Shown here one piece after another: positions 1 through 23,466 of a DNA stretch of 23,466 nucleotides. The position numbers and the translations under genes were made by a program. The stretch is from a virus, in the IMG/VR virus record IMGVR_UViG_3300043395_001694, positions 1-23,466 of that record. One strand, given 5' to 3'. Each line of letters begins with the position of its first letter. Positions within the stretch are counted from its first letter, which is position 1. The notes beneath the pieces are model-generated. The model did not search any database, had not been told where the DNA came from, and saw only the letters and a program-made list of their open reading frames with translations.

Positions 1-3000
1 TAGATACTTTGAACTTCTTCACCAACTAAACCACCACTGATTGGAGTTGTAGCGTTGGTGAAGTATTCAGCAGCAAATCTGTATGAATACTCATTGCCAC
101 GAATGAAGAGGTCGAGCGAAACTGCATCTACAAAATATCCTATGTCTCTCTTACACTTTGTTTCAGTAGAAGCAACACCAGGATATAGAGTGACCATGTT
201 GGTCCAAGCAGTATTGACAATCTCAGTCTTGTTCTGCTGAATCAATCTATAGGAATCATAGAATCTCGAATCCGTAGTTGTCTGTGCATCACCAGGGAAG
301 TAAAAGTCTGGATAATCAACAGCAATCTTCGCAAGTGCTCTGTCGGTAATTTCCTTACTGTTGCGACGAATTAGACGATATGCGTCAGCAAAACGAGATT
401 GTGCGTTGCTCTGAGTATCACCAGGAATGTAGAAATCTGGATGATAAACACCAATTTCAGCAAGTGCAGCATCGAGGATGAAATCTCTATTAGCAACAAT
501 ACGATTGCGAGCATCCTTATAACGACCAGCAGGATCTTCCTTGTTAGATGCATCAACTGTTACACCAGAGCTATTCAATCCAAGAGCAGCAGAACCAGTG
601 CTGCCAGCAACAACTCCATAAGGTGTTAGAATGCTTGTTGGGTCTGGATCATAAATTGTTGCCTTGACAGTGAGTAGGTTAGCAACTGCCTTTTTGCAAA
701 GATCTCTTGCTCTGTTGAAAGCAAATACAGCGTAGGTTTCTTCGCCTACAAGACCATTCGCCAGAGGGGTTCCATCGCCATTGAAGTAGAACTTGGTAGC
801 TTCAATCGTATTGAGGTTACCACCGTCTCTAAGGTCTTCTGAGATAGCATCAACAATGTATCCGATGTCACGCTTACACTTGCCGTTAGCGACGCCCTGG
901 ATGTTGCCGATACCATAAGTATCAACCATCTGCTGAAATGCTGTATCAACGATCTCCTGGCGGTTTGCGAGGATTAAGTTGCGAGCATCAAAGTAACGAC
1001 CAGCAGCAGGATTGAGACCTGGATTGACATAAGGAATGTTTTGAAGAGCAGGATACTTCTCAAGAATGTATCCAAAAACTTCTTCCTGGATCATTGTGCG
1101 GTTGCTTTCAATCAGATTAGCAGCGTCAGCATAGATGCCATTGATTGAAATACCAGAAGGATTTAGAATTGATCCTTTTGCAATATACTTTAAGAATCCA
1201 GTTGGTTCTAGTTCTGCAAAGAACTCATCTTCACCACCAGATTGAACTGGATCTAGTTTGACATATAATTTATCGTTAGATTTAGCACCAATTCTAAATC
1301 CATCAATTGTAGCAGCAGGACGATCGATAGGAGTGATAATATCATCACTACCTAAGAATAGTTTAGTATAATTACTTGAATTCTGAACTGTTCCTTGAAT
1401 ATCAATAGTATAGTAAGCAACTTTCTTGGTATTCTCAGTATTTTCTACCGAAACTTTTGGAGGAATAATATCAGTGATGTATCCACCTTTGTCTTGGTTG
1501 AAAGCAAATCCTTTAAAACCAATGGCATGTAGAGAGGTGTTACCAAAGTTGGAGTTAGAGTTGGTGATCGACATGTCACCACCACTTTCCATCAGGAAGT
1601 GATCAGCAAAACCAACAGCGAAGATCGAAACGTTCTGAATGAATGCATCTTCTGAAGCACGAACGTGGAAGTTTCTCCATTCATCCTTCCAGTAGCTATC
1701 ACCCTTTGCGTGATAAGGAACAGTAGCAAATGCATCAGTTAGAGATGCTTGGTTCCAAGTGTTTGAATACTCATCGTAACGGATGAATGCTCTATCGTCT
1801 TTCTGTAGAGAAACACCAGTGTATTGAGCGATAACCATCGATCTAAAACCAGTGGCTTTCAGACCATTTGCCCAGATACCGCAAATACCCCAGGTCGAAC
1901 GAATTGAGACGTTGAAGACATATGGTGATGCAGATTCAACGCTATCAACTTCGGCAAGAGTTTGTGCGTTCTGACCGAGAGCAGGAGTTGTATCTACACT
2001 GATTGTTTGTCCAGATACGATATTTGTGCCAATTGCTCCTACAACATATGGAACTTCATATGTAAATTTGCGAGGATCGTTAGCATCAATTTCTTTGATT
2101 GGGAAGAATCCTTCCAATACATCATCAATATTTGTATTAGAAACAGAAACAAACTGACCAGAGAAATATCCGTGATCAACTTTCGTTGTTACTTCAACTT
2201 CAGTTGTAGATGCTGGAATACTAGGATCTGTAGTTGCATCAGTAAATTTGAGTGACTCAATTACACGAGAGTCGGAAAGAGGACCAACAATTCTGTTCTC
2301 TTGGATGTTAAAACCAAATTCACCTGGATCATCAATAGTTGGTTGGTATGCAGAGAATGCCTTGCCAATCTTTCTATAAAATAGTCCCAACTCTTCAGCA
2401 TCTGCATACTCAAATACAGTCAGCTTGTGGTGAGAATAGTTTGGTGCTGTTTTCTTGGTAAAGTCTGTTGGATCGTAATAGACTTCGCCAGTTCCTTCGG
2501 AAGCATTATAAAGTGGAGATTCTGATGTTGTTTGACCATCCTTAATGGTAAATTGCCAGAAATAGCAACCACCAGTTACATTGAAAATCGCAGAACGAGG
2601 AACAGTTACAGATGCTGGATCAGGAACGTAGAGAGGTCTGATCGTTGTTCTACGAAGATCATAACCAACAAGTGATGAACCACGAGGAATGATGGCACCA
2701 CCTTCAGTATTATTAAACTTATAGAGGACGTTGTTTGGATTGGAAATATCAAGAATACTATTATCAGTCCAAGCATTTAGAGCTTGATCAAATCCAAATA
2801 CATCAATACCATTAGTATCTACAAGACCAGGACGGTTATCAATGTAGTGAATACCAGGCATCAGCATGATGCTGAACTGGTCAAAACGGTCATTATCCTT
2901 ACCAGGGAGGTAAGAATATCTTGCAATCTCTAGGAAAGCACGCTGGATGCTCTTGAATGGAGTAATTGGGGAATTACCTCTGTTTGTTAACGCATCTGTT

Positions 3001-3080
3001 GCGTTAAAATCATCAGGAGAAACATAAAGATACTTACCAGTTTTTGAACTGATAAGGTTATCCAGACGTGTTAATGGCAT
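1..3080 (-). CDS. Large repeat-containing virion structural protein (partial, C-terminus outside window)
   Basis: The minus-strand frame opens with ATG at 3080 (MPLTRLDNLI...) and stays open to base 1, so at least 1026 residues are visible and the 3' end is missing. The N-terminal ~250 residues (SPDDFNATD, PFKSIQRAF, MLMPGIHYI) resemble large structural or adhesin-like proteins of T4-like cyanophages, as I recall them; they look beta-rich. From about residue 640 onward the protein becomes repetitive. A helical unit of the type 'RF-DAYRLI--N--EI-D-A' occurs about five times, and a second module starting KCKRDIGY-VDA and ending NGLVGEE or GGLVGEE occurs twice. I infer a tail-fibre or baseplate-associated protein, possibly for host contact. 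No catalytic motif was seen. A late promoter lies 40 bases upstream, which fits a virion protein. Exact T4 counterpart: none recognised. Confidence 0.75.
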   Translation of the reverse strand, partial: MPLTRLDNLISSKTGKYLYVSPDDFNATDALTNRGNSPITPFKSIQRAFLEIARYSYLPGKDNDRFDQFSIMLMPGIHYIDNRPGLVDTNGIDVFGFDQALNAWTDNSILDISNPNNVLYKFNNTEGGAIIPRGSSLVGYDLRRTTIRPLYVPDPASVTVPRSAIFNVTGGCYFWQFTIKDGQTTSESPLYNASEGTGEVYYDPTDFTKKTAPNYSHHKLTVFEYADAEELGLFYRKIGKAFSAYQPTIDDPGEFGFNIQENRIVGPLSDSRVIESLKFTDATTDPSIPASTTEVEVTTKVDHGYFSGQFVSVSNTNIDDVLEGFFPIKEIDANDPRKFTYEVPYVVGAIGTNIVSGQTISVDTTPALGQNAQTLAEVDSVESASPYVFNVSIRSTWGICGIWANGLKATGFRSMVIAQYTGVSLQKDDRAFIRYDEYSNTWNQASLTDAFATVPYHAKGDSYWKDEWRNFHVRASEDAFIQNVSIFAVGFADHFLMESGGDMSITNSNSNFGNTSLHAIGFKGFAFNQDKGGYITDIIPPKVSVENTENTKKVAYYTIDIQGTVQNSSNYTKLFLGSDDIITPIDRPAATIDGFRIGAKSNDKLYVKLDPVQSGGEDEFFAELEPTGFLKYIAKGSILNPSGISINGIYADAANLIESNRTMIQEEVFGYILEKYPALQNIPYVNPGLNPAAGRYFDARNLILANRQEIVDTAFQQMVDTYGIGNIQGVANGKCKRDIGYIVDAISEDLRDGGNLNTIEATKFYFNGDGTPLANGLVGEETYAVFAFNRARDLCKKAVANLLTVKATIYDPDPTSILTPYGVVAGSTGSAALGLNSSGVTVDASNKEDPAGRYKDARNRIVANRDFILDAALAEIGVYHPDFYIPGDTQSNAQSRFADAYRLIRRNSKEITDRALAKIAVDYPDFYFPGDAQTTTDSRFYDSYRLIQQNKTEIVNTAWTNMVTLYPGVASTETKCKRDIGYFVDAVSLDLFIRGNEYSYRFAAEYFTNATTPISGGLVGEEVQSI

Positions 3081-3119
3081 GATTATTACTAACCCTAGGG
3101 TATAAATTTATCCTCGTTT

Positions 3120-3127
3120 TATTTATA
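3120..3127 (-). promoter_or_regulatory. T4-type late promoter (TATAAATA)
   Basis: The minus strand reads TATAAATA here, an exact match to the T4 late -10 consensus recognised by the gp55 sigma factor. It lies 40 bases upstream of the ATG at 3080 and partly overlaps the stop codon of the 37-residue ORF at 3123-3236. It is expected to drive the large structural gene late in infection. Confidence 0.7.
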
Positions 3128-3236
3128 CGGTAGGGCGATACTTGTCTCCTAGGATCTGCATTTTAATGATTTCCTTGACACATAACCAAATGTATCCAAA
3201 TTGTTCAGACCAAGTACAATCTCCTCGTATATTCAT
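3123..3236 (-). CDS. Small hypothetical protein, 37 aa
   Basis: A short minus-strand frame begins with ATG at 3236 (MNIRGDCTW...) and ends RPTV-stop. An AGAGG-type Shine-Dalgarno sits about 5 bases upstream of the ATG. It fills the gap between tRNA-Asn and the late promoter, and its stop codon is embedded in TATAAATA. The peptide has a hydrophobic centre (FGYIWLCV) but is too short to call a membrane protein. I do not recognise it. The ribosome site and tight fit in the gap are the only support; it may be chance. Confidence 0.4.
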   Translation of the reverse strand: MNIRGDCTWSEQFGYIWLCVKEIIKMQILGDKYRPTV

Positions 3237-3251
3237 ACTAACCTCTATAAA

Positions 3252-3323
3252 CTCCACAACCTGGATTCGAACCAGGGACCAATCGATTAACAGTCGATGG
3301 CTCTACCGCTGAGCTATTGTGGA
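3252..3323 (-). tRNA. tRNA-Asn (GTT)
   Basis: A cloverleaf reads on the minus strand: acceptor TCCACAA pairs TTGTGGA, the D arm is GCTC/GAGC, the anticodon stem ATCGA/TCGAT encloses loop CTGTTAA (anticodon GTT), and the T arm is CCTGG-TTCGAAT-CCAGG. The discriminator is G and no CCA is encoded. Last tRNA of the cluster in the direction of transcription. Confidence 0.93.
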
Positions 3324-3329
3324 ATGAAA

Positions 3330-3500
3330 TCATGGTTGTTTAGTATCCATGAGAAATTCTACAGTATTTGCTATATCATTCATAGCATCACGCAGATGTG
3401 GTCGTTGTCCGCTTTCTTGACGGACAATCGGGCGATGATCATCTGTAAGAGACCAGCGCCATTGCCTCATTTCGACGCAATACCAGAGATTAATTTTCAT
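3330..3500 (-). CDS. Small conserved-looking cyanophage protein, 56 aa
   Basis: The frame starts MKINLWYCVEM at ATG 3500 and ends MDTKQP-stop. An upstream in-frame ATG at 3572 exists but lies inside the neighbouring gene; the start at 3500 overlaps that gene's stop region (ATGAAAATTAA), a typical translational-coupling arrangement, so I chose it. The segment WRWSLTDD followed by QESG and AMNDIANTVE resembles small proteins I recall from other T4-like cyanophages, function unknown. The first half looks like a small beta unit rich in Trp, followed by a helix. No signal peptide or membrane segment is visible. Confidence 0.6.
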   Translation of the reverse strand: MKINLWYCVEMRQWRWSLTDDHRPIVRQESGQRPHLRDAMNDIANTVEFLMDTKQP

Positions 3501-3645
3501 GTTTGAAATTTTCCAGTTTGAGCCAATTGAGGAGGGCGTTGATTTCCATTCTTTTTGCTTCACTAAGATCATATTGTTTATTGAAAAGGTAAAAATCTAG
3601 TGCCTCAATGGCAAGGTCTCGGTCGGGTTTTGAAATGAGTGACAT
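3490..3645 (-). CDS. Small hypothetical protein, 51 aa
   Basis: The frame reads MSLISKPDRDLAIEAL and ends ENFKHEN-stop. A longer reading from ATG 3705 would begin inside tRNA-Ala (3665-3737), so the internal ATG at 3645 is preferred. No strong ribosome site precedes 3645. The product looks wholly helical and acidic/basic mixed, and overlaps the next gene by 11 bases. It sits between tRNA-Ala and tRNA-Asn, so it is probably cotranscribed with the tRNAs. Function not recognised. Confidence 0.5.
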   Translation of the reverse strand: MSLISKPDRDLAIEALDFYLFNKQYDLSEAKRMEINALLNWLKLENFKHEN

Positions 3646-3664
3646 AAGAGTTATAATAAACTCA

Positions 3665-3737
3665 TGGAGAATAGGAGACTCGAACTCCTGACAGCCTGCT
3701 TGCAAAGCAGGTGCTCTACCAACTGAGCTAATTCCCC
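3665..3737 (-). tRNA. tRNA-Ala (TGC)
   Basis: The minus strand gives acceptor GGGGAAT/ATTCTCC (one G-U), D arm GCTC/GAGC, anticodon stem CCTGC/GCAGG with loop TTTGCAA (anticodon TGC), and T arm CAGGA-GTTCGAG-TCTCCT-like. Discriminator A, no encoded CCA. It reads GCA-type codons, which fits an AT-rich phage in a host of higher GC. Confidence 0.9.
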
Positions 3738-3738
3738 G

Positions 3739-3813
3739 TGGTCCTCTGTCTAGGAATCGAACCTAGTTTCCATGTGTGTTGTCCACCCGTCCTTACCAAT
3801 AGACTAACAGAGG
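3739..3813 (-). tRNA. tRNA-like element with degenerate anticodon arm (possible pseudo-tRNA)
   Basis: Most of a tRNA is intact on the minus strand: acceptor CCTCTGT pairs perfectly with ACAGAGG, T8-A9 are present, the D arm is GTCT/GGAC with ATTGGTAA loop, the T arm is CTAGG-TTCGATT-CCTAG, the discriminator is A, and CCA is encoded, unlike in its neighbours. The anticodon arm does not work. Positions 27-43 (GGTGG-ACAACAC-ACATG) give only 2-3 pairs, and the universal U33 is a C. By position the anticodon would be AAC (Val). An alternative register (GGGTG-GACAACA-CACAT) gives CAA and A33, also non-canonical. I cannot assign an amino acid; a decayed tRNA or a tRNA-like RNA with another role are both possible. 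Confidence 0.6.
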
Positions 3814-3814
3814 A

Positions 3815-3944
3815 GAGGGGAGTATTAGAGGACTCCCCATACGACTATCATAAAAATGATAGAAGGTGTACAATGCCGCCTTTCTTACTGCTTCCCCACG
3901 GTGGCAGTAAGTATCTCGACAAGGTTGGCGTCTAAGACTACCAA
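3815..3944 (-). ncRNA. Candidate structured RNA segment with three hairpins between tRNAs
   Basis: This 130-base gap lies between tRNA-Thr and the tRNA-like element and has no convincing ORF. Read on the minus strand it holds three perfect stems: CTTACTGC/GCAGTAAG (8 bp, 12-base loop, 3884-3911), CTATCAT/ATGATAG (7 bp, 4-base loop TTTT, 3845-3862) and GGGGAGT/ACTCCCC (7 bp, 8-base loop, 3817-3838). Three such stems in about 95 bases is more than I would expect by chance, though I could not compute a probability. No T-run follows any of them, so they are not ordinary intrinsic terminators. They could be tRNA-processing signals, a small RNA, or relics of a deleted tRNA. Confidence 0.4.
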
Positions 3945-4018
3945 AGCCCAAGGTCGGACTTGAACCGACGACCTACGGTTTACAAAACCGTTGCTCTATC
4001 CAGCTGAGCTACTCAGGC
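3945..4018 (-). tRNA. tRNA-Thr (TGT)
   Basis: The minus strand folds with acceptor GCCTGAG/CTTGGGC (two G-U), D arm GCTC/GAGC, anticodon stem ACGGT/ACCGT with loop TTTGTAA (anticodon TGT), and T arm GTCGG-TTCAAGT-CCGAC. Discriminator T, no encoded CCA. Its first 10 bases overlap the 3' end of the cpeT-like gene, whose TAG stop is formed by positions 8-10 of the tRNA. Confidence 0.9.
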
Positions 4019-4533
4019 ACTCTAACAAATTTGAACGCACCCCAATCAGATCCCCATACTTTATCATGATTTTCTGCATTTAGACCTTTATCAATAACAT
4101 GGTATTCATCTTTTGTAAGAGTTACCTCGTTCTGAACATAGGTCTTAATGCCATTCCAAGTTACCCAACACTCACAAGTAGAAGTTCCACCAGTGAAGAG
4201 TTCAGGACCAGTCTGTGACATAATTATATCGCATCCTGGGCGGTATGTCAAGGTTTCATCAGTGATAAGTTCAAGATTAGTTCCACCAACAAATCGTTTT
4301 GGATCTTCAATCTCATAATTTTTGAGACGGAATTGACCTTTTTCGATCTCCACATCAATCACAAATTGACGATATGGATTTTCTGGTAGATAGTTATATG
4401 CTTGCTCACCATAAAACCGTGTATCTCCAATTTTGCAATGCCTGACAGTAATCATGGCATAACGAGTTGGATGACATTGTGCTTGGTATTTATTGGAAAA
4501 TGTTCCTTCCAAATATTCAAGAAACTGGTTCAT
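4009..4533 (-). CDS. cpeT: CpeT/CpcT-type phycobilin lyase homologue (auxiliary metabolic gene)
   Basis: This 174-residue protein (MNQFLEYLEGTFSNKYQAQ...) matches the CpeT/CpcT chromophore-lyase family in pattern. It has an N-terminal EGTFSN-QA segment, a central NPYRQF region, a GCDIIMSQTG strand near residue 100, then STCECWVTWNG, and a C-terminal DKGLN---HDKVWGSDWGAF-FVRV segment, all features I recall from the family. Cyanobacterial members attach or help attach phycobilins to phycobiliproteins; phage copies may act on host phycobilisome pigments during infection, which is inference. Length is a little shorter than host proteins (about 200 residues). It overlaps the upstream gene by 17 bases and ends inside tRNA-Thr, so it is part of the tRNA-cluster transcript. 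No membrane segment. Confidence 0.8.
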   Translation of the reverse strand: MNQFLEYLEGTFSNKYQAQCHPTRYAMITVRHCKIGDTRFYGEQAYNYLPENPYRQFVIDVEIEKGQFRLKNYEIEDPKRFVGGTNLELITDETLTYRPGCDIIMSQTGPELFTGGTSTCECWVTWNGIKTYVQNEVTLTKDEYHVIDKGLNAENHDKVWGSDWGAFKFVRVPE

Positions 4534-4798
4534 CTGGTAAAACTTCAGGATTAACTAAATCTAACTCAAACAAAACTGGATGGCATTCTTCAGCAATAAG
4601 ATAGTCAGAATAACGGAAGATATCTTCCATAGTATATTCTTGATTGAGTGCTGCTTCAGCCAAGATCCACTTGTCATGTTTGTCGTTTTCTTCTAAGATA
4701 TCAAAAGCAAATGGTATGTTCTCAATATAATACATCAATACAGGTTCATTGTCGACAAAGACATGTTTTCTGGTGATTGTGTATCTGAAAACTGCCAT
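4517..4798 (-). CDS. Hypothetical protein, 93 aa, coupled to cpeT
   Basis: The frame reads MAVFRYTITRKHVFVDNE and ends LPDEPVS-stop. I prefer ATG 4798; a GTG one codon upstream (4801) is also possible. A GAGAG ribosome site lies about 10 bases upstream. The N-terminal half is rich in beta-type residues and the C-terminal half is acidic (EECHPVLFELDLVNPEVLPDEP). The gene overlaps the cpeT-like start by 17 bases, suggesting translational coupling and possibly a shared role, though I know no function for it. No membrane segment or signal peptide is visible. Confidence 0.65.
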   Translation of the reverse strand: MAVFRYTITRKHVFVDNEPVLMYYIENIPFAFDILEENDKHDKWILAEAALNQEYTMEDIFRYSDYLIAEECHPVLFELDLVNPEVLPDEPVS

Positions 4799-4818
4799 CA
4801 CATTTGATCTCTCAAAAT

Positions 4819-4842
4819 TTCCTGTTACTATTTACACAGGAA
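4819..4842 (-). terminator. Hairpin after tRNA-Leu, possible weak terminator or processing site
   Basis: On the minus strand TTCCTGT and ACAGGAA form a perfect 7-bp stem with a 10-base loop, followed by ATTTTG. It directly abuts the 3' end of tRNA-Leu. The T-run is short, so partial termination or tRNA 3' processing are both possible. Confidence 0.35.
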
Positions 4843-4915
4843 TACCCGTGGTCGGATTCGAACCGACACTGGAGGGATTTTAAGTCCCCTGTCTCTGCCG
4901 TTGGACTACACGGGC
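4843..4915 (-). tRNA. tRNA-Leu (TAA), short variable loop
   Basis: The minus strand gives acceptor GCCCGTG/CACGGGT, D arm GTC/GAC, anticodon stem GGGGA/TCCCT with loop CTTAAAA (anticodon TAA), a 5-base variable loop CCAGT, and T arm GTCGG-TTCGAAT-CCGAC, with discriminator A and no CCA. The anticodon is that of tRNA-Leu, but bacterial tRNA-Leu normally has a long class II variable arm, which is absent here (73 bases in total). Confidence 0.85.
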
Positions 4916-4919
4916 AAGG

Positions 4920-4992
4920 TGCTCCTTGAGGGGATCGAACCCACCTTAGCCGAATTATGAGTTCGGTGCATTCGCCAGATTGCTAAAGGAGC
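4920..4992 (-). tRNA. tRNA with CAT anticodon (Met, or Ile after lysidine modification)
   Basis: The minus strand gives acceptor GCTCCTT/AAGGAGC, D arm GCA/TGC, anticodon stem CCGAA/TTCGG with loop CTCATAA (anticodon CAT), and T arm GTGGG-TTCGATC-CCCTC with one T-T mismatch. Discriminator A, no CCA. The first acceptor pair is G-C, so it is not a typical bacterial initiator tRNA, which has an unpaired first position. An Ile(k2CAU) identity cannot be excluded, but Ile(TAT) next door makes Met more likely. Confidence 0.85.
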
Positions 4993-4995
4993 GAA

Positions 4996-5067
4996 TAGGG
5001 ATACTGGGAGTTGAACCCAGACTAACCCGTTATAAGCAGGCCGCTCTAACCATTAAGCTATACCCCC
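4996..5067 (-). tRNA. tRNA-Ile (TAT)
   Basis: The minus strand gives acceptor GGGGGTA/TATCCCT, D arm GCTT/GAGC, anticodon stem GCCTG/CGGGT with loop CTTATAA (anticodon TAT), and T arm CTGGG-TTCAACT-CCCAG. Discriminator A, no CCA. TAT decodes ATA, a codon that is rare in many hosts but common in AT-rich phage genes. Confidence 0.9.
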
Positions 5068-5074
5068 ATGGGGT

Positions 5075-5200
5075 TCATATTCGCACTAATAGTTTCGCTT
5101 TTAATGCTTGCCTACGCTTTCTAGCATCTCTCAATGCTTGAGGCTTGAGAGAACGCTTCTGTTCTTTTTTGGAGTGGTGCTGCCAGTTGGGAACTTTCAT
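5075..5200 (-). CDS. Small basic protein, 41 aa
   Basis: The frame starts ATG 5200 (MKVPNWQHHSKKEQKR...) and ends KLLVRI-stop just 7 bases before tRNA-Ile. GAGAGAACG precedes the ATG as a ribosome site. The product is strongly basic (runs of Lys/Arg, including DARKRRQALKAK) and probably helical, so nucleic-acid binding is conceivable but unproven. It is the first gene after the sigma70-type promoter at 5227-5255 and would head the tRNA-cluster transcript. Confidence 0.5.
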   Translation of the reverse strand: MKVPNWQHHSKKEQKRSLKPQALRDARKRRQALKAKLLVRI

Positions 5201-5226
5201 CGTTCTCTCGTGTTCTGTATGTATGT

Positions 5227-5255
5227 ATAATACCCGATTATTGGGCGTTCGTCAA
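5227..5255 (-). promoter_or_regulatory. Sigma70-type promoter for the tRNA cluster
   Basis: Minus strand: -35 TTGACG (5250-5255), 17-base spacer, -10 TATTAT (5227-5232). This is close to the sigma70 consensus with optimal spacing. The -35 lies in the end of the 46-residue gene and the -10 just after its stop. It points at the 41-residue gene and the tRNAs, implying early expression by host polymerase. Confidence 0.6.
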
Positions 5256-5378
5256 GGGCAGTGTGACAGTTGCTTTTCTGGCACTCTGTTGGGCAATGAA
5301 TGCCCGAAGTTCTGGGGTTTCTTCCCATTCCCAGGTACGACCCTTCTTGTCAATCCATTGCTTTTTGGGATTACTCAC
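5238..5378 (-). CDS. Small hypothetical protein, 46 aa
   Basis: The frame starts with GTG 5378 (MSNPKKQWIDKKGRTWEWEE...) and ends PLTNAQ-stop. GGAGGA lies about 8 bases before the GTG, a strong ribosome site that decides this start. The gene overlaps the end of the 63-residue gene by 8 bases. The core DKKGRTWEWEETPEL looks like a small beta-hairpin with conserved-type Trp residues, followed by a helix. I do not recognise a family. Its 3' end carries the -35 of the next promoter. Confidence 0.6.
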   Translation of the reverse strand: MSNPKKQWIDKKGRTWEWEETPELRAFIAQQSARKATVTLPLTNAQ

Positions 5379-5562
5379 TTTTCAGTTCCTCCAGTTTGTC
5401 TAAAATTGTGTCAAATGATCCAATGCCTTCAATTTCACTAATCATATTAGCGATTTGCTTGCATACAATTGGGCGTTCTTGCCTAGCAGCGTATGCTAGA
5501 GCATTACGAAGGGCAGCTGCAGCTTCCTGCAAACTTTCTTCAACTTGTTTTCCTAAAGCCAT
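5371..5562 (-). CDS. Small conserved-looking helical protein, 63 aa
   Basis: The frame reads MALGKQVEESLQEAAAALRN and ends EELKSE-stop. It is almost entirely helical, with a segment NALAYAARQERPIVCKQIA that resembles small proteins I recall from other T4-like cyanophages. An AAGG-type site lies well upstream of the ATG, so the ribosome site is only moderate. It follows the 108-residue gene by 51 bases and is coupled to the 46-residue gene downstream. No function is known to me; no membrane segment. Confidence 0.7.
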   Translation of the reverse strand: MALGKQVEESLQEAAAALRNALAYAARQERPIVCKQIANMISEIEGIGSFDTILDKLEELKSE

Positions 5563-5613
5563 TACTTTTCTGAACCTTGAACAGAGTTATCCTACTCGTT
5601 TTCTGAGGTTCTG

Positions 5614-5940
5614 TCAATCCCTTTGGCGCCAGTCTTCTGGTTTGTCTCTTCCATCTGTGAAGAAATCAACAATTTCATCAACAGAATTGAAACGGGCAAT
5701 ACCTTTTGCTTCGTGACCAATTCCACCAATGTCAAGTTGGTTTAAAAAATCGTCCATATCTCCCTCCTTCATGTCGGGATTTGCTGCAGTTCTCCTTGCC
5801 TGGCGGAGAATTGTTGCTGCTGATCTATTGGATTTTGCTAACTTTTCTGCCCATATCATATCTTCCAAACTAACATCTTCTTGTGCTATAATTTTTTCAC
5901 AGATCGCTTCTAGACGAAGACGATATTGGGTAGAAAGCAT
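5614..5940 (-). CDS. Conserved-looking cyanophage protein, 108 aa
   Basis: The frame starts ATG 5940 (MLSTQYRLRLEAICEKI...) with AAAGGA 5 bases upstream. The N-terminal ~60 residues form a helical segment with the pattern YRLRLE-ICEKI----VSLEDMIWAEKLAKSN--AATILRQARR, which I recall as common in T4-like cyanophages. A linker (GDMDDFLNQLDIG) and an acidic tail (DEIVDFFTDGRDKPEDW) follow. Function unknown. A late-type promoter motif sits 23 bases upstream and the 40-base repeat element sits beyond it, so expression is probably late and independent of the tail module. Confidence 0.75.
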   Translation of the reverse strand: MLSTQYRLRLEAICEKIIAQEDVSLEDMIWAEKLAKSNRSAATILRQARRTAANPDMKEGDMDDFLNQLDIGGIGHEAKGIARFNSVDEIVDFFTDGRDKPEDWRQRD

Positions 5941-5963
5941 AAAAATCCTTTCACGACTAGGTT

Positions 5964-5971
5964 TATTTATT
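5964..5971 (-). promoter_or_regulatory. Late-type promoter (AATAAATA)
   Basis: The minus strand reads AATAAATA, one base off the T4 late consensus, 23 bases before the ATG at 5940. The same distance and flanking repeat are seen at 17992-17998. Confidence 0.55.
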
Positions 5972-6010
5972 GCGACTTTTCGGGCAATTTTTTGGCGGAA
6001 AAATTTTTTC
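5971..6010 (-). repeat. 40-base AT-rich repeat element, copy A
   Basis: The plus strand has TGCGACTTTT, six variable bases, ATTTTTTGGCGG, then A5-T6-C. It matches copy B (17999-18038) at 33 or more of 40 positions and in both cases directly abuts a late promoter. It contains two overlapping AT palindromes around a GGCGG core. It fills the gap after the spike gene, so a terminator or promoter-enhancer role is possible. Confidence 0.65.
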
Positions 6011-6037
6011 GACTTTTATAGAAACAAAACTTGATTT

Positions 6038-7267
6038 TCAGTTTAGGTAAATCAATGCACCTTGTATTTTTACGTTACCAGTTGCTTTTACCAACATTTG
6101 ACCAACAGAAATCAAATTCATGGCACCAGCAGTAGTTGCACTGAACACGCCAGTTGCAGTTGCATTTAAAACTCCAGTTGATGTCATTGTAAGTCCAGCA
6201 GGTATTGTCGCACTTAGAGCAGCTCCAGCAGAAATCGAAACACCACCAGTTTTTCCAGAAATACCAACAGAAGTTAAAGCAGAAATATTTACTGCTCCAG
6301 CAGGAAGTTCTAATAATGCCTTTGGATCAAATTTATCATTTGCTCCCAAACCAAGGGAACTAATATCAATAGATCCAACTCTACTCAATATTCTCGTTTT
6401 ACCTAAGAGAACATCTAATGAATACCCATGTGTTCTATCACTAATTAAAGGAACTCCAGTTAATCCAGTTGGGGAAGCACCATACACACTAGTTGCCATG
6501 ACACCAGCAACAATAATTTTATAGTCGCCAGTAATTCTATGCTGTAGTGTTCCAGAACTAGTTAGTGTTGTAGTTGCTCTAGGATCATATGTTATTGAAG
6601 TATCTTCGCCAGCTCCTATTTGTGTTTTTTGTCCAAATAAAATTTTATCTTCGTTAATATAATCTTGTTCAAATCTGCCAGCAGTCATTTTAATTGATCC
6701 ACTTTTTCCAGCAGCACCTGCTTGAATATGGATAGATGCATTTGCTTTAATGATAATATCTGATGCATCAATATACAATTTTGTTGCTCTGATATGCCTT
6801 TCACCTAATGTTTCTTCTTTATAATCTCCGTTTGATTTGATTCCAATTGCATAATTTGGTTCTTTTTCTCCAGATGAGTTATAATTGATAGTAAGAGGAT
6901 AAAGATAGTTATGGATACCTCCGTTTGCATTGATATTCAATCTTCCACTCGAAGCACCACGTTCTTTGGTTCTCATTCCAGTGTTCAGAGCAAGGCATCC
7001 ATCAGCACTTAAAGTTACCATGGAATCAGTTGGTCCAAAGATAACTAAAGCATCTGGTTCAAATCTTCCACTCGCACCGATATAAGATCTAACACTCAAT
7101 TCACAGTTGTCACCTTTCAATAGAGTTTTGATTTTTATACCAAGTTTTTGATCTTCACTCTCGTCTGGTTTTAATGGTTGGGCTGGTCCTTCCTCACTAA
7201 TTTTGTCGTAGGTTGATTTTCTTGCTGCCCTTGCCTCTGTCTTTGCATGTAAATCTGTGTGTGACAT
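6038..7267 (-). CDS. Beta-helix spike-like baseplate protein (gp5 C-terminal/VgrG-type)
   Basis: The 409-residue protein starts ATG 7267 (MSHTDLHAKTEARAARK...) with AGGAGG 8 bases upstream. After a charged N-terminus (residues 1-50), a beta-rich region runs to about 250. The C-terminal third is a regular array of short strands rich in Gly, Ala, Ser, Thr (VNISALTSVGISGKTGG, VSISAGAALSATIPAGL) ending GNVKIQGALIYLN. That ending is typical of the triple-stranded beta-helix of T4 gp5 and VgrG. I infer that it forms the membrane-puncturing spike as a separate polypeptide. It is 12 bases downstream of the gp5-like gene, which lacks such a helix, supporting a split of the T4 gp5 functions. No enzymatic motif is seen. 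Confidence 0.7.
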   Translation of the reverse strand: MSHTDLHAKTEARAARKSTYDKISEEGPAQPLKPDESEDQKLGIKIKTLLKGDNCELSVRSYIGASGRFEPDALVIFGPTDSMVTLSADGCLALNTGMRTKERGASSGRLNINANGGIHNYLYPLTINYNSSGEKEPNYAIGIKSNGDYKEETLGERHIRATKLYIDASDIIIKANASIHIQAGAAGKSGSIKMTAGRFEQDYINEDKILFGQKTQIGAGEDTSITYDPRATTTLTSSGTLQHRITGDYKIIVAGVMATSVYGASPTGLTGVPLISDRTHGYSLDVLLGKTRILSRVGSIDISSLGLGANDKFDPKALLELPAGAVNISALTSVGISGKTGGVSISAGAALSATIPAGLTMTSTGVLNATATGVFSATTAGAMNLISVGQMLVKATGNVKIQGALIYLN

Positions 7268-7279
7268 AATCTATACCTC

Positions 7280-10162
7280 CTATGGACAATCAACGTAACG
7301 ACCAGTACCAATCTTGGTAGATCCAACTCTCACGAGTGTATCGGTATCTAAACATCTAAATGAAGGAATTAATTTTGCACCAAAACCTCCACCTCCAATT
7401 ACAAAAATCTCTGGGTATGTAGAAAATGTTGTTTCTCTATCAAGTATTCTTGCTCCAATTACAAAACCTTTTTCATTAATAATTGCTTCAGCAACATCGG
7501 TTCTACCATCCACATAAATTGTTGGTGTTGTTGTATATCCAACTCCAGGTCTAATCAGAGTCATAGTATCCATGATACACCTAACTCCCTTACTGGATGG
7601 TAAATTTTTCTTGTAACCAAATCCAGATTTTGTTATTCTGATTTCTGTCACAAATCCATTTTCATCTAATAAAGCACGAGCAGCTGCTCCTTTTCCAGTT
7701 CCACTTATGAAAACATATGGTGGTTCAACATATGGAGAACCAGGATTTGTTACTGGAATTGAAATGATTCCACCATTGTCATCCGTGATAATATCTTCTG
7801 AATCTACTGATGGTTCTGTTGGAGGAGTATATACAGTTTCTATTCCACCTTCTCCAATACCATCTTCTAATTCATCTATAGTTTTATCAGTGACGATTCT
7901 CACATCAGTGTATGCTCCTTTTCCATCAATAGAAAATCTCATAACTTCATCCAATTCAATTGTTGTATCCTCTTCTATTCCTATTGTTACTTGAGCTGCA
8001 TTATTTTCTATAAAAGTATATCCACTTAATGACCCGCCTATAATATCGGATTGAGTTATGCTATTTCCAGTTAAAGTATAATAAACTATAGTTCCAGAAG
8101 GAACGTTTGATGTTGTAATTGTATAAACCACAAAATCTCCTTCTTCAACTGTTGATTTATTTGCTGTTACTTTATATTTTTCAAGTAATTTACCAGTGGC
8201 ATCAGTACCATCTCCAGAATTTGTAGTGTTATTGTTATCGTCTGGCAAAACTTTTTCTAGTATTTTATCTGGATTAACTTTTTCTGGAATAAAAGGTTTT
8301 GGTTGATCGCCATCGATATTATCTGGTGATGATTGCTTTTTCTTGATTACGCATCGTGCCTTTTTCTTAGTAAAAAGAATAGCAGTTCCACTGATTGGAG
8401 TATTATTCTCCAATATGATATAAAAATCCTCATCATTCTCTTTTGTGCTATCAAACAATGTTTGGATGCTGATAGTTTTTTGACTTTCGTTTGCTGAGAA
8501 TCCTACAATTCCATTGTTCTTTATGTAATCAGAATCATCATCTGCTGTTCCGTTTGCGGTTTCAAATAATATAGAGGAAGGAAGAGATATTGTCCCAGAT
8601 CTAGACACTGTAAATTTTGCAATCTCTCCTTCAGTAACTGTTATATCATCGATTGTATAAACTATTTTTTCTTTTGTTGTTACTGATGTGCCAGTTCCAC
8701 CGCCTGGCTTGAAAACACCACCAGTAAATCCAACTCCAGTGGTGGTTAGAGAATTTCCATCGTATGCTTCATTACATGTATAGATTGTATAATCTGGATT
8801 TGTAACTGGAAATAGATCGTCAATTCCTTTATCAATATCGTTAAGTAATTTATCCAGGAAGTTTTGTTTGTCCTCTTCCTCTTTGTTTTTATCTTTATCT
8901 GTAGATCCATCTGTGCATATCTTTCTCCAGTTTTCACAGATAAGATTTGGACCTGTACATGTAATGCCGAGGATTTGCATTGCTTTGGATAATACCTCAC
9001 CAATAATGTTTAGTGGTTCGGCAATAGCACCAAGGATTTCTTGTAGTGGTCCAAGAATTTCTCCAAGCAAGTCTTCGAGTGCCTTTGTGATTTCATTTAG
9101 GACTCCTTGAACTAACTTATCGACCTGACATGCAACCATTCTATAGACATCAGTGATGTATCCCATGAGAAGATCGGTTAGCCAATCTGCTAACCTCTCC
9201 CCAAGATCTTCCATGGAACAACCAACTTCAATCAAGTAACCATTGAACCACTTCGTAACTTCATTAAGTACGCTACCTTCTTTGTTCAATCCAAGTGTGT
9301 CATTGATAAGATCTTTAACACCAGCTTCTAATTTATCTATTACCCATCCTTTGCATTCTGCAATGAAGTCATTTAGCAAAGCAATTGCTCTTGAGATATA
9401 AGATCTGGCATCATCAATAACACCATATAATTCTCCAGTCGCTTTATTGACTAGAAAATCTCCCAACTGACCACCATTACTTTGAATGGCAGCAAGCATT
9501 TCTGCGACAACATTCTCTAACTTTTCACCAAACGTTGTTGCTCTTTTATCACATGTATCAGGTGGTTCTGCACAAAAATTTACTCTATTTGCAGCTTCTA
9601 TTTGTCTCGCAGTTGGTTGTGGTTTTGGTGGATTATCACTGTCATCTTCTTTTGATTCCGTCTTTCCCTTACCATCGCTAGTTGCTGTTGTTTTTGTCTT
9701 ACCAAGAGATCCCCTCTCCACTGGACTCCCACCATCAATATTAGGATTGATTAATGGATCTTTGTAATTTGAAAATGCGTTACACTCCCCTGGTTTGTAA
9801 TCTGCAATTGATGATGTTGATCCAGGAGTTTGTGGAAGTTGTCCCATGATGATAGGTTTTTGCCTATCATTATCCAAGTAAAAACCTAGCACCCACTGCC
9901 CAGGTTCTAATTGAGGATCTCCACCATTTCTGGGTCCCATGGGAGAAGTTACAGGCATCATAACCTGCGCCCATGGCAAGTCTTCTACCTTTGTAACCTC
10001 ACAAGATCTTACATGGGTTCCAACAATACGAACCTTGTATCTAAAATAACCCTTTGTGTTTTCTTTGAACTGCGAAGTATCCTCGATCTGACCGATCCAC
10101 CACTGGAAACCATCAGATCCAATCCTATAGACTGGCATGAGTTGCGATAATACTTCATCCAT
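7280..10162 (-). CDS. 5: gp5-like baseplate hub protein with Calx-beta domains, no lysozyme
   Basis: About 960 residues from ATG 10162 (MDEVLSQLMPVYRIG...); a TTG three codons upstream is possible. Residues 1-115 look like the gp5/VgrG OB-fold (WWIGQIEDTSQF, FRYKVRIVGTH, PWAQVMMPVTSP, PGQWVLGFYLDND, PIIMGQLP). Residues 200-420 form a long helical, Cys-containing segment. Residues 500-605 and 665-760 resemble Calx-beta repeats (VTEGEIAKFTVSRSG, NGTADDDSDYI, DEDFYIILEN; VEEGDFVVYTI). The last 160 residues hold two Gly-rich repeats (KSGFGYKK, RPGVGYTT) and end GRYVDCP. T4 gp5 (575 residues) carries a lysozyme domain in the middle; none is visible here. The protein should sit at the centre of the baseplate hub with the gp27-like protein. 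It follows the 70-residue gene almost directly. Confidence 0.8.
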   Translation of the reverse strand: MDEVLSQLMPVYRIGSDGFQWWIGQIEDTSQFKENTKGYFRYKVRIVGTHVRSCEVTKVEDLPWAQVMMPVTSPMGPRNGGDPQLEPGQWVLGFYLDNDRQKPIIMGQLPQTPGSTSSIADYKPGECNAFSNYKDPLINPNIDGGSPVERGSLGKTKTTATSDGKGKTESKEDDSDNPPKPQPTARQIEAANRVNFCAEPPDTCDKRATTFGEKLENVVAEMLAAIQSNGGQLGDFLVNKATGELYGVIDDARSYISRAIALLNDFIAECKGWVIDKLEAGVKDLINDTLGLNKEGSVLNEVTKWFNGYLIEVGCSMEDLGERLADWLTDLLMGYITDVYRMVACQVDKLVQGVLNEITKALEDLLGEILGPLQEILGAIAEPLNIIGEVLSKAMQILGITCTGPNLICENWRKICTDGSTDKDKNKEEEDKQNFLDKLLNDIDKGIDDLFPVTNPDYTIYTCNEAYDGNSLTTTGVGFTGGVFKPGGGTGTSVTTKEKIVYTIDDITVTEGEIAKFTVSRSGTISLPSSILFETANGTADDDSDYIKNNGIVGFSANESQKTISIQTLFDSTKENDEDFYIILENNTPISGTAILFTKKKARCVIKKKQSSPDNIDGDQPKPFIPEKVNPDKILEKVLPDDNNNTTNSGDGTDATGKLLEKYKVTANKSTVEEGDFVVYTITTSNVPSGTIVYYTLTGNSITQSDIIGGSLSGYTFIENNAAQVTIGIEEDTTIELDEVMRFSIDGKGAYTDVRIVTDKTIDELEDGIGEGGIETVYTPPTEPSVDSEDIITDDNGGIISIPVTNPGSPYVEPPYVFISGTGKGAAARALLDENGFVTEIRITKSGFGYKKNLPSSKGVRCIMDTMTLIRPGVGYTTTPTIYVDGRTDVAEAIINEKGFVIGARILDRETTFSTYPEIFVIGGGGFGAKLIPSFRCLDTDTLVRVGSTKIGTGRYVDCP

Positions 10163-10167
10163 AACAA

Positions 10168-10380
10168 TCAATCATCATAAACTCTACATTCCAAAGCACC
10201 TGGATTACTATCACAGAATAACTCAAGTGCTGAAGGATCATGATCCTCTCCAGGATGATTTGCTTTGTACGCTTCTAGCGCAGCAAGTTCTTCTTGAGTA
10301 TGCCTACGAGCTTGTGGAGATGTCTGTGGGTCATCAAGAATTTTCTTATCAGTTTCAATATGCTTGTCAATACTTTCCAT
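10168..10380 (-). CDS. Small acidic protein, 70 aa, between gp27-like and gp5
   Basis: The frame starts ATG 10380 (MESIDKHIETDKKILDD...) with GGAGG about 9 bases upstream. The first 45 residues form a predicted charged helical hairpin (SPQARRHTQEELAALEAY), and the C-terminus is Cys-containing (LELFCDSNPGALECRVYDD). I recall short proteins with a similar C-terminus beside gp5 in other cyanophages, function unknown; a hub-assembly or structural role is inferred from context. A CTAAATA motif lies 22 bases upstream of the start. Confidence 0.7.
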   Translation of the reverse strand: MESIDKHIETDKKILDDPQTSPQARRHTQEELAALEAYKANHPGEDHDPSALELFCDSNPGALECRVYDD

Positions 10381-10401
10381 GTTTAGTTACCTCCATATAC
10401 A

Positions 10402-11802
10402 TTATTTAGTTCCATGTGCTGATGGTTTGTTCTTCATACCATAACTGTCTCGCATAAGACGAAGTGTTGTAGTAAATTTACCACCACCATCGCCTTTTAC
10501 CTGACTGTATTCATGTGTCACTTCTTCTATTAGATAGACACCACTCGTCTCTTCATCATATGGTTTTTTAGTTCCTTCAACGTCAGACACTTTGTTTCTC
10601 AACCTGATATCAATTTTATCTCCAGCACATATCTGAGCATTTCCTGGTATTACAATCACACCCTTTTGATTCTTAAGAGTAGAGAATCTTGTTAATGATT
10701 GTGCCATGAAATGCTTCTGCCAATCAGCATATCTAGATGGATTAGATGAAGATTCGTATGGTGTTCCTGGTTCGATATTATTCTGCCATGTTTCATGATC
10801 CAATAACATAGACATAATGCGAGTTGGATACTTACCCATCTCTTTCTCTGTATAACTAGCAGTCTCCTGACTTCCTAAACCTTCACGAGACTTATATGTT
10901 TCACTCATATTATATGGATACTCTTCATACTGACCAGTAGTTGGATTAAAGAATACCATGAGACTTGCGTACTTTCCTTCTCTTAAGTTGGTAAGTAAGT
11001 CCAACTCAGCAGTAAATTGTGAGCTGAGGATAGTAAATACTGGATCAGATGCATCAGTATTTGCTGGGAAATCTATGTAAGGACCCCATGGTGGTAAGAT
11101 ATTTCCTGCTGCTGCTTTCTCCCCAACTTCGGCACATAATGCATCGACAGAGAAGAAATTATATCCTCTCAAATTTTCCCAGAAAAAATATCCTGCAGTA
11201 CCCTTTAAACTTTCACTAGTGGTTTGCAAACTTGTGCTTCCAGCAGTAGATTTCTTCTCTTCCTTTGGAACAGTCTTTGGTCTAAACGAACATGCAATAT
11301 CAAATGGTCTTCTCCTATTGGGAAGCATCTTGAAATCAAACTGCGAATTTTGTGAGTAAAGTTTCTTCTCTGATTTCAATTCTGTATGTAATAACTTATC
11401 GATAATTGCTTCTGCCTTTCCAGATAATGGTGTTTGAACTCTTACACCTTCATTAATTAATGCTTCTCTTGAAATCAATCCAAGAGTATAGATTTGCTTC
11501 TTATCTTGTACGATTCTATTGGAAACTTTCCAAACATATAATGTATATTTTGTGGGACCTTTTTGTAATACATCTTGTATTTCTATCTCTACTTTTTCAA
11601 ATCCTTGAATTGGTAAGTCATTATACAATCCACCACTATCTGCTACAACGATACTGCCAGCAATAAATGGTGACATGATACTCTCGTTGTAGTTAAATAC
11701 ACCAACCAACGCCTTGATATCAAAGTTCTTCTTGCCATCTGCAGAATAGATGACACACTTTTTTAATGAAAATGATCTTGATTGTTGTTGTTCTTTTGCC
11801 AT
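10402..11802 (-). CDS. gp27-like baseplate hub protein
   Basis: The 466-residue protein starts ATG 11802, overlapping the previous stop (TAATG). The N-terminal half carries DIKALVGVFNYNESIMSPFIAG, GFEKVEIEIQD and a YTLYVWKVSNR--Q segment, a pattern I associate with the T4 gp27 hub family (391 residues in T4). Near residues 195-235 a Ser/Lys-rich insert precedes FFWENLRGYNFFSVDALC, and the C-terminal part (CAGDKIDIRLRNK, YLIEEVTHEYS, TTTLRLMRDSYG) matches the tube-like domain of such hub proteins. It should trimerise as a ring that joins the tail tube and the gp5 spike. Adjacent gp5-like and tape-measure genes agree. Exact homology should be confirmed by profile search. Confidence 0.7.
   Translation of the reverse strand: MAKEQQQSRSFSLKKCVIYSADGKKNFDIKALVGVFNYNESIMSPFIAGSIVVADSGGLYNDLPIQGFEKVEIEIQDVLQKGPTKYTLYVWKVSNRIVQDKKQIYTLGLISREALINEGVRVQTPLSGKAEAIIDKLLHTELKSEKKLYSQNSQFDFKMLPNRRRPFDIACSFRPKTVPKEEKKSTAGSTSLQTTSESLKGTAGYFFWENLRGYNFFSVDALCAEVGEKAAAGNILPPWGPYIDFPANTDASDPVFTILSSQFTAELDLLTNLREGKYASLMVFFNPTTGQYEEYPYNMSETYKSREGLGSQETASYTEKEMGKYPTRIMSMLLDHETWQNNIEPGTPYESSSNPSRYADWQKHFMAQSLTRFSTLKNQKGVIVIPGNAQICAGDKIDIRLRNKVSDVEGTKKPYDEETSGVYLIEEVTHEYSQVKGDGGGKFTTTLRLMRDSYGMKNKPSAHGTK
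10403..10409 (-). promoter_or_regulatory. Late-type motif (CTAAATA) before the 70-aa gene
   Basis: The minus strand reads ACTAAATA, overlapping the stop codon of the gp27-like gene and lying 22 bases upstream of ATG 10380. The same ACTAAATA occurs upstream of gp26 and gp4. It may give extra late transcription of the gp5 genes, but coincidence with codons ACT AAA TAA is possible. Confidence 0.4.
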
Positions 11803-14600
11803 TATGATATGGATGCTAGATGCAGATCTTTAAATATATTTCCTACTGGTTGTGCCTCGTCAGACGAATCTGAAGGCATAGGAACTGGAACTGTATTAGT
11901 ATTATTTACACGTATAATCTGAACACTTGTTGCCATCTGTTCTTCTAATGGTGCCATCGCTATCAGTTTTTCTGTCTGTCCAGCATTTGCTCCGTATCCA
12001 GTAGGGTTACCAAACTGATCATACTTACCAGTAAATCCTTTTCCTGCTGGTAGATTCATTTGTTTTTTGATTCTTTCTAGTTCAAGTTCTCTAGCATAGG
12101 GATTATTAAGAGGAGATGCTCCTTTACTTCCACCACCAAACATACCAAATAATCCTGCTACTTGATTGTTTGGTACAATAGTTCCATTTTCTTTTGGAAC
12201 AAAAAGTTCTGGTCCTTCTTCTCCTACCATATAAGGAGTCTTTGCTATTACTGGTCCCCCACCAGCTCTACGTTTTGGTGTTTGATCTGGTTTTGGTGGC
12301 GGTCCTTTTGGTCCATCTCTGGTAATTGTGGCACCATTATCAATACCATCTCCACTCAATTCTTCAACTGGTCCTTTCAACATATCTTGAACACCACGAA
12401 TAGCAGACCCAACGGGATCTCTAACCACTTCATTTACTTTTTCAATTGTTTCTCCAACTTTTGACATCAAAGAAGTTTGTGCTTTTGGTGGTGTTGCTTT
12501 TGGTTTATCTTCTTTTTTCTCTTCTCTCTTAGTAAAGAATGGTTGCTCCATTTTAAATTTACTTAGAGGATCAAATTTTCCAGTTATTACTCCACCGTTC
12601 CAACCAGTTCCAGTTTCCCAGTGTAAATGTGGTCCAGATGAATCACCAGTGCTACCAACCTTACCAATAATATCTCCCTTCTTTACTGGACCACCACGCT
12701 TATATCCACCGAGCATATGACCATATAAATGGTGGATATTTTGGTTATCTTTGAATACCAAAAAGTTTCCCCAACCTCCGTTTAATGAATCCGAATCTAC
12801 AATTTCACCATCACTAATTGCTCTAAGAGGTGTTCCAGAATTTGCGGCGATATCTGTTCCCCCATGATTTCTACCTCTGGAAGGTGCATATCCATAGTCT
12901 TCAGTTTTTGTGAGTGTTATACCAGTATCAGGATCTGTATATTCATACCCTCCACCCTGTAGTTGTCGTAATGCTCTGGATACTGGATTATTTCTCAAAA
13001 AGTTTCCAACATTATCTGCAATATTTTTAAAGAAATCAATAACATTTGTCAATAGATTCTGCAAGATACCAGGAAGAGATGGTTTAGCAAAGTATTTTTC
13101 ATATCCCTCTGCATATAATCTACCAAACTTCACCTTGTTCTTTGCTTCATAATCTAATTCATACTGATACATCTTTTTGAATAGATCTGGAGATAGATCT
13201 GTTACTCCTGGTCTCTTATTTGAAAACGTAGATCTTCTAGTCAATCCACCTTCGGCAAAAGGTACTGCTCCACTATCTCTAGCAATAAGTGCCGCATCAA
13301 TAGCAACAGATCCAGCAGTTCCTAACCCAGGAATAGTACTAGCAGCACCAGATGCTAACTCTAAACCAGCACCAAGAAAATCTCCCTTTGCTGCTCTTTC
13401 CAAAGCAAAGAATGTTCCTAAACCTAAACCAACTAGTGGTATCTTTTTACCTAAGAACTTAGCAGCACCTTTCTCAAGTCCAGCTTCCGCTGCTTCTTTT
13501 CCAGCATTCTTTACTACTGTTTCTGCAACTTCTTTTCCAACAGTTTTTTCTAATGCTTTACCAGTAAGCTTAGATGCTATCTTACCACCAGCACCTTGAG
13601 CCAGTTTTAATCCTCTGCCAGCAAGGAACTTACCAATTACAGCGCCACCAAGAACTTTAGAAATTGATCCGCCAATTCCTCCACCATCTGATCCTGGTCC
13701 CTTATCATTATCTTTTATTCGACTAGTTCCAGATGATGATTTTTGTTGCTCCATGCTAATCTCTTCGTTGAGAGATTCTTGAGCATCCAATCTTTTCTGG
13801 TCTAATTGCTTTTTGTTTGTGGCAATTCTTGCCATGGCAGATGTCTGTAGATCAACTGCCTGTGTAACTTTTGTAATTAATACAGTCGTATCTTGGAATC
13901 CTTTTGTGAGTGTATCACTTTGTATTCTAAATGCATCTGATACGGCAGCAATATTAGTATCAGATACTTCAGATAGTTCTATAAGTTTTTGAAGATGACT
14001 TTCCATTCTCACAAAAGTCTTCATCATAGACTTCATGAGACTAGATCTTTTCTTCTTTTTTGTTTCTGGTTTTTGTTCTTCTTCTGGTTCCTTTGCTGGA
14101 GGAAGTAGATTAGTTTTTGGTACGACAATAGGTTGCTTTTCTGGTACAGTTCCTTCTCCCCATGGGTCTTCAATAATATCCGTCGTCAGTTCTACTGCCT
14201 GCTCTACTTCTTTCTCTACTTTCTTTCCGTTCAGTCTATCTGCAATTCTCTGTGCCGCTTGACGATCTTCTATTTTTTGATCAATCTGTTCTTGGAATGG
14301 TTTCTCAAGATACTCTTCTACTAACCACTCTTGATATTTCTGCTGCCTCTCCATCCACTGTATTGGAGTACCACTACTCTGATCTAAAGAAGGATATCCA
14401 CGAGGATCTTTCTTTAAATTTTCAATCAATCTATCAGCATCTGCCCCAGTTAAATTTACATACGAAGAATAGTGCTCACCATTTGTAGGTCTTCCAGTAA
14501 GACGAGCCTTTAAAGTATTCCACAAAGGAGATTGTGGTCTAACATAAGACCACGGAATTTGTGGATCTAGTATTCCTTCTGGTGGTTCTGGTAGTCTCAT
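11802..14600 (-). CDS. Tape-measure-like tail protein with M23 peptidase domain
   Basis: The 932-residue protein starts ATG 14600, overlapping the preceding stop by 4 bases. Residues 100-280 are helical/coiled and charged. Residues 315-450 form a hydrophobic Gly/Ala-rich region (KKIPLVGLGLGTFF, GDFLGAGLELASGAAS) shared with the next protein upstream. Residues 570-670 form an M23 (LytM-type) metallopeptidase with H579-x3-D583 (NHGGTDI), H628 (LYGHM) and H658-L-H660 (GPHLHWE), so the zinc and catalytic residues are intact. Near residue 782 the phrase GGPVIAKTPYMVGEEGPELFVP is typical of tape-measure C-termini. Inferred role: tail length or central tail protein that cuts peptide cross-links during DNA entry. 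T4 gp29 (590 residues) has no such enzyme domain. Confidence 0.72.
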   Translation of the reverse strand: MRLPEPPEGILDPQIPWSYVRPQSPLWNTLKARLTGRPTNGEHYSSYVNLTGADADRLIENLKKDPRGYPSLDQSSGTPIQWMERQQKYQEWLVEEYLEKPFQEQIDQKIEDRQAAQRIADRLNGKKVEKEVEQAVELTTDIIEDPWGEGTVPEKQPIVVPKTNLLPPAKEPEEEQKPETKKKKRSSLMKSMMKTFVRMESHLQKLIELSEVSDTNIAAVSDAFRIQSDTLTKGFQDTTVLITKVTQAVDLQTSAMARIATNKKQLDQKRLDAQESLNEEISMEQQKSSSGTSRIKDNDKGPGSDGGGIGGSISKVLGGAVIGKFLAGRGLKLAQGAGGKIASKLTGKALEKTVGKEVAETVVKNAGKEAAEAGLEKGAAKFLGKKIPLVGLGLGTFFALERAAKGDFLGAGLELASGAASTIPGLGTAGSVAIDAALIARDSGAVPFAEGGLTRRSTFSNKRPGVTDLSPDLFKKMYQYELDYEAKNKVKFGRLYAEGYEKYFAKPSLPGILQNLLTNVIDFFKNIADNVGNFLRNNPVSRALRQLQGGGYEYTDPDTGITLTKTEDYGYAPSRGRNHGGTDIAANSGTPLRAISDGEIVDSDSLNGGWGNFLVFKDNQNIHHLYGHMLGGYKRGGPVKKGDIIGKVGSTGDSSGPHLHWETGTGWNGGVITGKFDPLSKFKMEQPFFTKREEKKEDKPKATPPKAQTSLMSKVGETIEKVNEVVRDPVGSAIRGVQDMLKGPVEELSGDGIDNGATITRDGPKGPPPKPDQTPKRRAGGGPVIAKTPYMVGEEGPELFVPKENGTIVPNNQVAGLFGMFGGGSKGASPLNNPYARELELERIKKQMNLPAGKGFTGKYDQFGNPTGYGANAGQTEKLIAMAPLEEQMATSVQIIRVNNTNTVPVPMPSDSSDEAQPVGNIFKDLHLASIS

Positions 14601-17071
14601 CCTACTGCAACCTCAGTGAATATTGGTGAGAGATCCCTTCTAGAAATACCAACCCTAGAAGAATCATGTTTGGGAACTGCCGCGCTAGAACCTCCACCAT
14701 TATTAATTAGCGACACCTGAACATTTGCTCCACTTGTTGTTTTTGCCAGGGCAACCTCTTGAGACTTACTCGATAAAGCAGTTGCTTGTCTATCATCTCC
14801 AGCAGGTTGTGTAAGAGATCTACCTTTTTCTATGAACATATCTTTTAATCCAATATTAGCATTATTGGTTGTAGATATATCTTGATTACCAGGAAGGTAC
14901 GCTTTTGTTGTATCATATAATTTCCATCCATCTCGTTCACGTACAGCTTTGTATTTGTTTTCTGGACCAAATGAGAAGCTTCCTCCTAGAGGAACTCCAA
15001 AGTTATCACCAATCCCTTTCAACCAGTCTGGTCCAGTTGGTTTGTTTGGTGGTGGAGGTGGTGTTTGTGCATTTGCTTCTGCAAGATTTTGTTGATAAAT
15101 CTGCATAGACTGTTTTATAGTTCGTGAAGTTTGATTATATCTTGGTCCCAGACCAGACCATATATTATTTGCCTTAATCAATTGAGACTCTGTAATATTT
15201 TCTATATCAACTCCACCAGCTCTGGCTAGATGCAGTAAGATTGAATTTTGAGTCTTTGCATTGAAAATATCAGTACTCTTAAATGTTCCCCTGTCTAACA
15301 ATCCTTGTAATGTATCTGGCATTAACTGTGGTGCTCCAGTTGCTCTGGATCCAGATTTATATCCCATAGATCCACCACCAAATCTCTGTGGAAGATTGCC
15401 AGACAACATACTTTCCTTCACTTCACCAAGAGTCATTTGCGTTAGTTGAGGAATAACATTTCCACCATATACTTTAGTATAACCATCTTCTCCAGCAGTT
15501 CCTTCAACTTCTCTGACTGTAGCAATAAATGCTTTTTCTTTTGCGGTGTCTGCTTCTACAGAAGCAGCATCTAATTCCCCATTTCCTGGAGGACCGCCTG
15601 GTGGTGTATAATCTGGGTCAAAAATACCACCAGCACCTTTCAGCAAAGTGATTAGTGTTTCTCCAAACTTCTGCCAACCACCTCTGTTCTCATAGTATTC
15701 TTTAAGTCCTTCTGCTTGAACATCAGCAAACTTATTTTTATTCCTTTGAATAGCATCAAGTCGTGCCTTATTCATCATGTCAAATGTTTTCTTATTCCAT
15801 GGTGTAATCAACTCAGGATCCTTTCCTTCACCAACAACACCTAAGGTTGGTTTAGTAACCATACCACCCTTAGCAAATGGGATTGCTCCACCATCTCTCG
15901 CTGCGATGATACCATCAACACCCAACGATGCTGCTGTTCCTGCACCAGGAACCATGCTAGCAGCACCAGAGGTCAGTTCCAGACCAGCACCAATATAATC
16001 ACCCTTCATCGCTCTCTGAGCAGCAAACAGGGCACCTACACCAAGACCCAGCAGAGGTATCTTCTTAAGACCACTCTTCAAACCAGCTTTAGCAAATGCC
16101 TTTCCAGCACCTTTGGTTATAAATTTGGCAGCACCCTTACCACCCATGGAAATTGCTGCTCTCTTGGCTGCTCTACCAGCGCCACGTCTTGCAATTTTCT
16201 GTGCCAAGGCAGAGGCACCAAACATTTTACCAAAAAATCCACCTTCCGATCCACCTTTACCAATTTTCCCAAACTCTTTTACTGATGCGTTACCCGCGCC
16301 ACCATCTTGACCCTCAAGCAGCGCCTCTTCATCTAATGCCTGCTGTCTATCAATATTTTTTGCATCTAAATTCTTCTGCTCTTGGTCCAAACGAACCATA
16401 GTAGCAGTTTGTTTTTGTATAGATCCCAATAATGTATAGAGTGCCTTACTGAGACCATCAAACCCAGAGGTAACAACTTGACTCTGCTTATTAATGATCT
16501 CAATTAAACCTTCTGGAACTGATGTTGTATTTGTAAATTTCTCAGATAATCTTGTTAGTTGTATCTCTATCCCAGCAAGAGCAGATGCCATCGCTTCGTT
16601 GATGGCAGCACGACTAGATCTTGATGATTTTTTCTCACCCTCTTCCTTATTCTTTTCGGTCTTTGGTTTTCTACCAACCATAGAATCTTTTGCTTCTACT
16701 TCTGGTAAAGAATAATCAAATCCTTCTCGATATCTTCCTTGTCTAGATTTTGTGGCATCTCTACCACCAGGAACATCTTTATCGAAAAAACTTTCTACTC
16801 TTCCACGATTTCTAGCAATCTTATCGCCACCAAACTGACTACCTAATGCCTTTCTAAAGAAAGATCCTCTACCAAATCTCTGTGAGAATTCTTCTTGTGT
16901 TAGTCCTCCTTCTTGACCAACTTTTAATTTATTTCTTGCGTACTTTTTTTCTGTACCTGCCATGTTTTCGGCAGATTTTATCTTATCCCAAGAGAGCTTG
17001 GCAATCTGAGCAACAACATTTTTGTCGCCCCTAGTATCACTAAGACCAGCTGTTCCTGATGAAACTGCCAT
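14597..17071 (-). CDS. Tape-measure-like tail protein with muramidase-like domain
   Basis: The 824-residue protein starts ATG 17071, overlapping the stop of the -1-frame gp51-like ORF (TAATG). Residues 150-260 are helical. Residues 285-400 form a Gly/Ala-rich hydrophobic region (KKIPLLGLGVGALFA, GDYIGAGLELTSGAAS) closely matching its downstream neighbour. Residues 401-425 (GGMVTKPTLGVVGEGKDPELITP) resemble a tape-measure motif. Residues 510-660 look like a phage muramidase of the lambda-lysozyme/GH104 type: a Glu-containing REVEGT (E521/E523), Y--VYGG, then ATGAPQLMPDT near 577-587. Catalytic residues are suggested, not proven. The C-terminus (GANVQVSLINNGGG) resembles that of T4-like hub proteins. 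Together with the M23 protein it would supply wall hydrolysis in the tail. Confidence 0.7.
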   Translation of the reverse strand: MAVSSGTAGLSDTRGDKNVVAQIAKLSWDKIKSAENMAGTEKKYARNKLKVGQEGGLTQEEFSQRFGRGSFFRKALGSQFGGDKIARNRGRVESFFDKDVPGGRDATKSRQGRYREGFDYSLPEVEAKDSMVGRKPKTEKNKEEGEKKSSRSSRAAINEAMASALAGIEIQLTRLSEKFTNTTSVPEGLIEIINKQSQVVTSGFDGLSKALYTLLGSIQKQTATMVRLDQEQKNLDAKNIDRQQALDEEALLEGQDGGAGNASVKEFGKIGKGGSEGGFFGKMFGASALAQKIARRGAGRAAKRAAISMGGKGAAKFITKGAGKAFAKAGLKSGLKKIPLLGLGVGALFAAQRAMKGDYIGAGLELTSGAASMVPGAGTAASLGVDGIIAARDGGAIPFAKGGMVTKPTLGVVGEGKDPELITPWNKKTFDMMNKARLDAIQRNKNKFADVQAEGLKEYYENRGGWQKFGETLITLLKGAGGIFDPDYTPPGGPPGNGELDAASVEADTAKEKAFIATVREVEGTAGEDGYTKVYGGNVIPQLTQMTLGEVKESMLSGNLPQRFGGGSMGYKSGSRATGAPQLMPDTLQGLLDRGTFKSTDIFNAKTQNSILLHLARAGGVDIENITESQLIKANNIWSGLGPRYNQTSRTIKQSMQIYQQNLAEANAQTPPPPPNKPTGPDWLKGIGDNFGVPLGGSFSFGPENKYKAVRERDGWKLYDTTKAYLPGNQDISTTNNANIGLKDMFIEKGRSLTQPAGDDRQATALSSKSQEVALAKTTSGANVQVSLINNGGGSSAAVPKHDSSRVGISRRDLSPIFTEVAVG

Positions 17072-17256
17072 TACTTCTTCTGCTTCTCTTGCTCTTGTTT
17101 GAGGTTATCGAGATATTGCAATAGCAGAGAAACATATACCTGCCTCTCCCATGGATATAGATTTTCAATCTCTGTCAAGCTATATTTATGGTGCTGGATC
17201 AAAGCAAAGTTAGTTTTATAATACCCTTCCAGAGTATTGTGGAAGAGTGCTACCCG
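17071..17256 (-). CDS. gp51-like tail-assembly extension in the -1 frame of gp26 (no start codon)
   Basis: The -1 frame after gp26 encodes 61 residues (RVALFHNTLEGYYKTNFAL... ending LKQEQEKQKK) and stops with TAA overlapping the tape-measure ATG. The -1 frame is open only from 17286 and contains no ATG, GTG or TTG before the segment, so independent initiation looks unlikely. Its core (LTEIENLYPWERQVYVSLLLQYL) is the kind of pattern seen in tail-assembly chaperone extensions and T4 gp51-type proteins. A slippery site T-TTT-TTC at 17256-17262 would join it to gp26 residue 237, giving a 298-residue fusion. It is a strong candidate for a programmed frameshift product. Confidence 0.75.
   Translation of the reverse strand, partial: RVALFHNTLEGYYKTNFALIQHHKYSLTEIENLYPWERQVYVSLLLQYLDNLKQEQEKQKK
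17183..17190 (-). promoter_or_regulatory. Possible internal late promoter (CATAAATA)
   Basis: The minus strand reads CCATAAATATAG, identical over 12 bases to the sequence upstream of gp54 (18884-18891), 112 bases before the first tape-measure ATG. It lies inside the gp51-like coding frame, so selection for codons cannot be excluded. Confidence 0.3.
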
Positions 17257-17262
17257 AAAAAA
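17224..17262 (-). promoter_or_regulatory. -1 programmed ribosomal frameshift signal
   Basis: Minus strand: slippery heptamer T TTT TTC (17262-17256) in gp26 frame, then GGG and the TAG stop (17252-17250). An 8-base spacer (17255-17248) leads to an 8-bp stem with one T-G pair (17247-17240 with 17231-17224) and an 8-base loop. The stem begins where stimulatory hairpins are normally placed. After a -1 slip the next codons are CGG GTA GCA, exactly the gp51-like frame. Confidence 0.72.
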
Positions 17263-17966
17263 CTTTGAAGACCCTCGATTGTGTATTCAGACTTCTCGCC
17301 AGTCTTTGGATTCACTACACTAAATGTATGCTGAAGTTTTGGTGCTGTATCAAAGAACTTCTGTACCTTTTCGAACTGTTCGTTGGTAAATTTCTCAACA
17401 AACTCAATCTTTTCTTTTCTTGTCGTCGTTGATTCGTCATAAACAGAATCTTCGTCAAACATTTGATCGATACTATCAGCAAGAATCTCAAATACATCAT
17501 CTGTTGTAACTTCTTTCTCTACAATAGATCCTTCAACAAATCTATTGAAACCAGGATACTTCATGATAATACCAACATTATCATCTAGCATAATTTTATT
17601 GGTATGTCCTTCTGGCTTGACAACTTTTACATCATGTAGATTAATTTGTGTCGTAACTCTTGTCTCACCATCATCTAGACATGTTACCTGCATCTCAATC
17701 ATTTCACCAACAGATGCTGCGCGAATTTTGAGAAAGATATATTCTAAATCAAAAGTGGCAAGATCATCAATTTTTACACCACGAGTTTGAATACATGCAG
17801 TAAGAAGATCACGTACAGCATTCTGAATAGTTTCTGAATCATCACTCTGTAGTGCTAAGAGTAATACCTTTTCTTCCTTAACTACAAACGGACGATACTT
17901 GATCTTCTTTCCAGTAGAAGGTACTTCAAGTTCATACGTTGGATGTTCTAACTTTGGCAAAGCCAT
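17250..17966 (-). CDS. 26: gp26 baseplate hub/tail-assembly protein
   Basis: The 238-residue protein starts ATG 17966 (MALPKLEHPTYELEVPSTGKK...) with GAGG about 8 bases upstream. It matches the T4 gp26 family (T4_baseplate, about 208 residues in T4): an N-terminal PTYELEVPSTGKKI-YRPF-VKEEK segment, ALQSDD--TIQNAVRDLL-ACI, a TFDLEYIFLKIRAASVGE motif near residue 90, and a C-terminal helix-rich EKFTNEQFEKVQKFF region. The gene ends at a slippery site, so a minor fraction of ribosomes may make a longer gp26-gp51 fusion. The gene directly precedes the tape-measure genes, as G/GT chaperones do in lambda. A late promoter and a repeat element sit upstream. Confidence 0.85.
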   Translation of the reverse strand: MALPKLEHPTYELEVPSTGKKIKYRPFVVKEEKVLLLALQSDDSETIQNAVRDLLTACIQTRGVKIDDLATFDLEYIFLKIRAASVGEMIEMQVTCLDDGETRVTTQINLHDVKVVKPEGHTNKIMLDDNVGIIMKYPGFNRFVEGSIVEKEVTTDDVFEILADSIDQMFDEDSVYDESTTTRKEKIEFVEKFTNEQFEKVQKFFDTAPKLQHTFSVVNPKTGEKSEYTIEGLQSFFG

Positions 17967-17991
17967 GATAATAACCTCGGATCAGTATAAT

Positions 17992-17998
17992 TATTTAG
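17992..17998 (-). promoter_or_regulatory. Late-type promoter (CTAAATA) for gp26
   Basis: The minus strand reads CACTAAATA 25 bases upstream of the gp26 ATG, directly abutting repeat element copy B. Spacing and context mirror the motif at 5964-5971, which supports a real late promoter for the hub/tape-measure operon. Confidence 0.6.
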
Positions 17999-18038
17999 TG
18001 CGACTTTTTTAAGCGATTTTTTGGCGGAAAATTTTTTC
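17999..18038 (-). repeat. 40-base AT-rich repeat element, copy B
   Basis: The plus strand has TGCGACTTTT, seven variable bases, ATTTTTTGGCGG, then A4-T6-C. It lies between the end of gp54 and the late promoter of gp26, the same layout as copy A (5971-6010). The rest of the 102-base gap to gp54 shows nothing else. Confidence 0.65.
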
Positions 18039-18068
18039 CAGATCTTTGTTAAACAAGATCTGAATTTG

Positions 18069-18857
18069 CTATGTCGATGCAGCATCAAGTTCTGCTTGAG
18101 TAGCAGCGGATGATTGTGTACCAACACCAGATCCTTGCCCCTCTGATCTTCTTACAGATGCAGATGGTTCGTTCTTTGTGTTAATAAAGTATGTATGATG
18201 ACGTGCATAGTAGAACGATGCTGTTACCTTTGTAATTTGTGATGCTCCGTACTGAAGTGGTACGGCATCAATTGCATATGGATATGCTTGTTCAATATAG
18301 TATGCAATAGGTGGTCTTCCATTAGCAGCATTAGGAGAAATCTCTGTTTTAGTAATCAAAATATCAAGCATATATTCATCTGGATATCTTACTCTAACAG
18401 ATCTATTCTTCCCAATATCTCCCTGTGGAATTTTTCCTTTCATCTTTGTCAGTTCATACCTTTCATTTCCAAGTTTAACTGGAGTTACTCCAAAGATAAA
18501 ATCATTCCATGTCGTTAAAAATTTGAGGGGTGTCATGTCAGCATCGCACATCCATCCTAATTGAAAATCACTATACACTCGTGTGTGAGCATAATTTACA
18601 GCACCAGAACCAAGATATCTACCATTTATTGTTCCAGTAGCAGTACTTACATTGGGAAGTTGTGCCTCATCACAAAGTAATCTAATAATTTGCTCATCTT
18701 TCTGTCCTTTCATGGTGTATGCAGAAAGAAGATTTTTTATTCCATCTCCAGATGCAGCGGGAAATCTAAACTCTATATCCCAGTTGTTACTGAAGGACAT
18801 ACCTCCAGCACCAGCTATGGTCTGTAAAAATATGTCAATACTTCTTGCTGCTGCCAC
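18069..18857 (-). CDS. 54: gp54-like tail-tube initiator (gp19 tail-tube family)
   Basis: The 262-residue protein starts with GTG 18857; AGG 8 bases upstream supports it. The N-terminal region (SIDIFLQTIAGAGGMSFSNNWDIEFRFP) and the central DFQLGWMCDADMTPLKFLTTWND segment match the T4 gp19/gp54 tail-tube fold. T4 gp54 has 320 residues and gp19 163. I call it gp54 because it neighbours gp26, gp48 and gp53 rather than the sheath gene gp18, but a gp19 role is not ruled out. It would cap the hub and start tube polymerisation. The C-terminal 35 residues are low-complexity Ser/Gln/Gly/Ala. Divergent from gp4. Confidence 0.7.
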   Translation of the reverse strand: MAAARSIDIFLQTIAGAGGMSFSNNWDIEFRFPAASGDGIKNLLSAYTMKGQKDEQIIRLLCDEAQLPNVSTATGTINGRYLGSGAVNYAHTRVYSDFQLGWMCDADMTPLKFLTTWNDFIFGVTPVKLGNERYELTKMKGKIPQGDIGKNRSVRVRYPDEYMLDILITKTEISPNAANGRPPIAYYIEQAYPYAIDAVPLQYGASQITKVTASFYYARHHTYFINTKNEPSASVRRSEGQGSGVGTQSSAATQAELDAAST

Positions 18858-18858
18858 A

Positions 18859-18865
18859 CTAAATA
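18859..18865 (+). promoter_or_regulatory. Late-type promoter (CTAAATA) for the gp4-gp53 operon
   Basis: The plus strand reads ACTAAATA 23 bases upstream of the gp4 ATG, starting two bases beyond the gp54 GTG start. It faces the opposing motif at 18884-18891. Confidence 0.55.
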
Positions 18866-18883
18866 CCTATGTTGGTACAACTA

Positions 18884-18891
18884 TATTTATG
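18884..18891 (-). promoter_or_regulatory. Late-type promoter (CATAAATA) for gp54
   Basis: The minus strand reads CATAAATA, matching the late pattern NATAAATA, 26 bases before the gp54 GTG and overlapping the ATG of gp4 on the other strand. Confidence 0.6.
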
Positions 18892-19320
18892 GCATACTCT
18901 GGGTTATACAAACCTGTAAATCCTAGTAAGTATCGTGGCAACCCAACTCGTGTTATCTATAGGTCGCTATGGGAACGAAAGTTCATGGTGTTCTGTGATA
19001 ACAACCCCTCAATAATAGAGTGGGGGAGCGAAGAGGTAATCATTCCTTATCGTGCTCCCGATGGAAAAGTGAGACGATACTATCCAGATTTCTACATCAA
19101 GGTTCGTGAAAAGGATGGGAAAATATCCAAGTATATTATTGAGATCAAACCCAAAAGACAAACTCAACCCCCGAATGAAAAAAATAAACGTACTACTGCC
19201 TATCGTGATGCAGTTTTAACATTCGCAAAGAACCAAGCTAAATGGTCCGCTGCTCGTGAGTATTGTGAAGATAGACAGATGAACTTCTTGATACTCACCG
19301 AAGACCATTTAGGAGTATAA
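18889..19320 (+). CDS. 4: gp4 head-completion protein with PD-(D/E)XK nuclease-type core
   Basis: I chose ATG 18889 (MAYSGLYKPVNPSKY..., 143 residues), close to T4 gp4 (150 residues). The frame stays open upstream, but that part overlaps gp54 on the opposite strand. The protein has the layout of a PD-(D/E)XK nuclease: helix with SLWERKF, strand with EWGSEEV, YPDFYI (P66-D67), then IIEIKPK (E85-I86-K87). Catalytic residues D67, E85 and K87 are present. In T4 gp4 completes filled heads so tails can attach. No strong ribosome site is visible. It heads a plus-strand operon gp4, gp2-like, gp48, gp53 that resembles the T4 2-4-53 cluster. Confidence 0.8.
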   Translation: MAYSGLYKPVNPSKYRGNPTRVIYRSLWERKFMVFCDNNPSIIEWGSEEVIIPYRAPDGKVRRYYPDFYIKVREKDGKISKYIIEIKPKRQTQPPNEKNKRTTAYRDAVLTFAKNQAKWSAAREYCEDRQMNFLILTEDHLGV

Positions 19321-19322
19321 CC

Positions 19323-20012
19323 ATGCCAGAAGGTTTCGCAGACATACAAAGAAATTCAGTTAATAAAAGTCCAGGATATAAAACTCTGTTCGAACGTATA
19401 ACAGCAAAGACTGGAGGAAAAAAACAATCTCTATCTTGGTATCGCTCCGCTGTAAAAAGCGAAGCAAGTAAGTATAGAAAAGATCCATCAAGATTCTCTA
19501 GAGATGAAAAGAGAGACAACGTAGGAAAGACAGAAGAAAAAGATGAAAATGCTCTACGACATTATGTAAAAGCAGGGCATCTTTATATGTTTGAATACAA
19601 AGCAAAGATGAAATGGTTGCCATACTATGATATGAATCCTCTAGTCTATGTGCTAAAGACTTCTGGTAATGATCATTTCTATGGTGCAAATCTACACTAC
19701 CTTTCTCCAAAGAAAAGAATACTTGTAGTGCAAAAGTTGATGAAAGGAATGATTGATATACCTAAGGTATGCATCCATAAATATATAAACGCACATGTTG
19801 AAGGAATGTTCTTGGACTTAGCTTCAGTTGAATGGGATACCGCAATCCTGTTACCAGTAGAAGAGTTTGTAAAAGACGTTCAAGGTCATAAGTTTCCATA
19901 CGATCATGAATTAGTTTGGGCGGAAACAAATGAAAAATTCTATGACAAAGTTAAAGCTCGTAGAATTATTAAAGGTTATGGTAAATCATCCGATATAACG
20001 ATGGCAAAATAA
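19323..20012 (+). CDS. Probable gp2-like DNA end protector
   Basis: The 229-residue protein starts ATG 19323, two bases after gp4. The N-terminal ~80 residues are basic and probably disordered or helical (KKQSLSWYRSAVKSEASKYRKDP). The core has GHLYMFEYKAKMKWLPYYD-NPLVYVL near residues 87-112, followed by FYGANLHYLSPKKR; I associate this pattern with proteins annotated as DNA end protector in T4-like phages. In T4 gp2 binds the ends of packaged DNA and protects them from RecBCD; gene 2 adjoins gene 4, as here. C-terminal ~50 residues are basic. Homology is from pattern memory, so a profile search is needed. Confidence 0.55.
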   Translation: MPEGFADIQRNSVNKSPGYKTLFERITAKTGGKKQSLSWYRSAVKSEASKYRKDPSRFSRDEKRDNVGKTEEKDENALRHYVKAGHLYMFEYKAKMKWLPYYDMNPLVYVLKTSGNDHFYGANLHYLSPKKRILVVQKLMKGMIDIPKVCIHKYINAHVEGMFLDLASVEWDTAILLPVEEFVKDVQGHKFPYDHELVWAETNEKFYDKVKARRIIKGYGKSSDITMAK

Positions 20013-21158
20013 ATGGCAGCAAGACTGACACCAGAGCAAATACAAAGAGCATGGACGGATCGAGACTATTTTAATAGTTTGACTCCACAACAACAAGCGC
20101 AAGCAACTCGGGAACGTGGTAGTACTACTCCTCAAGGTATTGCTGATGCTCAGAATGCTGCTGGTGTAACGCCAGCTATACCGCCAACAGGAGCTGCTGC
20201 ACCAAAACCAGATGGAACTCCTGCTACACCAACTACAACAGAACCATTATCAACAAGTTTAAGATATCCAAAAGATATTGGAGTTGGTGGTAGTGATTAT
20301 ATGATCTTTGACTTTTATGATTATGTGCCACCGTTTAAAAACAAAAATGCAAATATAACTTTACGTGCTTATAGTGCTAGTTCTACTACAGAGTTAAAAG
20401 AAAGAGCATCTGGTTATAATCAAATCATTTTATACATGCCAGAAGGGGTGAGTGTTTCGTATAAAGCAAACTGGGATGGCAAAAAATTTGGAAATATTGC
20501 TGCTGGAATTCTTGCTGGTGCTGGAAATATAACAACTGGAGATATTGGAGCAGCATTTAATAATTTTGGTACGACAGGAGGAGATGCTGCTAAACGACTC
20601 CCTGCCCAAGTAGGCGCAGCTACAATTAGTGCAATTATTGGAGGTATAACTGGTGATAGTGTTGTTGCAAACGATATTTTTTCATCTGTTGGTGGTCAAA
20701 TATTAAATCCAAATGCAGAATTAATATTTGGCGGTCATGATCTAAGAACCTTTACATTTACATATAAATTAGTTCCATACAATTCAACAGAAGCAGGAAT
20801 AATCTTTGGAAAGGGTGGAATAATAGAAACTTTTAAAAGAGCAATGCTACCATCTTTTGCTGGTGATATCGCTAGCGGCAAATCTGGAGCATTTACAGCA
20901 GCAGAGAAAGCGAAAGATCAAAGCATTGGTTTCATCAAAAATCCAAAATTAATTCAACCATTCTTTATGTGTGGTAATGGACCACATCCATTTTTACCAA
21001 AATTGAAAGCATGTACGATTACGGATTTTGATGTTAATTACACAGCAGACGGAGTTTATGCGGCACATGTAAATGGTTACCCAGCAGCCGCAGAAATTAG
21101 TATCAGCCTTACAGAAACAAAACTAATTTACTCAGAAGATATTGGAGTAGGATACTGA
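20013..21158 (+). CDS. 48: gp48 baseplate tail-tube cap protein
   Basis: The 381-residue protein starts ATG 20013 directly after the previous stop. Residues 1-85 are low-complexity, Pro/Ala/Thr-rich (APKPDGTPATPTTTEP). A tube-type fold follows (LRYPKDIGVGGSDYMIFDFYDY near 90), then a Gly/Ala-rich insert (residues 150-225), and the conserved NPNAELIFGGHDLRTFTFTYK segment near 235 followed by KLVPYNSTEAG, typical of the gp48 family. The C-terminus has ACTITDFDVNYTADGVYAAH and a final strand TETKLIYSED. T4 gp48 has 364 residues. It caps the hub and seeds the tail tube together with gp54. Confidence 0.8.
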   Translation: MAARLTPEQIQRAWTDRDYFNSLTPQQQAQATRERGSTTPQGIADAQNAAGVTPAIPPTGAAAPKPDGTPATPTTTEPLSTSLRYPKDIGVGGSDYMIFDFYDYVPPFKNKNANITLRAYSASSTTELKERASGYNQIILYMPEGVSVSYKANWDGKKFGNIAAGILAGAGNITTGDIGAAFNNFGTTGGDAAKRLPAQVGAATISAIIGGITGDSVVANDIFSSVGGQILNPNAELIFGGHDLRTFTFTYKLVPYNSTEAGIIFGKGGIIETFKRAMLPSFAGDIASGKSGAFTAAEKAKDQSIGFIKNPKLIQPFFMCGNGPHPFLPKLKACTITDFDVNYTADGVYAAHVNGYPAAAEISISLTETKLIYSEDIGVGY

Positions 21159-21159
21159 C

Positions 21160-21840
21160 ATGTACTTTTCTCTAGTTCCAAACATCGAATACGATGAAAA
21201 ACCAATCAGTTATCCTTTCTCGGAATCTGATTATGTTGTAGCAAAAAATTTCTTTAGAAGATATCAAGTCAATCAAGATGTATTTTCTTATGCTGTCTTC
21301 TTCAATAAGTATTCAATCGAAGATGGGGAGAGACCATATACTATAGCACAAAGAGCATATGGAGATCCATTCTATGATTGGGTGGTATTAATTACAAACA
21401 ATATCATCAACCCATTACATGACTGGCCACTTACTAACTACGAGTTGCAGAAAACTGTAGAAAGTGAGTACGATGATCCGTATGGAACTATTCATCATTA
21501 TGAAACGGTAGAAGTTCCAGCTGGATATACAGTAACAACAGACTTTGGTGAAACAGAACCAGTCATAGCACTTCAAGGTGGTCTTGTTGTGGATCAAACA
21601 TTCTACAACAGTACATTCAAGTATTGGAATGGTAGTACATATACAACAAAAAGCGGTAATGTAGTTTCCAAACCTGTTACAGTTATGGATTACTACACTA
21701 CCGAAAATGAAAAGAAGAGAGAGATCTATCTACTTAAAGCAAGATACTTCCAATCTTTTGTTGATGAATTCCGTAATAAGAATTTGTATAAGTCATCGGG
21801 AGATTATATCTCCCAACAACTTAAGAGGGTAGGAGTTTAG
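21160..21840 (+). CDS. 53: gp53 baseplate wedge protein
   Basis: The 226-residue protein starts ATG 21160, one base after gp48 stops. The N-terminus (MYFSLVPNIEYDEKP) and the segment YTIAQRAYGDPFYDWVVLITNNIINP---WPL are the gp53 family signature, a LysM-like arrangement. Residues 105-175 hold a beta-rich insert, and the end (EIYLLKARYFQSFVDEFR) matches family C-termini. T4 gp53 has 196 residues. It joins baseplate wedges around the hub. The gene ends convergently with gp32, sharing four bases of stop codons, with no terminator between them. Confidence 0.85.
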   Translation: MYFSLVPNIEYDEKPISYPFSESDYVVAKNFFRRYQVNQDVFSYAVFFNKYSIEDGERPYTIAQRAYGDPFYDWVVLITNNIINPLHDWPLTNYELQKTVESEYDDPYGTIHHYETVEVPAGYTVTTDFGETEPVIALQGGLVVDQTFYNSTFKYWNGSTYTTKSGNVVSKPVTVMDYYTTENEKKREIYLLKARYFQSFVDEFRNKNLYKSSGDYISQQLKRVGV

Positions 21841-22748
21841 TCTTCCTCAGCAAGACGAGCGAAGTAACTGAGAGCATCGTCGTCATCAACAACTGCTTCT
21901 TCCTTCACAGGACTAGGAGCAGCGGCAACACGAGAACGGAATGAAGGCAGGGCGGGTTCTTCTGCCACGGGTTCAAAGTCTTCCTCATCTTCACTGTAGG
22001 AAGGACGAGCAGGACGGGAAGTAACACCAAGCACAAGGTTCAGTCGCGCTTCCAGTTCTTCGTAGGACTTGAAGCTATCAGCAGAAGTGAAAGCTGCGAG
22101 AGAGTATTCACTCTTCCAGACTTTCTCAAGCACGGTGTCATCAGCAGACAGAGCAGAGACACTATCGAACTCAGAACTGTCGTAGTTCCAGTAACCAGCA
22201 ACCTTCTTGATCTTCAGTTTGAAGTTAGCACCTTCCCAAAGATCAAACACATTCACAGGGGTTTCATCTTGAAACTCAGGTTGCATCGCAGCAAGGATCT
22301 TATCATGGATCTTCTTGCCGTACTTGTACAGGAACACACGACCCTCGTTCTCAGGGTTCTTAGGATCTTTCACGACGTAGATGTTGCTGTAGTAAGAGAG
22401 CTTACGCTTCTGCTTACGGGCAGTCTCTTTATCTTCATCACTACCGCTGTTCCACAGGCGGCGGTTGATCTCACCAACTGGATCTTTCTCGTTGAGAGTA
22501 GTCAGACTGTTTTCAATGTACCATCCACCAGGACCTTGGAAGGCATGGGAATAGACTTTCGCCCAGGGAACAGTCTCCCCTTCAGGAGCGGGCAGGAAGC
22601 GGATAACAGCGTAACCATTACCAGCAGCATCAACTTCTGGTTTCCAGAAACGTTCATCAACGTTCTTACCACTGGCAGACTTCTCAAGTTCCTTCTGGAG
22701 GAACTCAAAGTTGTTCTGGGATTTACGCTTAAGATCAGCAAAGGACAT
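21837..22748 (-). CDS. 32: gp32 single-stranded DNA-binding protein
   Basis: The 303-residue protein starts ATG 22748 (MSFADLKRKSQNNFEFL...), preceded by GAGG 9 bases upstream; a longer frame upstream lacks support. It aligns with T4 gp32 (301 residues): basic N-terminal cooperativity region, core GYAVIRFLPAP, GGWYIEN, KRKLSYYSNIYVVKDPKNPENEGRVF, KYGKKIHDKI, NVFDLWEGANFKLKIKKV, and an acidic C-terminus (VVDDDDALSYF--LAEED) for partner binding. The T4 zinc ligands (three Cys) are replaced, and I see no Cys in the whole protein. It protects ssDNA in replication and recombination. Its composition is clearly more GC-rich (near 48% in a sampled line) than the tail genes (near 37%). A strong sigma70-type promoter lies upstream. 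Confidence 0.93.
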   Translation of the reverse strand: MSFADLKRKSQNNFEFLQKELEKSASGKNVDERFWKPEVDAAGNGYAVIRFLPAPEGETVPWAKVYSHAFQGPGGWYIENSLTTLNEKDPVGEINRRLWNSGSDEDKETARKQKRKLSYYSNIYVVKDPKNPENEGRVFLYKYGKKIHDKILAAMQPEFQDETPVNVFDLWEGANFKLKIKKVAGYWNYDSSEFDSVSALSADDTVLEKVWKSEYSLAAFTSADSFKSYEELEARLNLVLGVTSRPARPSYSEDEEDFEPVAEEPALPSFRSRVAAAPSPVKEEAVVDDDDALSYFARLAEED

Positions 22749-22803
22749 AGGATTACCTCGGATTTGTTTAGATTTGGTCTTTGTGACGCCCAATCACTTA
22801 CTC

Positions 22804-22833
22804 ATAATACCAGGGCACAGGGTCGGGTGTCAA
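22804..22833 (-). promoter_or_regulatory. 32: Sigma70-type promoter for gp32
   Basis: Minus strand: -35 TTGACA (22828-22833, perfect consensus), 18-base spacer, -10 TATTAT (22804-22809). It is followed by a leader of about 50 bases to the gp32 ATG. The same TATTAT occurs in the tRNA-cluster promoter. Expected to be early. Confidence 0.65.
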
Positions 22834-22844
22834 TCCCCTGTGCC
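22814..22844 (-). repeat. 9-bp inverted repeat enclosing the gp32 -35 box
   Basis: GGCACAGGG and CCCTGTGCC form perfect 9-bp arms around a 13-base centre that contains the TTGACA of the gp32 promoter and the stop codon of the DUF1825-type gene. It could be a terminator without a T-run, an operator, or both. Confidence 0.6.
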
Positions 22845-23171
22845 ACTTTCCAATTTGGATTTCATGAAGCGAACTCTTTCCAAAAGTTCATCAAACATAG
22901 TTTCAATTGGAGTTCCAGGTGTCGCACCTAGCATAATAATACCCTGCTTCATCGTTTCACAAACAGATTTTGCTTCAGGATCATCACTAAGTTTGATGCG
23001 ATAGTAAAATACTTTCTGCTTCTCTACTAGTCTTTCAAGAGCATCAAAGTATTCCAGTTTCCTTTCGTGATCAAGAAGAACAAAGTTCATGGCAGATCTA
23101 AAGCAAAACTGCTGAAGATCTACCATCTCTTGAATATCACCACGGACTAATTCAGATTGAAAGAAGCTCAT
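22830..23171 (-). CDS. DUF1825-type protein
   Basis: The 113-residue protein starts ATG 23171 (MSFFQSELVRGDIQEM...), overlapping the gp33 stop by 4 bases. Its pattern (FF-SE-V, then a helical stretch, KLEYFDALERLVEKQKVFYYRIKLSDDPEA, then TPGTPIETMFDELLERVRFMKSKLE) fits the DUF1825 family of cyanobacteria as I recall it. Function unknown; the fold is all helical. A host-derived origin is plausible. It sits between gp33 and gp32, where T4 has gp59 (helicase loader), but I see no resemblance to gp59. Its stop lies in the loop of the inverted repeat at 22814-22844. Confidence 0.7.
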   Translation of the reverse strand: MSFFQSELVRGDIQEMVDLQQFCFRSAMNFVLLDHERKLEYFDALERLVEKQKVFYYRIKLSDDPEAKSVCETMKQGIIMLGATPGTPIETMFDELLERVRFMKSKLESGTGD

Positions 23172-23422
23172 ACTAACATCAACTTGGCACGACTTGTTTT
23201 CTTGATGAAGTTAAGTTGCTGTGCCTCATGACGGAGTTTTTCCTTTAGAGGTTTGCTAATCAACTTACCTACACTATCTAGTTCAATTTCATTTGTTTCA
23301 CAGTAGTGGATAACCGAATCAATATAATTCATATCTGGATTGTTGAGAGCAATCTTTTCCACTTCCTGCGAAAATTTCGCAGCGGTCATAAATCTATCCT
23401 CTAATAATTGTTTTTTCTCCAT
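23168..23422 (-). CDS. 33: gp33-like late-transcription co-activator
   Basis: The 84-residue protein starts ATG 23422 (MEKKQLLEDRFMTAAKFSQEV...). The segment MNYIDSVIHYCETNEIELDSVGKLISKPLKEKLRHEA resembles cyanophage gp33 proteins as I recall them; it is a helical domain that binds the beta flap of RNA polymerase. T4 gp33 has 112 residues and links the polymerase, gp55 and the gp45 clamp for late transcription. T4 also places gene 33 near gene 32. It agrees with the late promoters found in this window. No strong ribosome site is visible before the ATG; it probably overlaps the upstream gene. Confidence 0.65.
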   Translation of the reverse strand: MEKKQLLEDRFMTAAKFSQEVEKIALNNPDMNYIDSVIHYCETNEIELDSVGKLISKPLKEKLRHEAQQLNFIKKTSRAKLMLV

Positions 23423-23466
23423 ATCGTTCCTGGTATTCTGAGATGTAACTCATCAGTTTGATGAAA
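23394..23466 (-). CDS. C-terminal end of an upstream gene (partial, frame uncertain)
   Basis: The last 73 bases on the minus strand are open in two frames. The frame ending at 23394 reads FIKLMSYISEYQERYGEKT with codon choices like its neighbours; another frame ends at 23401. Either would overlap the gp33 start. Too short to identify. Confidence 0.3.
   Translation of the reverse strand, partial: FIKLMSYISEYQERYGEKTIIRG

Follow-up and report, generated by a model that had tools for sequence, protein, structure and literature searches.

T4-like phages carry PeSL (promoter-early stem-loop) cassettes, in which an early promoter is combined with a stem-loop. Cyanobacteria, the hosts of T4-like cyanophages, are not known to have Rho. 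A passage of PMC2984593 gives NATAAATA as the late promoter motif of cyanophages, and the passage of PMC4503421 on the ORFanage region of phage S-PM2 reports few PeSL-like features there. In PMC3037559, the passages on terminator predictions and on late promoters of cyanophages do not mention the element analysed here, and a literature search in PMC found no paper describing it. The window, by which we mean the whole stretch of DNA analysed, is a viral record of 23,466 bases that carries genes of T4-like cyanophages. At the DNA level, it is best matched by Synechococcus phages, for example S-RSM4 and S-WAM2.

Two copies of the element in the window

A preliminary description of the window reported a 40-base repeat directly upstream of two late promoters. 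The repeat is real and its letters are as described. Compared without gaps, the 40-mers of copies A and B are identical at 28 of 40 positions. Their gapped local alignment scores 27, compared with at most 12 on the plus strand (3307 40-mers) and at most 14 on the minus strand when copy A is aligned to the remainder of the window. An independent HMM was built from 51 distinct copies at the convergent, promoter-less gp53/gp32 junction of other phages. It finds just two places in the window (Table 1); the next place has an E-value of 0.71, and an additional overlapping match lies on the opposite strand of copy A (E 0.00096). Since a model made from a junction of other phages picks only these two places, the repeat is well beyond chance. 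The shared element is longer than the 40 bases originally recognized and extends over about 70 bp.

The element, the promoters, and the genes at both loci are all on the minus strand, which corrects the preliminary description. Read on this strand, each copy starts at the stop codon of the preceding gene and ends against a late-type -10, with the ATG 23-25 bases further on, as had been described. The position of both copies after the end of an upstream gene, also recorded earlier, is the diagnostic feature of the element, unlike the adjacent -10. In S-RSM4, g26 likewise comes after the element. The heptamers CTAAATA and ATAAATA by themselves are not enriched in the window.

At the window's own convergent junction, gp53 (plus strand) and a gp32-like gene (minus strand) overlap stop to stop by 4 bp (21837-21840), which leaves no room for the element. 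Between copy A and the tail-fibre gene lie seven tRNA genes mixed with small ORFs (3252-5067, minus strand). A perfect sigma70 consensus (TTGACA, 17 nt, TATAAT) is present in the same small-gene and tRNA region at 4251-4223 (minus strand).

Table 1. Features at the two copies of the element; positions are those of the window.
Feature	Position	Strand	Details
Element copy A	5972-6035	-	Full-family HMM E 2e-14; convergent-copies-only HMM 6033-5975, E 7.1e-7
Late-type -10 ATAAATA beside copy A	5964-5970	-	ATG at 5940, 23 nt further
Baseplate hub / tail lysozyme gene (gp5-like), upstream of copy A	6038-7267	-	PHROG 4540, E 2.1e-47; stop codon 6040-6038
108-aa gene, no assigned function, downstream of copy A	5614-5940	-	PHROG 507, E 6.9e-39
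Element copy B	17998-18066	-	Full-family HMM E 3e-9; convergent-copies-only HMM 18062-18002, E 3e-6
Late-type -10 CTAAATA beside copy B	17992-17998	-	ATG at 17966, 25 nt further
Hairpin with a perfect 8-bp stem, 5' part of copy B (CAGATCTT..AAGATCTG)	18039-18062	-	No U-run after it on the minus strand
Tail-tube-like protein gene, upstream of copy B	18069-18857	-	PHROG 45, E 4.5e-36
g26, baseplate hub, downstream of copy B	17250-17966	-	PHROG 150, E 4.5e-76

The element forms a family in T4-like cyanophages

Scans of viral contigs with seed sequences were dominated by chance matches. Among the matches listed, the same block of about 57 bp recurs, essentially ungapped, in many cyanophage contigs at different genes. 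Four seed matches (L059, L115, L026, and L196) were excluded before the first model was built. The final alignment has 91 rows; each is a match with E<=1e-4 that covers the model in full, and similarity between rows is below 87%. At E<=1e-4, the sequence-only model of these 91 copies matches all 13 records of T4-like cyanophages, with one to four copies in each; three of the 13 (S-PM2, S-RSM4, and G003) contributed rows to the model. None of seven other records (T4, RB49, KVP40, pelagiphage HTVC008M, podovirus P-SSP7, Microcystis phage Ma-LMM01, and cyanophage S-TIM5) is matched at this threshold, and the best score among them belongs to RB49 (E 0.0013).

A blastn query with the S-RSM4 copy retrieved 144 phage records, nearly all of them cyanophages. 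The same search with copy A of the window, and with one other copy, gave no matches, probably because of the low-complexity filter. An exact pattern of the element, which fits the two copies in the window and 65 of the 571 loci, has no match in 84,980 prokaryote genomes. The element is thus phage-restricted in the scans made. Derivation from a host terminator was rejected on the same result, which comes from an exact search and leaves room for divergent host copies.

In Syn9 (3012), Syn33 (2323), S-ShM2 (15969), and S-SM2 (21753), the 3' part of the element is replaced by a block resembling CCTATAGG/CCTTAAGG, followed by T5-T6. The block is possibly a second module.

Copies are positioned at gene 3' ends in a fixed orientation

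Nineteen annotated copies in nine isolates, drawn from 22 copies with E<=1e-4 in eleven isolates, were compared with the gene annotations. In seventeen of them, no more than 25 nt separate the start from the 3' end of a same-strand gene. The two exceptions, S-SM2 58888 and S-RSM4 136578, have their nearest gene end on the same strand at distances of 168 and 412 nt, respectively. One copy in Syn9 follows a tRNA-Val gene by 5 nt. In each of S-RSM4, Syn9, and Syn33, a copy occupies the gap between convergent genes, where there is no promoter.

Arrangements were also counted from mechanical ORF calls for 184 distinct copies over the locus sets. Neighbouring genes are tandem (++) at 83 copies, convergent (+-) at 70, divergent (-+) at four, and (--) at three; 16 copies are inside an overlapping ORF call and eight have one neighbour missing. 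The upstream gene is on the same strand as the element in 153 of the 160 copies with both neighbours resolved, and in these 153 the distance from the upstream stop to the start of the element has a median of -1 nt (interquartile range -13 to 3). These counts are dominated by two orthologous junctions. When the copies are grouped by the families of the neighbouring genes, there are 33 junction types, 27 of which have a same-strand upstream gene. The gp53/gp32 junction carries the element in 67 of 80 gp53-centred loci (E<=0.01).

What follows the element varies: a late -10 (before g26, the 108-aa gene, or a tail fibre gene), a sigma70-like promoter, a nearby start codon, or a convergent gene. 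In S-PM2, a start codon is located within a few bases after the copies at 154882 and 164904. In L036 and in S-PM2 (NC_006820, 162663-162731), a sigma70-like promoter directly follows the element in place of the late one; this S-PM2 copy lies after a gp5-like gene. In L008, L019, and L035, a strong separate terminator (GGGGGG..CCCCCC stem, T6) is positioned within about 10 nt after the element.

The element and the late promoter are separable

Sets of loci around g26 and around the 108-aa gene were chosen by locus, avoiding choice by motif. Six of 80 g26 loci and three of 80 loci of the 108-aa gene were left out for having too little upstream DNA, which resulted in sets of 74 and 77. TAAATA is kept in all 74 g26 upstream regions, together with the element in 62 and alone in 12. 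In every one of these 12 element-less loci (in the range L336-L352), an open frame continues to the TAA in TAAATA, so that the stop codon of the preceding gene lies within the -10. Upstream of the 108-aa gene, the element is present in two of 77 regions, TAAATA alone in 70, and neither in five, one of which (L463) was read 110 nt off. An open frame extends up to the late -10 in 32 of these 70 loci.

The junction of copy A provides a comparison of a filled and an empty site. In loci L412, L423, and L429, the same upstream gene tail (GAL-I-x-LN-stop) runs into AACTAAATA, whereas the window has AACTGA, the element, and then TAAATA, a difference of about 70 bp. The comparison shows no clear target duplication. 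The element is gained and lost as a module and is not part of the late promoter. The retention of the late -10 at g26 loci that lack the element indicates that the element is a modular gene-end unit, probably a terminator or an insulator.

Terminator scores and RNA folding

When the 91 distinct copies are scored together with their flanks, 22 have scores above zero as intrinsic terminators (18 forward and five reverse, one being in both counts), compared with none of 364 shuffled sequences. Without flanks, 20 of the 91 reach such scores. The remaining 69 copies scored with flanks do not reach the canonical form. Several textbook terminators with unrelated stems occur at the gp53/gp32 junction, for example UUGGCGGGG..CCGCCAA, UUGGGG..CCCCAA, and UACCCAG..CUGGGUA, each followed by 7-8 U; on the other strand of this junction, the stem UUCGGGC..GCCCGAA is followed by 7-8 U. 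Several copies have a U-run in the opposite orientation to the gene. Neither a general terminator scan nor the scoring detected a stable hairpin with a U-run on the element strand of the two window copies. The best terminator score of copy A is -36, from a weak stem on the reverse strand, and copy B has none.

The forward strands of 175 copies have a mean folding z-score of -1.88 relative to shuffles, and many copies fold better than their shuffles. RNAalifold produced no consensus structure for the element, and a search of Rfam found no family at it. The full-length hairpin is 64.8% paired, compared with 64.7% in shuffles. Compensatory changes amount to 45 both-side cells, compared with 59.3 in shuffles, and the covariation score of 0.127 (0.121 in shuffles) is equalled or exceeded by 79 of 500 shuffles. 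A conserved long stem-loop was therefore dropped as a candidate: a long imperfect hairpin can be drawn, but RNAalifold gave no consensus and the pair counts no covariation.

The conserved feature is a skeleton of A/T tracts

The pattern common to the copies consists of A/T tracts that recur about every 12 bp, with short G/C-containing spacers between them, over about 70 bp in all. Alignment columns strongly keep their A/T or G/C class, whereas A and T interchange within the tracts. Columns 52-56 are 100% A/T, and the minority base is present in 23-38 of the 91 copies. TpA steps number 162, compared with 538 in mononucleotide shuffles. Predicted curvature is mildly raised over the 91 copies (mean z -1.5), and the two in the window do not stand out (z -0.8 and -0.3). 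Phased curved DNA was set aside, with a tract spacing of about 12 bp rather than 10.5 bp and curvature this modest. What the pattern suggests is A-tract DNA, not an RNA fold; we put it no more strongly because self-complementary tracts may account for part of the signal and the choice of seeds biases one of the source sets.

Discussion

On balance, we favour a gene-end module as the interpretation: the element would bring a transcription unit to its end or insulate it. It would be a gene-3'-end element of T4-like cyanophages, set at the stop codon in a fixed orientation to that gene. Its likely function would be to stop or block transcription that comes from the upstream unit and thereby prevent read-through into the next one. 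The protected unit would begin with a late promoter in the window, and elsewhere with an early promoter, or would be a convergent gene. About a quarter of the distinct copies may act as canonical hairpin-plus-U terminators. The other copies, including both in the window, could cause termination or pausing by means of their A/T-tract DNA or of a weak hairpin, with a protein bound to the site perhaps taking part. From position, orientation, and the relatives, we infer that the window copies probably terminate transcription of the genes they follow.

The preliminary description had suggested a combined terminator-promoter cassette, a binding site for a late-transcription factor, or a bent DNA site, and had proposed a search of relatives, which returned further, conserved copies. 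The terminator-promoter cassette comes closest, as a gene-end module that is sometimes followed by a late promoter; elsewhere a sigma70-like promoter, a bare start codon, or a promoter-less convergent gene follows. The binding site is not supported. A sequence that activates the late promoter from upstream, either UP-element-like or a loading site for gp33/gp55/gp45, could account for the A/T tracts upstream of the -10 and for the many g26 loci in which the element abuts it. We consider it very improbable because the -10 stands without the element at both g26 and the 108-aa gene, copies at convergent junctions have no promoter, and some copies precede sigma70-like promoters or bare ATGs. Late-promoter activation was rejected as the main reading because each occurs without the other. 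A PeSL-like junction cassette that is mobile or promotes recombination, and that would chiefly shuffle genes at transcription-unit borders, agrees with the clean presence or absence of the element at one gene junction, with the number of family-level junction types, and with the joining of the gp5-like 3' end to at least three different downstream genes. Nevertheless, the low copy number per genome, the conservation rather than shuffling of orthologous positions (g26 and gp32/gp53), and the absence of a visible target-site duplication make this explanation unlikely.

The main rival to the gene-end module is a boundary at the level of DNA. TpA-free A/T tracts, being rigid with a narrow minor groove, might bind a putative nucleoid-type protein of the phage or host or stall the polymerase and so insulate the units, and hairpins would be a later overlay in some lineages. 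This fits the interchange of A and T within a kept A/T class, the depletion of TpA, the near-fixed tract spacing, and the absence of RNA covariation. The clear enrichment of canonical terminators in the family argues against it, as does the weakly raised curvature, and we regard it as possible but less probable. The bent DNA site of the preliminary description finds weak support: TpA-free A/T tracts are conserved, but the predicted bending is modest. The more specific proposal that a hairpin-independent A/T-tract DNA signal, neither intrinsic nor Rho-type, forms the transcription boundary at gene ends of T4-like cyanophages, with hairpin terminators secondary in some lineages, appears doubtful to us.

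The element provides a searchable signature of transcription-unit borders in T4-like phages of marine cyanobacteria. Its effect can be tested directly on the natural pairs with and without it at g26 and at the 108-aa gene. The case also shows that an element adjoining a promoter need not belong to that promoter.

Among known systems, the T4-type late promoter is next to the element in the window, but each occurs without the other. Bacterial REP/BIME palindromes, as generally known and as portrayed in a passage of PMC3733652, are likewise short, extragenic, partly palindromic, and located at gene 3' ends, whereas the element has one to four copies per genome and is phage-restricted in the scans made. 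With PeSLs, as generally known and as outlined in the passage cited above, it shares the coupling of a stop signal to a promoter at unit borders and a modular presence; it differs in being mostly combined with late promoters or none, in usually having no strong stem-loop, and in its low copy number. The window copies have late -10s and no terminator stem-loop, and it is only outside the window that the element precedes a sigma70-like promoter (S-PM2 162663 and L036). Intrinsic (Rho-independent) terminators have the same gene-end position and orientation, and a stem with a U-run is present in 22 of the 91 distinct copies; most copies, including both in the window, have no such pair and conserve the primary A/T-tract pattern instead. 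Although its window copies lack the defining features of both, the element is closest in kind to intrinsic terminators and PeSL cassettes.

Follow-up and report, generated by a model that had tools for sequence, protein, structure and literature searches.

The 23,466-base stretch of DNA analysed here (the window), which makes up a complete IMG/VR virus record, belongs to a T4-like cyanomyovirus of the Kyanoviridae, of ocean origin, with cyanobacteria as host group and Synechococcus phages as closest records. Cyanomyoviruses are among the most abundant viruses of the ocean. On the minus strand the window carries a tail cluster that comprises gp26, a gp51 frame, two large genes that we call slot1 and slot2, a gp27-like gene, a 70-aa ORF occupying the position of CP12 in relatives, a gp5-like gene and a second gp5-like spike gene. 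The slot1 and slot2 ORFs, which overlap by 4 bases, lie where an initial annotation of this DNA had placed them. The features are as follows.

17250..17966, minus strand: gp26 homologue (PF12322), presumed G-like tape-measure chaperone
17256..17262, minus strand: T_TTT_TTC candidate -1 slippery heptamer, 3' end of gp26
17071..17256, minus strand: -1 frame extension of 61 aa, gp51 homologue; the predicted gp26-51 fusion, GT-like, would have 298 aa
14597..17071, minus strand: slot1 protein, 824 aa, tape-measure-class, with a lambda-lysozyme-like domain
15692..16627, minus strand: slot1 core common to slot2, residues 149-460, with helices, hydrophobic stretch, KKIPLLG and GAGLEL-SGA
15071..15550, minus strand: lambda-lysozyme-like (predicted transglycosylase) domain of slot1, residues 508-667, putative catalytic Glu523
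11802..14600, minus strand: slot2 protein, 932 aa, tape-measure-class paralog with an M23 endopeptidase domain
13089..14063, minus strand: slot2 core common to slot1, residues 180-504
12612..12869, minus strand: slot2 Peptidase_M23 domain, residues 578-663 (PF01551, E 5.3e-22; PDB 3slu, E 1.3e-16)
12207..12227, minus strand: VGEEGPE tape-measure-type phrase of slot2, residues 792-798, placed by motif position
10402..11802, minus strand: gp27-like hub protein, 466 aa (phrog_350; T4-GC 15)
7280..10171, minus strand: gp5-like hub/spike protein, 963 aa, with OB fold and Calx-beta
6038..7267, minus strand: second gp5-like spike protein (phrog_4540)

The two tandem proteins had been taken for the outcome of an old duplication, and their comparison bears this out. 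BLASTP aligns them with 111 of 330 residues identical (34%; 160 bits, E 1e-44, or 1.8e-27 with SEG low-complexity masking), at a raw score of 484, whereas none of 120 window-shuffled controls scores above 125; the two are true paralogs, probably descended from a duplicated tape-measure-class gene. The likeness begins only at about residue 149 of slot1 and 180 of slot2, and the preceding segments, the first 150 to 180 residues, are unrelated (over the first ~150 residues the score is 23, the shuffled mean 26); the similarity of N-terminal halves expected from a duplication is thus present from these residues on and absent ahead of them. A common order of domains had also been described. It holds for the KKIPL and GAGLEL-SGA motifs (KKIPLLG at 336 and GAGLELTSGA at 361 in slot1, KKIPLVG at 385 and GAGLELASGA at 410 in slot2), but the VGE phrase stands ahead of the enzyme in slot1, at 413, and behind it in slot2, at 792, so that motif order is only partly common. 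The N-terminus of slot1 resembles slot1 and some slot2 proteins of relatives, and that of slot2 resembles the slot1 protein of S-CAM1 and the slot2 protein of Sf-CH1b. These likenesses across slots indicate that reshuffling has affected N-termini, cores and enzymes alike.

The enzymes of the pair are of two kinds. In slot2, the M23 peptidase with intact zinc ligands proposed at the outset is confirmed: residues 578-663 match both the Pfam family and solved M23 structures, the HxxxD and HxH zinc ligands fall inside the profile, and positions H579, D583, H628, H658 and H660 are all in place. The slot1 domain escaped direct searches of Pfam and NCBIfam and a single-sequence search of the PDB, and came to light only with an iterated profile. 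This profile finds the domain in slot1 and slot2 proteins of relatives, some 20 in all, and in podovirus S-RIP1, with which the window domain shares 51% identity, and it matches lambda lysozyme (1am7/3d3d) over the whole length (E 3e-8); in a narrow IMG/VR scan the sole match was a contig 99% identical. An AlphaFold (AF2) model of the domain, built on an alignment of the window with IMG/VR rows, has a pLDDT of 91 and superimposes on 3d3d with Z 15.7 (2.5 Å over 139 residues); for the lysozyme domain in the hub of cyanophage A-1(L) the value is Z 15.1, and the catalytic Glu of the lambda lysozyme family is conserved. Profile and model together support a member of that family and a predicted transglycosylase. 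Lambda lysozyme being a transglycosylase, lytic transglycosylase-like describes the domain better than the initial muramidase-like; a glycan-cutting enzyme is indeed predicted, specifically of the lambda lysozyme type. The further proposal, that the pair cuts glycan and peptide bonds in place of the gp5 lysozyme, agrees with sequence and structure prediction: a Pfam search detected no lysozyme domain in the 963-aa gp5-like protein, which has a Calx-beta domain and an OB domain (PF06714) at 24.5 bits, slightly below the 25-bit cut-off.

The order gp26/gp51, slot1, slot2, gp27, gp5 recurs in relatives. Among the 64 loci with a readable stretch from gp26 to gp27 (S-RSM4 counted by annotation), the interval between gp26/gp51 and the gp27-like gene holds two large genes in 50 and one in 14, and in 42 of 49 pairs slot1 and slot2 are more alike than all 25 local shuffles. 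Pfam recognizes Phage_lysozyme2 in six, GH19 in three, VanY in two and glucosaminidase in one of 50 slot1 proteins; in as many slot2 proteins it recognizes M23 (20), phage lysozyme (five) and single cases of VanY, SLT and CHAP, with others. The M23 motif H...D / H.H is carried by 20 slot2 proteins and no slot1 protein. Wide pairing and varied enzymes make this a family trait with exchangeable enzymes rather than a peculiarity of the window phage. Two tape measures in one tail, described as unusual, are so by the standard of textbook phages, but the pair is the usual condition within this family. In the literature searched the cyanomyovirus tape measure is not named and the slot genes appear under the labels hypothetical protein or endolysin; slot1 and slot2 would form a widespread two-gene module of the tape-measure class with complementary wall enzymes, apparently unrecognised so far.

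In the window, gp26 ends with CAA AGT TTT TTC GGG TAG. TTT TTC after a T-ending codon closes gp26 in all 105 genes examined, which, being related, are not independent draws. The codon in front varies (AGT, AAT, TCT, GCT, GAT), and with 72% of the other Phe codons in gp26 genes being TTT, the expected share of TTT-TTC is about 20%. A T fixed across five different codons points to selection. From the heptamer an open -1 frame leads to gp51 in all but one of 22 reference loci (the exception, S-SCSM1, possibly reflects an indel) and in all 83 further loci, though in two of these it runs off the contig; in the window, the TAA of the extension overlaps the ATG of slot1. Some genomes have a stem-loop soon after the heptamer (z -3.3 in the window and -4.1 in S-PM2, against mononucleotide shuffles), others have none. 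A five-sequence search aligns gp26 of T4 with gp51 of T4 at 20.5% identity over 161 aa (E 1e-5). The cyanophage extension, used as a profile, matches the C-terminus of T4 gp51 (E 1.6e-7 in the same small search space), gp26 being unmatched. Taken together, this suggests that the two T4 genes correspond to the two products of the cyanophage frameshift. Cyanophage gp51 has been reported to be without the first ~200 residues of T4 gp51 (Sullivan et al., 2010; PMC3037559), and a 2016 review considers the G/GT frameshift conserved in long-tailed phages, T4 excepted (PMC5009743); we found no description of a frameshift in T4-type gp26/gp51 phages in the open-licence literature. We infer that gp26 and gp26-51 form a G/GT-like frameshifting chaperone arrangement. 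It would share with lambda G/GT the -1 slippery site, the -1 extension and a place right upstream of the presumed tape measure, but its chaperone family is that of T4 gp26/gp51, unlike lambda. Conservation of this frameshift, if true, would mean that T4-type phages are no longer the stated exception to the G/GT rule.

That the slot proteins are tape-measure-like, as initially proposed, is favoured by their place beside the chaperone, by virion proteomes, by length correlations and by weak profile matches, with the lack of detectable gp29 similarity on the other side. In all relatives examined, slot1 directly follows the gene of the tail assembly chaperone, and the slots precede the hub genes. 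Mass spectrometry of S-CREM2 and S-SCSM1 virions finds both slot proteins, taken by the authors for carried endolysins (PMC10665884, PMC9602691); by coordinates, ORF208/209 of S-CREM2 and ORF213/214 of S-SCSM1 are slot1/slot2. Residues 382-437 of slot1 weakly match a tape-measure profile (phrog_12798, E 9e-5), and 5 of 50 slot1 relatives weakly match another (phrog_9570), in a region that may include the enzyme. No similarity of slot1 or slot2 to T4 gp29 was found with an iterated profile, which homology could still escape. Slot1 is hydrophobic in its middle part and has predicted helices at 150-180 and 187-255, in a model of low pLDDT; the full-length AF2 model gives the core a mean pLDDT of 55, with long helices only at 150-255, and a helical ruler ahead of the enzyme would be shorter than ~500 aa.

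The lengths of slot1 and slot2 vary together (Spearman 0.76, n=50), also as phylogenetically independent contrasts (r 0.55, p 4e-5), and weakly so once the three largest contrasts are removed (r 0.30, p 0.04); the control, slot1 against gp27 length, gives r 0.015. Tail lengths were available for eight phages, as TEM values from different laboratories: S-CREM2 418 nm, S-SCSM1 173, S-CREM1 165, S-N03 138, S-H34 129, MS29 124, S-SZBM1 113.6 (assumed to be the extended length) and S-SRM01 about 100 (sheath only). For seven of the eight, tail length follows that of the longer slot, a predictor picked after comparison of five measures, at 0.148 nm/aa (intercept -3.5 nm, r 0.85). In the proposed check of tail against protein length, for which the data are few, S-CREM2 is an outlier far above the line; its slots are dominated by non-helical repeats, which perhaps explain the excess. 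In cyanophage A-1(L), the tape measure in the 1045-Å tail is a helical bundle of six-fold symmetry whose model ends at residue 689, giving about 0.15 nm/aa, in agreement with the present value; of its six chains, three distal ends are modelled as a tripod.

On balance we lean towards slot1 and slot2 being paralogous tape-measure-class proteins that share the tail lumen and deliver wall enzymes. They would be chaperoned by gp26 and its -1 frameshift product gp26-51, as gpH is by gpG/gpGT in lambda, and would stand next to each other on the gp27/gp5-like hub, where they may form a helical bundle of both chains. Both lengths would then be tied to the same tail. At infection the two proteins would exit first and cut the wall, the slot1 transglycosylase acting on glycan strands and the slot2 M23 peptidase on cross-links, assuming the role of the gp5 lysozyme domain. 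The earlier suggestion that one protein sets the length while the other fills the hub is disfavoured by the co-varying lengths, by single-gene relatives and by the presence of enzymes in either slot. One such relative, S-CRM01, has a tail of 140-170 nm; single-gene phages build tails, and in principle a phage could therefore do without the second copy.

These same relatives (14 of 64) invite another explanation, which we consider somewhat unlikely yet the most serious of the alternatives: a single tape measure, most likely slot1, which adjoins the chaperone gene, the other protein being a lumen or hub lysin derived from it that no longer measures, comparable in role to the tail lysins that other myophages encode next to their tape measure. 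T4 itself has one ruler, gp29; the rank correlation with tail length in the seven-phage set is 0.93 for slot1 and 0.68 for slot2; and slot1 of ACG-2014f weakly matches a tail-associated lysin family. Against a single ruler stand the co-variation of slot lengths after phylogenetic correction, the similar counts of unique peptides in S-CREM2 virions (73 and 71) and the enzymes found in both slots. It is improbable that neither protein is a ruler, both being virion-associated lysins located elsewhere, such as in the capsid (the suggestion of the S-CREM2 authors themselves), or leftovers of purification. The low-confidence core model and the missing gp29 similarity would fit, but the slots are placed between a G/GT-like chaperone and hub genes, the neighbouring tail cluster offers no other ruler candidate, and slot lengths correlate with each other and with the tail. 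Least probable are two rulers in series with lengths adding, an idea that we keep for S-CREM2 only, where the two slots together have 3021 aa and would at 0.15 nm/aa span 453 nm, not far from the reported 418 nm: the longer slot alone suffices in other phages, the single-gene S-CRM01 has a normal tail, and the non-helical repeats of S-CREM2 allow 0.27 nm/aa on one chain.

The shared-lumen reading may be taken a step further, tentatively, and with rather more doubt than belief: most Kyanoviridae would have a mixed ruler (for example three plus three, in six-fold symmetry), frameshift-made gp26/gp26-51 chaperones and swappable enzymes, T4 having two paralogous genes, 26 and 51, instead. The slot pair would bring together in one place a ruler candidate and the wall-entry enzymes of cyanomyoviruses, as a possible phage case of a two-component ruler, with the relatives forming a ready set of natural variants in length and enzyme.

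Tape measures with peptidoglycan hydrolase domains (for example phrog_10030 and phrog_167, both matched by the M23 part of slot2) are single genes. Like slot2, they are long tail proteins in which an M23 domain goes together with a VGE-GPE phrase and a hydrophobic middle part, whereas the window has two tandem paralogs with different enzymes. T4 shares the tail module (gp26, gp51, gp27 and gp5 homologues) but bears its lysozyme on gp5, the window having its enzymes on two neighbours without detectable gp29 similarity. Lambda lysozyme shares fold and conserved Glu-Gly motif with the slot1 domain; it is a free endolysin, while the slot1 domain appears from its sequence to be part of a virion tail protein. 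In A-1(L), the hub protein gp15 (PDB 8kea) brings a lambda-lysozyme-like domain and further enzyme domains to the tail tip, functions that in the window are carried by two separate proteins of the tape-measure class.

The lysozyme domain of slot1, the 824-aa tape-measure-class protein of this tail cluster, lies at 15071-15550 (minus strand) and shares about 51% identity with its counterpart in the podovirus S-RIP1 (L001, 7846-8337). Identity at this level suggests that the domain has been swapped between phages of different tail types. The cargo may not be restricted to enzymes acting on the cell wall: alignment A2, made up of 50 slot1 proteins, includes one that matches ADP-ribosyltransferase families PF01129 and PF03496, so that tape-measure-class proteins of these phages may also carry non-wall enzymes. 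In S-CREM2, which has a 418 nm tail, the slot proteins (L019, 5984-15055) are packed with repeats, both Ser/Thr/Asn and FQQSMGSVAP-like, and they fall off the rule of 0.15 nm of tail per residue of the longer slot protein, fitted on seven phages.

Immediately upstream of slot1, a putative frameshift would extend gp26, with features read from the sequence:
17256-17262, minus strand: T_TTT_TTC, -1 slippery site at the 3' end of gp26
17071-17256, minus strand: gp51 extension, in the -1 frame relative to gp26
The heptamer was found in all 105 related gp26 genes examined. The T4 counterparts (L118) are:
7803-8429, minus strand: gp26
8480-9229, plus strand: gp51
These two T4 proteins look like paralogs, the extra C-terminal part sitting on gp51, whereas in cyanophages the same part would be added by the frameshift.

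The gp5-like hub protein (7280-10171, minus strand) has a Calx-beta domain. A lysozyme domain was not detected in it, despite its PHROG family being named tail lysozyme. Nearby lie:
3251-5068, minus strand: seven clustered tRNA genes, adjoining the tail cluster
10168-10380, minus strand: 70-aa ORF, flanked by the gp27-like and gp5-like genes
The ORF occupies the position at which relatives have the gene for CP12, a carbon-metabolism regulator.

Follow-up and report, generated by a model that had tools for sequence, protein, structure and literature searches.

Locus and reading frames

The window, the whole stretch of DNA that was analysed, is a 23,466-base IMG/VR virus record and represents a fragment of a marine T4-like phage (cyanophage). 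The region of interest holds a gene of the gp26 family and, directly behind it, an open -1 frame. A tail-tube-type gene lies upstream and two large ORFs (824 and 932 aa) lie downstream. We refer to the short product as TAC-N and to the predicted longer product as TAC-NC (TAC, tail assembly chaperone). The features are as follows.

18069..18857, minus strand: tail-tube-type protein, upstream of gp26 (PF23849 Phage_TTP_2, E=1.8e-61; phrog_45)
17250..17966, minus strand: gp26, putative TAC-N, short form of 238 aa (PF12322, T4_baseplate, E=3e-70; phrog_150, E=4.5e-76)
17256..17262, minus strand: slippery heptamer T_TTT_TTC, in phase with the gp26 frame and conserved across relatives
17250..17252, minus strand: zero-frame stop TAG, one codon past the heptamer, after GGG
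17223..17248, minus strand: putative stimulatory hairpin, arms 17248-17240 and 17231-17223 with an 8-nt loop (ViennaRNA, synonymous-recoding test)
17071..17256, minus strand: -1 frame extension with LYPWER motif, putative gp51-type C-terminal part of TAC-NC (phrog_634, E=1.2e-26)
14597..17071, minus strand: 824-aa ORF, candidate tape-measure/hub protein by synteny, its ATG overlapping the extension TAA
11802..14600, minus strand: 932-aa paralogue of the 824-aa ORF (E=8e-46) with an M23 peptidase domain (PF01551)

PF12322 spans the full short form and scores 236.7 bits (cut-off 24.5). The gene ends in CAA AGT TTT TTC GGG TAG. An earlier, sequence-only reading had proposed a heptamer in phase with gp26 and a stop one codon later, and both were confirmed at 17262-17256 and 17252-17250. 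In-frame T_TTT_TTC is found only 3 times in the ~5450 codons of the window. The -1 frame could likewise be read off the minus strand as that reading had described it. It starts with CGG (17256-17254), comprises 61 codons (17256-17074) and is closed by TAA at 17073-17071, the last base of which is shared with the next ATG at 17071 (TAATG). The predicted slipped product thus has 237 + 61 = 298 aa. The claim that this frame has no start codon is correct for ATG and GTG, neither of which occurs, and fails for TTG, which is first met 20 codons in, at 17202, and opens an ORF of 43 codons inside the extension.

The description of the extension as a gp51-type C-terminal part is borne out by its match to phrog_634 (baseplate hub assembly catalyst, gp51; E of the order of 1e-26). 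The extension moreover aligns to phrog_150 (gp26) at positions 230-276 of 282, which gave an early hint that the tail is encoded in frame in some members of the gp26 family. By synteny the 824-aa ORF corresponds to the 'putative tail tape measure' region in HTVC008M. Its candidate identity as a tape-measure protein rests on this synteny; a Pfam search of the ORFs downstream of gp26 matched no tape-measure model.

Conservation of the slip site and entry into the -1 frame

Using the extension as query we retrieved 80 viral contigs, which together with three isolates make 83 loci. The heptamer TTTTTTC is present in 83/83, and the zero-frame stop takes one position. Because this query itself starts with the phenylalanines of the slip site, the search was repeated with gp26 of the relatives only. 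It returned 93 loci, 89 with an intact 3' end, one broken upstream and three cut off. All 89 intact loci carry the slip site, as T_TTT_TTC (77) or T_TTT_TTT (12). Relative to gp26 the T run always has the phase X_XXY_YYZ and is followed by a stop within 0-3 codons, and the extension measures 59-68 residues in nearly all of them; two are shorter, at least one of these being cut by a contig end. The sister-phage comparison suggested by the sequence-only reading hence supports the site in both sets, and sisters devoid of it were looked for and not found among the close relatives.

The same arrangement is found in isolates of other groups: Sinorhizobium phiN3, Stenotrophomonas BUCT608, Vibrio D483, Vibrio Vme32, the KVP40-type phi-pp2, Pelagibacter HTVC008M, Methylophilales Melnitz, Aeromonas ZPAH1, Aeromonas Aeh1, Cronobacter S13, Rhizobium AF3, Rhizobium P10VF, Acidovorax ACP17, Desulfovibrio 7757 and Prochlorococcus P-HM1. 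The distant phages Aeh1, KVP40-type, ZPAH1, S13, Vme32, phiN3, BUCT608, ACP17, AF3, P10VF, 7757, HTVC008M and Melnitz combine a heptamer T_TTT_TTC/T/G with a phrog_634-type -1 frame; the arrangement stays intact where the heptamer ends in G or T. The -1 parts of Aeh1, Vme32, ACP17, 7757 and AF3 match phrog_634. Ackermannviridae keep the -1 extension, and the canonical heptamer is absent from them, their junction reading ATT TTC ATT TAA.

The secondary structure downstream of the heptamer was evaluated with ViennaRNA. A hairpin of 8 bp behind an 8-base spacer had been proposed. The hairpin is present, yet its stem (17248-17240 with 17231-17223) comprises 9 bp and the spacer 7-8 nt. Including flanking pairs it amounts to -13.3 kcal/mol, compared with an MFE of -4.8 +/- 2.4 for synonymous recodings that keep the peptide and the zero-frame stop (z = -3.5). 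The same test in nine relatives gave z values from -1.8 to -5.8, so that 7/10 sequences tested reach z <= -3.5. Pairing of the stem is retained in 94.5% of the alignment cells versus 41-67% in slid controls. No covariation was found in the stem, which is nearly invariant among close relatives. Several distant phages retain the heptamer but have a weak hairpin or none. Judged by the recoding and pairing statistics, it looks to be under RNA-level selection in the group of close relatives. A heptamer of the form X_XXY_YYZ and a hairpin ~5-9 nt downstream, the two marks of a programmed -1 frameshift, are hence both found at the locus.

A T6/T7 run is also a possible substrate for RNA polymerase slippage, by which one U would be added in some transcripts and the frames joined, and the conserved element is mainly a T run. 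We regard this explanation as very unlikely. It accounts neither for the constant X_XXY_YYZ phase of the run relative to gp26 and the stop that follows within 0-3 codons, nor for RNA-level selection on the downstream hairpin in close relatives. Moreover some relatives have G or T as the final base of the heptamer and nevertheless keep the arrangement.

In 16/90 loci a stop of the -1 frame sits immediately upstream of the heptamer, and -1-frame translation must therefore enter at or after the heptamer. Selection was compared between frames in 81 close relatives by pN/pS, here simple pooled pairwise counts and not tree-based estimates. For codons 2-19 after the heptamer the ratio is 0.072 when they are read in the -1 frame, compared with 2.04 for the zero frame. 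The ~40 codons upstream of the heptamer show the reverse, the zero frame having 0.395 and the -1 frame 2.03. By these counts purifying selection passes from one frame to the other at the heptamer, ahead of the internal ATG from which gp51 is started in GenBank.

Those GenBank entries (for instance S-RSM4, Syn1 and phi-pp2, with gp51 annotated from an internal Met) would be in line with a separate small gp51-type protein that starts inside the -1 frame, at TTG 17202 here and at ATG in relatives, with no fusion being made. An ATG lies 5 codons past the start of the heptamer in 55/89 of the gp26-selected loci, and the TTG 20 codons into the present frame could begin a 43-residue piece. Nevertheless we consider such a separate protein in place of the fusion highly improbable: the frame in the window lacks ATG and GTG, the heptamer is invariant, protein-level selection in the -1 frame is already strong over the 18 codons ahead of the internal start, and in T4 gp51 and Va1 the two parts are fused in one unbroken frame. 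As sole source of gp51 an internal start is rejected, since selection in the -1 frame precedes any ATG. A homopolymer error in assembly or sequencing that split one gene would fit a split within a T run and the single frame of T4 gp51, but its chance is negligible and it is refuted by the comparative data, as the same split recurs in every close relative examined, across many independent contigs and isolates, with one class of stop position and abutting -1 stops.

Relation to T4 gp26 and gp51 and predicted fold

PF12322 is matched by T4 gp26 (208 aa; E = 9e-64) as well as by T4 gp51 (249 aa; E = 4e-52). On phrog_150 they cover positions 14-235 and 13-280 of 282, respectively, and gp51 also matches phrog_634 (E=1.2e-23). 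The two T4 proteins find each other in BLASTP (E=2e-6), and hhalign of window-type gp26 against gp51 gives E=3e-9. Based on these comparisons T4 gp26 and gp51 are evidently paralogues, gp26 corresponding to the short form and gp51 to the whole fusion. As T4 gp51 has its own copy of the gp26 domain in addition to the phrog_634 part, it equals the whole fusion and not the 61-residue part alone. The equation of the 61-residue frame with T4 gene 51, made in the sequence-only reading, is refuted by this PF12322 domain.

T4 and the window thus share one protein family, in which the long form differs from the short form by the same added C-terminal part. They differ in the route: T4 has two divergently oriented genes and no slip site, whereas here one gene with a -1 frameshift would give both forms. 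T4 gene 26 ends in AAA GAG TTC TTT GAG TTA CTA TAA, whereby FF is retained and the slip site is gone. Va1, like T4 gp51, is an uninterrupted fusion of the gp26-type and gp51-type parts. The Slopekvirus phiKp_12 has the two types in tandem on one strand, the gp51-type gene immediately ahead of the gp26-type gene.

A tree built from the shared domain places the frameshifted genes (together with two Ackermannviridae sequences), the gp26s and the gp51s each on one side of a branch, with support of 90/88, 89/82 and 100/99 for the three groups; the tree is unrooted. Frameshift sites are spread over several families and, within Straboviridae, over several lineages, so that the simplest history for this unrooted tree appears to be a gene duplication in the T4 lineage in which the slip site was lost. 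We think it likely that the T_TTT_TTY frameshift is ancestral in the phage group that includes T4's family (Aeh1, KVP40-type, phage 65-type). Genes 26 and 51 would then have arisen by duplication, with one product retained by each copy and the slip site lost from both, and the Slopekvirus tandem 51-26 would be a remnant of this step. Part of this history may already be contained in Vladimirov 2022.

The structure of the window gp26 was predicted with AlphaFold2 (25 sequences; pLDDT 86.6) and the model was compared with known structures using VIA-align. The best matches are YqbN (3klu, Z 7.7), which we take to belong to the XkdN-type chaperone group, the HK97 tail assembly chaperone (2ob9, Z 7.4) and 3fgx (Z 7.2). 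They are followed by 5ir0 (Z 5.3) and the next match at 3.4; the first four all cover approximately residues 1-95. With moderate confidence, the N-terminal ~95 residues of gp26 can be assigned a TAC-like predicted fold, Z being below 8 and the gap to unrelated structures clear. HK97 gp13 TAC (2ob9) and YqbN (3klu) align with roughly residues 1-88 at 6-11% sequence identity, and gp26 has a further ~140 residues that are absent from both. PDB relatives sought by sequence were chance-level matches only, and the Pfam search of the window proteins matched no Phage_TAC model. VIA-align of a T4-type gp51 model listed no TAC structures among its matches, which excludes nothing; against viral models it matches gp26-type proteins of many phages. 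The predicted gp26 fold backs the proposal of a two-form chaperone similar to lambda G/GT.

A proposed two-form tail assembly chaperone and its known counterparts

According to the proposed mechanism most ribosomes would stop at TAG and yield gp26 (TAC-N, 238 aa). In a minority, tRNA-Phe would re-pair on T_TTT_TTC from TTT TTC to TTT TTT and continue in the -1 frame, with the hairpin 7-8 nt downstream of the heptamer helping the slip. The slipped product would be the 298-aa TAC-NC fusion, with the gp51-type part at its C-terminus. On the model of lambda G/GT, the tape-measure protein would be coated by TAC-N and tube subunits brought in by the additional domain; neither form would remain in the finished tail. 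T4 would obtain the same two products from its paralogous genes 26 (short) and 51 (long), its slip site having been lost.

This picture is built on the signals in the sequence and how they are conserved, on selection in the -1 frame, on homology to T4 gp26/gp51 and on the TAC-like predicted fold. From these we infer frameshifting in cells, frameshift efficiency and chaperone activity. That the frameshift is real and evolutionarily ancient is well supported. So is, as something we infer, the reading as a two-form chaperone. Taken together, it is very probable that one gene with a -1 frameshift makes a two-form tail assembly chaperone for which T4 uses two genes.

The finding supports counting the 'baseplate hub' gp26 and the 'hub assembly catalyst' gp51 among the tail assembly chaperones. 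Moreover it draws attention to phage records that lack gp51 or begin it at the wrong internal Met, and it presents recoding in a single gene and a pair of duplicated genes as alternative routes to the same protein pair.

Vladimirov, Gautam and Davidson (Virology 2022, 10.1016/j.virol.2021.11.003) are credited, in papers that cite them, with identifying the TAC genes of T4-like phages, with separate short and long copies. PRFect (PMC10885494), in the passage citing that paper, states that in some T4-like phages a short gene is accompanied by a longer fusion gene. The Adele paper (PMC12846349) cites it for poly-T slip sites in T4-like TAC-N genes. Our reading of the citing text together with the sequence evidence is that the genes meant are T4 26 and 51. 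On this reading the core idea, T4 genes 26/51 as tail assembly chaperones, is known since 2022, and the present locus adds a further member. What is possibly new is the breadth of the frameshift distribution and the solution for the missing "gp51" of Aeh1.

Leiman et al. 2010 (PMC3004832) list gp26 and gp51 among the hub assembly chaperones. Sullivan et al. 2010 (PMC3037559) describe cyanophage gp51 as ~20% of the T4 length, the first ~200 residues being absent, and report gp51 as missing only from Aeh1. Both observations find an explanation here. Cyanophage gp51 would be short because its first ~200 residues come from gp26 via the frameshift, and gp51 would seem missing in Aeh1 because its gp51 part sits in an unannotated -1 frame.

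The G-T frameshift has been described as widely conserved 'except T4' (Atkins et al. 2016, PMC5009743). Lambda G/GT provides short and long chaperone forms, as is proposed for the present locus, where the slippery sequence is T_TTT_TTC. The TAC genes of Vandenendeviridae and Andersonviridae (PMC12846349) belong to phage families different from that of the window. They resemble the locus described here in their poly-T slip site (GTTTTT), in a -1 frame that is open in all alleles and in lying before the tape-measure gene, for which the 824-aa ORF is the candidate here.

Large ORFs downstream of gp26

Two large ORFs follow in the window:
14597-17071, minus strand: 824-aa ORF, adjoining the 932-aa ORF
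11802-14600, minus strand: 932-aa ORF with an M23 peptidase domain
They are paralogues across ~330 residues (E=8e-46), and either or both may represent the tape-measure/hub protein.

The gp26/gp51 junction in related phages

Published work describes gp51 as lacking in Aeh1 only (PMC3037559). At the Aeh1 locus (L103:3001-3180) we found it as an unannotated -1 frame located 3’ of the slippery heptamer T_TTT_TTC. Many relatives (L120-L177, L086, L090, L093, L105) keep an ATG 4-5 codons past the heptamer, in some overlapping the gp26 stop (TGATG/TAATG). A separate C-terminal piece might therefore also be produced from this ATG in such relatives.

The gp26-type genes of Ackermannviridae end as follows:
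L087:3727-3760 and L101:3290-3320: GAA/GAG ATT TTC ATT TAA
The canonical heptamer is absent at both loci, and an open -1 extension (FHLIFEIDLLSYFVMCDELK) is conserved there.

Other gene arrangements

In Vibrio phage Va1 (L102:1955-2644) the slip site is absent, and an uninterrupted long form of 229 aa was the sole form observed at the locus. Klebsiella phage phiKp_12 (L106:3001-4295) carries gp51-type and gp26-type genes in tandem on one strand, whereas the T4 pair is divergent.
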